Assembly (NCBI RefSeq): GCF_900115735.1
Contig: NZ_FOXO01000002.1
Location: 124,001 to 188,000 of the forward strand
Reading direction: 5' to 3'
Length of the DNA stretch: 64,000 bases
From: Butyrivibrio proteoclasticus
GTDB taxonomy: Bacteria; Bacillota; Clostridia; Lachnospirales; Lachnospiraceae
Positions 1 through 64,000 of this stretch are shown here, one piece after another. Under the pieces are notes generated by a model, which saw only the letters and a list, made by a program, of their open reading frames with translations, did no database searches and was not told the origin of the DNA. Every line of letters starts with the position of its first letter. Within the stretch, counting starts at the first letter, position 1. Position numbers and translations under genes: made by a program.

Positions 1-72
1 TGTACACTGGATCTTTTGATGTCAAATATGCTCTCAAAAGCAGAGAATATAATTGGATTTTATAAGAAATAA
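1..72 (+). CDS. 3' end of an unidentified gene
   Basis: Frame 1 is open from the window edge to a TAA at 70-72 and gives 23 residues ending GFYKK. It is followed 17 bases later by a rho-independent terminator, which supports a real gene end. The fragment is too short to recognise a family, and the start lies outside the window. Confidence 0.5.
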   Translation, partial: CTLDLLMSNMLSKAENIIGFYKK

Positions 73-89
73 TCGGAAATTAAAAAAGA

Positions 90-134
90 GGAGCCTTGTG
101 TTGTGAAACAAAGGCTCCTTTACTGCTTTTTTAT
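90..134. terminator. Bidirectional rho-independent terminator
   Basis: GGAGCCTT at 90-97 pairs with AAGGCTCC at 111-118. The hairpin is flanked by an A-rich tract on the left (82-88) and a T-rich tract on the right (TTTACTGCTTTTTTA). It can therefore end the gene fragment on the plus strand and the HipA-like operon arriving on the minus strand. About 110 further bases separate it from the HipA-like stop codon. Confidence 0.8.
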
Positions 135-248
135 TATGCAATAAACACGAAAGCGTCGGTTGAGAATGTACAAATTAATGTTGATAATGGCTTTTCTGAA
201 AAATTTTCCTCATTGATCTTATGGCAAAGAGCCTTGCAACTTTGATTG

Positions 249-1490
249 TCAAAAATCTTTATAATTAGGATTTGGCCTTTGTTTAACATATGGCACTTCA
301 TCCAAATAGTAGTACATTTCTCTGTCGTAACTTATTGGAATATCATGCTGGAACTCCAGGAAAAGATCCAGCTTATTACTGTAGGAGTCTGCTATCATTT
401 TGGCCTTTGGGCTATCAATGCCGTGTTCAATATAGTATTTTTTTACTTTTAACGGTGTTGGCAGAAGCGAAGCGTTGACTAAAGTTTTGTTATGTACTAA
501 CTGAAGTCTGTTTATCTCAAGCTTATCGATTCCATTATCTTCTAAACGTAGTAGTGATGCTCTGTTCATGTACTGTGGGATGTCAAAAAACATGGAATTT
601 CCGTTATCGTATATTGGAGCCATTGAGACGAACTTGAGAGTATCAGGATCTCTTAGTATTCCAAAATTATCCCAGTGTCTGTCTGCGTTTGTAGTGATAA
701 AATCAATCATGATCATATAATCTAGAAAGCCTTGCACATAGCCGCGGTCTAAACCATTGTTTATGCAGATATCAATGAATTTATTTAACTCTGTTGAGGA
801 ATCATATGATTCCTCATTTTTATATCCTCCGGTAACTTGAAATGCTGTGATTAGTTCCAAGTGTTCATCGGTAAAAAAGTGGCATCTGCTATATTTATTA
901 ACTTCAGAGCCCTCGCCAAGGATTTCATAAGGTGTATATCCACTAAATCCCTGTTGACTATGAACCAAGGATACAAATGATTCATTAACATTTTGGATGC
1001 CATTGGCATATTTTGGATTGCTCAACTTATCCAAAAACCATTTCCCTTTTATGTTTATGGCTTTTTTGTCCAAGGATCCGTTTAATGCTGCATCTGGTGA
1101 GTTTGAATAATGTGCTCTTCCCTCACCACTGTGAAAATGTATTGTTTTATTCCCGTTTTTAAAGAGATTAACTTCTTCCCATAATAAAGTAAGTTCTGCA
1201 GGACATATCCAATATGTATCGGTAAGGCTTAACCCCAGGTTTTTCATTAGAAGTTCTGAAGGAGAAGAGCAGTCATATGCCTTTAGAAGGGAAAGAAGAT
1301 GCTCTCTCCCTTCTGGAATTGAGCGCTGTTTCCACCAGTCATATAAATGCCTGCTTTTGGTTGAACCAAGGTAAGGCATATGCATAGGATTGATGATGTG
1401 GTGATTCATGATTTCACCATCATTGTTTAATTGCAAAATTGCAACATCTATATCTTTATGTTTCAGTATGAACATTCTGTCTTCGTTCAT
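249..1490 (-). CDS. HipA-like Ser/Thr kinase-fold protein
   Basis: 413 residues. The C-terminal half carries the HipA-type kinase core: a catalytic-loop motif NADRHWDNFG at about residues 268-277 and a metal-binding segment PIYDNGNSMF near residue 292. HipA-family proteins are Ser/Thr kinases that act as toxins or regulators by phosphorylating translation factors or partner proteins; the target here is unknown. The N-terminal half is not recognisable. The ATG at 1490 overlaps the upstream gene by 35 bases, which suggests translational coupling; a GGGG stretch lies about 12 bases before it. A second ATG at 1475 is possible. No HipB-like helix-turn-helix antitoxin gene is adjacent; the partner is an unrelated unknown protein. 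The kinase-fold assignment is fairly sure, a toxin role is not. Confidence 0.75.
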   Translation of the reverse strand: MNEDRMFILKHKDIDVAILQLNNDGEIMNHHIINPMHMPYLGSTKSRHLYDWWKQRSIPEGREHLLSLLKAYDCSSPSELLMKNLGLSLTDTYWICPAELTLLWEEVNLFKNGNKTIHFHSGEGRAHYSNSPDAALNGSLDKKAINIKGKWFLDKLSNPKYANGIQNVNESFVSLVHSQQGFSGYTPYEILGEGSEVNKYSRCHFFTDEHLELITAFQVTGGYKNEESYDSSTELNKFIDICINNGLDRGYVQGFLDYMIMIDFITTNADRHWDNFGILRDPDTLKFVSMAPIYDNGNSMFFDIPQYMNRASLLRLEDNGIDKLEINRLQLVHNKTLVNASLLPTPLKVKKYYIEHGIDSPKAKMIADSYSNKLDLFLEFQHDIPISYDREMYYYLDEVPYVKQRPNPNYKDF

Positions 1491-2307
1491 AATATTTTGA
1501 TACCCCTTTTTCGAAATTAATCTGATTTATGTATTTTTCTACAAAAAAGCCCATTCGAGCACATTCTGCATCAAATTTGGAGGAACTGTCGCTAAAATAT
1601 GGTTCATATTGCAATTCATATTTTTTCTTTTGATGATAAAAAGTAATGGTGTAATCGGTGGAATTCTTTTTAAAGCTGTATTTAATTCCGGAGTTTGTCT
1701 GTGATACAGTAGGTTGTTTTTTACTTTTTACAGGATAGAGATCATGTGATGATATAAGCTGCTTGTTGCAGTCATTGTCAACAATAAGACCGGCAGTGGT
1801 CATGTAATCAGCTATTTTATCGATGGATGATTCGTTGACATATATCATGTTTACTTTGTGAAGCATTTTTTTGCCGTAATAATAAATTACATAGCAGTCA
1901 TTATCTTTCGAATACTGCAAATAAAAAAGGAGATTATGGCTCGGACTGATTCCCATAGCATTTTCAAGTATTTTTTCGTTGCGTTTATATGGAACAATCA
2001 TAGAGTCCGGACATTGTATGTTATCAAGAAGTGTCAGGTCTTCCTCAATTTCGTGAAGCCGTTTTTCAAGATCCTGCCGTGAATCAAAACACTGTTTGCA
2101 TAGTTTTTTCTTGTCTTTTGATAGATAAACAGAGACAAGGCGGTAATGTGCATCTTTAAATTGCAGATACTCGCTTTTATTACCACGGATATTCTTAACA
2201 GAAATATAACCTGGGATGGAGTATTTTTTTGAGAGACATTGAAGAAATGCCTTTTCTGATAAAAGAGAAGATTTAGTTTTGATTAGAAAGTCTTTTAATT
2301 CGCTCAT
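1456..2307 (-). CDS. Unknown protein in operon with HipA-like kinase
   Basis: About 283 residues from the ATG at 2307 (MSELKD...). An upstream in-frame ATG at 2319 exists, but its own codons contain the GAGGTTG sequence that acts as ribosome site for the 2307 ATG, so 2307 is preferred. The protein is Lys/Tyr-rich and soluble, with no signal peptide or membrane segment. An N-terminal charged stretch (SKDKKK...KRLHEIEEDL) may be helical. I do not recognise the family. It is first in a two-gene operon driven by the promoter at 2339-2367 and overlaps the HipA-like gene by 35 bases, so it may be a partner, substrate or antidote of that kinase. That is inference from position only. Confidence 0.7.
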   Translation of the reverse strand: MSELKDFLIKTKSSLLSEKAFLQCLSKKYSIPGYISVKNIRGNKSEYLQFKDAHYRLVSVYLSKDKKKLCKQCFDSRQDLEKRLHEIEEDLTLLDNIQCPDSMIVPYKRNEKILENAMGISPSHNLLFYLQYSKDNDCYVIYYYGKKMLHKVNMIYVNESSIDKIADYMTTAGLIVDNDCNKQLISSHDLYPVKSKKQPTVSQTNSGIKYSFKKNSTDYTITFYHQKKKYELQYEPYFSDSSSKFDAECARMGFFVEKYINQINFEKGVSKYYERRQNVHTET

Positions 2308-2338
2308 AAACAACCTCATAATATAATGGTGTACAATT

Positions 2339-2367
2339 ATTGTAGGGTGTTTTTAGGGATGAGTCAA
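2339..2367 (-). promoter_or_regulatory. Sigma-A promoter of the HipA-like operon
   Basis: On the minus strand TTGACT (2362-2367) and TACAAT (2339-2344) are separated by exactly 17 bases. Transcription would start near 2332, leaving a leader of about 25 bases before the ATG at 2307. Confidence 0.75.
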
Positions 2368-2450
2368 TATATCTCTGGTCATCATCTGATGGCCGGAGGC
2401 ATTTTTACAATTATTATTTGGTTAGCTTTTAGAAAAAATATGCAAAAATA

Positions 2451-2479
2451 GTGAATTTTATGTGAATAAGTTATATAAT
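2451..2479 (+). promoter_or_regulatory. Possible promoter of the VanY-like gene
   Basis: A perfect TATAAT lies at 2474-2479. The hexamer 17 bases upstream, GTGAAT, matches the -35 consensus poorly. The 208-base gap 2368-2575 holds no gene; an imperfect 7-bp hairpin (2377-2394) lies just upstream of the divergent HipA-operon promoter. Confidence 0.35.
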
Positions 2480-2575
2480 AACTTTTAGATGCCAAAGAAA
2501 ACGGCCTTTTGCGTCTAACATATCATCATAAGTACAGTCAGCGCTTGATATCCGAAATAAGAGGGGATTTCCGAT

Positions 2576-3718
2576 ATGAATGCCAGTAACTTGCAGAGAA
2601 AGTTATCTCATAAGGAAAAGATAATTTTCAATGTTCAAAAATTTAATAGAAAACATAAGGCTCTTTCCTTTTTAGGACTTGCCTATGCAATAATATCAAT
2701 TACAGGCTACAACTTTTTATTTTATTTCTATAGCAATGCAAAGAGATTTATAAGTCTTGCGTGCATCCTGCTTTTCTTTGTATCAAGTAGTAGTTTTTCT
2801 TATCCTGCAATGTCTCTTAATATCAGCTTTGAGTCTGATATGAATATTGATGGTTATACAGGTGACTCTGCGGGGGAACTGTCTGAACTTATTGACTACG
2901 AGTCTCAGGCGGAACTATCAATGACTACGGTTGATGAAGCTATCATTGAAGAGGCTAGGGAGGAGAGTGTTAATCCTGATGCCACTGAAGCAGAGCATAC
3001 GATTTCTGAAAATAAGGCTACATTATCAGAAATTTTGGCTGCGACAACAAATGCTTCAGATGATGAGGAAAGCGTTAATGAAGCTTTATCTGAAAGCACA
3101 GATGAAGAGGTTCCGCTTTCTGTTGCTATTCCTGAGTATTCTTTTTCCAGTGATGACTGGCAGATTATTCTTGTAAACAAGCAGCATCCTATACCTGATG
3201 ATTATGAGGTTTCACTTGGCGCTATCAATGGTTCAATGAAATGCGATGAAAGGATCATTTCGCCACTTCTTGAAATGATGAGAGCAGCCAGCCGAGATGG
3301 AGTTGGGCTTATCATTTGTTCTCCATACAGAGATATGGAACGTCAGACTATGCTTTTTACTAATAAAGTTGACAGGTATATGAATGGCGGAATGTCTTAT
3401 ATGGATGCATATAACTTGGCTTCTCAGGCTGTAACCGTTCCCGGATCTTCAGAGCATCAGATCGGACTTGCTATAGATATTATCTGTGATGGATATTCAA
3501 GCCTCGATGAAGGCTTTGCAGATACAAAAGCCGGAAAGTGGCTTGCTGAAAACAGCTATAAATATGGTTTTATCCTTCGATATCCTTTGGGAAAAGAGGA
3601 TATAACAAGCATAGAATTTGAACCATGGCATTTCAGGTACGTGGGAGTTGATGCTGCCACAGTCATGTATGAGAATGGCATGTGCCTTGAAGAGTTTTGG
3701 AGCACTTATGTTAATTGA
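2576..3718 (+). CDS. Membrane-anchored D-Ala-D-Ala carboxypeptidase, VanY/M15B family
   Basis: 380 residues. Two hydrophobic stretches near residues 31-52 and 58-77 suggest N-terminal membrane anchoring. An acidic, Ser/Glu-rich linker follows (about 90-185), then the M15 peptidase domain. The domain shows SPYRDMERQ near 249, the zinc signature SSEHQIGLAIDI near 292 (His and Asp ligands) and EPWHFRY near 349 (catalytic Glu-Pro-Trp-His). The enzyme would trim the terminal D-Ala from peptidoglycan stem peptides outside the cell. AGAGGGG lies about 10 bases before the ATG. It is followed 12 bases later by tgt. Confidence 0.85.
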   Translation: MNASNLQRKLSHKEKIIFNVQKFNRKHKALSFLGLAYAIISITGYNFLFYFYSNAKRFISLACILLFFVSSSSFSYPAMSLNISFESDMNIDGYTGDSAGELSELIDYESQAELSMTTVDEAIIEEAREESVNPDATEAEHTISENKATLSEILAATTNASDDEESVNEALSESTDEEVPLSVAIPEYSFSSDDWQIILVNKQHPIPDDYEVSLGAINGSMKCDERIISPLLEMMRAASRDGVGLIICSPYRDMERQTMLFTNKVDRYMNGGMSYMDAYNLASQAVTVPGSSEHQIGLAIDIICDGYSSLDEGFADTKAGKWLAENSYKYGFILRYPLGKEDITSIEFEPWHFRYVGVDAATVMYENGMCLEEFWSTYVN

Positions 3719-3730
3719 TCGAGGATTTTT

Positions 3731-4912
3731 ATGTATAAGATTTTAAAAAAAGATGGAAATGCCAAAAGGGCTGAATTTACTACGGTTCATGGAACTGTAC
3801 AGACTCCTGTATTTATGAACGTTGCAACTGTTGCAGCTATTAAGGGTGGTGTTTCCACAGAGGATCTTGAAGGGATAGATACACAGGTTGTCCTTTCAAA
3901 TACTTATCATTTGCACTTGAGACCGGGCGACGAGCTTGTTTACAGGATGGGCGGACTGCATAAGTTTATGTCGTGCAACAAGCCTATATTGACTGATTCA
4001 GGCGGATTCCAGGTCTTTTCTCTTGCCAAAACACGTAAGATCAGGGAAGAAGGCGTGTATTTCCATTCTCACATTGATGGCCACAAGCTCTTTATGGGGC
4101 CTGAAGAGAGTATGAGAATACAGTCACACCTTGGCTCTACTATAGCTATGGCGTTTGATGAGTGCCCTTCTGCAAAGGCGGAGCACGAATATGTTCAGAT
4201 GTCCGTTGACAGAACTACAAGATGGCTTCTTAGGTGTAAGAAGGAGATGGATAGACTTAACGGCCTTGAATATACTGTAAACCCGCATCAGATGCTTTTC
4301 GGAATCAATCAGGGTGCAATATTTGATGATATAAGGATTGAGCATGCAAAACGTATAAGCGAACTAGATCTTGACGGATATGCAGTTGGGGGTCTTGCAG
4401 TAGGTGAGTCCCATGAGGAAATGTATCATGTGCTAGATACGGTCGTACCATTTCTTCCTGAAAACAAGCCTACATATCTTATGGGAGTAGGTACTCCTGC
4501 TAATATCCTTGAGTCTGTAGACAGAGGCGTGGACTTCTTTGATTGCGTATATCCAAGTAGAAATGGCCGCCATGGTCACCTTTATACAAACAGAGGACAT
4601 ATCAATATTCTTAATGCCAAGTATGAGATGGATGACACTCCGATTGAAGAGGGATGTGGATGTCCTGCATGTCGCAGATATACAAAGGCATACATAAGGC
4701 ATCTGCTAAAAGCAGGGGAAATGCTTGGTATGAGGCTTTGTGTGCTTCACAATCTCTATTTCTACAACCACATGATGACAGAAATAAGAGAGGCCATTGA
4801 AAAGGGAGAGTATAAGGAATACAAAAAGAGAAAGCTTGAGGGAATGCTTGAGTTTGACAGCGAAACCATCGCTGATGGCTATAATATCGCAAGAAACTGG
4901 CGCAAAGGTTAA
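3731..4912 (+). CDS. tgt: Queuine/preQ1 tRNA-guanine transglycosylase
   Basis: 393 residues, near the usual length. It exchanges guanine-34 for preQ1 in GUN-anticodon tRNAs. Family motifs are present: VVLSNTYHLHLRPG, DSGGFQVFSLAKTRKI with the conserved Asp, GGLAVGE, and DCVYPSRNGRHG with the catalytic Asp in the DCV motif. The zinc site CGCPACRRYTKAYIRHL follows, with a downstream His. GAGG lies 6 bases before the ATG. It is followed by yajC, the classical tgt-yajC order, but yajC has its own promoter here. Confidence 0.96.
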   Translation: MYKILKKDGNAKRAEFTTVHGTVQTPVFMNVATVAAIKGGVSTEDLEGIDTQVVLSNTYHLHLRPGDELVYRMGGLHKFMSCNKPILTDSGGFQVFSLAKTRKIREEGVYFHSHIDGHKLFMGPEESMRIQSHLGSTIAMAFDECPSAKAEHEYVQMSVDRTTRWLLRCKKEMDRLNGLEYTVNPHQMLFGINQGAIFDDIRIEHAKRISELDLDGYAVGGLAVGESHEEMYHVLDTVVPFLPENKPTYLMGVGTPANILESVDRGVDFFDCVYPSRNGRHGHLYTNRGHINILNAKYEMDDTPIEEGCGCPACRRYTKAYIRHLLKAGEMLGMRLCVLHNLYFYNHMMTEIREAIEKGEYKEYKKRKLEGMLEFDSETIADGYNIARNWRKG

Positions 4913-4941
4913 GAAAAATCAAGGCAGTATTGATTTTTCTT
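4911..4941 (+). terminator. A/T hairpin at the tgt stop codon
   Basis: AAGAAAAATCA (4911-4921) is perfectly inverted as TGATTTTTCTT (4931-4941) with a 9-base loop, and it overlaps the tgt stop. The right arm supplies the T-rich stretch but no long T tract follows. It may act as a weak terminator or a 3'-end stabiliser. Confidence 0.5.
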
Positions 4942-4960
4942 AATGGATGTATATATTCTC

Positions 4961-4989
4961 TTGAATTTGATTTTTCTTTTTAGTATTAT
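4961..4989 (+). promoter_or_regulatory. Sigma-A promoter of yajC
   Basis: TTGAAT (4961-4966), a 17-base spacer and TATTAT (4984-4989). The start point falls near 4996, upstream of the ATG at 5024 but downstream of a spurious upstream start at 4943. It therefore supports the shorter YajC. Confidence 0.65.
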
Positions 4990-5023
4990 TGATTGGTATA
5001 TATTACAAGTTTTGGAGGAAGGT

Positions 5024-5380
5024 ATGGGATTATTTTTAACTACTGAATCTGCTGGCTCAAGCACAGCATTTATAACAACAATGCTTGTTTATGCTGCATT
5101 TATGGTTGCAATCTACTTCTTGTTTATGCGTCCTAACAGAAAAGAGCAGAAGCAGAAAGCTCAGGTACTTGCATCACTTGCAGTAGGCGATAGTGTTAGA
5201 ACAACAGGTGGCTTTATTGGAACAGTTATTGATATCAATGATGATATGGTAATCGTAGAATTTGGTAACAATAAGAACTGTCGTATTCCTATGGTTAAGG
5301 AAGCAATTGTTGAAGTTGAAAAGCCTGAAGATGCAGTTGCAACTGCTGCTACAGATAGTAAGGATTCAAAGAAAAAATAA
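5024..5380 (+). CDS. yajC: Preprotein translocase accessory subunit YajC
   Basis: 118 residues from the ATG at 5024, which has GGAGG 5 bases upstream. The open frame extends back to 4943, but that extension contains the promoter and has no ribosome site. A single membrane helix (about residues 15-35, ending YFLFMRPNRKEQK) precedes a small soluble domain with VGDSVRTTGGFIGTV, typical of YajC. YajC associates with SecDF in the Sec translocon. secDF does not follow here. A terminator closes the gene. Confidence 0.93.
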   Translation: MGLFLTTESAGSSTAFITTMLVYAAFMVAIYFLFMRPNRKEQKQKAQVLASLAVGDSVRTTGGFIGTVIDINDDMVIVEFGNNKNCRIPMVKEAIVEVEKPEDAVATAATDSKDSKKK

Positions 5381-5391
5381 TTGACAGATTT

Positions 5392-5423
5392 AAGCCTGGC
5401 CAAGGTGCGCCCTGGTCAGGCTT
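5392..5423 (+). terminator. Hairpin after yajC
   Basis: AAGCCTGGCCA (5392-5402) pairs with TGGTCAGGCTT (5413-5423), 11 pairs including one G-U. The following bases (ATTCTAT) are only modestly T-rich. It separates yajC from leuB. Confidence 0.65.
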
Positions 5424-5461
5424 ATTCTATAAGTGAATAAAACACAAAAAGGAGCATGGGG

Positions 5462-6559
5462 ATGAAGCTTAATATTACATGTATTCCAGGTGATGGTATC
5501 GGACCTGAAATAGTAAAGGAAGCCAAAAAAGTTCTTGATAAAGTGTGTGAAAAGTATGGGCATGAAATATCTTATAAAGATGTATTGATGGGTGGTTGTT
5601 CTATTGATGCCTATGGCGTGCCTTTGACAGAGGAGACAATAGCTGCAGCTAAAGCTGCAGATGCTGTTCTAATGGGATCAATCGGTGGAGATACAAGTAC
5701 ATCTCCATGGTACAAGCTTGAACCGGCAAAGAGGCCTGAGGCTGGTCTTTTGGGACTTCGTAAAGCACTAAATCTTTTTGCGAATCTGCGTCCTGCTTAT
5801 TTATATCCTGAATTAAAAGAGGCTTGTCCTCTTAAAAAAGAAGAAGCTGAAAAAGGCTTTGACATGCTCATTATGAGAGAGCTGACAGGTGGCTTATACT
5901 TTGGCGACAGATATACCAAAGAAGTAGATGGTGAGCTTGTTGCTACAGATACTCTTGTTTACAAAGAAAGCGAGATTCGTCGTATTGCAATTAAGGCTTT
6001 TGAAGTAGCAAGGAAGAGAAGGAGTTCTGTTATAAGTGTTGATAAGGCCAATGTTTTGGACTCTTCAAGGCTTTGGAGAAAAGTTGTTGAAGAAGTAAAA
6101 AAGGATTATCCGGACGTATCTCTTTCTCATATGCTGGTTGATAACTGTGCAATGCAGCTTGTAAAGAATCCCTCATCATTTGATGTTGTTCTTACTGAAA
6201 ATATGTTTGGAGATATTTTGTCTGATGAAGCCAGCATGATCACCGGATCAATAGGAATGCTTCCAAGCGCGTCTTTAAATGATTCCAGTTTTGGATTATA
6301 TGAGCCAAGTCACGGTAGTGCACCTGATATTGCAGGTAAAGATCTGGCAAACCCTATTGCCACAATTCTTTCCGCTGCGATGATGTTAAGATATTCATTT
6401 AATCTTGATAAAGAAGCTGATGCTATAGAAGAAGCAGTTAAGAAAGTTCTCAAGGAAGGCTATAGAACAAAAGATCTGTGCCTTAATGATGAAGATGCTT
6501 TTGAAATAGTCGGATGCGTAAAAATGGGGGATTTGATTGCTGAACGAATTAGCGGTTGA
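5462..6559 (+). CDS. leuB: 3-isopropylmalate dehydrogenase
   Basis: About 365 residues. It oxidatively decarboxylates 3-isopropylmalate with NAD in leucine synthesis. Isocitrate/isopropylmalate dehydrogenase motifs are clear: GDGIGPEIV near the N-terminus, the substrate-binding arginine region ([15 protein letters not shown]), [26 protein letters not shown] (metal-binding Asp residues) and [22 protein letters not shown]. Two start codons are close together: the ATG at 5456 is 1 base from AAGGAG, while the ATG at 5462 is 7 bases from it, so 5462 is preferred. Its last 23 bases overlap the next gene. leuA, leuC and leuD are not nearby. Confidence 0.95.
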
Positions 6560-8231
6560 AAAGACTGAAAAGAAAATTTATGACATTTTGCCACATGAGC
6601 CTGAAACAATAGCCATGGCACTTCTGGTGATTGGTATGGGAGCTTATTATTTATGGCGAATGTTTGCCATAACTCCACAGTACGATGAGTTATATACCTA
6701 TTATACTTTCATAAGCAAAGGGCCAATTTATGCTGCAATTCACTGGCCGCTTCCCAATAATCATGTTGGTTATTCGGTGCTTTCAGGTTTTGTTGATTAT
6801 TTTGGGAATTCCTATTTTGGACTAAGGGGAGTTTCATTTGTCTGCGCCATAAGTAATCTGATACTTGTCTACAGAATCTGTAAGAAGTTTTTTTCCCATG
6901 GACTTCCTTTTGCAGCAGCTCTTTTATATGCCTCTATGCAGGTTATTAATGAATATAGTGTTCAGGGCAGAGGATATACGTTGGCGACACTTTGCTTTCT
7001 CTTATCCATATATTGTATATGTCAGATATGCAGCCTTGGTGAAAAAAGAATGTATTTGTACTTTTCGCTGTTTGGAGTTATCGTACTAGGCCTTTATACA
7101 GTACCAAGCAGCGTATACTGGGTTGTACCTGTAGGACTTTCCGGAGCTTTGTATCTTCTGATAAACGCTGTAAGAAGTAAAAGCGTATATGATAAGCCAT
7201 CAGATAATATATACAGGAAAAAACTCATAAATCTTGTATTTTCGGGCCTGTTTGCTGCTGCCGGAACTACGTTTTTATACTCTGTAATATGGCTTGCAAT
7301 TGGTTCTAATCTTCTTGTTAAGACTTCCGGGTCTGAATTCTATGGATGGACACACGGAGCAGTGCTTTTAAGATCTCCTATGAAAGCTCTTTTGACAGGA
7401 ATTGATTACATGCTTTCACAGCCATACATACAAAGTCTGGAACCAAATGTTTTTTGGCAGAGATATATTGGTTGGAATTACAGCATGTTAAACTACATGC
7501 TTCCTGGAATGGTAATTGTACTGATCATATTCATTCTGGCTGGAATGGCCTGTATGATCTATGAATGCATAAAGCATTTCGAATATAGCAGGACGGTAAT
7601 AAATCTTATTGCCATCGTAAATCTTTTGTTTATAGGTGTAATGCTTATTCTTCAAAAGAAATTACCTTATCTTAGAGTTTTTGGATATAGCAGTTTTATT
7701 GTTGTCTTATGTGTGTGCTCTGTTTTTGAGAGACTGATAAATGTACATATCAGGATATACAATAGAAAAATATCAGGCTTAAGCGGTGAAAACGCTGCGT
7801 CTAAAGAAAATGAGATCATTTCCCGCGAAGGAAAGTGGTACTTTGGACTTGGGGTTTACATTCCTACAATTTGTATTGCAGTTTTGTTCCTGCTTAGAGT
7901 TACAAGCTCTGACTTTAACTGCCAGCTTGGATATAGAGAAAACGAATTGTTCAATACACTTTATATTGCGGATGTGACCAAGAAAAACAATCCGGCTGTT
8001 TTGGACTGTGATCAGCAGTACCTTATGAAATTTGGCTGGGACATTGATTGTACCAAGACAGATGTTGACGGTGCAGATATGGTTATCGTTGATAAGGATA
8101 TGCTTCAAAGCGGTTATAGTGGCGAGGATTTTTGGAAATTCTATCAGACTCATGAGACGATAAATTGGGATTATTTAAAGTCCATGAGAGTTATATATGA
8201 AAGTGAAGATTTTATTTTGTATGTGAAATAA
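6537..8231 (+). CDS. Polytopic GT-C/PMT-like glycosyltransferase-family membrane protein
   Basis: 564 residues with roughly ten hydrophobic helices and a C-terminal soluble tail. After the first helix comes [10 protein letters not shown], resembling the catalytic D-E loop of GT-C transferases (ArnT/PMT/GT39-like), which use polyprenyl-phosphate sugars on the outer membrane face. The substrate cannot be inferred. The start is a TTG at 6537 inside the end of leuB with GGGGG 6 bases upstream. An ATG at 6614 lacks a ribosome site. The overlap suggests coupling to leuB although the function is unrelated to leucine. Family assignment is moderate. Confidence 0.7.
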
Positions 8232-8273
8232 TTAAATTTATTATAATTTTTGTTTATATAGGAGGAGAATATC

Positions 8274-9950
8274 ATGACAATGAACAGCGACAGAGTTATG
8301 AAAGGACTTCAGCAGGCACCACATAGAAGCCTTTTTAACGCACTTGGTTTTACCGAAGAAGAGAGAAGAAAACCCCTAATTGGTATTGTTAGTTCTTATA
8401 ACGAAATCGTTCCGGGCCATATGAACCTCGATAAGATTACAGAAGCAGTTAAGCTTGCTGTAGCTGAAGCAGGCGGTATGCCTGTTGTAGTCCCTGCAAT
8501 TGCGGTATGCGATGGAATTGCTATGGGTCACATTGGCATGAAGTATTCTCTTGTAACAAGGGATCTTATAGCAGATAGTACAGAGTGTCTTGCAAAAGCC
8601 CATGCCTTTGACGGTATGGTATGTATTCCAAACTGTGATAAGAACGTGCCTGGACTTTTGATGGCTGCTGCAAGAGTTAATATTCCTACTGTATTTGTTT
8701 CCGGCGGTCCTATGATGGCTGGAAGAGTAGATGGACACAAGACATCACTGTCATCTATGTTTGAGGCTGTTGGCAGTGTTTCTGCAGGGAAAATGACAGA
8801 AGAAAAACTCTGTGAATATGAAGAAAAGGCTTGTCCTACATGTGGTTCATGTTCAGGTATGTATACAGCCAATTCCATGAACTGCCTTACAGAGACGATC
8901 GGAATGGGCCTTCCTGGAAATGGAACAATTCCTGCTGTATATTCTGCAAGGATCAGACTTGCTAAACATGCAGGCTATGCTGTTATGGACCTTGTTAAGA
9001 AAGATATCAGACCAAGAGACATCATGACAAAGGATGCGTTCATGAATGCGCTTACTCTGGATATGGCACTTGGCTGTTCTACAAACACAATGCTTCATTT
9101 ACCTGCAATTGCTCATGAAGCCGGAGTTGAGCTTAATATGGAGATTGCAAATGAAGTATCAGGCAGAACTCCAAATCTTTGTCACTTAGCTCCTGCTGGC
9201 CCAACATACATGGAAGACTTAAATGAAGCAGGCGGTGTTTTGGCTGTAATGTCAGAACTTGTTAAAAAGAACCTTCTTAATACAGACGCACTTACTGTTA
9301 CAGGAAAGACTATTGGAGAGAATCTTGCAGGTGTAAAGAACCTTAATCCTGAGGTTATCAGACCAATAGAGAATCCTTATATGCAGTCAGGTGGAATTGC
9401 TGTTCTTAAAGGAAACATTGCGCCTGACACAGGCATTGTTAAAAAATCAGCTGTTGTTCCTGAAATGATGACTCATGAGGGACCGGCAAGAGTATTTGAT
9501 TGTGAGGAAGATGCAATCGCAGCAATCCTTGGCGGCAAGATTGTAGCAGGAGATGTTGTGGTTATCAGATATGAAGGACCTAAGGGCGGCCCTGGAATGA
9601 GAGAGATGCTCAATCCTACATCAGCTATTGCCGGTATGGGGCTTGGATCATCTGTAGCTCTTATTACAGACGGACGTTTCTCTGGCGCAAGCAGAGGTGC
9701 TTCCATAGGACATGTATCTCCTGAAGCTGCAGTTGGCGGACCTATCGCGCTTATTGAAGAAGGAGATATCATCAGCATTGATATTCCTAATAACTCTCTT
9801 AATGTAAAGGTTTCTGATGAAGTTCTTGCTGAGAGAAGAAAGAACTGGAAGCCTAGAGAGCCTAAGGTAACTACAGGATATCTTGCTCGTTATCGTGAGC
9901 TTGTAACTAGTGGTAACCGTGGAGCTATCTTGGAAATTCCAAGAGCTTGA
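8274..9950 (+). CDS. ilvD: Dihydroxy-acid dehydratase
   Basis: 558 residues, the full family length. It dehydrates 2,3-dihydroxy-isovalerate and -methylvalerate in valine/isoleucine synthesis and needs an Fe-S cluster and Mg2+. Cluster ligands are visible in PNCDKNVPG (near residue 122) and [18 protein letters not shown] (near 188). The C-terminal KGGPGMREM and [19 protein letters not shown] motifs are also present. AGGAGG lies upstream of the ATG at 8274. ilvB follows after 50 bases. Confidence 0.97.
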
Positions 9951-10000
9951 TTGTTCTAATATTATTGAATAAGACTACTGAAAGTAAGGAGTTTTTTATC

Positions 10001-11680
10001 ATGCAGTTAACTGGAGCACAGATTGTTTTAGAGTGTCTTAAGGAACAAGGCGTTGATACGGTTTTTGGTTATCCCGGCGGAACAATTTTAAATATTTATG
10101 ATGAACTATACAAACAGCAGGATGATTTTTTGCATATCAGAACATCGCATGAGCAGGGGGCTGCTCATGCGGCTGATGGTTATGCAAGGTCTACCGGAAA
10201 GGTTGGAGTCTGCATGGCAACTAGTGGCCCGGGCTCTACCAATCTTGTAACAGGTATCGCAACTGCTTATATGGATTCTGTTCCTATGGTTGCAATTACC
10301 TGTAATGTTAACCTTCCTCTTTTGGGTAAGGATTCATTCCAGGAAGTGGACATTGCAGGCATTACTATGCCTATTACTAAACATGGCTATATTGTAAAGG
10401 ATGTAAAAGAGCTTGCAACAACCCTGAGAAAAGCTTTTAAAATCGCAAAAAGTGGAAGACCAGGTCCTGTGCTGGTTGATATTACCAAGGATGTAACACA
10501 AAAGAGCTGTGATTATAAAACTGTTACTCTTTCTGAAGAAAAAAGAAAGATTACATATAATCATGATGATATTCTGACCGCAATAAAGATGATAAAAGCA
10601 TCTAAAAGACCTTTTATCTATGTTGGTGGCGGCGCAGTGATATCAGGAGCTTCTGAAGAACTTAAAAATTTTGCGCACACTGTTGATGCGCCGGTTTGTG
10701 ACACTTTGATGGGAAAGGGCGCTTTTGATGGTACTGATGAGCTTTACACAGGTATGATTGGTATGCATGGCACGAAGACTTCAAACTTTGGAGTAAGTGA
10801 GTGTGATCTTTTGATAACTCTCGGTGCGAGATTTTCTGACAGGGTTACCGGTAATGCCAAGACTTTTGCCTCTAAAGCAAAAATCCTTCAGATTGATATT
10901 GATGCAGCAGAGATAAATAAAAATATCAGAACTAATTTTGCAATTGTGGGTGATCTTAAAGAGGTCCTTTCAGCCATAAATGAGGAGCTTCCTGTCATGA
11001 ATCATTCTGAATGGCTTGAAAAGATTAGTGATTATAAAAAGAAATATCCATTAAAATATGAGACTGATAAGCTTACTTGTCCTTACATTGTTGAAGAACT
11101 TGATAAACTTACCAAGGGCGAAGCAATCATATCAACTGATGTAGGACAGCATCAGATGTGGGCGGCTCAATATTATAAGTTTAGGCATCCAAGAACATTT
11201 TTGACTTCAGGTGGACTTGGAACAATGGGCTATGGTCTTGGCGCATGTATCGGAGCAAAAGCAGGTAATCCGGATAAGCTTTGCGTCAATATTGCCGGAG
11301 ATGGTTGTTTTAGAATGAATATGAATGAGTTGGCGACAGCTTCAAAGTATAACCTTCCGATTATTGAAATTGTTATTAATAACAATGTACTTGGAATGGT
11401 CAGACAGTGGCAGACACTGTTTTATGAAAAGCATTATTCTCAGACAATCTTTGAGGACAAGGTTGATTACTGCAAGGTGGCTGAAGCTCTTGGATGTGCT
11501 GCTTTCAGAATTACCAAGAAGTCTGAAGTGGTTCCTGTTCTAAAAAAAGCTATAAACGCAGGCAAACCTGTCGTAATTGATTGTATAATAGAGGAAGATG
11601 ATAAGGTGTTCCCTATGGTTCCTGCAGGAGCATCTATCAGTGAAGCGTTTGATGCAGGTGATCTTGCTTCAAAAAAATAA
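10001..11680 (+). CDS. ilvB: Acetolactate synthase, large (catalytic) subunit
   Basis: 559 residues from the ATG at 10001 (MQLTGAQIV), which has TAAGGAG upstream. The frame remains open to 9947, but that extension has no ribosome site and overlaps ilvD. It condenses pyruvate with pyruvate or 2-oxobutyrate using thiamine diphosphate and FAD. Motifs: FGYPGGTILNIYDEL, the catalytic Glu in SHEQGAAHAADGYAR, GPGSTNLVTGIATAYMDS, and the ThDP/Mg site GDGCFRMNMNELATA...NNNVLGMVRQWQ. The C-terminal PAGASISEAF is typical of the biosynthetic enzyme. The regulatory subunit ilvN is not adjacent. Confidence 0.95.
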   Translation: MQLTGAQIVLECLKEQGVDTVFGYPGGTILNIYDELYKQQDDFLHIRTSHEQGAAHAADGYARSTGKVGVCMATSGPGSTNLVTGIATAYMDSVPMVAITCNVNLPLLGKDSFQEVDIAGITMPITKHGYIVKDVKELATTLRKAFKIAKSGRPGPVLVDITKDVTQKSCDYKTVTLSEEKRKITYNHDDILTAIKMIKASKRPFIYVGGGAVISGASEELKNFAHTVDAPVCDTLMGKGAFDGTDELYTGMIGMHGTKTSNFGVSECDLLITLGARFSDRVTGNAKTFASKAKILQIDIDAAEINKNIRTNFAIVGDLKEVLSAINEELPVMNHSEWLEKISDYKKKYPLKYETDKLTCPYIVEELDKLTKGEAIISTDVGQHQMWAAQYYKFRHPRTFLTSGGLGTMGYGLGACIGAKAGNPDKLCVNIAGDGCFRMNMNELATASKYNLPIIEIVINNNVLGMVRQWQTLFYEKHYSQTIFEDKVDYCKVAEALGCAAFRITKKSEVVPVLKKAINAGKPVVIDCIIEEDDKVFPMVPAGASISEAFDAGDLASKK

Positions 11681-11708
11681 AAAATGAAAAGTGATTTTGG
11701 GGGAGATC

Positions 11709-13232
11709 ATGAGTAGAGCAATAAAGGGATTACTAATTACACTTGCCGTTTCAATTGCGGCTTTTATAGCTGTTTACATTGGATTTGGCTTTTATTATAT
11801 GAATGGTTTTCCTTGCTTTACCTGGATTAATGGAGTATACTGCACTGGAAAAAGTGTAGATGAAGTAAATGAGGAGCTCTGCAAAAAATATCAGTATGAT
11901 GGTATAAACATCACTGATATTAGCGGAGCAGAGCTCTATATTTCTGCAAAAGATGCGAATGTTCGAATAGATTTTACCGATAAGCTCAATTCGTATCTGT
12001 CTGATAAAAATTCTTTTGCATGGGGCTATTATTTTTTTGAAAACCTCATTGTGAACCTGTCTCCGGATGTATATGTTGATAAAGATGTAATAAAAGACAT
12101 AATATTCAAATGGGAAATATTCCTTGATGATGATGAGTTTAATATAAGTATAGAAAAAACCAGAGATAGTGGTTATGTATTAAAAGACAATCTTAGTAAA
12201 GCCCCTGTTCAGGAGGCTATTTCACAGGCTGTAATTGATAGTATAAAAGCGCTAAAAACTGAAATAAGGCTCTATACAGTTGATGGTTGTTATACGGAAA
12301 TTCAGTTAAACGAGGAACAACAAAAGATAGTTGATCTATATGATAAGGTCAATGCTCTTCAGTCCTGTATGATCACCTTTAAAATAGCAGATGAGGAAGT
12401 TAAGCTGGATAAAAAAATAGCATCTTCTTTTATACTTACGGAAGACGACCTTGAGAGTGCAAAGGAAGAAAAAGTATCTAAAAAGCTTCCGGGAAGCGGT
12501 TTGTTTATAGCTGGTTCAAAAGAAGAGAAGTTTCCTGAAGATGACATAATTGTTGTAGAGGGATTTTTGATGGATTCCGATGGAAATCTTATTCTTAGCG
12601 AAAGCAGAATGTATGATTTTCTTTATGAACTTTTGACTTCACATGGTACTGAATGGGATCTTGTCAGATATAGAAGCGGGGATGCGGATGCCGAGATTAA
12701 CATAAATAGCAATAGTAAGGGTAATGGACTTGTTTATGATATAAACTCTGAGTTTGAATTTTTGAAAGCAGCTTATCTTTCAGGTGAAGCAATGAACGAA
12801 GAAGTTAGAACATTGCAGCTTTCTGATTCAGTTGCAGTATTTAATGCAAAAGAAAGTCTTGGAGATACCTATATAGAAGTGAATATGGGAAAGCAGGAGC
12901 TCTTTTACTATGCTGAAGGGAAGCTTGTCATGAATATGCCTATTGTTACCGGAAATGTCAATCGAGGAAGAGGGACTCCAACAGGAATATTTTCAGTCTA
13001 TAATAAACGATATCACACAAATTTGGTAGGGGTTGATTACGTATCTTATGTAAACTATTGGCTAGGAGTTCATAAAGGAGTTGGTATTCATGATGCAACC
13101 TGGAGATCAAAATTTGGAGAAGAAATATATAAAAGAGATGGCTCACACGGCTGCATTAACTGTCCTTTAGATACTGTTTCCCAGTTGTGGGAAGTTGTTG
13201 AAGTTGGTACGCCGGTCATCCTGTATTACTGA
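11709..13232 (+). CDS. Membrane-anchored L,D-transpeptidase (YkuD) with PG-binding region
   Basis: 507 residues from the ATG at 11709, preceded by GGGGG; an in-frame GTG at 11691 is less well placed. An N-terminal membrane helix (about residues 3-28) is followed by a long extracytoplasmic region resembling the PG_binding_4 repeats of Firmicute Ldt proteins. The C-terminal YkuD domain has HKGVGIHDATW and the active-site SHGCIN with Cys482. It would form 3-3 peptidoglycan cross-links or anchor proteins to the wall. A strong terminator ends the transcript. Confidence 0.9.
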   Translation: MSRAIKGLLITLAVSIAAFIAVYIGFGFYYMNGFPCFTWINGVYCTGKSVDEVNEELCKKYQYDGINITDISGAELYISAKDANVRIDFTDKLNSYLSDKNSFAWGYYFFENLIVNLSPDVYVDKDVIKDIIFKWEIFLDDDEFNISIEKTRDSGYVLKDNLSKAPVQEAISQAVIDSIKALKTEIRLYTVDGCYTEIQLNEEQQKIVDLYDKVNALQSCMITFKIADEEVKLDKKIASSFILTEDDLESAKEEKVSKKLPGSGLFIAGSKEEKFPEDDIIVVEGFLMDSDGNLILSESRMYDFLYELLTSHGTEWDLVRYRSGDADAEININSNSKGNGLVYDINSEFEFLKAAYLSGEAMNEEVRTLQLSDSVAVFNAKESLGDTYIEVNMGKQELFYYAEGKLVMNMPIVTGNVNRGRGTPTGIFSVYNKRYHTNLVGVDYVSYVNYWLGVHKGVGIHDATWRSKFGEEIYKRDGSHGCINCPLDTVSQLWEVVEVGTPVILYY

Positions 13233-13260
13233 TAGAAACTGGAATATGTAAACTTATTAT

Positions 13261-13300
13261 AAAAATATGAAATGGATTTTAACATTTCATATTTTTTTAT
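13261..13300 (+). terminator. Rho-independent terminator after the L,D-transpeptidase
   Basis: A 14-base AAAAATATGAAATG arm (13261-13274) is perfectly inverted at 13283-13296 and runs directly into seven T residues. Confidence 0.88.
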
Positions 13301-13348
13301 TATACCGAGAAGAAAAAATTAAATAACATTAATTATGGAATTGCATTA

Positions 13349-13376
13349 TTGACATTTTTTTTATGATGACTACAAT
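13349..13376 (+). promoter_or_regulatory. Sigma-A promoter of the serC operon
   Basis: Consensus TTGACA (13349-13354), a 16-base spacer rich in T, and TACAAT (13371-13376). It leaves a leader of about 80 bases before serC that contains a small TTCAAC...GTTGAA inverted repeat. Confidence 0.8.
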
Positions 13377-13461
13377 GTATTTAAAGATAAAATTTAGCGA
13401 TTCAACTCGTTGAAGAAAATTATCAATATTACAAAAATGTCTACATTACAGGAGGAGAGAA

Positions 13462-14544
13462 ATGTCAAGAGTATATAATTTTAGCGCCGGACCGGCTGTT
13501 CTACCAGAAGAGGTATTAAAACAAGCAGCTGCAGAGATGCTTGATTATAATGGATGCGGAATGTCAATTAATGAAATGAGTCATAGATCAAAGACTTTTG
13601 ATAGTGTTATCCAGACTGCTGAGCAGGATATCAGGGATCTTATGAATATTCCTGATAATTACAAGGTTCTCTTTTTACAGGGCGGCGCAAGTCAACAGTT
13701 CGCAGCGGTTCCGCTTAATCTTATGAAAAATGGTAAGGCTGCATATATTATTACCGGTCAGTGGGCTAAAAAAGCTTATCAGGAAGCACAGAAATATGGT
13801 GAAGCAATTGAAGTGGCTTCCAGTGCTGACAAGACATTCTCCTATATACCTGATTGTTCGGACCTTCCGATTCCTGATGATGCGGATTATGTTTATATCT
13901 GTGAAAACAACACAATTTATGGCACAAAGTTTAAGACTTTGCCTAATACAAAAGGACATATTCTTGTTTCTGATGTTTCCTCATGCTTTTTATCAGAACC
14001 TGTAGATGTTACAAAATATGGAGTTATCTATGGTGGCGTTCAAAAGAATGTTGGGCCTGCAGGTCTTGTAATAAGCATTATAAGGGAAGATCTTATTACA
14101 GATGATGTTCCTGTTTATACTCCTACAATGCTTAAGTGGAAGACTCAGGCAGATAACGGCTCTTTATATAACACACCAAACTGCTGGAGTATTTATATGT
14201 GTGGACTTGTATTTAAATGGCTCAAAGCGCAAGGCGGTCTTGAAGAGATGAAAAAGCGAAATGAAGAGAAGGCTGCTATTTTGTATGATTACCTTGATCA
14301 GAGCAAGATGTTCAAAGGTACAGTTCGCAAGGAAGACCGTTCTCTTATGAATGTTCCTTTCATTACGGAAAGTGACGAACTCAATGCAGAGTTTATTGCT
14401 GAAGCTACAAAGGCAGGATTTGTAAGTCTTAAGGGACATAGAACTGTTGGCGGCATGAGAGCGAGCATCTACAATGCAATGCCTATCGAAGGTGTTAGGA
14501 AGCTTGTTGAATTTATGGATAAATTTGAAAAGGAGAGAGCGTGA
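13462..14544 (+). CDS. serC: Phosphoserine aminotransferase
   Basis: 360 residues. A PLP enzyme converting 3-phosphohydroxypyruvate to O-phosphoserine. It begins with the family-typical NFSAGPAVLPEEVL. It has LQGGASQQFAAVP for phosphate binding and the PLP lysine in YGGVQKNVGPAGLV. The end, GGMRASIYNAMP, is also typical. AGGAGGAGAG precedes the ATG. It is the first gene of a serine operon and overlaps serA by 4 bases. Confidence 0.97.
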   Translation: MSRVYNFSAGPAVLPEEVLKQAAAEMLDYNGCGMSINEMSHRSKTFDSVIQTAEQDIRDLMNIPDNYKVLFLQGGASQQFAAVPLNLMKNGKAAYIITGQWAKKAYQEAQKYGEAIEVASSADKTFSYIPDCSDLPIPDDADYVYICENNTIYGTKFKTLPNTKGHILVSDVSSCFLSEPVDVTKYGVIYGGVQKNVGPAGLVISIIREDLITDDVPVYTPTMLKWKTQADNGSLYNTPNCWSIYMCGLVFKWLKAQGGLEEMKKRNEEKAAILYDYLDQSKMFKGTVRKEDRSLMNVPFITESDELNAEFIAEATKAGFVSLKGHRTVGGMRASIYNAMPIEGVRKLVEFMDKFEKERA

Positions 14545-15716
14545 TCATGTACAAATATAAATGTCTGAATCCTATTGCTAAGATTGGACTTAATAATTTT
14601 TCTGATAAATATCAGGCTGTTGATAATGTTGATGAAGCAGAGGGCATTCTTGTAAGAAGTGCCAATATGCTTGAAATGGAATTTTCTGATAATCTTCTTG
14701 CTATAGCAAGAGCCGGAGCTGGTGTTAATAACATTCCTCTTGATAAATGTGCAAAAGAAGGAATAGTAGTATTTAATACTCCCGGCGCTAATGCAAACGG
14801 AGTTAAGGAAATGGTACTTGCTGCTATGCTCATTGCTTCAAGAGATATTATTGGAGGAACAGAGTGGGTAAAAGCCAATGCCGGAGATCCTGATATTGCA
14901 AAACTGACCGAGAAATCGAAAAAGAAATTTGCCGGTACCGAGATTTTTGGCAAAAAGCTTGGCATTATTGGACTTGGCGCTATTGGTGTCAGAGTAGCTA
15001 ATGCTGCAAGACAGCTGGGAATGGAAGTTTATGGATATGATCCATATCTTTCTATTGATGCAGCATGGAGACTTTCATCAGATGTTAAACATGTAACCAA
15101 TGTAGATGAAATATATTCAAAGTGCGATATTATCACAGTTCATGTACCTGCTTTGGATTCTACAAAAGGTATGATTGGTCAGGAAGCAATTGCCAAGATG
15201 AAAAAAGGCGTTATCATCCTTAATCTTGCAAGAGACATCCTTTGTGATGAAGTTGCAATCCTGGCAGGCATTAACTCTGGCAAAATCAGAAAGTATGTTA
15301 CAGATTTTCCAAATCCTACAACAGCAGGCCATGATGGTTGCATAGTCATTCCTCACCTTGGCGCTTCCACGGAGGAGTCTGAAGATAATTGTGCAGTTAA
15401 GGCTGTCCTTGAAATGAAAGACTTTCTTGAAAATGGAAATATTAACAATTCGGTTAACTTCCCTAATTGTGACATGGGAATTTGCAATAACCCTCGAATT
15501 GCTATCTATCACAAGAATGTTGCGAATATGATAAGCCAGTTTACAAAAGAAATTGGTGAGGCTGGGTATAATATCTCTGATATGACAAATAAATCTCGTG
15601 GAGATTATGCATATACTCTTATTGATCTTGAAGATGGAATTGAGGATGCTCTTGTAAGCAAACTTAGCAAGATTGAAGGTGTTATCAGAGTCAGAGTTGT
15701 AAGAAAAGATGCATAA
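14541..15716 (+). CDS. serA: D-3-phosphoglycerate dehydrogenase
   Basis: About 390 residues. It oxidises 3-phosphoglycerate to 3-phosphohydroxypyruvate, the first step of serine synthesis. The Rossmann motif GIIGLGAIGVRVANAA, the NLARD segment with the substrate-handling residues, and HLGASTEESE with the catalytic His are visible. The last 75 residues form an ACT-like domain (IAIYHKNVANMI...), the usual site of serine feedback. The GTG at 14541 overlaps the serC stop and has AAGGAG 5 bases upstream. An ATG at 14547 is the alternative start. Confidence 0.95.
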   Translation: MIMYKYKCLNPIAKIGLNNFSDKYQAVDNVDEAEGILVRSANMLEMEFSDNLLAIARAGAGVNNIPLDKCAKEGIVVFNTPGANANGVKEMVLAAMLIASRDIIGGTEWVKANAGDPDIAKLTEKSKKKFAGTEIFGKKLGIIGLGAIGVRVANAARQLGMEVYGYDPYLSIDAAWRLSSDVKHVTNVDEIYSKCDIITVHVPALDSTKGMIGQEAIAKMKKGVIILNLARDILCDEVAILAGINSGKIRKYVTDFPNPTTAGHDGCIVIPHLGASTEESEDNCAVKAVLEMKDFLENGNINNSVNFPNCDMGICNNPRIAIYHKNVANMISQFTKEIGEAGYNISDMTNKSRGDYAYTLIDLEDGIEDALVSKLSKIEGVIRVRVVRKDA

Positions 15717-15741
15717 AACCTGAAATGTATTATAATATCGG

Positions 15742-15759
15742 GTAGGAGTAAAATCCTAC
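15742..15759 (+). terminator. Small hairpin between serA and the DUF1015 gene
   Basis: GTAGGA and TCCTAC flank a 6-base loop, followed by CGATTTTAG. The stem is short and the T run brief, so it may only attenuate. A TATAAT at 15731-15736 just upstream has no matching -35. Confidence 0.3.
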
Positions 15760-15787
15760 TCGATTTTAGTATGCGGAGGATTAAAAG

Positions 15788-17041
15788 ATGGCTGATATAA
15801 GACCGTTTAATGCAATAAGACCAAATACAGGAATTGTTAAGGAAAAAGCTGCACTTCCATATGATGTGTATAACAGAGAAGAGGCTTATGAAGAGGTTAA
15901 AAATAATCCAAAGTCTTTTCTTGCCATAGACAGACCTGAAACTCAGTTCCCAAAAGACTACGATATGTATGCTCCTGAGGTTTATGAAAAAGCCAAAGAT
16001 ATGCTCAAAGAGCAGATTATGAACGGGGACTTTATAAAAGATAAAGATAAATGCTTTTATATTTATGAGCAGACCTTTAAGGGAAGAACGCAAACGGGAA
16101 TTGTTGCGTGCGCTTCAATTGACGATTATATAAACGGTACAATAAAAAAACATGAGAACACTCGTGCTGACAAGGAAGAAGACAGGATTAAACATGTTTA
16201 TACCTGCGATGCACAGACTGGTCCCATTTTTTTATGCTATAGGAAAAACAGATTATTATCTGAACTTGTTTTAAAGATAAAAGAATTTGATACGCCCATT
16301 TACGATTTTGAATCAAAAGATAGCGTGAGGAACAGAGTTTGGGTTATTTCTGATGAGGAAGAAGTAAATACGATAAGCAGGATATTTACAACAATAGACT
16401 CAATATATATTGCAGATGGTCATCATAGATGTGCATCAGCTGTAAAGGTTGGTATGAGGAAAAGAAAAGAAGGGGAAGGAAAAGTAAGAGGTAAGCTGAA
16501 ATCCGATTATTTTCTTTCGGTTCTGTTTCCGGATGATGAGCTTGAGATCATGGATTATAATCGTGTGGTAAAAGATCTAAATGGGCTTTCAGAAGTTGAT
16601 TTTTTAGATAAAATTTCTGAAAAATTTGATGTAAAAAAAGAAGATGAAGCCGTTAAACCTGAATTTAAAGGGCAGTTTGGCATGTATCTTGACGGACAAT
16701 GGTACAGACTTAATGCAAAAGAGTTTATACAAAGTGATGATGCAGTTAAAGGGTTGGACGTATCAATCCTTCAAGATCAGATTCTTTCACCTGTACTTGG
16801 TATAGGTGATCCTAAAACTGACAAAAGAATTGACTTTATTGGAGGAATAAGAGGGCTGTCGGAAATTGAAAAAAGGTGTAGCAGTGACTGTAAAGTAGGC
16901 TTTTCAATGTATCCCACATCTATTTCGGAACTTTTTGCAGTTGCTGATAGAGGATTGTTGATGCCTCCTAAGTCGACATGGTTTGAACCAAAGCTCTTAA
17001 GTGGTTTATTTATTCATGATATATGTGGTACAATTGTATAG
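15788..17041 (+). CDS. DUF1015 family protein of the serine operon
   Basis: 417 residues, a typical DUF1015 length. The N-terminus (ADIRPFNAIRP, then ALPYDVYNREEA) and the strongly conserved ADGHHRCASA at residues 208-217 identify the family. The protein is soluble. DUF1015 has no settled function to my knowledge. Its DGHHR motif resembles the D-G-x-H-R signature of ParB/Srx-fold proteins, including free-serine kinases, and the gene lies directly after serC-serA, where a phosphoserine phosphatase might be expected. A role in serine/phosphoserine metabolism is inferred. GGAGG lies upstream of the ATG. Confidence 0.85.
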   Translation: MADIRPFNAIRPNTGIVKEKAALPYDVYNREEAYEEVKNNPKSFLAIDRPETQFPKDYDMYAPEVYEKAKDMLKEQIMNGDFIKDKDKCFYIYEQTFKGRTQTGIVACASIDDYINGTIKKHENTRADKEEDRIKHVYTCDAQTGPIFLCYRKNRLLSELVLKIKEFDTPIYDFESKDSVRNRVWVISDEEEVNTISRIFTTIDSIYIADGHHRCASAVKVGMRKRKEGEGKVRGKLKSDYFLSVLFPDDELEIMDYNRVVKDLNGLSEVDFLDKISEKFDVKKEDEAVKPEFKGQFGMYLDGQWYRLNAKEFIQSDDAVKGLDVSILQDQILSPVLGIGDPKTDKRIDFIGGIRGLSEIEKRCSSDCKVGFSMYPTSISELFAVADRGLLMPPKSTWFEPKLLSGLFIHDICGTIV

Positions 17042-17066
17042 TAAAATTAACGTTTTTTAATCATAG

Positions 17067-17180
17067 GTTTTTGTTTTTTCTCAGAAAAACAAAAACGTAC
17101 TGGACTAGCTTTCATCTTTAGATGAAAGCGTATCTGGCGAGGCCGGATTCTTGCGGGCAATTTCCGCTTTTGACCGCAAG
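17067..17180 (+). other. Three consecutive hairpins upstream of the GlgB-like gene
   Basis: The 183-base gap before the GlgB-like gene holds three perfect stems. The first is 12 bp, 17067-17078 with 17085-17096. The second is GCTTTCATCT / AGATGAAAGC with a 2-base loop, 17108-17129. The third is CTTGCGG / CCGCAAG, 17150-17156 with 17174-17180. None is followed by a clear T tract, so they do not look like ordinary terminators. The segment 17130-17180 is more G+C-rich than its surroundings. A structured leader, a protein-binding site or a decayed repeat element are all possible. Confidence 0.55.
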
Positions 17181-17224
17181 AAGTCATATTTTCTTGTTAT
17201 AGATTACCCAATGGGGAGGGAGAC

Positions 17225-19690
17225 ATGAATAATAAGCTATATAAGATGATGAATTGGCCGGAGATTGAGGAAATTATCTATTCTGATGGCGACAATCCAC
17301 ACAGAATTCTTGGAGCTCATAAGGTTGGCTCTAATTTTCTTATTCAGGCTTTTTATCCGGATGCGAAAGAGATAAGTGTATTTGTAGAAAATACAAAAAA
17401 GACTTATCCAATGGAACTTGCAGATGAAGCAGGCTTTTATGCTGTTTTGGTTCCTTATATTGAGAAGTTTAGATATAAACTTGTTATCACAGATGTAAAT
17501 GGGGAGCAGACTTCTGTTGATGATCCATATGCCTTTGAGCCATATATGGACAGAGAGGACTTTATAAAATTTGGCAGTGGCATTCACTATCATATTTATG
17601 AGAAACTTGGCGCACATCCGATGAAAAGAGGAACTGTACAGGGAACTTTATTTGCTGTTTGGGCACCTTCTGCTTCAAGAGTAAGTGTTATCGGAGATTT
17701 TAATAACTGGGATGGAAGAGTATGCCAAATGCACAGACTCGATCCAATTGGTGTGTTTGAAATTTTTGTTCCCGGTGCAAAAGAAAATGATGGATACCAG
17801 TTTGAAATAAAGACACGAAGTGGTCTTATTTTTAAAAGACCAGATCCTTATGCAATGCTGAGCCGTGGTGAGAATGGCATGATATCAGTCATAAGTGAAC
17901 GTAAATCAATCATTTGGAATGATTCAAAATGGCTTGCAAAGAGAAGAAAGTTTGAGCTTGATGAATCACCTCTTTCAATATGCGAGATATCAATTGAAGC
18001 TTTTGCCGGAAGACACGAGGGCAGGAGTACAATAGAAGAAATAACTTCAGATATACTTGAATATGTACAGAATCATGGTTTTAATGCTATTGAACTTATG
18101 CCGGTAATGAAACATGTTCCCGGACACTTTTACCATATTTTGGATTTCTTTGCGCTTGATGATTCTAATGGAACACCGGAAGAATTCATGAAGTTTATTG
18201 ATACATGCCATAGTGCAGGGATAAGAGTAATCCTTGATTGGGTTCCAACGTTTTTTCCTAAGTCATCATGTGGTCTTAGTGGCTTTGATGGAAAGAGTCT
18301 TTATGAATATGAGGATCCAAGGATTGGTGTTCATCCAAAATCCGGGGACCTGATATTTGATTATGGAAGAAAAGAAGTTACAAATTTTCTTATTTCCAAC
18401 GCTTTATATTGGATTGAAACATTCCATATTGATGGTCTTAGAACTTCTGATATTTCAAGAATACTTTATCTTGATTATGACAGAAAGCCAGGAGAATGGG
18501 TTGCAAACATCTACGGAGGAAATGAGAATCTCGAGGCATTGGAATTCCTTAAACAGTTTACAACTGTCGTTCATAAGAATAATCCGGGAGTTATTCTCAT
18601 TACAAAAGAAACAGCATGTTGGCCACAGGTGACAGATTCGGTTGAAGATGGCGGACTTGGATTTGACTATAAATGGAATAATGGGTGGACGAGAGATTTT
18701 CTCTCATATATTCAAAATGACCCGTTGTTCAGAGCTGGACATCACGATGAACTTACTTTCAGCATAATTTACAGCTATACTGAGAGATTTATTCTGGGCT
18801 TTACACATGAAGAGCTTGAAAAGGGATTGGAAGGCCTTTATTATCTGATGCCCGGTGATTCCACACAGAAAATGGCTAATTTGCGCCTGGCAATAAGCTA
18901 TATGATGGTGCACCCAGGCAGAAAACATCTTTATATGGAACCTGATGCATTGACTGTTGATCAGTCTGTTTTTGTTGAAAATATGCTTTCTAAGCTCCAT
19001 AAGCTTTACTATGAACATGAGGCGCTGCATCAGCTTGACAGCTCTGATGGCGGATTTGAGTGGATCAACAATATGGCTACAGATGAATGCATGCTTTCTT
19101 TTATTAGAAAGAGTAATGATTCACAAGAGATGCTTTTAGTAGTTGCAAATATGGCCGGAGTTGGAAGAAATGTCGAAATAGGAGTTCCGGCTGATGGCAG
19201 ATATACTGAAATTTTCAACAGTGATGATCTTTCTTATGGCGGAAGCGGAGTTTTGAATGAAGGTAAGAAGGAAGCCAGAAGAAAAGAAGTAGATGGACGT
19301 GATTATTCACTTTCTATCAAAATTGGACCAGTATCTCTTTGTATTTTCAGCTATGTTCCATATTCTGAACAGGAGAAAAAGATCCGCGCAATTAAGGAAG
19401 AAGAGGAACTTAAGAAAGAGGCTGAAAGACAGGAAAGACGAGCTGCTCTTAAAGAAATGCAGAGCAAAGAGGAAGAGAGAATCTTAAAAGAACTCAAAGA
19501 AAAATATGAGAGAGAGCTTTTGGAGCAGGAAAAGGCAATAGAAGAAAAGTATGAAAAGATTGAAGAAGAAAGAATTTCTACTATTGTATCTGCCGATGCG
19601 ATAAAGAGCCTGTCTTCCAAGAAAAAAGCGGGTTCAAAAACCTCGGGCGCATCTAGAAAAAATACGACTAAAAATTCTAAAAAGCAGTAA
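17225..19690 (+). CDS. Catalytically degenerate GlgB-family protein with charged C-terminal tail
   Basis: 821 residues; E. coli GlgB has 728. The whole branching-enzyme scaffold is visible. N1 (LGAH, residues 1-110) and a CBM48-like N2 domain (FAVWAPSASRVSVIGDFNNWDG, about 145-170) precede the GH13 barrel and its C-terminal domain. Aligned to E. coli GlgB with a constant offset of 3, the nucleophile Asp405 is Ser408 (DGLRTSD), the acid/base Glu458 is Lys461 (TKETACWP), Asp526 is Glu529 (THEE) and His340 is Phe343 (DWVPTFFP). Asp335, Arg403 and His525 equivalents remain. Branching activity is therefore unlikely; a glucan-binding or regulatory role is inferred. Residues from about 715 form a Glu/Lys-rich, probably coiled-coil tail ending in a Ser/Lys-rich stretch. 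GGGGAGGGAG precedes the ATG. No other glg gene is in the window. Confidence 0.88.
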   Translation: MNNKLYKMMNWPEIEEIIYSDGDNPHRILGAHKVGSNFLIQAFYPDAKEISVFVENTKKTYPMELADEAGFYAVLVPYIEKFRYKLVITDVNGEQTSVDDPYAFEPYMDREDFIKFGSGIHYHIYEKLGAHPMKRGTVQGTLFAVWAPSASRVSVIGDFNNWDGRVCQMHRLDPIGVFEIFVPGAKENDGYQFEIKTRSGLIFKRPDPYAMLSRGENGMISVISERKSIIWNDSKWLAKRRKFELDESPLSICEISIEAFAGRHEGRSTIEEITSDILEYVQNHGFNAIELMPVMKHVPGHFYHILDFFALDDSNGTPEEFMKFIDTCHSAGIRVILDWVPTFFPKSSCGLSGFDGKSLYEYEDPRIGVHPKSGDLIFDYGRKEVTNFLISNALYWIETFHIDGLRTSDISRILYLDYDRKPGEWVANIYGGNENLEALEFLKQFTTVVHKNNPGVILITKETACWPQVTDSVEDGGLGFDYKWNNGWTRDFLSYIQNDPLFRAGHHDELTFSIIYSYTERFILGFTHEELEKGLEGLYYLMPGDSTQKMANLRLAISYMMVHPGRKHLYMEPDALTVDQSVFVENMLSKLHKLYYEHEALHQLDSSDGGFEWINNMATDECMLSFIRKSNDSQEMLLVVANMAGVGRNVEIGVPADGRYTEIFNSDDLSYGGSGVLNEGKKEARRKEVDGRDYSLSIKIGPVSLCIFSYVPYSEQEKKIRAIKEEEELKKEAERQERRAALKEMQSKEEERILKELKEKYERELLEQEKAIEEKYEKIEEERISTIVSADAIKSLSSKKKAGSKTSGASRKNTTKNSKKQ

Positions 19691-19698
19691 AAAATAAT

Positions 19699-19742
19699 AA
19701 AAGCTGTGAAAACGAGCAATGCTTGATTTCACAGCTTTTTGC
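19699..19742. terminator. Bidirectional terminator between the GlgB-like gene and tRNA-Thr
   Basis: AAAGCTGTGAAA pairs with TTTCACAGCTTT across a 15-base loop. T-rich on the right and A-rich on the left, it can end the GlgB-like mRNA and the minus-strand tRNA transcript. Confidence 0.85.
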
Positions 19743-19752
19743 AAAAAAATAA

Positions 19753-19825
19753 AGCTGGAAATGGGACTTGAACCCACGACCTACTGATTACGAATCAGTT
19801 GCGCTACCAACTGCGCTATTCCAGC
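19753..19825 (-). tRNA. tRNA-Thr, anticodon CGU
   Basis: On the minus strand a 73-base cloverleaf: acceptor GCTGGAA/TTCCAGC, D arm GCGCAGTTGGTAGCGC, anticodon stem ACTGA/TCAGT with loop TTCGTAA (anticodon CGT), and T arm GTGGG-TTCAAGT-CCCAT. The discriminator is U and no CCA is encoded. It reads the ACG codon. It has its own promoter and a shared terminator. Confidence 0.95.
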
Positions 19826-19846
19826 TTGCTACAAGGCACAAATTAA

Positions 19847-19875
19847 ATTATACATTTAGTGGTATGGATTTACAA
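19847..19875 (-). promoter_or_regulatory. Promoter of tRNA-Thr
   Basis: On the minus strand TTGTAA (19870-19875), a 17-base spacer and a perfect TATAAT (19847-19852), about 20 bases before the tRNA 5' end. Confidence 0.75.
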
Positions 19876-19914
19876 GTAAAAATGAGAAATAATTATGTTA
19901 ATGTACAGTATTTG

Positions 19915-19923
19915 TGCTATAAT
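19915..19923 (+). promoter_or_regulatory. Extended -10 promoter of apt
   Basis: TGC followed by TATAAT (19918-19923) forms an extended -10 element about 40 bases before apt. No good -35 hexamer is seen. Confidence 0.5.
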
Positions 19924-19962
19924 TCTAAATTGAAGAATTGTTTTTATTAGAGAGGATCGAAT

Positions 19963-20487
19963 ATGAAAGAACTTAAAGATTACGTTAGAACCATTCCTAA
20001 CTTTCCTGAAGAAGGAATTATGTTCAGGGATATAACATCTGTTTTACAGGATCCAGATGGATTTAAACTTGCAATTGATGAGATGACAAGACTTGTAGCA
20101 GATCTTGATTTTGATGTGGTTCTTGGAGCTGAGTCAAGAGGATTTATTTTCAGCGCGCCTATAGCTTATCAGAGAGGTAAGGCACTTGTTCCTGTTCGTA
20201 AAAAGGGAAAACTTCCATGCGATACAGTAGAAGTTGAATATGATCTTGAATACGGCAAAGCTGTTCTTGAAATGCATAAGGATGCTATTAAACCTGGACA
20301 GAAGGTACTTCTTGTCGATGATCTTATGGCTACAGGTGGAACCATTGAAGCTATGATCAAGCTTGTTGAACAGCTTGGTGGTGAAGTTGCAGGTATCCTT
20401 GTTCTTATGGAACTTAAGGGCTTGAAAGGCAGAGAGAGACTTAGTAAATACAGACTTGATGCAGCAATCAGCTACGAAGGGAAGTAA
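19963..20487 (+). CDS. apt: Adenine phosphoribosyltransferase
   Basis: 174 residues, normal length. It salvages adenine with PRPP to AMP. The PRPP-binding motif VLLVDDLMATGGTIEAMI (near residues 112-129) and the GAESRGFIFSAPIA segment are typical. GAGAGG precedes the ATG. It lies 5 bases upstream of rel, the common apt-rel arrangement of Firmicutes. Confidence 0.96.
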   Translation: MKELKDYVRTIPNFPEEGIMFRDITSVLQDPDGFKLAIDEMTRLVADLDFDVVLGAESRGFIFSAPIAYQRGKALVPVRKKGKLPCDTVEVEYDLEYGKAVLEMHKDAIKPGQKVLLVDDLMATGGTIEAMIKLVEQLGGEVAGILVLMELKGLKGRERLSKYRLDAAISYEGK

Positions 20488-20492
20488 TTTTA

Positions 20493-22772
20493 ATGGTACA
20501 AAACTTCGACGACGGAAAAATTGAAGCAATTGAGGAATTTCAATCGCCGGATGTGCTGTATGAAGGACTTATAGCAAGAGTCAGAAAATATCATCCATCT
20601 GATGATATTTCTCTTATTGAGAAAGCATATCAAAAGGCGGCTGAAGCCCACAAAGACCAAAGACGAAAATCGGGTGAACCCTACATTATTCACCCTCTTT
20701 GTGTTGCAATAATACTTGCAGATTTAGAGCTTGATAAAGAAACTCTGGCGGCAGGTCTTCTTCATGATGTCGTTGAGGATACAATATGCACTAAAGAAGG
20801 GATTGAGGAGGAGTTTGGCGAGGATGTAGCTCTTTTGGTAGACGGAGTTACAAAACTGACTGCTCTGCAGCTTACAACTGACAGTGCCGGCAAGACTCAG
20901 GAACAGCTTGATATACAGGCGCAGAACCTGAGAAAGATGTTCCTTGCGATGGCCAAAGATATCAGAGTAATTCTGATAAAGCTTGCGGACAGGCTTCACA
21001 ACATGCGTACTCTTTCTCATATGCCTCCTGAAAAGCAGTCAAGAATTGCTCAGGAGACACTTGATATCTATTCACCTATAGCTGGAAGACTTGGTATCAG
21101 CAGAATCAAGGTTGAACTTGATGATCTTTCACTTAAATATCTTAAACCTGATGTTTACTATGATCTTGTAGATAAGGTTGCAACAAGAAAAAGTGAAAGA
21201 GAAAAGTATGTTGAGGACATTTGCCAAAATGTTCGAGAGGCAATTGCTGCGGCCGGTATTATCGGTGAGGTGAATGGCAGAGTTAAGCACTTCTTTAGCA
21301 TATACAAAAAGATGCGAAACCAGAATAAGACTCTGGATCAGATTTATGATCTTTTTGCTATCAGGATAATTGTTGGAACTGTCAAAGACTGTTATGCGGC
21401 ATTGGGTGTCATACATGAAATGTATAAGCCTATTCCGGGCAGATTTAAAGATTATATTGCAATGCCAAAGCCTAATATGTATCAGTCCCTTCATACTACG
21501 CTTATAGGTCAGACCGGGCAACCTTTTGAGATACAAATACGTACTTACGATATGCATCGTGCAGCTGAATATGGTATTGCTGCGCATTGGAAATATAAGG
21601 AAGCTTCAGATGGTAAAAAATCTGAAAATGGTGAGGAAGAGAAGCTTATCTGGCTTCGTCAGATTTTGGAATGGCAACAGGATATGTCTGACAACCAGGA
21701 GTTTATGAGTCTGTTAAAGAGTGACCTTAACCTTTTTTCCGAGGATGTTTACTGCTTTACTCCGACTGGCGATGTAAAAAATCTTCCTGCGGGGTCCACA
21801 CCTATTGACTTTGCGTATAGTATTCATAGTGCCGTTGGCAACAAGATGATCGGTGCTAAAGTTAATGGTAAACTGGTTCCTATTGATTACAAGATTCAAA
21901 ATGGTGACAGAATTGAGGTTATTACCAGCCAGAATTCCAGAGGGCCTAGCAGAGATTGGCTTGCAATTGCTAAATCTACATCTACCAAAAATAAGATAAA
22001 TCAGTGGTTTAGAAATGAACTTAAAGAGGAGAATATAGTCAAAGGTCGTGAACTTCTCATTGAGTATTGTAGAAGTAAAGGAATAGATCTTTTCTCAATT
22101 TCAAAACCCGAGTTTCAGAATATTGTAATAAAAAAATATGGCTTCCATGATTGGAACGCTGTGCTTGCAGCTGTTGGACATGGCGGACTTAAAGAAGGCC
22201 AGATTGTAAATAAGATGCTTGAGCTTAATGATAAAGAGCACAAGCGCAATATTACAGATGAAGAAGTTCTTGCAGCTGTGGCTGAATCTAATGTGACACC
22301 GCAGGTTTCAGGCTCTGACAATGCAATAATTGTTAAAGGCGTTCATGATGTGGCTGTAAGATTTTCAAAGTGCTGCAATCCTGTCCCGGGTGATGATATA
22401 TGCGGTTTTGTTACTAGAGGAAGAGGCGTATCTATTCATAGAAGAGACTGCGTTAATGTTATCAAGATGCAGGAAGAGGACAGATCAAGGCTTATTGAGG
22501 CCAGATGGCAGTCTGATTCGCAGTCCATTGGCAAGTACGCAGCTACTATCAAGATATTTGCCAATAACAGAAGTGGACTTTTGGCTGATATATCACGTGC
22601 ACTTACTGAGAAAAATATCGATATCATTTCCATGAATACAAGGACCAGTAAGCAGGGACTTGCAACAATGGAAACATCTTTCCAGGTTTCTTCCAGAATT
22701 CAGCTTAGAGAGATTGTCGATAAGATCAGGCAGATTGACAGCGTCATTGATATTGAGAGGACTACAGGTTGA
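20493..22772 (+). CDS. rel: Bifunctional (p)ppGpp synthetase/hydrolase
   Basis: 759 residues. Domains in order: HD hydrolase (YIIHPLCVAIILADLELD then LLHDVVEDT, about 65-95), synthetase (FAIRIIVGT and PGRFKDYIAMPKPNMYQSLHTT, about 285-340), TGS (FTPTGDVKNLPAGSTPIDFAYSIH, about 425), a zinc-finger/helical region with FSKCCNPVPGD, and a C-terminal ACT domain. The HD residues are intact, so both synthesis and hydrolysis are expected. AAGGGAAG precedes the ATG. The stop overlaps the next gene's ATG. Confidence 0.96.
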   Translation: MVQNFDDGKIEAIEEFQSPDVLYEGLIARVRKYHPSDDISLIEKAYQKAAEAHKDQRRKSGEPYIIHPLCVAIILADLELDKETLAAGLLHDVVEDTICTKEGIEEEFGEDVALLVDGVTKLTALQLTTDSAGKTQEQLDIQAQNLRKMFLAMAKDIRVILIKLADRLHNMRTLSHMPPEKQSRIAQETLDIYSPIAGRLGISRIKVELDDLSLKYLKPDVYYDLVDKVATRKSEREKYVEDICQNVREAIAAAGIIGEVNGRVKHFFSIYKKMRNQNKTLDQIYDLFAIRIIVGTVKDCYAALGVIHEMYKPIPGRFKDYIAMPKPNMYQSLHTTLIGQTGQPFEIQIRTYDMHRAAEYGIAAHWKYKEASDGKKSENGEEEKLIWLRQILEWQQDMSDNQEFMSLLKSDLNLFSEDVYCFTPTGDVKNLPAGSTPIDFAYSIHSAVGNKMIGAKVNGKLVPIDYKIQNGDRIEVITSQNSRGPSRDWLAIAKSTSTKNKINQWFRNELKEENIVKGRELLIEYCRSKGIDLFSISKPEFQNIVIKKYGFHDWNAVLAAVGHGGLKEGQIVNKMLELNDKEHKRNITDEEVLAAVAESNVTPQVSGSDNAIIVKGVHDVAVRFSKCCNPVPGDDICGFVTRGRGVSIHRRDCVNVIKMQEEDRSRLIEARWQSDSQSIGKYAATIKIFANNRSGLLADISRALTEKNIDIISMNTRTSKQGLATMETSFQVSSRIQLREIVDKIRQIDSVIDIERTTG

Positions 22773-23428
22773 TGGAAAAGGCTTTATCTATTGGAATGTT
22801 TACTCTTGGCATGGTTGGAACAAATTGCTACTATGTTTATAAGCCGGATGCCGAATGTAACACAGAAGATTGTAAGCATGTAATCTTTTTTGACCCTGCC
22901 GATCAGGGCAAAAAAATATATGAGAAGCTATCAGAAAATGGTTTTGTTATAGACCTCATCCTTTTAACTCATGGGCACTTTGACCATATTGGTGGTGTGG
23001 AGGAGCTTAAAAGCCTTTCAGGCGCCAAGGTCTATTGCTATGAAAAAGAGCAGGCTATGTGTAAAGATGCATATCTTAATCTCTCTAATGATTACAATAT
23101 GCATTTAAAAATCACTCCGGATGGTGTATATAAAGATGGAGATATAATTTCAGCTGCAGGTATGAGCTGCAGACTGATTGCAACTCCGGGGCATACATCC
23201 GGGAGCTGTTGTTATTATTTTGAAGAGGATGACATTCTGATAAGTGGTGATACATTGTTTGATGAATCTGTTGGAAGAACTGACTTCCCTACAGGTTCTA
23301 CAAGCGAGATTGTAAGATCTATAAAAGAAAGGCTTTTTGTTCTTCCTGATGAAACGGTTGTTTATCCGGGACACGGTGAAATTACAACAATAGAACACGA
23401 AAAAATGTATAATCCGTTTGTTATTTAA
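22772..23428 (+). CDS. MBL-fold hydrolase, glyoxalase II-like
   Basis: 218 residues from the ATG at 22772, which overlaps the rel stop (TGATG). Metallo-beta-lactamase motifs are all present: LLTHGHFDHIGG, TPGHTSGSCCYY, ISGDTLFDESVGRTD and VYPGHGE. This is the small YcbL/hydroxyacylglutathione-hydrolase-like class found after rel in many Firmicutes. The physiological thioester or other substrate is unknown. The coding end forms the left arm of a terminator. Confidence 0.88.
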   Translation: MEKALSIGMFTLGMVGTNCYYVYKPDAECNTEDCKHVIFFDPADQGKKIYEKLSENGFVIDLILLTHGHFDHIGGVEELKSLSGAKVYCYEKEQAMCKDAYLNLSNDYNMHLKITPDGVYKDGDIISAAGMSCRLIATPGHTSGSCCYYFEEDDILISGDTLFDESVGRTDFPTGSTSEIVRSIKERLFVLPDETVVYPGHGEITTIEHEKMYNPFVI

Positions 23429-23444
23429 TACGGATTATTTTTTT
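23411..23444 (+). terminator. Terminator of the apt-rel-MBL operon
   Basis: AATCCGT (23411-23417, inside the coding end) pairs with ACGGATT (23430-23436), followed by ATTTTTTTG. Confidence 0.8.
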
Positions 23445-23482
23445 GTATCAGAGGAAATTGCTTTCCTATGATATAAAAAAAC

Positions 23483-23568
23483 GCTCCGCTAAGGATGCGC
23501 ACCTCGCGGCAATGAAATTAATTGCTTCGCAATACCGCTCGGGCGCGAAGAGTCGCGAGTGACTCTTT
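23483..23568. repeat. G+C-rich hairpin element, possible extragenic repeat
   Basis: An island of CG-rich sequence between two AT-rich flanks. It contains CCGC...GCGG arms (from about 23486), the hairpin ATTGC-TTC-GCAAT (23521-23533) and AAGAGTC...GACTCTT (about 23548-23567) followed by TATTTA. It has no open reading frame of note. The composition and nested stems resemble interspersed intergenic palindromes, but only one copy is in this window. The last stem could also work as a terminator. Confidence 0.45.
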
Positions 23569-23604
23569 ATTTACTAATATATTTGGATTTATTCGAGGCT
23601 TATT

Positions 23605-25041
23605 ATGCAGGTTGTTTTAATTAAAGAAGATAAGTACACATATGATATTCATTCGCTATATAAAGCTTTTTATCCCGTTGAAGATGTAAAGGTAATTTTA
23701 GAAAATGATTTAGAAAAGATAAAAGATGTAAAAAATCAAAATGATGATATCACTATTACTAATGTAGATGTCAGTGTATCAAAGAATGAACTGAAAAAGA
23801 GTATTTACCTTGAATTGTCATCCAAGACAGGTAAGAGCTTGCCTTGGGGGAACCTTACAGGAATAAGGCCTACAAGAATAGTTATGAATCTCATTGAAGA
23901 AGGAAAAAGCGACGATGAGATAGTGAATTATATGAAGGATACCTATTGTGTGTCTGATGAAAAGATAAATCTTAGCCTTAAGATTGCCCATAGAGAAAAA
24001 GAAATACTTAGATGTATAGATTATAAGAATGGTTACAGCCTGTATTTGGGAATACCGTTTTGTCCTACAACATGTTTATATTGTTCCTTTACTTCGTATC
24101 CTATAGGAGCTTTTTCAAGTATTGTTGATGACTATCTTACTTGTCTTGAAAAAGAAATTGATTACGTTGCAGAGAGTTTTAAAGACAAAACTCTTGATAC
24201 TGTCTATATAGGCGGAGGTACGCCTACAACACTTGAACCGTATCAACTTGAAAGGCTTATTGGCTATCTTAGAGAGAAACTTGATTTTTCAAATGTAAAA
24301 GAGTTTACTGTTGAATCCGGAAGACCAGATTCTATAACAAGAGATAAGCTTAAAGTTATGAAGAAAATGGGGGTTACAAGAATATCTGTTAATCCTCAGA
24401 CCATGAGAGATGAGACTTTGAAGCTTATAGGCAGAAGGCATACAGTAGCTCAACTTGTTGATGCTTATAACATGGCAAGAGAAGAGGGCTTTGATAATAT
24501 CAATATGGATATTATTTTAGGACTTCCCGGAGAAGGCGCATGCGATGTCGCTTATACAATGGAAGAAATAAAAAAGCTTGCTCCTGATGATCTTACAGTT
24601 CATTCACTAGCCATAAAAAGAGGATCAAAACTTGCAGAAATAATGGAACTTGCAAAACAAAGAAACAAAGATAATAGCGGCAGTTCATTATATGATGCAA
24701 AAGATATCCTGGATGATATAAAAAACACTGAAGAAATGATGGAAATTGCCTTAAATGGTGCAAAGGATATGGGCCTTGAGCCATATTATCTTTACAGGCA
24801 GAAAAATATATCCGGCAACTTTGAAAATACCGGATATGCCAGAAAAGGTAAGGCAGGTATTTACAATATTCTCATTAATGAAGAGGTTCAGTCCATTGTT
24901 GCGCTTGGGGCGGGGACTGTTACAAAGAGAGTTTATGGATATGATGGCAGGATAGAGCGCTGCGATAATGTAAAGGATGTAAAACTCTATATGGAGCAGA
25001 TAGATGAAATGATAGACAGAAAACGGAAACTGTTTTTGTAA
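23605..25041 (+). CDS. hemZ: Oxygen-independent coproporphyrinogen III dehydrogenase-type radical SAM protein
   Basis: 478 residues, matching the Firmicute HemZ family. An N-terminal domain of about 150 residues precedes the radical SAM core. The cluster motif CPTTCLYCSF (CxxxCxxC) is near residue 153, and it follows YLGIPF as in HemN-type enzymes. YIGGGTPTTL and GLPGEG motifs follow. HemZ/HemN enzymes oxidatively decarboxylate coproporphyrinogen III, although some homologues insert or transfer haem or methyl groups. GAGG lies 8 bases before the ATG. No other haem gene is adjacent. Confidence 0.9.
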   Translation: MQVVLIKEDKYTYDIHSLYKAFYPVEDVKVILENDLEKIKDVKNQNDDITITNVDVSVSKNELKKSIYLELSSKTGKSLPWGNLTGIRPTRIVMNLIEEGKSDDEIVNYMKDTYCVSDEKINLSLKIAHREKEILRCIDYKNGYSLYLGIPFCPTTCLYCSFTSYPIGAFSSIVDDYLTCLEKEIDYVAESFKDKTLDTVYIGGGTPTTLEPYQLERLIGYLREKLDFSNVKEFTVESGRPDSITRDKLKVMKKMGVTRISVNPQTMRDETLKLIGRRHTVAQLVDAYNMAREEGFDNINMDIILGLPGEGACDVAYTMEEIKKLAPDDLTVHSLAIKRGSKLAEIMELAKQRNKDNSGSSLYDAKDILDDIKNTEEMMEIALNGAKDMGLEPYYLYRQKNISGNFENTGYARKGKAGIYNILINEEVQSIVALGAGTVTKRVYGYDGRIERCDNVKDVKLYMEQIDEMIDRKRKLFL

Positions 25042-25081
25042 AAATTAGTACCCCAATTTGCCTTGTTTTTCTCTGAAACGA

Positions 25082-25110
25082 TTGAAAAAAATTGTGCAAT
25101 ATGCTATTGT
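25082..25110 (+). promoter_or_regulatory. Sigma-A promoter of the DUF5692-hyp operon
   Basis: TTGAAA (25082-25087), 17 bases, TATTGT (25105-25110). The start point near 25117 leaves a leader of about 60 bases that holds an inverted repeat. Confidence 0.65.
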
Positions 25111-25127
25111 ATTGATAATAAAATGAC

Positions 25128-25162
25128 GATATTGCTCATCAAAAAATAAAAAACGCAATATC
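25128..25162 (+). promoter_or_regulatory. Inverted repeat abutting the ribosome site of the DUF5692 gene
   Basis: GATATTGC (25128-25135) is exactly inverted as GCAATATC (25155-25162), and the AAAGGAGG ribosome site starts at the next base. As RNA it forms a stem beside the ribosome site. As DNA it could be an operator just downstream of the start point. Confidence 0.5.
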
Positions 25163-25175
25163 AAAGGAGGTTTTT

Positions 25176-26294
25176 ATGCTATTCCAACTTTATAGCAACC
25201 ATGCGGCTATGCAGCTTATTGGATGGGTGTTGGTATTTTGTGGTCTTATTCTTATGAATGAGATTGGTCGTAGGACCAAAACTGGTGGAATCGTTGTTTT
25301 TGTAGTGATTCCATGTATCTTAACTGTTTATTTTATTCTGGCACATTTAGGGATGTTCGGTGGTGCATCAAACCCAACCGTAGCATTCATGGACGGATGG
25401 TTCCATTACTTCAAGCTTTATGCGGCTGATATCGGTTGTGTAGGCTTTATGATGATCAAGTACAAATGGGGCATTGGCAAGGAAAAATGGTTTGCTTGGT
25501 TCCCATGGCTCATTGTTGCAGCAAATATCATGATCGCTAACGTTTCTGATATGGAATCTGCTCTTGCAGCTTTCTCAATCACAGGAAACTTAAGTGGTGC
25601 ATGGTGGGCATCTAACGAAGGCGTATTCATTTACGGTGGATGGTGGAACGTTGTTAATGCTCTTGCAGGAATGATCAACATTTTCTGTATGACAGGTTGC
25701 GTTCACCTTTATACATCTAAGGACAAGAACGAGTCAGATATGCTTTGGCCTGATATGACAATCTGGTTTATTCTTGCGTACGACGTTTGGAACTTTGAGT
25801 ATACATACCTCAACCTTCCTACTCATTCATGGTACTGTGGTGTTGCACTTCTTCTTGCTCCTACATTTGCAAATGCATTCTGGAACAAGGGCGCATGGAT
25901 ACAGAACCGTGCTAATACACTTGCTATCTGGTGCATGTGGGCTCAGGTTGTTCCTGCATTCCAGCTTAGCTCAAAGTTTGCAGCAGCACTTCCTTCAATC
26001 TACGGTGGAGCTACAGCAAACGGAATCACAACAATGGATCTTTATGACAAGGCAATTAACCTTTACAACTCAGGTGCCGGCAAGACAGCACAGGCAGGCG
26101 AGATTATCGCAAGCATGGGCATAACTGCTGATCCTAGAGCTCAGGGTGTTGTTGCTATACTTGCTATCGTTATCAACGTAATTTGCATCACTGAGATTAT
26201 CAAGAGATCAATCAAACTTGGTAAGAATCCATATGCAAATGAAGTATTCGGCGATACAAAGGACTTCAAGCTTGCAATGGAGCGTGCTAAATAA
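25176..26294 (+). CDS. DUF5692 family polytopic membrane protein
   Basis: 372 residues with about eight to ten hydrophobic helices, unusually rich in Trp, and with several His and Cys in or near helices (GWFHYFKLYAADIGC, CMTGCVHLY, HSWYCG). I recognise it as DUF5692, whose function is unknown to me. It is the first gene of an operon and overlaps hypB by one base (TAATG), so it is probably tied to nickel handling or to the downstream Fe-S flavoprotein. A transporter or membrane redox partner are possible. The AAAGGAGG ribosome site is strong. Confidence 0.75.
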   Translation: MLFQLYSNHAAMQLIGWVLVFCGLILMNEIGRRTKTGGIVVFVVIPCILTVYFILAHLGMFGGASNPTVAFMDGWFHYFKLYAADIGCVGFMMIKYKWGIGKEKWFAWFPWLIVAANIMIANVSDMESALAAFSITGNLSGAWWASNEGVFIYGGWWNVVNALAGMINIFCMTGCVHLYTSKDKNESDMLWPDMTIWFILAYDVWNFEYTYLNLPTHSWYCGVALLLAPTFANAFWNKGAWIQNRANTLAIWCMWAQVVPAFQLSSKFAAALPSIYGGATANGITTMDLYDKAINLYNSGAGKTAQAGEIIASMGITADPRAQGVVAILAIVINVICITEIIKRSIKLGKNPYANEVFGDTKDFKLAMERAK

Positions 26295-26962
26295 TGGATA
26301 ATGTAAGAGTTATTGAAGTAAAGCGCAGTATATTTGAAAGCAATGATAAAGACGCTGACAAACTGCGCCAGGAGCTTAAGGAGAGCAGGACATTTCTTTT
26401 GAACTTAATGTCTTCTCCGGGATCAGGTAAGACAACTACCCTGAAAAAGACAATTGAACTTTTGAAAGATAAATACCGCATTGGTGTTATGGAAGCTGAC
26501 ATTGATTCAGATGTTGATGCCAAGACAATTGCGGCAACCGGTGTTAAGGCAATTCAGCTTCATACCGGTGGTATGTGTCATCTTGATGCTGACATGACAA
26601 GACAGGGAATCAGAGAGCTTGATACAAGCGATGTTGATTTCGCAATTCTTGAAAATGTTGGAAATCTTGTCTGTCCTGCAGAATTTGATACAGGAAGCAC
26701 CAAGAATGCTATGATCTTATCTGTTCCTGAAGGACATGATAAGCCTCTTAAGTATCCTTTAATGTTTTCGATTTGTGATGTGGTTCTAATTAATAAGATT
26801 GATGTTATGCCTTATTTTGACTTTGACCTTGAAAAGGTAAAAGAAAATATCCTGTATAGAAATCCTAATGCAAAGATTATTCCTATCTGCGCGAAGACTG
26901 GTGAGGGTATGCAGGAATGGGCTGACTGGCTATCAGCTCAGATTGATGAAGCTATAAAATAA
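26294..26962 (+). CDS. hypB: Nickel-incorporation GTPase HypB
   Basis: 222 residues, normal for HypB without a His-rich N-terminal nickel store. The P-loop is SSPGSGKTTTL, the metal site between subunits is HTGGMCHLDA, and ENVGNLVCPAEFD and the NKID guanine motif follow. HypB delivers nickel with HypA to NiFe-hydrogenase or other nickel enzymes. No hydrogenase or hypCDEF gene is present in this window. Confidence 0.93.
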   Translation: MDNVRVIEVKRSIFESNDKDADKLRQELKESRTFLLNLMSSPGSGKTTTLKKTIELLKDKYRIGVMEADIDSDVDAKTIAATGVKAIQLHTGGMCHLDADMTRQGIRELDTSDVDFAILENVGNLVCPAEFDTGSTKNAMILSVPEGHDKPLKYPLMFSICDVVLINKIDVMPYFDFDLEKVKENILYRNPNAKIIPICAKTGEGMQEWADWLSAQIDEAIK

Positions 26963-26981
26963 ATGGCAATAACAAGATGGG

Positions 26982-27011
26982 GATGCCAGGCGATCAACTT
27001 CGCCCGGCATC
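26982..27011 (+). other. Hairpin between hypB and hypA
   Basis: GATGCC-A-GGCG (26982-26992) pairs with CGCC-C-GGCATC (27001-27011), ten pairs with one mismatch. No T tract follows. It may modulate hypA expression or protect the hypB 3' end. Confidence 0.5.
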
Positions 27012-27031
27012 TTCTTGGGTAAAGGATAATT

Positions 27032-27376
27032 ATGCACGAATTGGGCGTTGTTTTTCGTATAATTGATGACCTTACTGAAGTAGGTAAAGAGAATGAACTT
27101 GAAAAAATTCATTCTGTAACTTTACAACTGGGGGAAGTGTCCGGAGTAGTGCCACATCTTTTAACAGATGCATGGAAATGGGCTTCGGATAAAACTGAGC
27201 TTATGAAGGGCTCAGAGCTTATTATTGAAACTCTTCCGGCAGTTACATTTTGTGAGGACTGTAAGAGTGAATATGAAACTGTAGCGCATGGTAAGATCTG
27301 CCCTAACTGTGGCAGTGAGCACACATATCTCTTAAAAGGCAACGAATTTATGATAAAAGAGATAGCGGCTACGTAA
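27032..27376 (+). CDS. hypA: Nickel metallochaperone HypA
   Basis: 114 residues. It starts with the invariant MHE nickel-binding end and has the zinc ribbon FCEDC...CPNCG. HypA hands nickel to the apoenzyme with HypB. The order hypB then hypA, with a 69-base gap holding a hairpin, is the reverse of the usual hypAB order. AAAGGA precedes the ATG. Confidence 0.93.
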   Translation: MHELGVVFRIIDDLTEVGKENELEKIHSVTLQLGEVSGVVPHLLTDAWKWASDKTELMKGSELIIETLPAVTFCEDCKSEYETVAHGKICPNCGSEHTYLLKGNEFMIKEIAAT

Positions 27377-27394
27377 TGAGTTTTTAAAAGGAAA

Positions 27395-30274
27395 ATGGTA
27401 GGTAGAGAGATGAATATGAATGATATGGATATGAAGGATTTAACAACTCCATATTCCCTTGATCCGGGACGTAATAAGGTAGATCCAAGGGCTGGAATCA
27501 TCCCTGAATGGGTTGATATGAATGCACCTTTTCGTGAACCACTGGCAAAGTTTGCGAAGGTAGTTACTGACAGAAAAAATATCAAACTTGGAATTGAAAA
27601 AATAACAAAAGAAAGTCCTGAATACTGGGGCCTTTACAATCTTATCACTGACGCTCAGTGTGAGATTGCACTTAAGATGGAAAAACGAAAACCAAAGACA
27701 TTTGAGGAAATTGCAGCTCTTTGCCCAGAGTACTCAAAAGAAGAGCTTCAGAAACAGCTCGATGAGATGTCTTATAACGGTGTTATAGAATGGAACTACG
27801 AGAATGAAAAACGTGAGAAACAGTACGTTCTTCCTATGTATGTTCCTGGTTCTGCTGAGTTTGGCAACATGAACTCAAGAGTTATTGAGGCTCATCCGGA
27901 GGTTGGACCTTTCTTTGAGAGAATGAGCCGTATTCCGCTTGAAGGGCTTACTCATATGGTTCCTATGGGCGGAGCAGGCGTTGGAATGCATGTTATTCCT
28001 GTAGAAAAAGCTATCAATATGCAGGGAGAGTCAATCGACCTTGAGCATATTTCATACTGGCTTGATTACTATGAAGGAAAATATGCAGCTTCTCCATGCT
28101 CATGCAGAAGATCAAGAAAAACATTTGATCAGGGCTGCGCTGATGATCCGGAAGGATGGTGTATTGCTGTAGGTGATATGGCTGACTATGTTGTTGAGAC
28201 TCAGAAGGATGGTCGCTATATTACCAAGGAAGAAGCTCTTGAGATCTTCAAGCAGGCTGAGGACAATGGTTTTGTTCATCAGATCACAAATATTGACGGA
28301 CAGCACAAGATTTTTGCTATCTGTAACTGTAATGTAAATGTATGTTATGCACTTCGTACATCACAGCTCTTTAACACACCTAATATGTCACGTTCAGCTT
28401 ATATTGCTCACGTTGATAAGGAGAAGTGCGTTGCATGTGGACGATGCGTTGAGGTTTGTCCTGCCGGAGCAGCAACTCTTGGACAGAAGCTCTGCAAGAA
28501 GGATGGAAGCGAAGTAGTTTATCCTAAGATGCCACTTCCAACTGAGAAAAAGTGGTCTCAGGATATGTGGACTGAAGATTATCGTGATATCAACCGTATC
28601 AATACTCACAAAACAGGTACTGCGCCATGTAAGACTGCTTGTCCTGCACATATTCCTGTTCAGGGATATCTTAAGATGGCAGCGCAGGGAAGATATGAGG
28701 AAGCTTTGGCTCTTATCAAGAAGTACAATCCACTTCCGGCTGTTTGTGGTCATGTATGTAACCGCCGTTGTGAGGATGCTTGTACAAGAGGAACAATTGA
28801 TCAGGCTATCGCTATCGATGAAGTTAAGAAATTTGTATCAATGCGTGACCTTAAGTCTGAGACACGTTACATACCTGAAAAGGTAATTCCTAAGATTGGT
28901 GGCGGCTTCGATGAAAAGATCGCTATTATCGGTGCAGGTCCTGCAGGTATTTCTTGTGCTTACTATCTTGCACTTAAGGGATACAAGCCAACTATCTTTG
29001 AAAAGAATAAGAAACCGGGTGGAATGGTAACTTATGGTATTCCATCATTTGTTCTTGAAAAGGATGTTGTTGAAGCAGAAGTTGATGTATTGAGAGAACT
29101 TGGCGTAGATATTCGCCTTGGAGTTGAAGTTGGTAAGGACATTACCCTTAAAGAACTGCGAGAGCAGGGATACAAGGCTTTCTATATTGCTATCGGCTGT
29201 CAGGGTGGACGTGGTGTAAACGTTCCTGGAGAAGATGCTGAGGGCGTACTTAAGGGTGTTGATATCCTTCATGCTGTGATAGATGATGAAAGCTATAAAC
29301 TTACAGGCGATACTGTTGTAATCGGTGGTGGTAACGTTGCTATTGATGTTAGCCGTACAGCAATTCGCTGTGGTTCACCTAAGATCACACAGGTATCTCT
29401 TGAGACACGTGATATTATGCCGGCTCTTCCTGAAGAAATTGAAATTGCTGAGTCTGAAGGAATTGAGTTTAAGGGTGGTTGGGGACCAAAAGAGATCCTT
29501 ACTGAGAACGGAAAAGTTAAGGGCATTGTATTCAAGAAGTGTACACAGGTTAAGAATGCTGAAGGAAAGTTTGATCCTAAGTATGATGAGAATGAGACAA
29601 TGGAAATTGCATGCTCCAACGTTATTCTCTCTGTTGGTCAGGCTACAATCTGGGGCGATCTTCTTAAGGATGAGAATGTTGAATTTAGAGGACCTGCTCC
29701 TGTAGCTGATAAAGTTACTTTCCAGACAACTGTAAAGGATATATTCGTAGGCGGAGATATGTTCTATGGACCAAGATTTGCTATCGATGCTATTGCATGT
29801 GGTAAAGAAGGTGCTGAGTCAATCCATAGATTCGTACAGCCTCACTCATCACTTACAATTGGCCGTGATCCTAACTTCTTCATCGAACTTGATAAAGATG
29901 ATATCTCTATTAAGGATTATGATCATGTTGGACGTCAGCAGGCAGGTGTAAAGAAGCCTGAAGATGGTAAACTTTCATTCCGTGATACAAAGCTTGTATT
30001 CACAGAGGAACAGGTCAAGAAAGAGACATCTCGCTGTCTTGGCTGTGGAGCATCAATCGTTGATCCTAACAAGTGCGTTGGCTGCGGACTTTGCACAACA
30101 CGTTGTGAATTTGATGCAATCAAGCTTACAAGAGATAACCCGGATTGCTCTACAATGAGAAAAGCAGAAGATAAGCTTAAATATATTCTTCCTAACGGTA
30201 TTAAGCAGGCAGTCAGCAGACCATTTATCAAAAAGACACCAAAAGAAACAGCATGGCTTTCTGATAAAAAATAA
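27395..30274 (+). CDS. Multi-cluster Fe-S/FAD/NAD(P) oxidoreductase, GltD-like core
   Basis: 959 residues. The N-terminal third has a winged-helix-like stretch and a Cys cluster (SPCSCRRSRKTFDQGC near 235, then CNCNVNVC). A ferredoxin-type CVACGRCVEVCP lies near 347. The GltD-type helical [4Fe-4S] domain follows (CKTACPAHIPVQGY, CGHVCNRRCEDAC). FAD binding is IIGAGPAGISCAYYLA near 510, NAD(P) binding is VIGGGNVAIDVSR near 642, and a second ferredoxin motif CVGCGLCTTRC lies near 895. This architecture passes electrons between NAD(P)H and an unknown acceptor. It is last in the DUF5692-hypB-hypA operon. The ATG at 27395 is close to AAAAGGA; an ATG at 27410 is possible. Confidence 0.85.
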   Translation: MVGREMNMNDMDMKDLTTPYSLDPGRNKVDPRAGIIPEWVDMNAPFREPLAKFAKVVTDRKNIKLGIEKITKESPEYWGLYNLITDAQCEIALKMEKRKPKTFEEIAALCPEYSKEELQKQLDEMSYNGVIEWNYENEKREKQYVLPMYVPGSAEFGNMNSRVIEAHPEVGPFFERMSRIPLEGLTHMVPMGGAGVGMHVIPVEKAINMQGESIDLEHISYWLDYYEGKYAASPCSCRRSRKTFDQGCADDPEGWCIAVGDMADYVVETQKDGRYITKEEALEIFKQAEDNGFVHQITNIDGQHKIFAICNCNVNVCYALRTSQLFNTPNMSRSAYIAHVDKEKCVACGRCVEVCPAGAATLGQKLCKKDGSEVVYPKMPLPTEKKWSQDMWTEDYRDINRINTHKTGTAPCKTACPAHIPVQGYLKMAAQGRYEEALALIKKYNPLPAVCGHVCNRRCEDACTRGTIDQAIAIDEVKKFVSMRDLKSETRYIPEKVIPKIGGGFDEKIAIIGAGPAGISCAYYLALKGYKPTIFEKNKKPGGMVTYGIPSFVLEKDVVEAEVDVLRELGVDIRLGVEVGKDITLKELREQGYKAFYIAIGCQGGRGVNVPGEDAEGVLKGVDILHAVIDDESYKLTGDTVVIGGGNVAIDVSRTAIRCGSPKITQVSLETRDIMPALPEEIEIAESEGIEFKGGWGPKEILTENGKVKGIVFKKCTQVKNAEGKFDPKYDENETMEIACSNVILSVGQATIWGDLLKDENVEFRGPAPVADKVTFQTTVKDIFVGGDMFYGPRFAIDAIACGKEGAESIHRFVQPHSSLTIGRDPNFFIELDKDDISIKDYDHVGRQQAGVKKPEDGKLSFRDTKLVFTEEQVKKETSRCLGCGASIVDPNKCVGCGLCTTRCEFDAIKLTRDNPDCSTMRKAEDKLKYILPNGIKQAVSRPFIKKTPKETAWLSDKK

Positions 30275-30296
30275 AGTGAAAATATGATTATTTAAC

Positions 30297-30344
30297 TAAG
30301 GATTAAGTCAGGCGCAATATAATCGGCACTTGACTTAATCCTTA
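30297..30344 (+). terminator. Hairpin ending the DUF5692-hyp operon
   Basis: A 14-base arm TAAGGATTAAGTCA (30297-30310) is perfectly inverted at 30331-30344 with a 20-base loop. It is followed by AAAATGTTTATT rather than a clean T run. Its right arm overlaps the -35 of the topA promoter. Confidence 0.6.
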
Positions 30345-30358
30345 AAAATGTTTATTAA
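30330..30358 (+). promoter_or_regulatory. Candidate promoter of topA
   Basis: TTGACT (30330-30335), 17 bases, TATTAA (30353-30358). It sits on the right arm of the preceding hairpin. Confidence 0.5.
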
Positions 30359-30404
30359 TAAGAAAGTTAAACTTAAATTTTTTATGAAGGGGTAAGCTAT
30401 CCTA

Positions 30405-32504
30405 ATGGCAACTAGTAAAAAGACATCAGAAAAGAAAACATCACTTCTTATAGTTGAGTCACCTACAAAGGTTAAGGCTATCAAGAAGTTTCTTGGCTCA
30501 GGCTACGAGGTAGCTGCGTCAAACGGTCACGTTAGAGATCTTCCAAGAAGTCAGATGGGTGTTGACGTAAATAACGATTTTGAGCCTAAATATATAACAA
30601 TTCGCGGAAAGGGCGACGTACTTGCAGCTCTTAGACGACAGGTGAAAAAAGCAGATAAAGTATATCTCGCAACCGACCCGGACCGTGAAGGAGAGGCTAT
30701 TTCCTGGCATCTTATTTCTGCACTAAAGTTAGACCAGGCAGATGCCAAGATTCAGCGAGTTACATTTAATGAGATCACTAAAAACGCTGTTAAGGAAGCC
30801 ATGAAGCATCCAAGAGATATTGATATGAATCTCGTAGATGCGCAGCAGGCAAGGCGTGTTCTTGACAGAATGGTTGGATATAGTATTTCACCACTTCTTT
30901 GGAACAAGATCAAAAGAGGTTTAAGCGCAGGTCGAGTTCAGTCTGTAGCCCTCAGGATCATTGCAGACAGAGAAGAAGAGATAGATTCTTTTATACCAAA
31001 GGAATACTGGACACTTGATGTTAATCTTAAAGTTCAGGGTGAAAAGAAACCTCTCGTTGCTCACTACTACGGAAGTGGCAATGATAAAAAAGAGATTGAG
31101 AATAAAGAGCAGCTCGAAAAGATAATGAAGTCTTTAGAGGGCGCAAAATATACAGTTTCAGATGTAAAGAAGGGCGAAAGGACCAAGAAGGCTCCACTTC
31201 CATTTACAACATCAACTCTTCAACAGGAAGCTTCAAAAGTGCTTAATTTCTCAACACAAAAGACAATGCGTGTTGCCCAGCAGCTATACGAAGGAATCGA
31301 TCTTGGAAGCCAGGGAACTGTTGGTCTTATTACATATCTTAGAACAGACTCTACAAGAGTATCTGATGAGGCAGTGGCATCCGCCAATGAATACATTTTA
31401 GAGAACTTCGGTGAGAAATATATTGCTGAAGGTTTGGCAGCTAAAAAGAGCGATGTAAAGATTCAGGATGCACATGAGGCAATCAGACCTTCTATTATTA
31501 CAAATACACCTGTTAAGGTTAAAGACTTCCTTTCAAGAGATCAGTTTAGATTGTATCAGCTTATCTGGAGAAGATTTATGGCTAGTCGTATGGCAGCTGC
31601 CAAGTACGAGACAACTTCAGTTAAAATTGATGCAAACGAGAGCAGATTTACAGTATCTGCTTCTAAGACTGTATTTGATGGATTTTTGAATGTTTATACT
31701 GATGAAGATGATCAGATTGAAAAGAATGTACTCATGAAGAATCTTGACACAGATACCAAGCTTTCCTTTGATTCTTTTGAAAGTGCACAGCACTTTACAC
31801 AGCCGGCTCCACATTATACAGAAGCTTCACTTGTCCATGATCTTGAGGCTCTTGGTATCGGAAGACCAAGTACATATGCTCCAACAATTTCAACTATCAT
31901 GGCAAGGCATTATATAACTAAAGAAAATAAGAGCTTATATATAACTGAGCTTGGTCAGGCTGTAAATAAGTTGATGATGGATGCTTTCCCTCAGATTGTT
32001 GATGTTAATTTCACATCCAACATGGAAGCGCTTCTTGATGGTATTGCTGATGGTAATGTTAAATGGAAGACTGTTATAGAAAATTTCTATCCTGATCTTA
32101 ATGAGGCAGTTAAAGCTGCAGAAAAAGAGATGGAAAAGATACAGGTTCAGGATGAAGTTACAGATGAAATCTGTGATAACTGTGGAAGAAACATGGTTAT
32201 AAAATATGGCCCTCATGGTAAATTCCTTGCTTGTCCCGGCTTTCCTGAGTGTAAGAACACCAAGCCTTATTATGAGAAGATTGGTGTTGCCTGCCCTAAA
32301 TGTGGTAAGGATGTCGTTCTTAAGAGAACCAGGAAGGGTCGTATGTTCTATGGCTGTATTGATAATCCTGATTGCGACTTTATGTCATGGGCTAAACCTG
32401 TTTCAGATAAATGTCCTAAGTGTGGTTCATTTATGGTAGCAAAGAGTAACAAGGTTACCTGTACAAATCCAGACTGTGGCTATATTGGTGAGCTTAAGAA
32501 GTAA
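30405..32504 (+). CDS. topA: DNA topoisomerase I
   Basis: 699 residues. A type IA enzyme relaxing negative supercoils. The toprim domain starts at LLIVESPTKVKAIKKFLG and has ATDPDREGEAISWHL. The active-site Tyr lies in ITYLRTDSTRVSDEA, and three C-terminal four-Cys zinc ribbons are present (CDNCGRN..., CPKCGKD..., CPKCGSF...). AAGGGG precedes the ATG. The topA-codY-flgB order echoes B. subtilis, where a few genes separate topA and codY. Confidence 0.97.
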   Translation: MATSKKTSEKKTSLLIVESPTKVKAIKKFLGSGYEVAASNGHVRDLPRSQMGVDVNNDFEPKYITIRGKGDVLAALRRQVKKADKVYLATDPDREGEAISWHLISALKLDQADAKIQRVTFNEITKNAVKEAMKHPRDIDMNLVDAQQARRVLDRMVGYSISPLLWNKIKRGLSAGRVQSVALRIIADREEEIDSFIPKEYWTLDVNLKVQGEKKPLVAHYYGSGNDKKEIENKEQLEKIMKSLEGAKYTVSDVKKGERTKKAPLPFTTSTLQQEASKVLNFSTQKTMRVAQQLYEGIDLGSQGTVGLITYLRTDSTRVSDEAVASANEYILENFGEKYIAEGLAAKKSDVKIQDAHEAIRPSIITNTPVKVKDFLSRDQFRLYQLIWRRFMASRMAAAKYETTSVKIDANESRFTVSASKTVFDGFLNVYTDEDDQIEKNVLMKNLDTDTKLSFDSFESAQHFTQPAPHYTEASLVHDLEALGIGRPSTYAPTISTIMARHYITKENKSLYITELGQAVNKLMMDAFPQIVDVNFTSNMEALLDGIADGNVKWKTVIENFYPDLNEAVKAAEKEMEKIQVQDEVTDEICDNCGRNMVIKYGPHGKFLACPGFPECKNTKPYYEKIGVACPKCGKDVVLKRTRKGRMFYGCIDNPDCDFMSWAKPVSDKCPKCGSFMVAKSNKVTCTNPDCGYIGELKK

Positions 32505-32509
32505 ATAAT

Positions 32510-32524
32510 ATTTTTCAGAAAACT
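32510..32524 (+). promoter_or_regulatory. CodY-box-like sequence
   Basis: ATTTTTCAGAAAACT matches 13 of 15 positions of the CodY consensus AATTTTCWGAAAATT. It lies just after the topA stop and 146 bases before codY, but upstream of the topA terminator. Confidence 0.35.
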
Positions 32525-32544
32525 TTAGCCTTTTTTCATAATTG

Positions 32545-32578
32545 TAGGTGCTTCATGGTTTGAAGCACCTATTTTTTT
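32545..32578 (+). terminator. Terminator of topA
   Basis: TAGGTGCTTCA (32545-32555) pairs perfectly with TGAAGCACCTA (32561-32571) and is followed by seven T residues. Confidence 0.9.
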
Positions 32579-32607
32579 ATGTTATCATAACAATAGTGTT
32601 ATTGTTG

Positions 32608-32635
32608 TAAACGAAATAACGTACACAATTATAAC
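32608..32635 (+). promoter_or_regulatory. codY promoter region with 14-base motif shared with the flbD upstream region
   Basis: TAAACGAAATAACG (32608-32621) also occurs exactly at 45888-45901. A -10-like TATAAC lies at 32630-32635 and no convincing -35 is seen. A perfect 7-bp hairpin AACAATA/TATTGTT sits just upstream. Because it lies between the topA terminator and the codY start, this region should hold the codY promoter. Confidence 0.4.
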
Positions 32636-32669
32636 TACGGGGGAAAATTCATTTAAAAGGAGAAACGTC

Positions 32670-33449
32670 ATGAGTAGTGTACAGCTACTGGATAAAACCC
32701 GTAAAATCGGAAAACTCTTGCATAACAGTAATTCAGGAAAAGTTGTTTTCAATGATATTTGCAGGGTTCTTTGCGACATTTTATCCTCAAATATGTTTGT
32801 TATCAGTAAAAAAGGTAAAGTGTTGGGCATAGGCGAAAGCGTAGGAGTTGAATCATTAAGTGGACTTCTCGTTGACAATGTTGGATCATTTATCGATCCG
32901 ATGTTAAATGAAAGACTTCTTACAATACTTTCTACTAAGGAAAATGTAAATCTTGAAACTCTGGGTTTCGAAGGAATAGATTCTTCAAAGTTTCAGGCAA
33001 TCATTACACCAATTGAAATCGCCGGCGAGAGACTTGGAACTCTTTTTATATATAAGACGGATGTTCCTTATGATATTGACGATATAATTCTTTGTGAGTA
33101 TGCAACAACTGTTGTTGGCCTGGAAATGCTCAGAGCTGTAAATGAAGAGAATGCTGAAGAAAGCAGAAAACTTGCTGTTGTTAAATCAGCTATAAGTACA
33201 CTTTCTTTTTCAGAAATGCAAGCAATTATTCACATTTTTGATGAACTTGATGGGATGGAAGGAGTTCTTGTTGCAAGTAAAATTGCTGACAGAGTAGGTA
33301 TCACCAGAAGTGTTATTGTAAACGCACTTAGAAAATTTGAGAGTGCAGGTGTTATAGAGTCAAGATCTTCCGGCATGAAGGGAACCTATATAAAAGTAAC
33401 TAACGACGTGGTTTTTGCTGAAATTAAGAAGCTAAAACAGGAAATATAA
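32670..33449 (+). CDS. codY: GTP- and branched-chain-amino-acid-sensing regulator CodY
   Basis: 259 residues, the canonical length. An N-terminal GAF domain (MSSVQLLDKTRKIGKLL...) binds branched-chain amino acids. The C-terminal winged helix (LVASKIADRVGITRSVIVNALRKFESAGVIESRSSGMKGTYI) binds DNA. CodY represses amino-acid synthesis and often motility when nutrients are plentiful. It sits immediately before the flagellar operon and in the same window as leuB, ilvD and ilvB, likely targets. AAAAGGAG precedes the ATG. Confidence 0.97.
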   Translation: MSSVQLLDKTRKIGKLLHNSNSGKVVFNDICRVLCDILSSNMFVISKKGKVLGIGESVGVESLSGLLVDNVGSFIDPMLNERLLTILSTKENVNLETLGFEGIDSSKFQAIITPIEIAGERLGTLFIYKTDVPYDIDDIILCEYATTVVGLEMLRAVNEENAEESRKLAVVKSAISTLSFSEMQAIIHIFDELDGMEGVLVASKIADRVGITRSVIVNALRKFESAGVIESRSSGMKGTYIKVTNDVVFAEIKKLKQEI

Positions 33450-33496
33450 TTGGCTGATAATATGTACATTATGTAAAGGTTTCAGGAGGGATTTTG

Positions 33497-33514
33497 ATGA
33501 AAGGATTTATCTAA
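33497..33514 (+). CDS. Possible 5-codon leader ORF (MKGFI)
   Basis: ATG AAA GGA TTT ATC TAA has a perfect AGGAGG (33484-33489) 7 bases upstream. Its codons 2-4 form the left arm of the terminator hairpin at 33500-33531, so translation could open the hairpin. It may also be chance. Confidence 0.3.
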   Translation: MKGFI

Positions 33515-33540
33515 ATACAGGTATATCCTTTTTATATTTA
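33500..33540 (+). terminator. Terminator after codY, before flgB
   Basis: AAAGGAT (33500-33506) pairs with ATCCTTT (33525-33531), followed by TTATATTT. It overlaps the possible mini-ORF. Confidence 0.6.
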
Positions 33541-33576
33541 TACATTTAGACAAGCCAGAATGTATAAATATACATT
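33535..33576 (+). promoter_or_regulatory. Alternating TATACATT/AATGTATA palindromes upstream of flgB
   Basis: TATACATT at 33539-33546, AATGTATA at 33559-33566 and TATACATT at 33569-33576 form overlapping inverted repeats. One is a 12-bp arm pair, 33535-33546 with 33559-33570; the other is an 8-bp pair with a 2-base centre. They lie about 30 bases upstream of the -35 of the flgB promoter, a position suited to an operator. Confidence 0.55.
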
Positions 33577-33603
33577 ATTAACACTATAAAAAACATAATT
33601 TAC

Positions 33604-33632
33604 TTGTATTTTGTCAATAAAAATCATATTAT
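33604..33632 (+). promoter_or_regulatory. Sigma-A promoter of the flagellar operon
   Basis: TTGTAT (33604-33609), 17 bases, TATTAT (33627-33632), about 55 bases before flgB. AAGCCAGAA (33552-33560) is inverted as TTCTGGCTT (33663-33671), just before the flgB ribosome site, and brackets the promoter. Confidence 0.6.
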
Positions 33633-33685
33633 TAATATATAGCCGTAAAATTTCGTATTGCGTTCTGGCTTAGTAAGGAGGCTCT

Positions 33686-34081
33686 ATGATAAATAGTAAT
33701 GTATTTGACTATATTAACGTTTTGGACAAGGCAGCTGATGCCTCCTGGACCAGAAACGAGATAATCGCCAACAATATTGCTAATGTAGACACACCGGGGT
33801 ATAAGCGTCAGGATCTGAATTTTGAAGATGAGCTTGAGAGAGCTTTAGGAAATTCAAAATATAAGAGTATGGATGAAAAGGTTTCCGGTTTAAGAGATAA
33901 ACACTTACAGGCCAGAGTTGTTAACGACTATTCAGGTTTTTCTTACAGATATGACAAGAATAATGTGGACATAGATACTGAGAACGTTATTCTTGCAGCT
34001 AATCAAATTAAATATCAGGGGCTTATGGCCGGTATAAAGTCTGAATTTTCAAATTTGCAAATGGTTACCAAGTCTTCATAA
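33686..34081 (+). CDS. flgB: Flagellar proximal rod protein FlgB
   Basis: 131 residues, usual length. It shows the N-terminal rod/hook signature, ANNIANVDTPGYKRQDLNFEDEL near residues 28-50. With FlgC it forms the proximal rod of the basal body and is exported by the flagellar type III apparatus. AAGGAGG lies 4 bases before the ATG. It is the first gene of the flagellar cluster, followed 13 bases later by flgC. Confidence 0.95.
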   Translation: MINSNVFDYINVLDKAADASWTRNEIIANNIANVDTPGYKRQDLNFEDELERALGNSKYKSMDEKVSGLRDKHLQARVVNDYSGFSYRYDKNNVDIDTENVILAANQIKYQGLMAGIKSEFSNLQMVTKSS

Positions 34082-34094
34082 AGGAGGATAATGA

Positions 34095-34541
34095 ATGAGT
34101 ATTTTTGATTCTTTTAACATTAACTCTTCAGGCATGACAGCTCAGCGTTTCAGAATGGACATTATTTCTGAGAATATTGCTAATGCTAACACTACAAGGA
34201 CTGAAGATGGTACTCCTTACGTGAGAAAGGTAGTCACATTCGCAGAAAAAGGAGCACAAACCCCGTTTTCCAGAATTCTTAATGAACGTCTTGATCATTA
34301 CAGTGGAACTGGTGTAAAGGTTACCAAAGTACAGGATGATACCTGGACACAAATGAATATTGTATATGATCCGTCTCATCCTGATGCTGATGCAAATGGA
34401 TATGTTACTTACCCGAATGTTAATACTGTTACTGAGATGACGAATCTGATTGATGCGAGCAGATCATACGAAGCAAATGCAACTGCATTCAATGCTAGTA
34501 AGAATCTGGCCAGCAGAGGACTTGAGCTTGGTCAGGGATAA
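34095..34541 (+). CDS. flgC: Flagellar rod protein FlgC
   Basis: 148 residues. The N-terminal SENIANANTTRTEDGTPYVRK and the C-terminal helix YEANATAFNASKNLASRGLELG are typical of FlgC. It forms part of the proximal rod. AGGAGG precedes the ATG, and fliE starts 13 bases after the stop. Confidence 0.95.
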   Translation: MSIFDSFNINSSGMTAQRFRMDIISENIANANTTRTEDGTPYVRKVVTFAEKGAQTPFSRILNERLDHYSGTGVKVTKVQDDTWTQMNIVYDPSHPDADANGYVTYPNVNTVTEMTNLIDASRSYEANATAFNASKNLASRGLELGQG

Positions 34542-34554
34542 TGGAGGATAGCTT

Positions 34555-34899
34555 ATGGCATATCTTGATATTTCTCAACTTCGCAATGTAACATCTGGGG
34601 CAATAAAAAATGCCGAAAAATTAAACAGCACTGTCTATAATGTTTTAGGTGATGATGGAAAGGGTAATGAACAGGCTTTTTCAATTATTTTCGATAAAGC
34701 TATTGAGAATATCCACACCACTAATGCTTATTTATCAGATGCGGAAAATGAAGAGATCAAGTGGTCTTTGGGTCAGACAGATAATACACATGATCTTTCG
34801 ATAGCTCTTCAGAAAGCACAGACAGCTCTGCAATATACAGTAGCTGTGAGGGATCGTGTTCTTTCTGCATATAGGGAATTAACACAGATGCAAGTGTAA
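34555..34899 (+). CDS. fliE: Hook-basal-body protein FliE
   Basis: 114 residues. Weakly conserved N-terminus, then the family C-terminus (DLSIALQKAQTALQYTVAVRDRVLSAYRELTQMQV). FliE joins the MS ring to the rod. A GGAGG ribosome site precedes the ATG. Confidence 0.92.
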   Translation: MAYLDISQLRNVTSGAIKNAEKLNSTVYNVLGDDGKGNEQAFSIIFDKAIENIHTTNAYLSDAENEEIKWSLGQTDNTHDLSIALQKAQTALQYTVAVRDRVLSAYRELTQMQV

Positions 34900-34929
34900 T
34901 ATTCTAGTTATTATGGGGAGGGAGAATGC

Positions 34930-36549
34930 ATGGCTGATAGATTTAAAGCCTTGTGGCAGAAAATTCTCGACTGGTGGAACCAGTTTACTGCCAAGCAAAA
35001 GACCCTTATTGTAGGGGCCGGTTCAGTTATATTGCTTACAATTATAATTTTGGTTTCTGTACTGAATCAACCTCAATATGTACTTTTGGTCAATGCCAAT
35101 TCCACAAAAGAAGCTTCTGAGATAAAGGAGCTTCTTGATTCAAATTCAATAAATTATAAAATGTCAGATGATGGCTTGGAATTCAAGGTCTTGAAAAAGG
35201 ATCAGGGTAATGCAAGCTTGCTTTTGGGTGCCAATGACATCCAGTCTTATGCCTACAGTATTGATAATGTTACTGATGGCAGTTTTTCCACTACAGAAGC
35301 CGATAAGCAAAAGAAGTATGTATTGTATCTTGAAAGTCGGCTCGAATCGGATTTTATCAGCAAATTTGCGGATATAAAAAGTGCAAAGGTTCAACTTCAT
35401 ATTCCTGATAATGATGGAACTCTTATTGGAAATCAGGAAGAGTCTTCTGCAAGTATTTTGTTGGAACTTGCAGATAATGCTTCGTTTAATGAAGATAGCG
35501 CAGCTTTTCTTGCAAGAGCAGTTGCCAAGGCAGTTGGCAATTCATCAACAAAAGATATTGTTATTCTTGATACAAATGGAAATATGCTGTTTGCGGGTGA
35601 TGAAGACAGTACTGTTTCCGGTATGGCAAGCACCCAGTTATCTCTTAAAGCCAAAGCAGAGCAGCTTGTTAAAAATGAAGTAAAAAAAGTTCTATTGGGA
35701 ACAAAGCTTTACGATAATATTGAGGTTGCAAGTAACCTTGTAATGGATTTTTCACACGAGGAGACTACAGAGCACAACTATACACCGGCAGAAGATCAGA
35801 CTCAGGGCGTTTTATCCCATGAAGATACTTATACAGCAGAAAATGTAAATGGTGTAAGTGGTATTCCGGGGACGGACACTAACGCTGATGATGAAACAAC
35901 TTATGTTACTCAGGATAATACAAATTCAACTTCTTCAATAGCTGAAGAGTCCAGAGATTATCTTCCAAATGAAAAGATAACAACAAGAACTAATCAGCCT
36001 GGTGCAATTGTTTATGATAGTTCATCAATATCCGTTACGGCTATCAATTATGTAGTTGTAAGGGAAGAAGATTATGACAGTGCAGCTAATAATAATATGA
36101 CCTGGAAAGAGTATAAGCTTGCTAATGCAGAACCTGTCGTTCAGACTGTTCCTGCAGAAGTTATCGATGTAGTCTCTAAAGCAACAGGCATTGGTACAGG
36201 AAATGTAGCAATGGCTGCATATACTGAATTTGTATTTTTTGACAGAACCGGAACAAATATCACTGTTACTGACATTCTGCAGATTGTAATGATAGTCATT
36301 ATTCTTGCACTTCTTGCATTCATCATTGTCAGAAGCATGTGGACAAATAAACAGACACAGAACGAGGCAGAACCGGAACCACTGTCTGTGGAGCAGCTTC
36401 TTGAGTCTCAGCCAGAAGAAGCTCTTGATGATATCGAAATGGATACCGGTTCAGAGACAAAGAAGCTTATCGAGAAGTTTGTTGATGAAAATCCGGAAGC
36501 TGCTGCAGTTCTTTTGCGTAACTGGCTTAATGAAGACTACGGACTATAA
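34930..36549 (+). CDS. fliF: Flagellar MS-ring protein FliF
   Basis: 539 residues. A membrane helix near residues 24-46 is followed by the periplasmic-type ring-building domains (LYLESRLESDFISKFADIKSAKVQLHIPD). A second helix lies near 439-465 (ILQIVMIVIILALLAFIIVR), and a cytoplasmic FliG-binding tail ends in LLRNWLNEDYGL. GGGGAGGGAG precedes the ATG. Confidence 0.96.
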   Translation: MADRFKALWQKILDWWNQFTAKQKTLIVGAGSVILLTIIILVSVLNQPQYVLLVNANSTKEASEIKELLDSNSINYKMSDDGLEFKVLKKDQGNASLLLGANDIQSYAYSIDNVTDGSFSTTEADKQKKYVLYLESRLESDFISKFADIKSAKVQLHIPDNDGTLIGNQEESSASILLELADNASFNEDSAAFLARAVAKAVGNSSTKDIVILDTNGNMLFAGDEDSTVSGMASTQLSLKAKAEQLVKNEVKKVLLGTKLYDNIEVASNLVMDFSHEETTEHNYTPAEDQTQGVLSHEDTYTAENVNGVSGIPGTDTNADDETTYVTQDNTNSTSSIAEESRDYLPNEKITTRTNQPGAIVYDSSSISVTAINYVVVREEDYDSAANNNMTWKEYKLANAEPVVQTVPAEVIDVVSKATGIGTGNVAMAAYTEFVFFDRTGTNITVTDILQIVMIVIILALLAFIIVRSMWTNKQTQNEAEPEPLSVEQLLESQPEEALDDIEMDTGSETKKLIEKFVDENPEAAAVLLRNWLNEDYGL

Positions 36550-36566
36550 CTAAAGGGGAAATGGGT

Positions 36567-37610
36567 ATGATGGATACTGAAGTTTCGGCTGGAGGTGGTT
36601 CCGCCTTAACCGCGGGCTTTACCGGTATACAAAAGGCAGCTATTCTTCTGATCGCATTGGGACCAGAAAAATCTTCTGCTATATTCAAACATCTAAAGGA
36701 TGAGGAAATCGAGGAGCTGACCCTTGAGATTGCTAATACGCGAAGTGTGACTTCACAGATTAAAGAGGCTGTTCTTGAAGAATTCTATGGTGTCTGCCTT
36801 GCTCAGCAATATATTGCAGAAGGTGGTATCAACTATGCTAAAGAACTTCTTGAAAAAGCACTTGGTGAGGATAAGGCTCTTGATGTTATCAGTAAGCTTA
36901 CTGCTTCACTTCAGGTTAAGCCATTTGAGTTTATTAGAAAAACAGAGCCGTCTCAGATACTTACTTTTATACAGGATGAGCATCCTCAGACTATAGCTCT
37001 TGTTTTATCTTACATGTCACCTAGCCAGAGCGCCCTTATCCTGTCAGCGTTGCCACCTGACAGACAGGCAGATGTTGCAAAACGTATAGCGGCTATGGAT
37101 AGAACCAGCCCGGATACAATAAAGGAAGTAGAAAAAGTGTTGGAATCGAAACTTGCTTCTTTGGTAAATCAGGACTTTACAATTATCGGTGGCGTAGATG
37201 CAGTAGTAGAGATATTGAATACTGTAGATCGTGCAACCGAAAAACATATTATGGAAACTCTCGAAATCGAAGAGCCAGAGCTTGCCGACGAGATCAGAAA
37301 GAAGATGTTCGTATTCGAAGATGTACTTCTTTTGGACGACAGATCAATTCAGAGAGTGCTGCGTGAGGTTGAGAATGCTGACCTTGGTCTTGCACTTAAG
37401 GGAGCAACTGAAAATGTACAGGCGGCTATCTTTAACAACCTTTCTAAACGTCTTGCAGCAATGATCAAGGAAGATATGGATTTCATGGGACCTGTTCGTA
37501 TGAAGGATGTTGAGGAAGCTCAGCAGAAGATTGTTAATGTTATCAGAAAGCTTGAAGATTCCGGCGAAATTGTTATTTCCAGAGGCGGAGGTGATGAGCT
37601 AGTTGTCTAA
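36567..37610 (+). CDS. fliG: Flagellar motor switch protein FliG
   Basis: About 347 residues. FliG couples the stator to the C ring. The EHPQTIALVLSYM motif of the middle domain and the C-terminal charged torque helix (DDRSIQRVLREVENADLGLALKG) are visible. An ATG at 36561 is only 2 bases from GGGGAA, while the ATG at 36567 is 8 bases from the GGGG core and is preferred. Its end overlaps fliH by 8 bases. Confidence 0.95.
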   Translation: MMDTEVSAGGGSALTAGFTGIQKAAILLIALGPEKSSAIFKHLKDEEIEELTLEIANTRSVTSQIKEAVLEEFYGVCLAQQYIAEGGINYAKELLEKALGEDKALDVISKLTASLQVKPFEFIRKTEPSQILTFIQDEHPQTIALVLSYMSPSQSALILSALPPDRQADVAKRIAAMDRTSPDTIKEVEKVLESKLASLVNQDFTIIGGVDAVVEILNTVDRATEKHIMETLEIEEPELADEIRKKMFVFEDVLLLDDRSIQRVLREVENADLGLALKGATENVQAAIFNNLSKRLAAMIKEDMDFMGPVRMKDVEEAQQKIVNVIRKLEDSGEIVISRGGGDELVV

Positions 37611-38481
37611 TCTTTTTAAAGGAGCTTTTATAAGCTTTGATGTATCGGACGCCCGTATAATTGATAATAACGAGCTTGCAAATAAAAAAATTGTAGAATT
37701 TCAGGAGCGGGAGCTAAAAAGGCAAAAGACACTTAAGTCTGAAGAAGACGGCTTTTCTGAAGGAGATGAGACGACTGATTTTATTCCTGGTATCAATATG
37801 GAACAGCTTGATCAACTTACAGAAGATCAGAGCATCATTGGTGCTCCATCCGAAGAAACGCAATCTGATATGGAAGCCGTGCAGGCTGAAATAGATTTTA
37901 AACTTCAACAGGCATCAGAACAAGCTGAAATGATGATTAGTGATGCCAGGAATCAGGCAGAAGGAATAAAGGCTGAAGCTATAGAACAGGGACATCAGGA
38001 AGGCTATGACTGCGGATATCAGGAAGGTATGGCTGCAGTAGAAAGTCTTAAGGCTGATATAGAAGCGCAGAGAGAAGGACTTGAAAAAGAATATCAAACA
38101 CTTGTAGATGAGCTTGAGCCTGAAATGGTGGATGTTCTTACGCAGATATATGAGCATGTGCTTGGCATTAAACTGAGGGATGAGAAGGAGGTAATACTTC
38201 ATCTTTTAAAGAATACTCTTTCCAGAATTGAACCGGGAAATGATCTTATTGTTCATGTTTCATCTGATGATTATGACGATGTCATGGATCAAAAAGAAGT
38301 ACTGGATGCCTGTGTTACATCACCTAATACTACAATGGAAATAATAGAGGATCCGCTTCTTAAGGAAAATGAATGTATGATTGAGTCAGACAGTGGAGTG
38401 TTTGACTGCAGTCTTGGAGTTGAGCTGTCGGAGATTTCCAGAAAGCTTAAACTTCTATCTTTTGACAGAAAGAAGAGATAG
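37603..38481 (+). CDS. fliH: Flagellar export regulator FliH
   Basis: 292 residues. It binds and restrains the FliI ATPase. The N-terminus is acidic, the middle is a Gln/Glu/Ala-rich coiled coil (ISDARNQAEGIKAEAIEQG and GYDCGYQEGMAA repeats), and the end is the FliH/NolV-like domain. It starts at a TTG inside fliG with GGAGGTGAT upstream inside the fliG coding sequence, so it is coupled to fliG. Confidence 0.88.
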   Translation: MSNLFKGAFISFDVSDARIIDNNELANKKIVEFQERELKRQKTLKSEEDGFSEGDETTDFIPGINMEQLDQLTEDQSIIGAPSEETQSDMEAVQAEIDFKLQQASEQAEMMISDARNQAEGIKAEAIEQGHQEGYDCGYQEGMAAVESLKADIEAQREGLEKEYQTLVDELEPEMVDVLTQIYEHVLGIKLRDEKEVILHLLKNTLSRIEPGNDLIVHVSSDDYDDVMDQKEVLDACVTSPNTTMEIIEDPLLKENECMIESDSGVFDCSLGVELSEISRKLKLLSFDRKKR

Positions 38482-38483
38482 AT

Positions 38484-39842
38484 ATGCTAGTGTCTTCAGT
38501 TGACATGTCGAAGTATAAAAAAATGAAGAATGCACCGTTCTACCGTACTCGCGGCAGAGTGGTAAATGTTATAGGGCTGACCATTGAATCTGCAGGACCT
38601 GATGCAAAGCTTGGTGACATATGCCTTATCTATCCCAAGAAAAAAGATTCTGATACAGGAAATGAGAATCAACCAAAGCCTGCTATGGCTGAAGTTGTAG
38701 GCTTTAAAAATAATCATGTTCAGCTAATGCCCTATGAGAATACAAGTGGTATTGGAAATGGTTCTATTGTTGAAAATACTGATTCTCCACTTAGGGTTAA
38801 TGTCGGCGAAGGACTTATAGGAAAAACTCTTGATGGTCTTGGAAGAATTGATGGAACCAATTACGGAAAAGGCGTTGCTCTTGAAGGCGGAGTTGCATAT
38901 TCTGTTGAGAATCAGCCGCCGGATCCCATGACAAGAGATCCTATTTCTGATGTTTTGCCCTTGGGGGTAAAGGCTGTAGACGGCCTTCTTACCGTTGGAA
39001 AGGGGCAGAGAATAGGAATATTTGCAGGTTCTGGTGTTGGAAAGTCGACACTTCTTGGAATGTTTGCAAGAAACACTCAGGCGGATATTAATGTGATTGC
39101 TCTTATTGGTGAACGTGGAAGAGAAGTTCGTGAGTTCATAGAAAGAGATCTTGGTGAGGAAGGTATGAAAAGATCTATCGTTGTCTGTGCTACCTCTGAT
39201 AAGCCTGCTCTTGAAAGACTCAAAGCAGCAAAAACAGCAACTTCTATTGCAGAATATTTCAGGGACAAGGGCAAAGATGTTTTGCTTATGATGGATTCAC
39301 TGACCCGTTTTTCTATGGCGCAAAGAGAAATTGGCTTAGCCAGCGGAGAACCTCCGGTTTCAAGGGGATATCCACCAAGTGTTTATGCCGAGATGCCAAA
39401 GCTTCTTGAAAGAGCCGGTAAATCGCGAAAAGGCTCTATTACAGGTCTTTATACCGTGCTTGTTGATGGTGATGACATGAATGAGCCCATTACAGATACT
39501 GCCAGGGGTATACTTGACGGTCATATTGTTCTTAATCGTAAGCTGGCTCAAAAGAATCATTATCCGGCTATTGATGTATTGGCAAGTATTTCAAGATGTA
39601 TGTCTGCCATAGCTGATCCGGAGCATAAAAAAGCTGCCGGGAAGCTTAAAAATGTTCTTGCTACTTATAATGATGCTGAAGATCTTATAAATATTGGAGC
39701 TTACAGGAGCGGAGCTAATAAAAATATTGATTATGCAGTATCAAAAATAGATCTTGTGAATGCATTTTTGATGCAGGAAACAGATGAAAAGTTTTCTTTT
39801 GAAGAAATCAGACAGAATCTTATTGATATGTTCAAGGACTGA
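38484..39842 (+). CDS. fliI: Flagellar export ATPase FliI
   Basis: 452 residues. F1-beta-like ATPase of the type III export system. Walker A is FAGSGVGKSTLLGM and Walker B is DVLLMMDSLTRFSMAQREIGL. The family segment GEPPVSRGYPPSVYAEMPKLLERAG is present. The N-terminal region (VNVIGLTIESAGPDAKLGD) is the beta-barrel. The ATG lies 2 bases after the fliH stop. Confidence 0.97.
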   Translation: MLVSSVDMSKYKKMKNAPFYRTRGRVVNVIGLTIESAGPDAKLGDICLIYPKKKDSDTGNENQPKPAMAEVVGFKNNHVQLMPYENTSGIGNGSIVENTDSPLRVNVGEGLIGKTLDGLGRIDGTNYGKGVALEGGVAYSVENQPPDPMTRDPISDVLPLGVKAVDGLLTVGKGQRIGIFAGSGVGKSTLLGMFARNTQADINVIALIGERGREVREFIERDLGEEGMKRSIVVCATSDKPALERLKAAKTATSIAEYFRDKGKDVLLMMDSLTRFSMAQREIGLASGEPPVSRGYPPSVYAEMPKLLERAGKSRKGSITGLYTVLVDGDDMNEPITDTARGILDGHIVLNRKLAQKNHYPAIDVLASISRCMSAIADPEHKKAAGKLKNVLATYNDAEDLINIGAYRSGANKNIDYAVSKIDLVNAFLMQETDEKFSFEEIRQNLIDMFKD

Positions 39843-39848
39843 TAGCTT

Positions 39849-40307
39849 ATGGCAAGATTTAATTACCGTATGCAGAGTGTCCTTAATATCAAGCAAAAGA
39901 CAGAGGGGCAGGTAAAAATGGAATTTGCCAATGCTCAGGCAGAACTCAATCAACAGCTTGATATTTTGGAAGAATACATAAGACGCAAAGAAAAATATCT
40001 TATTGAAGCGGAAGAACTTAGAAATGCTGAGAATCTGATGCTTCAGGATATTTTAGATAATCAATATGCGACAGCCCAGATGGATGTTATGATAGCATCT
40101 CAGGCTAAGGTTGTTAAGGAATACGAACAAAAAGTCGAAAGAGTAAGAGTAAGACTTACAAGGGCTATTCAGGAGAGAAAAATGCAGGAAACTCTTCGTG
40201 ACAGAGCTTACGCAGAGTATCTGGAAGAAGAAAAACAGGAAGAAGCTAAAGAAAATGATCAGCGTACCAGCTTTACCTATGGACAAAGAGGAGCAGAGAC
40301 CAGATAA
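39849..40307 (+). CDS. fliJ: Flagellar export chaperone FliJ
   Basis: 152 residues, almost entirely charged coiled coil (QSVLNIKQKTEGQVKMEFANAQAEL). FliJ sits in the FliI ring and escorts substrates. It overlaps the next ATG by 1 base (TAATG). The assignment rests on length, coil character and position after fliI. Confidence 0.85.
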   Translation: MARFNYRMQSVLNIKQKTEGQVKMEFANAQAELNQQLDILEEYIRRKEKYLIEAEELRNAENLMLQDILDNQYATAQMDVMIASQAKVVKEYEQKVERVRVRLTRAIQERKMQETLRDRAYAEYLEEEKQEEAKENDQRTSFTYGQRGAETR

Positions 40308-41245
40308 TGGCTGATAACAATTTGACTATGTCGCCACAAGATCCTAAGGCGGCCAAGAAAAAACTAGCAGCTGATAAAAAAGAATACAAAAAAAGGCTAA
40401 AAGAACAGAGAAAAGAGCAGAAAGAAAAAGAACAGGAATTTGCCGAAAGATCTGCGGAAATAAATGGAGATAATGCCGGAGGACTTGCGACTTTAGTTAT
40501 TTCTTTTCTCATAATTCTCATCTGGCTGGCTATTATGGCGCTTTTGATAAAGCTGGATGTTGGACATTTTGGATCTGAGATTTTAGCCCCATTACTTAAG
40601 GATATTCCATATGTTAATCTTATACTCCCTGAAGGTTCTGTTCAGACAGCAAGCCCTGAGGCAGTTGTAGATTATAGTAATGCCGGATCTAGTGCTGCCG
40701 GAGTAGAAAATATAGATGAAGCTATGGCATATATTAAAAGACTTGAACAAGCTCTACAGTCAGAAATGGAACAAAACAGCAGTTATGCTTCATCAATAGA
40801 AAAACTTCAGGCTGAAGTGACAAGACTAGAACCCTTCGAGCAGCAACAGAAGAAATTTTATGAGGAACGTGCTTCATTTTATGAGAGTGTCGTATATGGT
40901 GATTATGCTCCTGATGCGTCTGCGTATGCTTCATATTATGCTATGATCGATCCTGATACTGCAGCGCAGATATATGAGAAAGTTATTAAGGGAGAAGTTG
41001 ATGATGCGGCTATAAAGGCTTTTGCTACTACCTATTCCGGTATGAAGCCTAAACAGGCAGGAGCTATTTTTGATGAGATGGTTGCAGAGAACCAGATAGA
41101 ACTTGTGGCAAAAATACTCGCACAAATGAGCGTTGAGAATCGTGGAGATATATTGGCTGTAATGAAAGAAGAAAATGCAGCAAAGCTTACACAGCTTCTG
41201 GAACCTAATGCTCTTGAACAAAAATCTACAAAAGTAACGGGATAA
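40307..41245 (+). CDS. MotE/YlxF-like flagellar protein with MgtE_N-type domain
   Basis: 312 residues. A Lys/Glu-rich cytoplasmic N-terminus (to about 55) is followed by one membrane helix (GLATLVISFLIILIWLAIMALL) and a coiled coil (about 145-190). The C-terminal repeat-rich domain resembles the MgtE intracellular N domain (YYAMIDPDTAAQIYEKV, MKPKQAGAIFDEM, LVAKILAQMSVENRGDILAVM). Position between fliJ and fliK matches B. subtilis ylxF and the MotE family, a stator-associated chaperone in some bacteria. A strong terminator follows. Confidence 0.75.
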   Translation: MADNNLTMSPQDPKAAKKKLAADKKEYKKRLKEQRKEQKEKEQEFAERSAEINGDNAGGLATLVISFLIILIWLAIMALLIKLDVGHFGSEILAPLLKDIPYVNLILPEGSVQTASPEAVVDYSNAGSSAAGVENIDEAMAYIKRLEQALQSEMEQNSSYASSIEKLQAEVTRLEPFEQQQKKFYEERASFYESVVYGDYAPDASAYASYYAMIDPDTAAQIYEKVIKGEVDDAAIKAFATTYSGMKPKQAGAIFDEMVAENQIELVAKILAQMSVENRGDILAVMKEENAAKLTQLLEPNALEQKSTKVTG

Positions 41246-41270
41246 GACCAATTTGGTCTTATCCTTTTTT
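41240..41270 (+). terminator. Intra-locus terminator after the MotE/YlxF-like gene
   Basis: GGATAAGACCA (41240-41250) and TGGTCTTATCC (41254-41264) form a perfect 11-bp stem with a 3-base loop, followed by six T residues. It splits the early basal-body genes from the fliK group. Confidence 0.9.
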
Positions 41271-41286
41271 CTTTTAAAATTCCTCT

Positions 41287-41312
41287 TAAGTAAAATAAAT
41301 ACATGCCGATAT
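41287..41312 (+). promoter_or_regulatory. Sigma-28 (SigD/FliA)-like promoter of fliK-flgD-flgE
   Basis: TAAG (41287-41290), 14 bases, and a perfect GCCGATAT (41305-41312). Consensus is TAAA, about 15 bases, GCCGATAT. It lies between the terminator at 41240-41270 and fliK, where a new start is needed. sigD itself is outside the window. Confidence 0.65.
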
Positions 41313-41372
41313 ATGTTGTGAGAGTCTATGGATGTTTATGTCCAAAAGATTAAATGTGAAAGGAGGAATTGA

Positions 41373-42929
41373 ATGAGCAGTACAGCAAATTGTGTGGGCG
41401 CATTTTTCACCTACATGACACAGAGTGCTGCAGCGGTTAATACTTCATCTGTAAAGGATCTTAAGAATAATAATACAGAGCAAAAAGATTTTAATAGTAT
41501 CCTTAACAAAACTTCTGAGAAAATGGTTCAAAATAAGGACGTTTCTGCAAAAACTGCCGGTGAAGAAACAGATATTGAAACCAGGGCAGAACTGCCTGAC
41601 CAGAATGAACCAGAGAAAGCAGATATTATAATTGTTAATGATCAGGATAATGTGATTGATGAAAATCTTTTACCTGAAAGATCCGAAGAATATATCCCTG
41701 AAATTGTTATAACAACTGATGAGAATGTAACTGTCAGTGCAGAGACAGATGAAGAGCTGCAGAAAGCTATAGGCGAGGCAGGAAAAGAAATTGTTACAGA
41801 AATAGCAGAAACATTTGAGATAAGCGAAGAAGATGTATTAAATGCAATGGAAATTCTTGGACTGATGGTTGTAGATCTTTTAAAACCTGAGAATGTTCAG
41901 AATTTAGTTACGGAAGTATTAGGAGAGGATAAGGCGCTTGATCTGATTACTGATACAGATCTATATACTAAAATGCAGGACCTCATGGAGGGTGCAGATA
42001 GTATGAGGAGCGAACTTTTGAATGAGTTTGACTTATCCGAAGAAGATTTAAACATTGCAATTTCAGAATATGATAGTGGCTTTGTAACAACTCTAGATGA
42101 GAATGTAACCTTTAAACCAGAGAAGACTATTGCAAAGGATTCCGAGGTTGTTGCAAAAGAACCTGAAATTGTAGTAAAAGAACCTGAAATTGTAGTAAAA
42201 AAAGCCGTAGACAAGATTTCTGAGGATATAAAAGCACCACAGTCTAAAAAACAGACGCCTGAAGTTGCAGAGAATACAGTTTCTGACGAAGTTACTGAAT
42301 TTGAGCCTGTTGAAAAGACTTTTGATTCATCATCATCAGGGAATCAGAAAGAAACAAAAGGCGGCTTGAATCAAAATACCAATAATTTCAATTTATTTAA
42401 TCAATTGCTTAATAATATAACAGATTCAGTAGACATGAATACTACCGGCACTGTTAGTTATACCGATAGAGCACAGTTGGAAAATATTGTCAGACAGATT
42501 ACTGAAAAGATAACTATTTCTGCAGGTAATGGTGAATCTTCAATGGAACTTCAGCTTCATCCGGCGCATCTTGGTAATGTAAACATTCTTCTTACAAGTA
42601 CCAAAGATGGAATAGTTGCTAAGTTTACAGCGCAGAATGAACTTGTAAAAGAAGCTGTTGAAAGCCAGATGGTTGCACTCCAACAGAAATTTGATGAACA
42701 GGGAGTTAAGGTTACTGCAATTGAGGTTACAATTGCCAGTCATGCTTTTGAACAGAATCTTGAGCAGAATAAGCAGGAACAAGAATTTGAGCAGGCTCAG
42801 GGAAAATTCAGAAAGGCTACTCGAAGAATAAATCTTTCGGAACTTGAAGATGATGATATGTCTGAAGAAGATCTTATGGCAGCAAAAGTAATGGAAATGA
42901 ATGGCAATACAGTTGATTATAGTGCATGA
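41373..42929 (+). CDS. fliK: Flagellar hook-length control protein FliK
   Basis: 518 residues. A long acidic, low-complexity N-terminal ruler precedes the conserved C-terminal Flg_hook domain (MELQLHPAHLGNVNILLTS then AQNELVKEAVESQMVALQQKFDEQG). FliK measures the hook and switches export specificity. A duplicated 21-base unit lies inside the ruler. AAAGGAGGAA precedes the ATG. The assignment rests on the C-terminal domain and on flgD and flgE following. Confidence 0.88.
   Translation: MSSTANCVGAFFTYMTQSAAAVNTSSVKDLKNNNTEQKDFNSILNKTSEKMVQNKDVSAKTAGEETDIETRAELPDQNEPEKADIIIVNDQDNVIDENLLPERSEEYIPEIVITTDENVTVSAETDEELQKAIGEAGKEIVTEIAETFEISEEDVLNAMEILGLMVVDLLKPENVQNLVTEVLGEDKALDLITDTDLYTKMQDLMEGADSMRSELLNEFDLSEEDLNIAISEYDSGFVTTLDENVTFKPEKTIAKDSEVVAKEPEIVVKEPEIVVKKAVDKISEDIKAPQSKKQTPEVAENTVSDEVTEFEPVEKTFDSSSSGNQKETKGGLNQNTNNFNLFNQLLNNITDSVDMNTTGTVSYTDRAQLENIVRQITEKITISAGNGESSMELQLHPAHLGNVNILLTSTKDGIVAKFTAQNELVKEAVESQMVALQQKFDEQGVKVTAIEVTIASHAFEQNLEQNKQEQEFEQAQGKFRKATRRINLSELEDDDMSEEDLMAAKVMEMNGNTVDYSA
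42156..42197 (+). repeat. Tandem 21-base repeat in fliK
   Basis: Two identical 21-base units encode KEPEIVV twice in the ruler region, with a partial AKEPEIV context before them. Length variation here would alter the ruler. Confidence 0.85.
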
Positions 42930-42968
42930 AGTTAACGGGCCGGTTATTATCGGCCCAGGAGGATAAAT

Positions 42969-43649
42969 ATGGCAGATTTTGGTTCAGTTGAAGCTATTAT
43001 TGAAAATGGTAAGGTTGTAAATGCAGGCTCAGAGAAAGATAAAGCAAAAAGCACTGCACCTGCTGGTTACGATAAAGATGCATTTATGCAGATACTTGTC
43101 GCTCAAATGAAATATCAGGATCCTATGGAACCAACTTCAAATACAGAGTATATTTCGCAATATGCGACTTTTACACAGGTCGAACAGCTCAGCAATATGG
43201 CAAGTGCCATGTCTATGTCAAGAGCATCTGAAATGGTTGGAAAGACTGTTGTTATAACTCAGACTAATTCAGATACTGGTAAGACCAGTGAAGTGCAGGG
43301 GATGGTTGACTATGTTACTTATTCAGGAAACAAAGCTTATTTGAATATCGATGGAACAAATTATAATGCGGATGATGTTTCCCGTGTGCTGGCTGATGAC
43401 TACGTTAATGCTATTGATACTGTAAAAGATTTCCAGAAGAATATTGATAAACTTCCAAATCTTGAGTTCATAACAGATGAAAAACATGGCAGTACTATTG
43501 ATACTATGTATGAGTACTATATGAATGTATTGGATGACAAGGCAAAGAAGATGATGAGTAATGATTATGTTACATCCTTACTTCAATATGTTAACAAGAT
43601 TGATGAGCTCAGAGGAAATGATAAGAGAACTCTTACGGAAGATACATGA
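42969..43649 (+). CDS. flgD: Hook-assembly scaffold FlgD
   Basis: 226 residues. The N-terminal domain has DKDAFMQILVAQMKYQDPMEPTSNTEYISQYATFTQVEQL, the FlgD hallmark, followed by MVGKTV. FlgD caps the growing hook. AGGAGG precedes the ATG. Confidence 0.94.
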   Translation: MADFGSVEAIIENGKVVNAGSEKDKAKSTAPAGYDKDAFMQILVAQMKYQDPMEPTSNTEYISQYATFTQVEQLSNMASAMSMSRASEMVGKTVVITQTNSDTGKTSEVQGMVDYVTYSGNKAYLNIDGTNYNADDVSRVLADDYVNAIDTVKDFQKNIDKLPNLEFITDEKHGSTIDTMYEYYMNVLDDKAKKMMSNDYVTSLLQYVNKIDELRGNDKRTLTEDT

Positions 43650-43689
43650 TAGTAATAAGAAAAACTTCAAGGAAAGGAGGTTTTCTTAA

Positions 43690-44127
43690 GTGAATATTGA
43701 TGACAGACAATTTTTGTCGATAAATCAGATTAATGATCAGATAAAGACAGGTAACAGTACAGGTTTTTTATCTAACAGCAGGGTAGGTTCTGCTTTTGCT
43801 GCCTCTGATGAAAATTCTTTTGCCAATATTCTAAATAAAATAAAGGAATCAACCGATAATACTATTAGTTCAAATGAACTAAAGTTTTCTAAGCATGCCG
43901 TAAACAGACTTCAAAATAGAAATATCGTTTTGTCTGACGAACAGATGGCAAGGCTTAATATGGGAAAGGTGGAAGCTGGTGAAAAGGGAATTAAAGACTC
44001 TTTGATTCTGGTAGATGAGCTTGCTTTCATTGTAAATATTCCCAACAATACTGTTGTGACAGCAATGGATCAGACAGAAAATAAAAATAACGTTTTTACA
44101 AATATTGACGGAGCGGTGATAGCTTAA
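43690..44127 (+). CDS. TIGR02530-type flagellar operon protein
   Basis: 145 residues starting at GTG with GGAGG 9 bases upstream. The C-terminal half (FSKHAVNRLQNRNIVLSDEQMARL...KDSLILVDELAFIVNIPNNTVVTAMD) is the conserved region of this family, found only between flgD and flgE in Firmicutes and related groups. Its function is not established; an export or hook-assembly factor is likely from position. Confidence 0.8.
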   Translation: MNIDDRQFLSINQINDQIKTGNSTGFLSNSRVGSAFAASDENSFANILNKIKESTDNTISSNELKFSKHAVNRLQNRNIVLSDEQMARLNMGKVEAGEKGIKDSLILVDELAFIVNIPNNTVVTAMDQTENKNNVFTNIDGAVIA

Positions 44128-44168
44128 TGATTGGACCGAAGTGGCTTTTTGTGGCCATCAGGGAATCT

Positions 44169-44196
44169 ATATTTCCGGACTGATTGATGGAAATAT
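44169..44196 (+). other. Hairpin in the gap before flgE
   Basis: ATATTTCC (44169-44176) and GGAAATAT (44189-44196) form a perfect 8-bp stem. The 151-base gap also has a small TGGC/GCCA stem and no clear promoter. It may tune flgE relative to flgD. Confidence 0.45.
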
Positions 44197-44278
44197 CTGA
44201 TTATCACTTATCTGTACAAATTCCAACATCGAAATTCACTAAGAGTGTAAACAGTTTAATAATGGAGGACTTTGTCTT

Positions 44279-45688
44279 ATGATGAGATCACTTTATTCTG
44301 GTGTGGCAGGACTTCGTACACATCAGACCAAAATGGATGTGCTTGGTAACAATATTGCCAATGTTAATACTACATCTTTTAAATCACAGTCGATTTCTTT
44401 TTCAGACCTTATGTATCAGACAACACAGGCAGCTTCCGGTGCCACAGAGACCAAGGGTGGCGTAAATGCAAGACAAATTGGTCTTGGTGCAAAATCTGGA
44501 GCTATTGCTACAGCAATTGAATCTCAGGGTGCAACTCAGACTACAAATAATCCTTTTGATATTATGATTACCGGAAAGGCTTTCTTTGTTGTAAATAATG
44601 GCAATCAAAATCTCTATACAAGAGACGGATCTTTTTATGTAGACGGAGCAGGTAATCTTGCTATGCAAAGCAATGGTTACTATGTAATGGGATGGCAAGC
44701 TAAAGTGGATACTGAAACCGGTGCAAGACAGATAGATAAAAACGGAGGACTCATGAATCTTCCAATCATGACAGCAGATAATCTCACATATGCGCCTGCT
44801 TCTACATCTGCGGCAGTATTTAGCGGTAATATCGATGATTATGATACAAATATAACCTCAGATAATGGTAAAACAATAACACTTGAATTTTATGATAATA
44901 AAGGTTATTTGTACACCGGCAAATTTACTCTGAAAAACGTTGAAGGAAATGCTGATAGCTTTACATTAACACTTACAGATATTCTTGATTCGACCGGAGA
45001 TTCCATTGGTGCTAATCTTATGAATGGAGTAAATTTTGAAACAGCAACCGGTGCAAGAACGAAGACTATAAACTTGAATTTTAATGCTGCTACCGGAGAG
45101 ATTTCTGCTGCCGGCGGATATAATACTTCATTTATTGTTAATCTTATGTTTGATCAAAACGTGGCAGGACTTGAGCCATTTGGTTATCAAAAGGCCGCAA
45201 CTGATCAAACTGCAAATAGAGCCGGACAGCTGGCTTTGGATTTTTCAACAGTAACTAATTATAATACCAATGGATCAGCCACGATCAAAGCCACAAAAGG
45301 TGATAAAAAGTCCAATAATACAGGTCGTATGGTTGGTGAGATGAATGGAATTAATGTTCAGACAGATGGACAGATTTTTGCAACGTATACCAATGGCCAG
45401 ACAAAACTTCTCGGCCAGATTGCATCAGCAGAATTTGCCAATGCATCTGGTTTATCCAAAGAAGGAGATAACTTATATTCATCAACTCTTAACTCAGGTG
45501 ATGCCACAATTCAGGATATAACAACTGATGGCGGGTATATGAACACAGGCGTTTTGGAAATGTCCAATGTAGATCTTTCAAAAGAATTTACTGAAATGAT
45601 AACAACACAGCGTGGATTCCAGGCAAACAGCCGTATCATAACAGTATCTGATACACTTCTGGAAGAACTTACAAACCTTAAGAGGTAA
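44279..45688 (+). CDS. flgE: Flagellar hook protein FlgE
   Basis: 469 residues. N-terminus MRSLYSGVAGLRTHQTKMDVLGNNIANVNTTSFKS-type rod/hook signature; C-terminus LSKEFTEMITTQRGFQANSRIITVSDTLLEEL. The central region is the variable hook domain. Two adjacent ATGs (44279 and 44282) follow GGAGGA. It is the last gene before a hairpin and a 396-base gap. Confidence 0.95.
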   Translation: MMRSLYSGVAGLRTHQTKMDVLGNNIANVNTTSFKSQSISFSDLMYQTTQAASGATETKGGVNARQIGLGAKSGAIATAIESQGATQTTNNPFDIMITGKAFFVVNNGNQNLYTRDGSFYVDGAGNLAMQSNGYYVMGWQAKVDTETGARQIDKNGGLMNLPIMTADNLTYAPASTSAAVFSGNIDDYDTNITSDNGKTITLEFYDNKGYLYTGKFTLKNVEGNADSFTLTLTDILDSTGDSIGANLMNGVNFETATGARTKTINLNFNAATGEISAAGGYNTSFIVNLMFDQNVAGLEPFGYQKAATDQTANRAGQLALDFSTVTNYNTNGSATIKATKGDKKSNNTGRMVGEMNGINVQTDGQIFATYTNGQTKLLGQIASAEFANASGLSKEGDNLYSSTLNSGDATIQDITTDGGYMNTGVLEMSNVDLSKEFTEMITTQRGFQANSRIITVSDTLLEELTNLKR

Positions 45689-45715
45689 TAAGCTTTTTAA
45701 ACCATAGAAAAGACA

Positions 45716-45747
45716 GTAAACCCCATCGCAATGGCGTTGGGGTTTAC
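45716..45747 (+). terminator. Hairpin after flgE
   Basis: GTAAACCCCA (45716-45725) and TGGGGTTTAC (45738-45747) form a perfect 10-bp stem. TATTGTAA follows rather than a T tract, so termination may be partial. Confidence 0.6.
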
Positions 45748-46084
45748 TATTGTAACGATACCTAAATTATGAAATAAAGTTTATAATTTGGTAAAGAGGT
45801 TGTTATTATTATAAACGCTATGCTAGAATTAATTTATTACAACAATATGTTGTGTTTTTCTGAATATTAGTGTTTATCACAACAATATAAACGAAATAAC
45901 GCAATATAATTTCATAATGTACGGAATAAAGTGTAATTAATTTGCAATTATGTACAAAATGTGTTCAAAAAAAAGAATATTGGTACTTTAAAAGTGATAA
46001 AATATATGTAGTTGGTAATTAAATTTCAATATTTGCCAATAATTTTTGAAACAATGAAATTTTTAGATATTGACGGGGGAATAG
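45748..46084 (+). promoter_or_regulatory. Regulatory gap between flgE and flbD
   Basis: No protein gene is visible. It holds a candidate promoter TTGTTA (45800-45805), 18 bases, TAGAAT (45824-45829); the hairpin ACAACA/TGTTGT; and a CodY-box-like GTTTTTCTGAATATT (45854-45868, 12 of 15). It also holds the 14-base motif shared with codY (45888-45901), a TATAAT at 45905-45910, and a possible TTGGTA-17-TATATG pair nearer flbD. It must contain the promoter of the flbD-motAB-fliL... transcript. Confidence 0.5.
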
Positions 46085-46258
46085 ATGTCTAAAAGTATTA
46101 TTGAGCTAACAAAAATGGATACACGAAAATTTCTTTTAAATGTTTTATCTATAGAAACTATTGAGGCGACTCCTGATACTGTAATCATATTACGTAGCGG
46201 ACGAAAACTTATTGTAAGGGAATCGCCTGAAGAAATATATAAGATTATAGAAAACTGA
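46085..46258 (+). CDS. flbD: Flagellar protein FlbD
   Basis: 57 residues, a short gene easily missed. The sequence begins MSKSIIELTKMD and contains ETIEATPDTVIILRSGRKLIVRESPEEI, the FlbD/SwrD family pattern. GGGGG lies 6 bases before the ATG at 46085. In B. subtilis SwrD raises stator power; the position directly before motA fits. Confidence 0.9.
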   Translation: MSKSIIELTKMDTRKFLLNVLSIETIEATPDTVIILRSGRKLIVRESPEEIYKIIEN

Positions 46259-46340
46259 GTTAATAATGTTGCGGTTATAAATATCAATTAAACGGCATAG
46301 AATTGATATTTTGATTATTTTTTATGAAGGGGAAAATAGT

Positions 46341-47144
46341 ATGGATATTGCTTCATTACTTGGTGTTGGTCTTTGTTTTCTTTTCATGATTCTGAGTATT
46401 GTCTTTTCAGCCGGTATCACCGGCGTCGTATACTTCGTTGATGCTCCTTCGGCGATGATCACATTCGGCGGAGCTTTCATGGCGGTTTTGGCGTCGAGAA
46501 GCATGCCAAGCTTTATTAATGGTCTGAAATCTTACACCCTAATTTATAAAATGCCCTCTGATGACACTAAGGGCACAATAAAACAGATCATCGATCTTTC
46601 AAATACAGCTCGTAAAGAAGGACTTCTTGCACTTGAGGAAGCAGCAAGCAATCTGGAAGATGCATTTATGAAAAAAGGCGTTGGTCTTATTGTAGATGGT
46701 ACTGAGCCTGAACTTGTAAAAAGTATTTTAGAAGCTGAAATTGATGCTATGTCAGAGAGACATAAAGAGAATTATTCATTCTTTGCAGATGTTGCAGGCA
46801 TGGGTCCTTCCTGGGGAATGATCGGAACACTTCTTGGTCTGGTTCTTATGCTTCAGAACATGTCAGATCCATCATCAATCGGACCGTCCATGGCCGTTGC
46901 CCTTATTACAACATTCTATGGTTCGGTTCTTGCAAACTGGTTCTGTTATCCTGCTGAGAATAAATTAAAAGCGAGAGATAATGCAGAATATATGGCAAAA
47001 AGCATTGTTATTGAGGGATTATTGTCAATTCAAGCAGGTGAAAATCCCCGTGTTACAGAAGAAAAGCTAAAATCATTCCTGTCACCAAGTGACAGAGCTG
47101 CATATGAAGCTGAGAATGGTTCAGGCGATGGAGGCGGAGAATAA
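46341..47144 (+). CDS. motA: Flagellar stator protein MotA
   Basis: 267 residues from the ATG at 46341, preceded by AAGGGGA; the open frame reaches back to 46311 without a ribosome site. It has four membrane helices, the cytoplasmic loop (RKEGLLALEEAASNLED) and the conserved Pro region (FFADVAGMGPSWGMIGTLLGLVLML). With MotB it forms the ion-driven stator. It overlaps motB by one base. Confidence 0.95.
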   Translation: MDIASLLGVGLCFLFMILSIVFSAGITGVVYFVDAPSAMITFGGAFMAVLASRSMPSFINGLKSYTLIYKMPSDDTKGTIKQIIDLSNTARKEGLLALEEAASNLEDAFMKKGVGLIVDGTEPELVKSILEAEIDAMSERHKENYSFFADVAGMGPSWGMIGTLLGLVLMLQNMSDPSSIGPSMAVALITTFYGSVLANWFCYPAENKLKARDNAEYMAKSIVIEGLLSIQAGENPRVTEEKLKSFLSPSDRAAYEAENGSGDGGGE

Positions 47145-47977
47145 TGGCAAAGAAACCTGAGGAAATAAAGCCTGGTTTGCCGGCGTGGCAGGGTACCTTT
47201 GGTGATCTGATGAATCTGCTTCTTTGTTTCTTCGTTCTGTTGTTTTCAATGGCTACAATGGACGCTGCGAAATTTGAAGAGGTAGCTGCATCTTTTAGTT
47301 CGGCATTTGGTATTTTTAATGGCGGCGAAATGGCGCTGGGGAAGGGAGCACTAATTGGAGATGGTGTTTCTCAGCTCACAGAATTATCAAGTTACATAAC
47401 TTCTATGGGACTGGCCCAAACCGGAGCCGATTCTGAATCTGAGGAGACTGAGGTCGGTGATATGAATCAGGAAGAACTTATGGAAGCAGCCCAGGAAGCA
47501 CAAATGAAAGCTTCAGAAGAACTTGCCAAGAAAATTGAAATGGCTCTTGATGAAGCTGAAATTGAAGACGAAGTTTCTATGAATTATACAAGTCAATATG
47601 TTCAGCTGACAATTCAGGGGTCGATTCTTTTTGATTCAGGCCGGACAGAAATAAAAGAGGATGTTATTCCTGTCTTGGAAAAAGTAGGAGAGATCCTTGA
47701 ATCATACGCTGGAGGAACAATTGATATTGAAGGTCATACGGATAATGTTCCTATGTCTTCCAACGGGAAATATGCCGATAATGATGAACTTTCATCAGGA
47801 AGAGCACTTGCAATATTCAAGTATCTATGTGAGAACACGACGCTTGAACCTTCAAATATTGTTCATACAGGGCGAGGTGAATATGATCCTATAGCCGATA
47901 ATTCTACTGATGAGGGAAGAGCTCGAAACAGAAGAGTTGAGATAAAGATTTACAATCCATTAAGTTCATCTTATTAA
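47144..47977 (+). CDS. motB: Flagellar stator protein MotB
   Basis: 277 residues. One N-terminal helix with the plug-adjacent, ion-carrying Asp in GTFGDLMNLLLCFFVLLF. A linker rich in Glu follows, then the OmpA-like peptidoglycan-binding domain (ILFDSGRTEIKEDV, IEGHTDNVPM, RARNRRVEIKI). It anchors the stator to the cell wall. Confidence 0.95.
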   Translation: MAKKPEEIKPGLPAWQGTFGDLMNLLLCFFVLLFSMATMDAAKFEEVAASFSSAFGIFNGGEMALGKGALIGDGVSQLTELSSYITSMGLAQTGADSESEETEVGDMNQEELMEAAQEAQMKASEELAKKIEMALDEAEIEDEVSMNYTSQYVQLTIQGSILFDSGRTEIKEDVIPVLEKVGEILESYAGGTIDIEGHTDNVPMSSNGKYADNDELSSGRALAIFKYLCENTTLEPSNIVHTGRGEYDPIADNSTDEGRARNRRVEIKIYNPLSSSY

Positions 47978-47994
47978 AAGGGGGTTACCTTTAA

Positions 47995-48531
47995 ATGAAA
48001 AAAAATCTGTTATCGATTATTATTTTGGCGCTTCTTGTGGTAAATCTTGCTATGAATGGATTTATGCTTCTTAGCGTTATGACTACTAATTCTCAGACAG
48101 CAAAGCTGATTTCCGATATAGCTGCGGCACTTGAACTTGAGGCCAGTGGTGGATCAGGCGGTGGTTTCTCCGGATCTAATTCCGGAACAGTTGGCGTAGC
48201 AAATATAGCTACATTTGGATTTACGGGTGATAACTCACTTACAATCAGCCTTAAACCGGGTGCTGATGGAAAAGCACATTATATGGTTGCTGAAGTTGTA
48301 TTTTCAATGAATACGGCATCTGCAGATTTTGCAACTTATGGAAGCTCTGATTCTCTTACCAGTATGAATGATCTTGTAAAGGCTAAAGTTATTGATATCC
48401 TTTCAAATAAAACTATGGAAGAATTACAGAGTGATCTTCAGCCTGCAAAGGATGAGGTACTTGAAGCTATTCAGGAACTGTATGGTTCGAACTTTATCTA
48501 CGATGTAAACATAACCGCGATTTATCAGTAA
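47995..48531 (+). CDS. fliL: Flagellar basal-body protein FliL
   Basis: 178 residues. One N-terminal membrane helix (LLSIIILALLVVNLAMNGFMLL), a Gly/Ser-rich linker, and a FliL-type extracytoplasmic domain. FliL surrounds the stator and raises torque. Sequence conservation is low, and the assignment leans on topology and on position between motB and fliM. Confidence 0.8.
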   Translation: MKKNLLSIIILALLVVNLAMNGFMLLSVMTTNSQTAKLISDIAAALELEASGGSGGGFSGSNSGTVGVANIATFGFTGDNSLTISLKPGADGKAHYMVAEVVFSMNTASADFATYGSSDSLTSMNDLVKAKVIDILSNKTMEELQSDLQPAKDEVLEAIQELYGSNFIYDVNITAIYQ

Positions 48532-48574
48532 ACTTTATGACAAAACTTTCGTTTGCTGAGAAAGGAGATCCATT

Positions 48575-49558
48575 TTGAGTGAAGTAATGTCACAAAGTGA
48601 AATAGATGGTCTGTTGGCAGCGTTAAGTAGTGGCGAACTTGATGTGGATCAGATGCAGGCATCAGACGAAAAGAAAGTCAAGGATTATGACTTTAAACGT
48701 CCTGCCAAATTCTCCAAAGAGCACCTTCGTACATTGGAGATGATCTACGAGCACTATGGAAGACTGTTATCAACAACATTACCATTATATTTACGCAAAA
48801 ATGTTACTGTATCGGTTGCGAATTCAGAAACAGTAACTTATTCGGAATTTAGTAATGCTCTTTCAAATCCTGTAATTCTCGGAGTTATATCGTTTTTGCC
48901 ACTTCAGGGAACTATTATTTTGGAGCTTCAGGCAAATATCGGTTTCTCTTTTATCGACAGGATGCTTGGCGGTTCAGGAGCAACTTTAGATAAACCAAGA
49001 CCATTTACTGACATAGAGATGCCATTAATAGAAAAACTTGTGACTATATGTATGCAGCTTATGGTTGAACCGTGGCAAAGTGTTGTTGCCATCAACCCTG
49101 TAATGGAAAGAATTGAGACAAATCCTCAATTTGCACAGGTTATCTCACCGACAGATATGATAGCCATCGTCACATTGAATATAAAGATTGGCGATACAGA
49201 AGGTCTTATGAATGTCTGTCTTCCATATTTCACTTTAGAGAGTGTTATGGATAAGTTGAATACAAAGTTCTGGTTTTCTACGATGCAAAAGAATAATGAT
49301 GAAGATTACCAGGATACTTTGGAAACCATGGTTAAGCATGTAGATGTTCCGGTAAAAGCAATACTTGGACGCTGTAATGTATCTGTGAGTGATTTTGTTC
49401 ATTTGCAGGCCGGTGACATAATACGACTCGATAACAGAGTAAATAATGATATGCAGATATATGTAGGAAATATTTACAAATTTACGGCATTACCTGGTAC
49501 AGCAAAAGATAAATATGCTGTCAGAATAACATCAGTTATTAGAGAGGAGGAAGAGTAG
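48575..49558 (+). CDS. fliM: Flagellar motor switch protein FliM
   Basis: 327 residues. The N-terminal CheY-P binding peptide MSQSEIDGLLAAL is followed by the CheC-like middle domain (GFSFIDRMLGGSG) and a C-terminal SpoA/FliN-like domain. The start is a TTG with AAAGGAG 7 bases upstream, which may limit expression. Confidence 0.96.
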   Translation: MSEVMSQSEIDGLLAALSSGELDVDQMQASDEKKVKDYDFKRPAKFSKEHLRTLEMIYEHYGRLLSTTLPLYLRKNVTVSVANSETVTYSEFSNALSNPVILGVISFLPLQGTIILELQANIGFSFIDRMLGGSGATLDKPRPFTDIEMPLIEKLVTICMQLMVEPWQSVVAINPVMERIETNPQFAQVISPTDMIAIVTLNIKIGDTEGLMNVCLPYFTLESVMDKLNTKFWFSTMQKNNDEDYQDTLETMVKHVDVPVKAILGRCNVSVSDFVHLQAGDIIRLDNRVNNDMQIYVGNIYKFTALPGTAKDKYAVRITSVIREEEE

Positions 49559-49562
49559 GAGC

Positions 49563-50822
49563 ATGGATGGAATGTTGTCTCAGGACGAAATTAATGCTTT
49601 ACTTTCCGGAATGGATTCATCAGGCGGCCAAGACGCATCAGCGGAAGCTCCTGCCGATTCCGGAGGAGATGCATCAGCAGATGCTGCTGCACAACCTGTT
49701 GGAGGCAGTACAATTGATGAGTCGCTTTTAACCGATTCTGAAAAAGATGCTATTGGTGAAGTAGCTAATATCAGCATGGGATCTTCAGCAACAACGCTGT
49801 ACTCCCTTGTAAACCAAAAGGTTAACATCACTACACCTCAGGTAGAGTTGGCTAATTGGGAAAATGTTATAAATAACTATGAGAGACCATGTGTATTTAT
49901 TCAGATCAAATATACAGTTGGTCTTGATGGTACAAATATTCTTATTCTTAAGGAACACGATGTAATGGTAATCACTGACCTTATGATGGGCGGTGATGGT
50001 ACTAATACAGATGGTGAAGTTGGAGAACTTCAGCTGTCAGCTATTTCTGAAGCAATGAATCAGATGATGGGTGCTGCTGCCACATCTCTTTCTACGATGA
50101 TCAACCAGAAAGTTGATATTAGCCCGCCTCAGGCAACACTTTTGGATATGATCAATGATGACCCTTCTGATATTGCAGATTTCCTGACGGGAACATTTGT
50201 AAAGATTTCTTTTAAGATGCAGGTGGGCGATCTTGTTGACTCAACTCTGATGCAGTTGTACCCTATAGAATTTGCAAAAGCATTGAAGGATACGGTTATT
50301 GCAGGGGATTCAGGTGATGGTGGTCAGGAAGCTGCTGCTCCGGAACCTGCGCCTGCTCCAGCACCCGGAGCTGATGCTGCCGGAATGCCACAGATGGATC
50401 CTTCTATGATGCAGGGACAGCCTATGCCACAGATGGGAATGCCGCAGATGGGAATGCCGCAGATGGGAATGCCGCAAATGGGAATGCCACAAATGGGAAT
50501 GCCGATGATGGCGCCACAAATGATGAATATGAATGTTCAGCCTGCTCAGTTCCAGAATTTTGCAGGTGGAACTACAATCATGGCAGGTGGAGAAAATATT
50601 GGAATCATCAAGGATGTGCCGTTAGAAGTAACTGTAGAGCTTGGACGAACGGCAAAACCTATAGCTGATATTCTTGATTTTGCTCCCGGTACAATCATAG
50701 AACTTGATAAAGTTGCCGGTGAACCTGTAGATGTTCTTGTTAACGGAAAGTTTGTAGCAAAAGGCGAAGTAGTAGTTATTGAAGAAAGTTTCGGTGTTCG
50801 TGTGACCGAAATTGTTCAATAG
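49563..50822 (+). CDS. fliY: Flagellar switch phosphatase FliY
   Basis: 419 residues. An N-terminal CheY-binding peptide (MLSQDEINALLSG) precedes a CheC-like phosphatase domain with both E-x3-N active-site motifs (GEVANISMGSSATTL and SEAMNQMMGAAATSL). A Pro/Ala/Met-rich linker with five MGMPQ-type repeats follows, and then a FliN-like SpoA domain (about 340-419). FliY is a C-ring component that dephosphorylates CheY-P in Bacillota. No cheY follows, unlike B. subtilis. Confidence 0.93.
   Translation: MDGMLSQDEINALLSGMDSSGGQDASAEAPADSGGDASADAAAQPVGGSTIDESLLTDSEKDAIGEVANISMGSSATTLYSLVNQKVNITTPQVELANWENVINNYERPCVFIQIKYTVGLDGTNILILKEHDVMVITDLMMGGDGTNTDGEVGELQLSAISEAMNQMMGAAATSLSTMINQKVDISPPQATLLDMINDDPSDIADFLTGTFVKISFKMQVGDLVDSTLMQLYPIEFAKALKDTVIAGDSGDGGQEAAAPEPAPAPAPGADAAGMPQMDPSMMQGQPMPQMGMPQMGMPQMGMPQMGMPQMGMPMMAPQMMNMNVQPAQFQNFAGGTTIMAGGENIGIIKDVPLEVTVELGRTAKPIADILDFAPGTIIELDKVAGEPVDVLVNGKFVAKGEVVVIEESFGVRVTEIVQ
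50424..50498 (+). repeat. Five 15-base tandem repeats in fliY
   Basis: Five near-identical 15-base units (ATGCCRCARATGGGA) encode the linker repeat MPQMG. The copies differ only at third positions, so copy number could change by slippage and alter linker length. Confidence 0.9.
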
Positions 50823-50830
50823 GATAAAAA

Positions 50831-51172
50831 ATGACGGCAGATTCTTACATTCAGTTCATTTCTGTTCTCTTAATATTTGTTGTCATACTGGCTGTGACAT
50901 ATTATGTTACCAAATTTCTTGCCGGTTATCAGAAAGAAAAAAGTAATCTTGGTAACATAGAAGTTATTGAGACAGGAAGACTCACCACCAACAAGTATAT
51001 ACAAATAGTCAGGCTTGGAGATAAGTACATGGCTGTTGCTGTTGGCAAAGATGAGATAACGGCTCTATGTGAAATTGACAAGGATTCTCTTAAGCTGGCT
51101 GATGATGAAAGTCAGAATGCCAGCTTTAAGGAGATATTTGACAAATTCAAAAGCGAGATAAAGGGTAAATGA
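50831..51172 (+). CDS. fliO: Flagellar export protein FliO (FliZ)
   Basis: 113 residues. One N-terminal membrane helix (FISVLLIFVVILAVTYYVTKF) and a small cytoplasmic domain (IEVIETGRLTTNKYIQIVRLGDKYMAVAVG) typical of FliO. It assists FliP ring assembly. AGGA precedes the ATG, and the stop overlaps the fliP start. Confidence 0.88.
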   Translation: MTADSYIQFISVLLIFVVILAVTYYVTKFLAGYQKEKSNLGNIEVIETGRLTTNKYIQIVRLGDKYMAVAVGKDEITALCEIDKDSLKLADDESQNASFKEIFDKFKSEIKGK

Positions 51173-52113
51173 CAAAAAAACGGGGAGATGGGAATAAAAT
51201 AACTGGCTTTAAAAGCAGCCTAAAAAGAGGGATACTGGCTGCTTTAGTTTCTATTGCTTTAATTTCTTTTATTTCTATTTCTGTCCCTGTAAAGGTATAT
51301 GCTACTTCAGAAGTAGTAGTTGATACAGATCCAACAGATCCGACTACAGACAGGGATACGCACCTTACAGGTTCACAGGAGGAGAGAACAAACATAAATC
51401 CTCCTGGTACATCAGAAGATCCAGACGATCTAAAAAAATTGAATATAGCCAACACTGTTACAGTTACATATGATAACGGTAATGGGTCTGTTAATGGTGC
51501 TTTAAGGATTCTTATAACTCTTACGCTTCTTTCTCTTGCACCGACTCTTCTTGTAATGATGACTTCCTTTACAAGAATCATTGTTGCATTACATTTTACG
51601 CGTACAGCCATAGGAACCCAAACATCACCACCAAACCTGGTGATGATTGGGATTGCTTTGTTTATGACACTTTTTATAATGCAGCCGACACTGACTGAAG
51701 CGTACAATACTGCTGTTGTCCCATTTGAAGAAGGCCAGATTGACCAGACGGAATTTTTTGAGACAGCAATGAAGCCGTTCAGACACTTTATGTACGGTCA
51801 GACATTAAAAAAAGATGTGCTTTTGTTTATGCAGATTGATGGAATTGAATGGGACGGGGAACTTGAAAGTATCCCAAATGTGGTTTTGATCCCAAGCTTT
51901 ATTGTAAGTGAACTTAGAACTGCTTTTATCATAGGATTTATGATATATATTCCATTTATTGTTATAGATATGGTCGTTGCATCGGTGCTTATGAGTATGG
52001 GTATGATGATGCTGCCACCTACTACTATATCGATGCCATTTAAAATTTTACTGTTTGTTTTGGCAGATGGATGGAGTCTTATTATCGGGAATCTGGTCAA
52101 GTCGTTTTATTAA
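51169..52113 (+). CDS. fliP: Flagellar export gate protein FliP
   Basis: 314 residues. A signal-peptide-like N-terminus (about 20-46) and a long Thr/Asp-rich segment come before the four-helix core (MMTSFTRIIVALHFTRTAIGTQTSPPNLVMIGIALFMT; VLIPSFIVSELRTAFIIGF). The roughly 100-residue leader before the core is longer than in many FliP proteins. FliP builds the core of the export pore with FliQ and FliR. Confidence 0.95.
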   Translation: MTKKRGDGNKITGFKSSLKRGILAALVSIALISFISISVPVKVYATSEVVVDTDPTDPTTDRDTHLTGSQEERTNINPPGTSEDPDDLKKLNIANTVTVTYDNGNGSVNGALRILITLTLLSLAPTLLVMMTSFTRIIVALHFTRTAIGTQTSPPNLVMIGIALFMTLFIMQPTLTEAYNTAVVPFEEGQIDQTEFFETAMKPFRHFMYGQTLKKDVLLFMQIDGIEWDGELESIPNVVLIPSFIVSELRTAFIIGFMIYIPFIVIDMVVASVLMSMGMMMLPPTTISMPFKILLFVLADGWSLIIGNLVKSFY

Positions 52114-52124
52114 GGAGGTGCTCT

Positions 52125-52397
52125 ATGATTACTCTGTCAGATATAAATACAATTATGAACAGTGCACTTTTTCTTGTAATAAAGATGTCACTTCCTGTTC
52201 TTTTGACATCAATGATAATAGGTCTTGTGATTTCAATTTTTCAGACTGTTACATCAATTCAGGAACAAACACTTACGTTTGTACCTAAGGTAGTAGGGGT
52301 TTTTCTGATGATCATGCTCATTGGAAACTGGATGCTTACTGAATTATCTGGTTTTATTATTTCCCTTTGGTCTGATTTTTCAATGTACGTTAGGTAG
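52125..52397 (+). CDS. fliQ: Flagellar export gate protein FliQ
   Basis: 90 residues from the ATG at 52125, with AAGGAGG upstream. The frame is open from 52071 but that part overlaps fliP. Two hydrophobic helices and the SMIIGLVISIFQTVTSIQEQTLTFVPK motif identify FliQ. Confidence 0.95.
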   Translation: MITLSDINTIMNSALFLVIKMSLPVLLTSMIIGLVISIFQTVTSIQEQTLTFVPKVVGVFLMIMLIGNWMLTELSGFIISLWSDFSMYVR

Positions 52398-52406
52398 AGG
52401 AATAAC

Positions 52407-53192
52407 ATGATAGATTACTCCTTTAGTTATGGCGATCTTGAAATATTTTTGCTGGTTGTAGTGAGGGTCACCAGTTTTATATTTGTCTGTCCTTTCTTTG
52501 GGGGAAGACAGACACCGAATCTTGTAAAAATCGGATTTGGAATTTTGCTTTCGATTTTAATTTATGGTGCTGTGCCTTTTAACCCGCCGGATTATGTTAC
52601 GACCATAGAATATACAATTATTGTTTTAAAAGAAGTTATGGCAGGATTTTTACTTGGGTATGCAGTTCAGCTAAGTACTCTGATAGTGAATTTTGCAGGT
52701 ATGATCGTTGACATGCAGATTGGACTTTCAATGGTTAATCTTTTTGATCCTAATACCAATGAACAATCCACTATAACAGGTACATTCTACGCACAGGTAT
52801 TAACAATTATGCTTATTATATCGGGAATGTATCACTTTATTCTGAAAGCTCTTGCAGATTCTTTTTCACTGATACCTATAAATGGTATCGTTATCAATTC
52901 AGACAGGATGTTAAATGCAGTAGTTGCATTTTTGAGAGATTATATTGTTATTGGTTTCAGAATAGCGCTGCCAATCTTTATTATTACCTTTATTACTAAC
53001 GTTGTACTTGGTATTCTTGCGAAGGTTTCTCCACAGATGAATATGTTCTCTGTTGGTATTCAGATAAAAATAGTTATTGGCCTGGCAATAATGCTTATAA
53101 CTGTCACAATGCTCGACAATGCAGCTAATTTTATTTATGTAAATATTAAGGAGCTGATGAACGAATTTGTTTACAGTATGCAAAGTAGTTGA
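52407..53192 (+). CDS. fliR: Flagellar export gate protein FliR
   Basis: 261 residues, multi-helix. FVCPFFGGRQTPNLVKIGFGILLS near the N-terminus and GLSMVNLFDPNTNEQSTITG are family segments. It completes the FliPQR gate. Its end overlaps the flhB start by 26 bases, echoing natural FliR-FlhB fusions in some clostridia. Confidence 0.94.
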   Translation: MIDYSFSYGDLEIFLLVVVRVTSFIFVCPFFGGRQTPNLVKIGFGILLSILIYGAVPFNPPDYVTTIEYTIIVLKEVMAGFLLGYAVQLSTLIVNFAGMIVDMQIGLSMVNLFDPNTNEQSTITGTFYAQVLTIMLIISGMYHFILKALADSFSLIPINGIVINSDRMLNAVVAFLRDYIVIGFRIALPIFIITFITNVVLGILAKVSPQMNMFSVGIQIKIVIGLAIMLITVTMLDNAANFIYVNIKELMNEFVYSMQSS

Positions 53193-54315
53193 ATATAAGC
53201 CTATATTGATTGCATATGACCTTCAGTTTTTTGCAGAAGATGCAAATGGTGCAGAAAAAACAGAGCAGCCTACTGCTAAAAAGCTTGAAGATGCCAGAAA
53301 AGAAGGTCAGGTGGCAAAGAGTCAGGAAGTAGCAACAGCGTTCAGTCTTCTTGCGCTTTTTGTGATTCTTAGATTTACATATGGTTTCATGGGTGAAGTA
53401 TTTAGCAATACATTTCAATATATTTACAATTCAATTCCAAATGTAGCCAGAACATATGATGGCAATTTGCCAATTGCATATATTAGCAGCCTTGTAATAC
53501 ATGGAATGCTGACACTTCTTATACTTTGTGCACCGTTTTTTATAGTTGGTTTTACAGTGTCTTTAATTTGCGATATTGTGCAGGTCGGTTTTAAGCCAAC
53601 AACAAAGCCGCTTCAGCCAAAACTTTCCAAGCTTAATCCTATTTCCGGAATGAAAAAAATTATTTCAACAAGAAAAATCTTTGAGCTTGCGAAATCTATT
53701 CTGAAGCTGGCAATTATGTCTGTTGTTATAATTTCATTTTTTTCAAAACGTAAAGAATCACTTTTTTTACTCTATGATATTTCGCTTAAACAGGCTATTG
53801 GTCTTATGGGAAATCTTATCATAGACCTTGGACTTAGAATAGCAGCTGCGTATATGATAATTGCCTTTTCAGATCTTATTTATCAAAGACGCAAATTTAA
53901 TAAAGATATGATGATGACTAAGCAGGAAGTAAAGGATGAATTCAAGAATTCTGAAGGAAATCCGGAGATTAAAGGCGCTCAGAAGCGAAGAATGATGCAG
54001 GCTTCTCAGCGAAGAATGATGCAAAATCTTCCTAAGGCTGATGTTGTCATAACAAACCCTACTCATTATGCGGTTGCAATAAAATATGATGCCGAAGAGG
54101 CAGACGCTCCTATTGTTGTTGCAAAAGGTGCTGATTATCTTGCTCAGAAGATAAAAGAAATTGCAAGAGAAAACAACGTAGAGATCGTTGAAAACAAACC
54201 TTTGGCCAGAATGCTGTATGCGAATGTGGAAGTCGGAGAACTTGTTCCGCCTGAACTTTATAAAGCTGTTGCCGAAGTACTTGCTTATGTATATCACTTA
54301 AAAGGCAAAGTCTAA
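53167..54315 (+). CDS. flhB: Flagellar export switch protein FlhB
   Basis: 382 residues. DLQFFAEDANGAEKTEQPTAKKLEDARKEGQVAKS at the N-terminus, four membrane helices, and the autocleavage site NPTH in VVITNPTHYAVAIKYD. FlhB switches export from hook to filament substrates after cleavage between Asn and Pro. The TTG at 53167 has AAGGAG 12 bases upstream inside fliR; a TTG at 53206 is an alternative start. Confidence 0.95.
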   Translation: MFTVCKVVEYKPILIAYDLQFFAEDANGAEKTEQPTAKKLEDARKEGQVAKSQEVATAFSLLALFVILRFTYGFMGEVFSNTFQYIYNSIPNVARTYDGNLPIAYISSLVIHGMLTLLILCAPFFIVGFTVSLICDIVQVGFKPTTKPLQPKLSKLNPISGMKKIISTRKIFELAKSILKLAIMSVVIISFFSKRKESLFLLYDISLKQAIGLMGNLIIDLGLRIAAAYMIIAFSDLIYQRRKFNKDMMMTKQEVKDEFKNSEGNPEIKGAQKRRMMQASQRRMMQNLPKADVVITNPTHYAVAIKYDAEEADAPIVVAKGADYLAQKIKEIARENNVEIVENKPLARMLYANVEVGELVPPELYKAVAEVLAYVYHLKGKV

Positions 54316-54357
54316 TGATCATATATAAAAAATATTTCATGGAAAGGAGATAATGGC

Positions 54358-56415
54358 ATGGATTTGAACAAGATGAGAAACAGAGTCTATGATTATGGTC
54401 TCGCTCTCTATATTGTAGCGGCTGTTGTAATGCTTATTATTCCCCTTCCTGACTGGATGTTGGATATACTCTTGGCATTTGATATGTCCTTATCGTTCGT
54501 TATTATGTTTACGGCAATGTTTGCAACAGAAGTTCTTCAAATGTCTTTTTTTCCAACAATTCTTCTCTTTACGACTATTTTCAGAATTGCTTTAAACGTT
54601 TCTTCTACAAGGCTTATTTTGACACAGGGAAGTGCAGGTCAGGTCATTACGGTGTTTGGATCGTTTGTTGGTGGTGGAGATCTTATTGTAGGCGCCATTA
54701 TATATGTGATTCTTATCATTGTACAGCTCATGGTAATCAACAAAGGATCTGAACGTGTTGCTGAAGTTTCTGCAAGATTTACACTTGATGCTATGCCCGG
54801 AAAACAGATGGCTATTGATGCAGATCTTAATACCGGTGCTATAACAGATGCGGAGGCAAAAGAAAGAAGAAATAAGATTCAGGAAGAAGCAAGCTTTTTC
54901 GGAGCTATGGACGGTGCTACCAAATACGTTAAGGGAGATGCAACTGCCGGTCTTATTATCACAGCAGTTAACCTTATTGGTGGCATTGCTATGGGTGTTC
55001 TTAGAATGGGCATGGATGTAAATACAGCCATAAATACCTATTCAATTCTTACTATGGGTGACGGACTTGTAAGTTCTATCCCTTCGCTGATGATTTCAAT
55101 GTCAACAGGTATACTGGTAACAAAGGGGTCAAAGGAGGCAGATTTTGGACATGCGCTCATAAATCAGCTTTTTGGAGTTCCCAAGACTCTTTATCTTGTT
55201 GGTGGTGTAGTGGCAGGCCTTGGCATTTTTTCTCCTTTACCTACACTTTTATACGTCTCTTTTGGAGCTGGTTTTATCCTTCTTGGAAGAGTGGCAAGTC
55301 AGACTATTGAAGAGGTTCAGACTGAATCTGAAGCCACAGCTACTGAAGAAGCTGCTGCCGAGGAGATAAGACAGCCTGAAAATGTAACAAGTCTTTTGCA
55401 GGTTGATCCTATTGAGCTTGAGTTTGGATATGGAATTATTCCTCTTGCTGATGTCAATCAGGGAGGAGATCTTCTTGACAGAGTAGTAATGATAAGGCGT
55501 CAGGTAGCGCTTGAACTGGGTACTGTTGTACCAATTATTCGTCTTCGCGATAATATTCAGTTGAATCCTAATCAATATATCATTAAAATTAAAGGTATAC
55601 AGGTAAGTGATGGAGAAATTTTGTTTGACCATTACATGGCTATGAATCCGGGACACGTAGAGGAAGAAATAACTGGTATTCCAACTTTTGAACCATCGTT
55701 TCATCTGCCTGCTATCTGGATTACTGAAGGACAGAGGGAGAGGGCAGAAAGCTTTGGCTATACAGTAGTTGATCCTCCGTCTATTATAGCTACGCATCTC
55801 ACAGAGATCATAAGGGAACACATTGCTGAACTTATGACCAGACAGGATGTTCAGAATCTTGTTGATAATCTCAAAGAAAATAATCCTGCTCTGGTTGATG
55901 AACTTGTTCCTAAACTTATGAGCCTTGGTGAGATTGAAAAGGTTTTACAGAATCTGTTAAAAGAAGGCATCTCCATTCGTGATCTTGTTACAATTTTTGA
56001 GACATTGGCAGATTTTGCCCCATCTACTCATGATCCGGATATATTAACCGAGTATGTGAGACAGTCACTTAAGCGGGCAATTTCAAATAAGTTTTTTATG
56101 CCTGGTGAGACAACAAGTGTTGTCACACTTGATCCCAAAATTGAACAGGAAATCATGAGCAGTGTAAAACAAACTGAAACTGGCGCTTATCTGACTCTTG
56201 ATCCGGCAAGGACAAAGTCAATTCTTAATTCTGTTGGTGAGCAGGTAAGAAAACTTGAGGAAGCCGGTAAACAGGCAATTATAATGGCTTCGCCTATCGT
56301 CAGGATGTATTTTAAGAAGATGACTGAGGACTATTACAAGGATTTGGTTGTTATTTCTTATAACGAAGTTGAGGCTAACGTTGAATTACAATCTGTAGGG
56401 ATGGTAACTGCATAA
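54358..56415 (+). CDS. flhA: Flagellar export protein FlhA
   Basis: 685 residues. The N-terminal half has about eight helices with the family signature (TRLILTQGSAGQVITVFG) and the FHIPEP-type loop (AEVSARFTLDAMPGKQMAIDADLN). The C-terminal half is the cytoplasmic substrate-docking ring. FlhA drives proton-dependent export. AAAGGAGA precedes the ATG; flhF follows after one base. Confidence 0.97.
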   Translation: MDLNKMRNRVYDYGLALYIVAAVVMLIIPLPDWMLDILLAFDMSLSFVIMFTAMFATEVLQMSFFPTILLFTTIFRIALNVSSTRLILTQGSAGQVITVFGSFVGGGDLIVGAIIYVILIIVQLMVINKGSERVAEVSARFTLDAMPGKQMAIDADLNTGAITDAEAKERRNKIQEEASFFGAMDGATKYVKGDATAGLIITAVNLIGGIAMGVLRMGMDVNTAINTYSILTMGDGLVSSIPSLMISMSTGILVTKGSKEADFGHALINQLFGVPKTLYLVGGVVAGLGIFSPLPTLLYVSFGAGFILLGRVASQTIEEVQTESEATATEEAAAEEIRQPENVTSLLQVDPIELEFGYGIIPLADVNQGGDLLDRVVMIRRQVALELGTVVPIIRLRDNIQLNPNQYIIKIKGIQVSDGEILFDHYMAMNPGHVEEEITGIPTFEPSFHLPAIWITEGQRERAESFGYTVVDPPSIIATHLTEIIREHIAELMTRQDVQNLVDNLKENNPALVDELVPKLMSLGEIEKVLQNLLKEGISIRDLVTIFETLADFAPSTHDPDILTEYVRQSLKRAISNKFFMPGETTSVVTLDPKIEQEIMSSVKQTETGAYLTLDPARTKSILNSVGEQVRKLEEAGKQAIIMASPIVRMYFKKMTEDYYKDLVVISYNEVEANVELQSVGMVTA

Positions 56416-56416
56416 C

Positions 56417-57658
56417 ATGATTATTAAAAAGTATGTTGGAAAAACAGAGAATGAGGCTACAGAAGAGGCGAAAAAGGAGCTTGGGGCTAACATTGTTGTT
56501 ATGAATGTTAAACCCATGAAAAAGACAGGCTTCTTTTCATTTTTTAAGTCTCAAAAAATTGAAGTTACAGTAGCTCTTGAAGATGAGCCGGAGATGCCGG
56601 TGGTCAGATCTGTTCCTTTGCATAAAGATATGGTTGTGAATAGCCAAAGGGATACAATTGCTGCTGCGACGCTTAATGCAACAAAACTTAGGGAAGACAA
56701 AGATATTAGAGAGGATAATAGTGCTATAGAGGAGAAACTTGATAATTTAAGTTCATTACTTGAAAAGAACTTTCTAAAATCCGAAAGAGATGTATCAGAA
56801 CCTATTCCGGATCAAGCAGAAGATACTGCGGTAAAAACTTCGCAAAAAGCTGCTGTTTCTGAGGAAACGCTTTCTTTTATCAAACTTCTTTATAATACTC
56901 TTATCGAAAACGAGGTAGATGAGATATATGTCAATCAGTTGACTGATGAAGTTGAAAAAGTAAGCAAACCAGGTCTTCCTTTTGATTATGCTCTTGCAAA
57001 TGTCTATCAGAAGATGGTTCTGAAGTTCGGAAAATCAGAACCGATTGATTTGGAAAAATCAGGTCCTCGGGCAGAAATATTTATAGGTCCCACCGGAGTA
57101 GGAAAGACGACTACGATTGCGAAACTTGCTTCTGAACTTTCTGTGCCGCAGAAAAAGAAAGTAGCTGTTTTAACTATTGATACATACAGAATTGCTGCTG
57201 CTGAACAGCTTCGCACATATGCTTCGATTTTGGAAATACCATTCAGGGTTATCTATTCAGTAGATGAAATGAAGCAGGCTGTAGAAGATTTTAAGGATTA
57301 TGATTACATCATGGTTGATACAGCAGGGCATTCGCTCCACAATGATGAACTTAAACAGGATGTTGAGAGCTATATCAGAGCTTTGGAAGACATAATTGAA
57401 TGTGAGAATTTCCTTGTTTTATCTGCGACAACGAAATACAGAGATCTAATTGAAATTGCTGATGCGTACTCAGAAATGGTGACTTACAAGCTTATATTCA
57501 CAAAGATGGATGAAACCGGTGCTAAGGGAAATCTTTATAATGTTAGGATGCATACTGGTGCTCCAGTTGCTTATATAACAAATGGTCAGAATGTTCCTGA
57601 TGATATAGCAGTGTTTGACGCGCAAAAGATCGTAAAACATCTGCTAGGTGGTAAGTGA
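56417..57658 (+). CDS. flhF: Flagellar placement GTPase FlhF
   Basis: 413 residues. A variable, basic N-terminus (MIIKKYVGKTENEATEEAKKELG), then an N domain and an SRP-type GTPase. The P-loop is GPTGVGKTTTIAKLA. TIDTYRIAAAEQLRTYA and MVDTAGHS follow; the last has His where Arg is usual. FlhF, with FlhG, sets flagellar number and position. Confidence 0.94.
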   Translation: MIIKKYVGKTENEATEEAKKELGANIVVMNVKPMKKTGFFSFFKSQKIEVTVALEDEPEMPVVRSVPLHKDMVVNSQRDTIAAATLNATKLREDKDIREDNSAIEEKLDNLSSLLEKNFLKSERDVSEPIPDQAEDTAVKTSQKAAVSEETLSFIKLLYNTLIENEVDEIYVNQLTDEVEKVSKPGLPFDYALANVYQKMVLKFGKSEPIDLEKSGPRAEIFIGPTGVGKTTTIAKLASELSVPQKKKVAVLTIDTYRIAAAEQLRTYASILEIPFRVIYSVDEMKQAVEDFKDYDYIMVDTAGHSLHNDELKQDVESYIRALEDIIECENFLVLSATTKYRDLIEIADAYSEMVTYKLIFTKMDETGAKGNLYNVRMHTGAPVAYITNGQNVPDDIAVFDAQKIVKHLLGGK

Positions 57659-57681
57659 GTAGTTCGACGTTGGGGTAAATT

Positions 57682-58617
57682 ATGGATCAGGCACAACAGC
57701 TTAGAAATATAATAAAGAATTCCAGTAAGCCGGTTAGACCTCTTGCCAGAATAATAACTGTTACGAGTGGCAAGGGGGGAGTTGGTAAGTCGAATGTTGC
57801 TATTAATCTGGCAATCCAGTTCAAGAGAATGGGAAAAAGGGTTATAATTCTCGATGCAGATTTTGGACTTGCCAATATTGAGATAATGTTCGGAACTGTT
57901 CCGAAGCATAATCTGTGTGATTTGATTTACCAAGGTAAGAATATAAAGGATATTATTACCTGGGGGCCTGAAGATGTCGGATTTATATCTGGAGGCTCAG
58001 GAATCTCTGGAATGTATAACCTAAGCCGGGATTATTTGGTTTATATTATTGTTAACCTGGCTGAACTTGATGCAATAGCTGATATAATAATAATAGATAC
58101 ATGCGCGGGAATATCTGATGCAGTTATGGAATTTTTGGTTGCAAGTGGAGAAATTATTTTGGTGACAACTCCGGAACCTACATCCATAACGGATTCCTAC
58201 TCACTACTTAAGGCCCTTAATCAATCACCTAGATTTTCCAGAGAGGACACTATGGTAAAAGTGGTGTCAAACAGAGTAACATCTGAAGATGAGGGACACC
58301 AGCTTTTTAACAAATTAAACACTGTTGTTACAAGATATTTGAAATTGCCATTAAATTACATGGGTGCAATACCTCAGGATCAGATGTTGGCAAGAAGTGT
58401 AATGCAACAGTCGCCGGTATCAATTGAGTATCCAAATGCAAAATCGACGAAAGCATTTGAGGCAATTGCTTCACAGCTCATGAATCCTGATGATGCAGCA
58501 CTTATTAAGCCAAGAGGAATGGCGGCTTTCTTTTCACATATTATTACAGGAAGAAAACTTAGCACAGTGCCTTCGGCAAGTCCGAATAGTATTGGTAGCA
58601 TACAAAATACACAATGA
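57682..58617 (+). CDS. flhG: MinD-like ATPase FlhG (YlxH)
   Basis: 311 residues. The deviant Walker A VTSGKGGVGKSNVAINLAI, ILDADFGLANIEIMFG and IIIDTCAGIS mark a MinD/ParA-type ATPase. It restrains FlhF and the C ring to control flagellar number. The N-terminal peptide MDQAQQLRNIIKN resembles the segment that stimulates FlhF GTPase activity. The stop overlaps the next ATG. Confidence 0.95.
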   Translation: MDQAQQLRNIIKNSSKPVRPLARIITVTSGKGGVGKSNVAINLAIQFKRMGKRVIILDADFGLANIEIMFGTVPKHNLCDLIYQGKNIKDIITWGPEDVGFISGGSGISGMYNLSRDYLVYIIVNLAELDAIADIIIIDTCAGISDAVMEFLVASGEIILVTTPEPTSITDSYSLLKALNQSPRFSREDTMVKVVSNRVTSEDEGHQLFNKLNTVVTRYLKLPLNYMGAIPQDQMLARSVMQQSPVSIEYPNAKSTKAFEAIASQLMNPDDAALIKPRGMAAFFSHIITGRKLSTVPSASPNSIGSIQNTQ

Positions 58618-59357
58618 TTGGAGATAACTATTCAATGCTTAGTGATTATATTTCGCCTGGAAATAAAGTAGAGTTAAAGGCTACTGGTAAGGTTTGGATG
58701 GAAGACGATTCAAGAACCAAGCACATATATATGAGTAAAGTGATGGATGTAACTTCTGATGACATGATAGAGGTATTAATGCCATTCGAACAGGGAAAGC
58801 TGGTACTTCTGCCTGTTGATGGTGAGTATAGTTTATGCTTTTACAGTAATAAGGGGTTATTCCAATGCTTTTCAAAAATTGTCGACAGATATAGAAGCGA
58901 CAATATGTATATTCTTGTTTTAGATCTGACATCTGAATTACAGAAGCTTCAAAGAAGAGAGTATTACAGATTCAGTTGCGCTTTGGAATTAAAATCAAGA
59001 ATTTGCACCAAAGAAGAATTGGAAGCATTTGAGAAGAACAGAAAATATCTTGTTGATCCGGGTGAACATCTTCAAAGAGCTGTTGTAGTAGACATAAGCG
59101 GTGGTGGTTTACGGTTCGTTGCTAACTTCAAATATGAAGAAGAAGATACGATTTACTGCTCATATAAACTCCCGGGTGCTACAAATGCTAATGATTATGA
59201 AATGATATGTAATGTATTAAAAGTTCAGGAGCTTGAAAACAGACCTGGACTTTATGAGCATCGTATTCAGTATCTGTTCATTGATGAGACTTCCAGAGAA
59301 GATATTATACATTTTATCTTCGAGGAAGAACGAAAAATAAGAAAGAAGCAAACTTAA
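58614..59357 (+). CDS. PilZ-domain (YcgR-like) c-di-GMP-binding protein
   Basis: 247 residues. An N-terminal YcgR-N-like domain (to about 110) and a PilZ domain with both c-di-GMP motifs: QRREYYRF (RxxxR) near 117 and DISGGGLRF near 161. It is expected to brake the motor when c-di-GMP is high. It lies between flhG and cheB, overlapping flhG by 4 bases (ATGA). An ATG at 58635 with GGAG upstream is an alternative start. Confidence 0.88.
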   Translation: MIGDNYSMLSDYISPGNKVELKATGKVWMEDDSRTKHIYMSKVMDVTSDDMIEVLMPFEQGKLVLLPVDGEYSLCFYSNKGLFQCFSKIVDRYRSDNMYILVLDLTSELQKLQRREYYRFSCALELKSRICTKEELEAFEKNRKYLVDPGEHLQRAVVVDISGGGLRFVANFKYEEEDTIYCSYKLPGATNANDYEMICNVLKVQELENRPGLYEHRIQYLFIDETSREDIIHFIFEEERKIRKKQT

Positions 59358-59359
59358 TT

Positions 59360-60430
59360 ATGAAAAAAATTTTGATTATTGATGACTCTGCACTCATGAG
59401 AACTGTTCTAAGTGATATCATTAATTCAGATTCAAGATTCCAGGTGGTTGATAAGGCCAAAGACGGAGTTGAAGGTCTGGAACTTCTTAAAAAGAATAGT
59501 TATGATGCTGTCGTTCTTGATATCAATATGCCAAGGATGGACGGGATTACATTATTAAGAGAGCTTCAAAAGAATAAGATCAAGGCTAAAATCATGATGT
59601 CTAGTACAGATACTAAAGAGGGTGCAAAGGTTACAATGGATGCACTTGATTTAGGAGCACTTGATTTTGTCCATAAGCCAGACCGTGCATCAGAATGTCG
59701 TGGTGAAGATTTTACCAAACATTTTATTGAAACTCTTGCAGCAGTAGCAAACTCGAGAGCACCGCTACCTGCAAAGAATTTTTCTATTGAGGAAGTAAAG
59801 GAATCGAGAAAAGTAGTCGAACTTGTGAGCAAATCAGCAAGTAAGATTACAGGTAACAGGATTGTTGCGATTGCGTCGTCAACAGGCGGCCCAAGGGCTC
59901 TTCAATCTGTAATACCCAAGCTTCCTAAAAATCTTAAAGCACCTGTTGTTCTTGTTCAGCACATGCCGGAAGGCTTTACGGCTTCTCTTGCTGAGAGACT
60001 TGATTCTCTAAGTGAGGTAACTGTTAAAGAGGCGGCAGAAGGGGATGTTCTTGCTCCTGGATGTGTTTATATCTCAAAAGGTGGCAAGCACATGCATATT
60101 GTAAAGAATGGATCAAAGAGTGTAATTCATTACGTTGATGGTCCTACCAGAGAAGGAGTGAGACCTTGCGCTAACTTTATGTATGAGTCTTTGATGGATT
60201 CAGATTACGACGAAATTTGTTGCGTGGTCCTTACCGGAATGGGTGCTGATGGAACAGAAGGAATCAAGAATTTAAAATCCAAGAAGAAAGTTCATGTAAT
60301 CGGACAGGAAGAAAGTACCTGTACCGTTTATGGAATGCCCAAAGCTGTAGCAACCGCTGGACTGGTTGATCAGGTTGTTAAACTTGAGAATGTAGCCCAG
60401 GAAATAATAATGAATGTCGGTGTGAATTGA
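59360..60430 (+). CDS. cheB: Chemotaxis glutamate methylesterase CheB
   Basis: 356 residues. The receiver domain has the phospho-Asp in VVLDINMPRMDG. The methylesterase domain has ASSTGGPRAL (catalytic Ser), VQHMPEGFTASLAERL (His) and LTGMGADGTEG (Asp). It removes methyl groups from receptors and deamidates glutamines. The cognate methyltransferase cheR is not in the window. Confidence 0.96.
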   Translation: MKKILIIDDSALMRTVLSDIINSDSRFQVVDKAKDGVEGLELLKKNSYDAVVLDINMPRMDGITLLRELQKNKIKAKIMMSSTDTKEGAKVTMDALDLGALDFVHKPDRASECRGEDFTKHFIETLAAVANSRAPLPAKNFSIEEVKESRKVVELVSKSASKITGNRIVAIASSTGGPRALQSVIPKLPKNLKAPVVLVQHMPEGFTASLAERLDSLSEVTVKEAAEGDVLAPGCVYISKGGKHMHIVKNGSKSVIHYVDGPTREGVRPCANFMYESLMDSDYDEICCVVLTGMGADGTEGIKNLKSKKKVHVIGQEESTCTVYGMPKAVATAGLVDQVVKLENVAQEIIMNVGVN

Positions 60431-60503
60431 GGGTTTTCATAATCTTTTAATACTTCTTTAAGTTTTTTTTCTGCATTCCTCCATTCAAAAAGCCGATATT
60501 ATG

Positions 60504-60539
60504 TTCAAAAGTATGCGATAATAAAAGCATACTTTTGAA
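60504..60539 (+). other. 13-bp perfect hairpin before cheA
   Basis: TTCAAAAGTATGC (60504-60516) is perfectly inverted at 60527-60539 around the AT-rich loop GATAATAAAA. A GCCGATAT sequence lies just upstream at 60492-60499. No T tract follows, so an operator or mRNA processing/stability structure is more likely than a terminator. The gap of 145 bases separates cheB from cheA. Confidence 0.55.
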
Positions 60540-60575
60540 AGACCTATCACTTTTAAATATGGAGGTAAAGTTGTT

Positions 60576-62693
60576 ATGGATGTTTCCCAGTATCTAAGTG
60601 TCTTTCTCGATGAAGCAAAGGAGCACCTTCAGTCACTTAATGATAACATTATGACTTTGGAGCAGGATCCTGAGAACGAAGATTGCATTAATGAAATCTT
60701 CCGTTCTGCCCATTCTATGAAGGGTATGGCCGGAACAATGGGCTATACCAGGATGCAGAATCTTACTCATGATATGGAGGATGTTTTCTCTGATGTTCGT
60801 AGCGGTAAGATAAAGATCAAATCTGCCGACATCGATGTTCTTCTTCAATGTCTTGATGCAATTCAGGGATATGTAGACAATATCACCGAGAATCAGGACG
60901 AGGGTACTGATGAACATCAGGATATCATAAAATCTCTCGCAGATATCAGAAATGGTGGTGGCGGCGGACAAGCTGCAGCACCTGCAAAGGCAGATAGTGC
61001 TCCGGCTGCTGAAGCTGCGCCTGCTGATGGACCTGCTGAAGGAGCTGACGGTTCTTCGGATTACAGGGCTATTCGCCTTGATCCGTCTGTTAAATCCACA
61101 TTGGAAGAAGCTAAAAGTCAAGGCAAGAAAATCTATGGTGTTACTGTACATATACAGGAATCGTGTATTCTTAAAGCTGCCAGAGGTTTTCTTGTATTTA
61201 AGGGGTTGGAAGAAATTGGTGAAATAGCATGCTCAGAGCCCAATACCCAGGATATAGAAGATGAAAAATTTGATTTTTCCTTTAGTCTGATTTTGATTAC
61301 GGATGAGTCAAAGGAAAAGGTTGAAGAAATAGTAAAGTCAGTTTCTGAAGTTGAAACCTGTGAATGTGGTGAATTTGATCCTAGCGGAGCGAAATCTTCA
61401 GAAGAAAAGGCAGAAAATGCACCTGCGGATGCTCCTGCTGAAACTAAGCCTGCTGAAACTAAGCCTGCTGCACCTGCTGCAGCAAAGCCTGCTGCTGCAG
61501 CTGCCGGAGGGGCAGGAAAGAAACCTGCAGGAAAGCCTGTAGTAAACAGAACTGTCCGTGTTGATATTGAAAAGCTCGATGTTCTCATGAACCTTGTAAG
61601 TGAGCTTATTATTGCTAAAAACTCACTTATATCAGCGGCAAACACATCTGGTGTAAGCAATGGTAATGTAAATGAACAGATAGAGTACCTTGAGAGTGTA
61701 ACTACAAACCTTCATGAATCAGTTATGAAAGTTCGAATGGTTCCTATTGAGAGTGTACTTCAGAAATTCCCACGTATGATCAGAGATCTTAATAAGACTC
61801 TTGGCAAGAAGATGGAACTTACTATGACTGGTGAGGATACAGAAATGGATCGTACCGTTGTTGATGAGATTGGTGATCCATTGATGCATCTTATCAGAAA
61901 TAGTGCAGATCACGGTATTGAATCAGCTGATCTTCGTGCTCAGCGAGGAAAGCCTGAAGTGGGACAGATTTTCCTTCATGCCTTCCAGGATGGGAACAGC
62001 GTTGTCATTGAGGTTGGTGATGATGGTAATGGTATTGATGCAGAAGCAGTTAAGAATAAAGCTATAGAAAAAGGCGTTGTATCTCCTGAACAGGCAGCTC
62101 TTTTGACAGAGAAACAGTGCGTGGAGCTGTTGTTCCATCCGGGATTTTCAACGGCTAAACAAGTATCTGAAATTTCCGGTAGAGGTGTTGGACTTGACGT
62201 TGTTAAGTCAAAGGTTGAATCACTTTCTGGTGAAGTAACAGTTAAGACTAAACTCGGCGAGGGATCAACCTGGATTATAAGACTTCCTCTTACACTTGCT
62301 ATTATCCAGGCATTGATGGTTATCATTGGCGAAGAAAAATATGCGATTCCTCTTGATTCTATCCAAAGTATAGAAGATGTTTCACCATCAGATATAAAGT
62401 TTGTTGAAAACAAGGAAGTTATCAACCTTCGTGGTAGTGTTCTTCCTCTTATCAGATTAAGCGAAGTTCTTGATACTGAGTCTACTAAGGACCCGGAAGA
62501 GGATATGGTTGTTGTAATTGCCAGAAAGGGCGACCAGCTTGCAGGTCTTGTTATTGACGAACTCATGGGCCAGCAGGAAATCGTTATCAAGCCTCTTGGA
62601 AAGTACACTAATAAATGTAAGCTTATCAGCGGAGCTACAATCCTTGGCGATGGCGAGATTGCTCTTATCCTTGATACTAATTCTATTTTCTGA
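60576..62693 (+). CDS. cheA: Chemotaxis histidine kinase CheA
   Basis: 705 residues. Domains: P1 Hpt with phospho-His in FRSAHSMKGMAGTMG (near 47); P2; an Ala/Pro/Lys-rich linker; P3 dimerisation (VDIEKLDVLMNLVSELIIAKN); P4 ATPase (RNSADHGIE, GDDGNGID, GRGVGLDVV); and a P5 CheW-like domain. Two Ala/Pro-rich linkers (about 128-155 and 285-325) flank P2. GGAGG precedes the ATG. Confidence 0.97.
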   Translation: MDVSQYLSVFLDEAKEHLQSLNDNIMTLEQDPENEDCINEIFRSAHSMKGMAGTMGYTRMQNLTHDMEDVFSDVRSGKIKIKSADIDVLLQCLDAIQGYVDNITENQDEGTDEHQDIIKSLADIRNGGGGGQAAAPAKADSAPAAEAAPADGPAEGADGSSDYRAIRLDPSVKSTLEEAKSQGKKIYGVTVHIQESCILKAARGFLVFKGLEEIGEIACSEPNTQDIEDEKFDFSFSLILITDESKEKVEEIVKSVSEVETCECGEFDPSGAKSSEEKAENAPADAPAETKPAETKPAAPAAAKPAAAAAGGAGKKPAGKPVVNRTVRVDIEKLDVLMNLVSELIIAKNSLISAANTSGVSNGNVNEQIEYLESVTTNLHESVMKVRMVPIESVLQKFPRMIRDLNKTLGKKMELTMTGEDTEMDRTVVDEIGDPLMHLIRNSADHGIESADLRAQRGKPEVGQIFLHAFQDGNSVVIEVGDDGNGIDAEAVKNKAIEKGVVSPEQAALLTEKQCVELLFHPGFSTAKQVSEISGRGVGLDVVKSKVESLSGEVTVKTKLGEGSTWIIRLPLTLAIIQALMVIIGEEKYAIPLDSIQSIEDVSPSDIKFVENKEVINLRGSVLPLIRLSEVLDTESTKDPEEDMVVVIARKGDQLAGLVIDELMGQQEIVIKPLGKYTNKCKLISGATILGDGEIALILDTNSIF

Positions 62694-62726
62694 TTTAAAC
62701 CTTAAGTTTGATAAAGGAGAAAAAAG

Positions 62727-63221
62727 ATGAACGAACTTAGAGATAATTCCGAGGTTGGAGAACTTATCCAGTATATTGTTATAAAAATTGATGATGAGCA
62801 GTATGGCATCAACATCAAGTTCATTGACAACATAGTTAGAATGCAGCAGATTACAAGGGTTCCGCAGGTTGATGAATACCTCAAGGGTGTTATCAATATT
62901 CGCGGTGAAATAGTTCCTGTCATGAGTGTTCGTATGAAAATGGGACTGACAGCTGACGAGATTACTAATAAGTCCAGGATTATTATCCTAAAGACTGAGT
63001 CGGGCGACCTTGTTGGAATAATTGTCGATCAGGTAAATCAGGTTCTTACGATCGATTCCAATAATGTTGAGAAAGTAAGATATGATGACAAGAAAGCAAA
63101 ATCAAATACTTCATTTGTAAGTGGTGTTGGCCACTATGAGGGCGGTCTTGTTTCTATTTTAGACCTTGAAGCAGTTGTTTCTGATAAGGAAGCAAAAGAA
63201 AAAGCTGCTAATGCCAGCTGA
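62727..63221 (+). CDS. cheW: Chemotaxis coupling protein CheW
   Basis: 164 residues. CheW fold with YIVIKIDDEQYGINIKFIDNIV, ITRVPQVDEYLKGVINIRGEIVPV and VDQVNQVLTI. It links receptors to CheA. AAAGGAGA precedes the ATG. Confidence 0.96.
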   Translation: MNELRDNSEVGELIQYIVIKIDDEQYGINIKFIDNIVRMQQITRVPQVDEYLKGVINIRGEIVPVMSVRMKMGLTADEITNKSRIIILKTESGDLVGIIVDQVNQVLTIDSNNVEKVRYDDKKAKSNTSFVSGVGHYEGGLVSILDLEAVVSDKEAKEKAANAS

Positions 63222-63234
63222 TGGAGGATAAATA

Positions 63235-63867
63235 ATGGGAGAAATGAGTTTGGATAATTTATCCAATCAGTATTTTGATGTATTAAAAGAACTGGGTAAT
63301 ATTGGTGCAGGTAATGCTACCACAGCACTTGCACAGATGATAGGTACTAAAGTAGATATGTCAGTTCCACAGGTAAGGCTTCTTGATTTTAAAGATGTTG
63401 GAGACCTGATGGGTGGAGCTGAGAAAATAATGGCAGGTATTTATCTTGCAGTAGAAGGTGATATTGATGGAAGCATCATGTTTCTCCTCGGAAAGCAGGC
63501 TGCGAGACATCTTGTAGATAAGCTCATGGGAACTGGTGCAAAGCCGGAAGAGGCGGATTTTGATGAGGTTGAAGTTTCTGCGCTTAAGGAAGTGGGTAAT
63601 ATTATTACAGGCTCTTACCTTAATTCGCTATCAATGATGACAAATCTTAAACTTATTCCTTCCATTCCTTATGTTGCTATTGACATGGCGGCTGCTATAC
63701 TCAGTGTTCCGGCAATTCAGTTTGGAATGATGGGAGATAAGATATTGCTGATTGAAACACAGTTTTTTGATGAATTAAAGCTTAGCGGATACTTTATTCT
63801 TTTACCTGATATGGATGGTTACAGTAAGATTCTCTCTTCACTTGGAATGGGAGATGTTTCATTTTAA
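63235..63867 (+). CDS. cheC: CheY-P phosphatase CheC
   Basis: 210 residues. Two E-x3-N active-site regions are present (KELGNIGAGNATTALAQMIG and LKEVGNIITGSYLNSL). CheC dephosphorylates CheY-P and is activated by CheD. GGAGG precedes the ATG at 63235. cheD follows after 24 bases. Confidence 0.95.
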   Translation: MGEMSLDNLSNQYFDVLKELGNIGAGNATTALAQMIGTKVDMSVPQVRLLDFKDVGDLMGGAEKIMAGIYLAVEGDIDGSIMFLLGKQAARHLVDKLMGTGAKPEEADFDEVEVSALKEVGNIITGSYLNSLSMMTNLKLIPSIPYVAIDMAAAILSVPAIQFGMMGDKILLIETQFFDELKLSGYFILLPDMDGYSKILSSLGMGDVSF

Positions 63868-63891
63868 CGAAGGGGCTATTTATGAGTCAAA

Positions 63892-64000
63892 TAATAAAGG
63901 TTGGAATGGCCGATCTGAATATTTGTGTCAGCCCTGACGGGATTACTACACTTGGACTTGGATCCTGTGTAGGAATTGCAATTAGGGATCCTGTAACCAA
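63892..64000 (+). CDS. cheD: Chemoreceptor deamidase CheD (5' part)
   Basis: The first 36 codons run to the window edge. AAGGGG lies upstream of the ATG at 63892. The translation MSQIIKVGMADLNICVSP...TLGLGSCVGIAI has the catalytic Cys in LGSCVG. The catalytic His lies beyond the window. It both deamidates receptors and activates CheC. Confidence 0.93.

Follow-up and report, generated by a model that had tools for sequence, protein, structure and literature searches.

A predicted pseudoenzyme of the type-1 GlgB family retained across Butyrivibrio

The pGlgB gene, its locus, and its predicted fold

The window, a 64,000-nucleotide stretch of a 4.17-Mb genome in Butyrivibrio, a genus that inhabits the rumen, contains a gene for a catalytically dead type-1 GlgB, here called pGlgB, on the forward strand at 17225..19690. 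Its frame comprises 821 open codons (821 aa) from an ATG start, with a good ribosome site upstream; a fresh reading of the ORF agrees with the earlier note on its frame, its start, and its ribosome site. On the same strand lie genes for a SerC-like class-V aminotransferase (13462..14544) and a SerA-like 2-hydroxyacid dehydrogenase (14541..15716), both recognized by synteny as markers of a conserved locus, followed by a DUF1015 protein (15788..17041), the upstream neighbor of pGlgB by Pfam and conserved synteny. The flanks examined revealed no neighboring gene of glycogen metabolism. A search for a conserved RNA leader 5′ of pGlgB gave no credible match in Rfam, and the window's hairpins there are not conserved among 30 close orthologs aligned.

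The type-1 GlgB locus of Lachnospiraceae has the order ilvB-YkuD-serC-serA-DUF1015-glgB-mscS-argH, with MscS identified by Pfam in three loci. Intact type-1 copies, a set hand-made from titles and kinship that includes a few members labeled only Clostridiales or "bacterium", have mscS directly 3′ in 62 of the 72 loci with enough flank and serA/DUF1015 on the 5′ side in 60 of 76. Dead copies of the Butyrivibrio type have serA/DUF1015 upstream in 42 of 56 loci and mscS downstream in 15 of 53, and other triad-broken copies have mscS in 9/14 and serA/DUF1015 in 5/14. Downstream of pGlgB, both the window and its close relatives have apt-relA instead of mscS. Where mscS follows glgB, the spacing is operon-like, with a median of 19.5 bases in 70 intact loci and 7 bases in 29 broken loci, some genomes being counted twice and identical proteins uncollapsed. 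pGlgB is the syntenic ortholog of ordinary type-1 GlgB; because the dead copies hold the same conserved locus, it is a resident gene changed in place and no spare copy.

Pfam assigns GlgB_N, CBM48, Alpha-amylase, and Alpha-amylase_C to pGlgB, the domain order of type-1 GlgB. The N1 domain spans residues 11-102 (17255..17530; GlgB_N, E 2e-31) and is followed by CBM48 at residues 127-210 (17603..17854; E 2.3e-28), which contains Trp162. The GH13 barrel covers about residues 250-600 (17972..19024), with all eight strands predicted and the active site ruined. The C-terminal beta domain follows at residues 613-709 (19061..19351; Alpha-amylase_C). AlphaFold2 and a clade-specific profile place a single long helix at residues 715-788 (19367..19588), and the protein closes with a Lys-rich end (19589..19687) that is predicted by AlphaFold2 to be disordered and, by ortholog divergence, is weakly constrained.

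The retained branching-enzyme scaffold described in the earlier note is borne out by this N1-CBM48-barrel-C order and by GlgB structures that match over most of the length; the top-scoring solved relatives in the HMMER alignment are branching enzymes. AlphaFold2, given 34 sequences, predicts a complete fold (mean pLDDT 83.5, pTM 0.81) with weak loops at 355-366 and 417-432 and a disordered end. Branching enzymes are also the best Foldseek fits to this model, among them M. tuberculosis GlgB 3k1d, with a TM score of 0.88 by target length and 35% identity. Domain set and predicted fold (Pfam, AlphaFold2, Foldseek) thus place pGlgB in the GlgB family of GH13 branching enzymes, as do its grouping with type-1 GlgB in trees and the common locus. 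Of the three main NCBIfam models for branching enzymes, TIGR01515 and NF008967 pass their cut-off on pGlgB, and NF003811 falls below its own. These cut-offs ignore the triad, and anyone who predicts glycogen structure from a genome by counting its GlgB copies would then be misled.

Loss of the catalytic residues and retention in the genus

The catalytic sites of E. coli GlgB are taken here to be H340, D405, E458, and D526. At the corresponding forward-strand codons, alignment gives Phe343 for the substrate His (18251..18253), Ser408 for the nucleophile Asp (18446..18448), Lys461 for the acid/base Glu (18605..18607), and Glu529 for the third catalytic Asp (18809..18811); Asp409, which adjoins Ser408, is new and fixed. 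HMMER and MAFFT alignments agree on all four residues, which the earlier note had named. W159 of E. coli GlgB belongs to glucan site IV (Table 1 of PMC10254366), and the constant offset of +3 also fits W159→W162, Y300→Y303, D335→D338, R403→R406, and H525→H528. Since gaps are absent near any site, the alignment is not forced.

A register shift that would put Asp409 or Glu462 at the catalytic sites was rejected, as there is no indel nearby and Arg406 and Tyr415 are in register. Glu462 was likewise rejected as a substitute acid; it is the ordinary neighboring Glu of intact enzymes. Other acids aligned at the catalytic positions, which the earlier note had held would overturn its reading, were looked for and are absent, and the register holds. 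D338, R406, and H528 are kept around the lost sites; since H528 adjoins the third acid, the usual HD of region IV has become HE. The retaining GH13 mechanism needs both a nucleophile and an acid/base, and loss of both excludes the usual mechanism. In place of the Asp/Glu/Asp that marks an active branching enzyme (EC 2.4.1.18), pGlgB has S408/K461/E529.

A full-length or near-full-length pGlgB match with at least 49% identity is present in 75 of 79 genus genomes. The other four genomes are 60-72% complete; one gave no match, and each of the remaining three gave a single match that resembles the other GlgB. Fifty of the 75 orthologs were read residue by residue. The nucleophile site holds Ser in 31, Ala in 11, Thr in 5, Pro in 3, and Asp in 0, while the acid/base site holds Lys in 49, Arg in 1, and Glu in 0. 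The substrate His site is Phe in 44, Tyr in 5, and Ser in 1; at the third acid, 49 orthologs have Glu and a single one has Asp. Because all 50 read without nucleophile, acid/base, and His, the losses are neither chance nor sequencing error, and orthologs with the same kind of substitution, which the earlier note had proposed looking for, do exist.

The dN/dS check proposed alongside points to strong purifying selection. Omega by Nei-Gojobori is 0.028-0.050 for pGlgB (about 0.03-0.05) over 10 overlapping pairs that share sequences, with dS up to 1, and the intact-triad partner GlgB is similar at 0.021-0.101 (5 pairs). The estimate is limited to pairs with dS of at most 1 because the genus-wide value is saturated at synonymous sites. 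Among 30 close orthologs, the mean amino-acid difference is 0.194 in the helix, 0.172 in the barrel, and 0.632 in the Lys-rich end; these differences are preferred to per-domain dN medians because the latter rest on differing pair sets.

In the sense of PMC6339891, type 2 denotes a GlgB that lacks N1. The single further GlgB copy in the window's genome, L002, has 658 aa, no N1, and an intact triad. A second GlgB match occurs in 75 of the 75 genomes that carry the dead copy, and all 21 second copies read are intact. The earlier note expected an active GlgB beside the altered one: an intact-triad copy is indeed in the same genome, but it lies on another contig and not next to pGlgB. Duplication next to an active copy was rejected on the same ground and because it is pGlgB that occupies the ancestral locus. 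The genome also has two glgC above the curated cut-off and one glgA, and the weaker match beside each glgC may be glgD.

Judged from its sequence, pGlgB is almost certainly a maintained pseudoenzyme, as the earlier note proposed. The predicted fold is kept and complete, the catalytic residues are lost, purifying selection acts on orthologs throughout the genus, and a second GlgB is intact. Retention of a dead GlgB beside an intact copy suggests a job that needs no catalysis.

Altered pocket, retained surfaces, and repeated loss in Lachnospiraceae

Position by position, 54 dead sequences (those with Lys461) were compared with 71 intact type-1 sequences, a set that includes other phyla. Before positions, trees, and loci were counted, identical proteins were collapsed, as were the 12-13 loci that had been reached a second time in their genome. 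The same residue is at least 90% conserved in both groups at 153 positions, 19 positions have switched and become refixed, and 29 have lost constraint. Many of the switches fall in conserved regions near the old active site, namely A342T, N379D, A409D, V410I, M413I, A460T, E461K, S463T, A465C, M486N, and D529E. These changes may represent charge compensation and stabilization of an empty site or a new ligand site, between which the data do not decide.

In CBM48, the Butyrivibrio-type clade has Gln fixed in place of Lys192, and in the former substrate cleft the constraint on W373, S302, R314, and H581 is gone in dead copies. W162 is kept in 48 of the 54 Lys461-type sequences (F in 5, H in 1) and in all 17 distinct triad-broken Lachnospiraceae copies outside that set. 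The barrel shows the largest loss of identity in 12 of 13 triad-broken type-1 groups, at 0.55-0.83 of the intact-copy level; in those 12 groups N1 stands at 0.84-0.99, the C-domain at 0.82-1.03, and CBM48 at 0.72-0.96. The exception is L168, a long branch in which N1 (0.61) is slightly below the barrel (0.66). Of twelve representative surface glucan residues of E. coli GlgB, pGlgB retains only W159, besides having an aromatic residue at site VIII. These sites were dropped as evidence for binding by pGlgB because most of the others are unconserved in intact type-1 relatives too and hence uninformative.

The long helix distinguishes the Butyrivibrio-type clade. The clade comprises 69 loci, uncollapsed for identical proteins, which encode 57 distinct proteins; a helix profile built from nine members matches 68 of them at 63.8 bits or more. 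The remaining locus is truncated at a contig end, and no sequence outside the clade scores above 9.0 bits. The conserved helix, of about 74 residues, was gained by this clade and was not found in intact relatives. No second protein with the same helix was found in the window's genome at E up to 1. Because other broken lineages carry different tails or almost none, the helix is an addition and not the universal reason for retention.

Catalysis has been lost several times independently in this one locus. Triad-broken type-1 copies in other Lachnospiraceae include Blautia glucerasea (L141, with Gln461/Arg529), L101/L122, L132, L222, L168, and L180. In a FastTree phylogeny of 217 sequences, the broken copies fall into five separate Lachnospiraceae clades and one gammaproteobacterial case. 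A mixture-model tree of 63 sequences, from which the columns around the catalytic sites had been removed, needs 7 changes of the "broken" label, and its well supported branches alone force 4. A single origin of all 24 broken copies was rejected by the AU test on a quick tree (cost 249 log-likelihood units, p-AU 0.0004), with the group named after a first tree and before the tree that omits the catalytic columns. The count is given as "several" because L168 is flagged as a long branch and L180 and L089 are long too. L148, which is cut by a contig end and is "broken" on the 217-sequence tree through its missing last site alone, was set aside. Two copies altered at the substrate His, L125 (His→Asp) and L177 (His→Arg), were counted as intact on account of their intact triads.

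Outside the Lys461 set, 17 Lachnospiraceae genomes that carry a broken type-1 copy were searched for another GlgB, and every one has such a gene with an intact triad. Among these 17, G472 looks like genus member G059, and in G425 the second GlgB is split by contig ends, with the three sites and the fourth read from one 468-residue piece. In the five genomes for which no second GlgB was found (G364, G171, G251, G187, and G476), the type-1 triad is intact. The exception is the gammaproteobacterial MAG L149, in which the sole copy found has Lys at the nucleophile site; this MAG may be incomplete and was kept out of the Lachnospiraceae counts. The triad is intact in 54 of 54 type-2-like copies, which were sampled by likeness to intact type-2 GlgB in a way that favors intact ones. 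Within the flank available, ser-mscS neighbors occur in 0 of 54; at least 900 bases downstream are available for 33 of the 55 type-2-like loci and at least 700 upstream for 35, so this absence applies to part of them.

Possible roles and comparison with known systems

The favored reading, which is given an even chance of being right, is that pGlgB takes part in glycogen synthesis without catalysis, as a scaffold that binds glucan or as a regulatory partner, by analogy with ISA2 beside ISA1 and GlgD beside GlgC. It agrees with the scaffold that the earlier note had tentatively suggested. A former type-1 branching enzyme would have lost its chemistry in place and been kept as a non-catalytic component. 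It would still bind alpha-glucan via CBM48 and its outer surfaces, and N1 and the long helix would dimerize it or hold a partner, most likely the intact type-2 GlgB, or else GlgA or the glycogen particle. In this way pGlgB could localize or tune branching and would not cut chains itself. Counted in favor are the genus-wide loss of the residues, strong selection, refixed positions, barrel-biased divergence, W162, the intact partner, glgC/glgA, and the clade helix. Counted against it are Lys192Gln, the W162 exceptions, the lost cleft residues, and the lack of a glycogen gene among the neighbors seen; a partner unrelated to glycogen metabolism would account for the helix just as well.

That last point leads to the main rival, rather unlikely in our judgment, in which pGlgB has left glucans: the barrel would be a rigid platform, and the helix would bind a partner of another process, much as in MKIP1, a direct precedent (PMC13172542). 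A new conserved charged helix exactly in this clade is what such a change predicts, and the fixed Lys192Gln, the loss of cleft residues, and the absence of glycogen genes among the neighbors seen fit it as well. However, W162 is kept in 48/54, N1, CBM48, and the C-domain are nearer normal constraint than the barrel, and catalysis was lost elsewhere at the same locus in copies that have no such helix. Those repeated losses bear instead on an improbable explanation, that type-1 GlgB of Lachnospiraceae had an ancestral second function, unmasked where another GlgB covers the chemistry; the steady pairing of glgB with mscS may point to a connection with osmotic state through the mechanosensitive channel. 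The several independent losses in one syntenic locus (p-AU 0.0004), the position of mscS directly downstream in 62/72 intact and 9/14 other broken loci with short median gaps (19.5 and 7 bases), the 54/54 intact type-2-like copies, and the five genomes that lack a second GlgB and keep the type-1 triad all favor it. Yet apt-relA lies downstream in the window and close relatives, mscS is present in 15/53 Butyrivibrio-type loci, synteny can be inherited without function, and the type-2 sampling favors intact copies; the explanation also overlaps with that of a scaffold.

Altered chemistry, in which the refixed pocket of Asp409, Lys461, Glu462, Cys465, His528, and Glu529 would run another reaction, is very unlikely. 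A409D, E461K, S463T, A465C, and D529E are each at least 90% conserved, which speaks of refixing and not scrambling, but the retaining-glycosidase nucleophile and acid/base are both missing, position 408 varies among S/A/T/P, and charge compensation of an empty site would explain the pocket. A decaying pseudogene or assembly error would account for the absent catalytic residues and is scarcely credible beside long open frames in the 50 orthologs read, an omega of 0.03-0.05, presence in 75/79 genomes, and a complete predicted fold. A tentative synthesis, possible though doubtful, joins the scaffold reading to an older role. Type-1 GlgB of Lachnospiraceae would have an ancestral catalysis-independent job in the serC-serA-DUF1015-glgB-mscS locus, and wherever another GlgB took care of the chemistry it would have been free to lose its site. 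It would have done so several times and lived on as a dedicated non-catalytic protein, either a glycogen scaffold or a factor coupled to the membrane, with Butyrivibrio adding a rod-like docking helix.

Several glgB homologs occur in Blautia obeum and Dorea longicatena, according to the review PMC10395257. The genome paper on B. hungatei MB2003 lists two branching enzymes, an 824-aa glgB2 and one of 663 aa, and presents both as enzymes (PMC5716241). By its size and genus, that glgB2 may correspond to pGlgB. Our search of open-access papers turned up no description of a bacterium that keeps a dead GlgB alongside an intact copy, no paper combining "glgB" and "pseudoenzyme", and no paper on an operon of GlgB and a mechanosensitive channel. 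An inactive bacterial branching-enzyme domain is known; a dead GlgB retained beside an intact one appears, from that search, to be new.

pGlgB shares with type-1 GlgB (GH13_9; E. coli, M. tuberculosis 3k1d) the domain order N1-CBM48-barrel-C and the fold, but it lacks the nucleophile, acid/base, and substrate His, has the third acid changed from Asp to Glu, and carries the extra C-terminal helix. The GlgA-GlgB fusion of Criblamydiaceae and Waddliaceae likewise contains an inactive bacterial branching-enzyme domain (PMC11046441). That chlamydial domain is described there as a rearrangement in a defective pathway, whereas pGlgB is a protein in its own right, refixed and accompanied by an intact GlgB. 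GlgD, a protein of Firmicutes, has no activity of its own and modulates GlgC in Clostridiales (PMC9093745). It resembles pGlgB in belonging to the same pathway and phylum and in being an inactive subunit that modulates an active relative; it differs in belonging to another protein family and in forming a heterotetramer with experimental proof, as that paper reports.

Among plant proteins, ISA2 is a GH13 relative in which the nucleophile and other catalytic residues vary and which is kept beside its active paralog ISA1 (PMC12510319); for pGlgB, the corresponding active relative in the same genome would be L002, to go by its intact triad. Unlike pGlgB, which is known from sequence, ISA2 is from the debranching-enzyme family, and its binding to ISA1 has been shown (PMC12510319). 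Why this noncatalytic protein stays under selection is called not understood in the same paper; if pGlgB is a scaffold, selection on noncatalytic GH13 relatives would be testable in bacteria, and the independent losses in one locus would show which branching-enzyme features matter apart from chemistry. MKIP1 and the class III plant branching enzymes are, like pGlgB, dead, under selection, and altered at catalytic residues, with a charged segment gained (PMC13172542), as the helix was gained specifically in the dead Butyrivibrio-type clade. MKIP1 has lost branching activity, and its acquired charged insertion binds the splicing factor MatK; it differs from pGlgB in being eukaryotic, in having the segment inserted after the CBM, in keeping the acid/base Glu, and in having MatK as its partner (PMC13172542). 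Should the scaffold reading prove true, pGlgB would give bacteria an equivalent of what ISA2 and MKIP1 represent in plants, and one that comes with natural replicates.

Dead type-1 GlgB in Blautia glucerasea and its relatives

A second family of type-1 GlgB proteins with a broken catalytic triad is present in Blautia glucerasea and relatives (loci L141, L162, L164, L213, L214, L215, and L231). In the numbering of the window's dead GlgB, these proteins carry Gln-461 at the acid/base site and Arg-529 at the position of the third acidic residue, together with the motif AQEDG.W. The predicted long helix of the Butyrivibrio dead GlgB is unmatched in all seven loci, and mscS lies downstream of the gene in five of them.

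Close pairing of glgB and mscS occurs across Lachnospiraceae (e.g., L036, L125, and L157) and involves both intact and broken type-1 copies. We know of no functional link between GlgB and MscS.

Flanks and termini of the window gene

Two hairpin-like inverted repeats lie 5′ of the window's dead glgB (17080-17190); an alignment of 30 close orthologues from the genus showed no conservation of these hairpins. The gene starts with ATG at 17225, while most close orthologues start with GTG. It ends in a Lys/Ala/Thr-rich low-complexity segment (19589-19687), and within the genus such C-termini are also seen on certain active type-2 GlgBs (L055 and L063).

Other glycogen genes and GlgB variants

The window's genome contains two separate glgC-like gene pairs (contig C31, 64339-66646, and contig C51, 46964-49155), each probably consisting of glgC and a glgD-type partner.

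A gammaproteobacterial GlgB from a Thiomargarita MAG (L149, 1710-4286) has Lys at the nucleophile site and retains the Glu and Asp. Its gene is immediately upstream of one that, judged by eye, resembles glgA, and a search of this MAG found no further GlgB. Some Lachnospiraceae encode a third GlgB-like type of ~600-640 amino acids (L254 and L255), which has an intact triad and the motif AEDS[TS].YQG.
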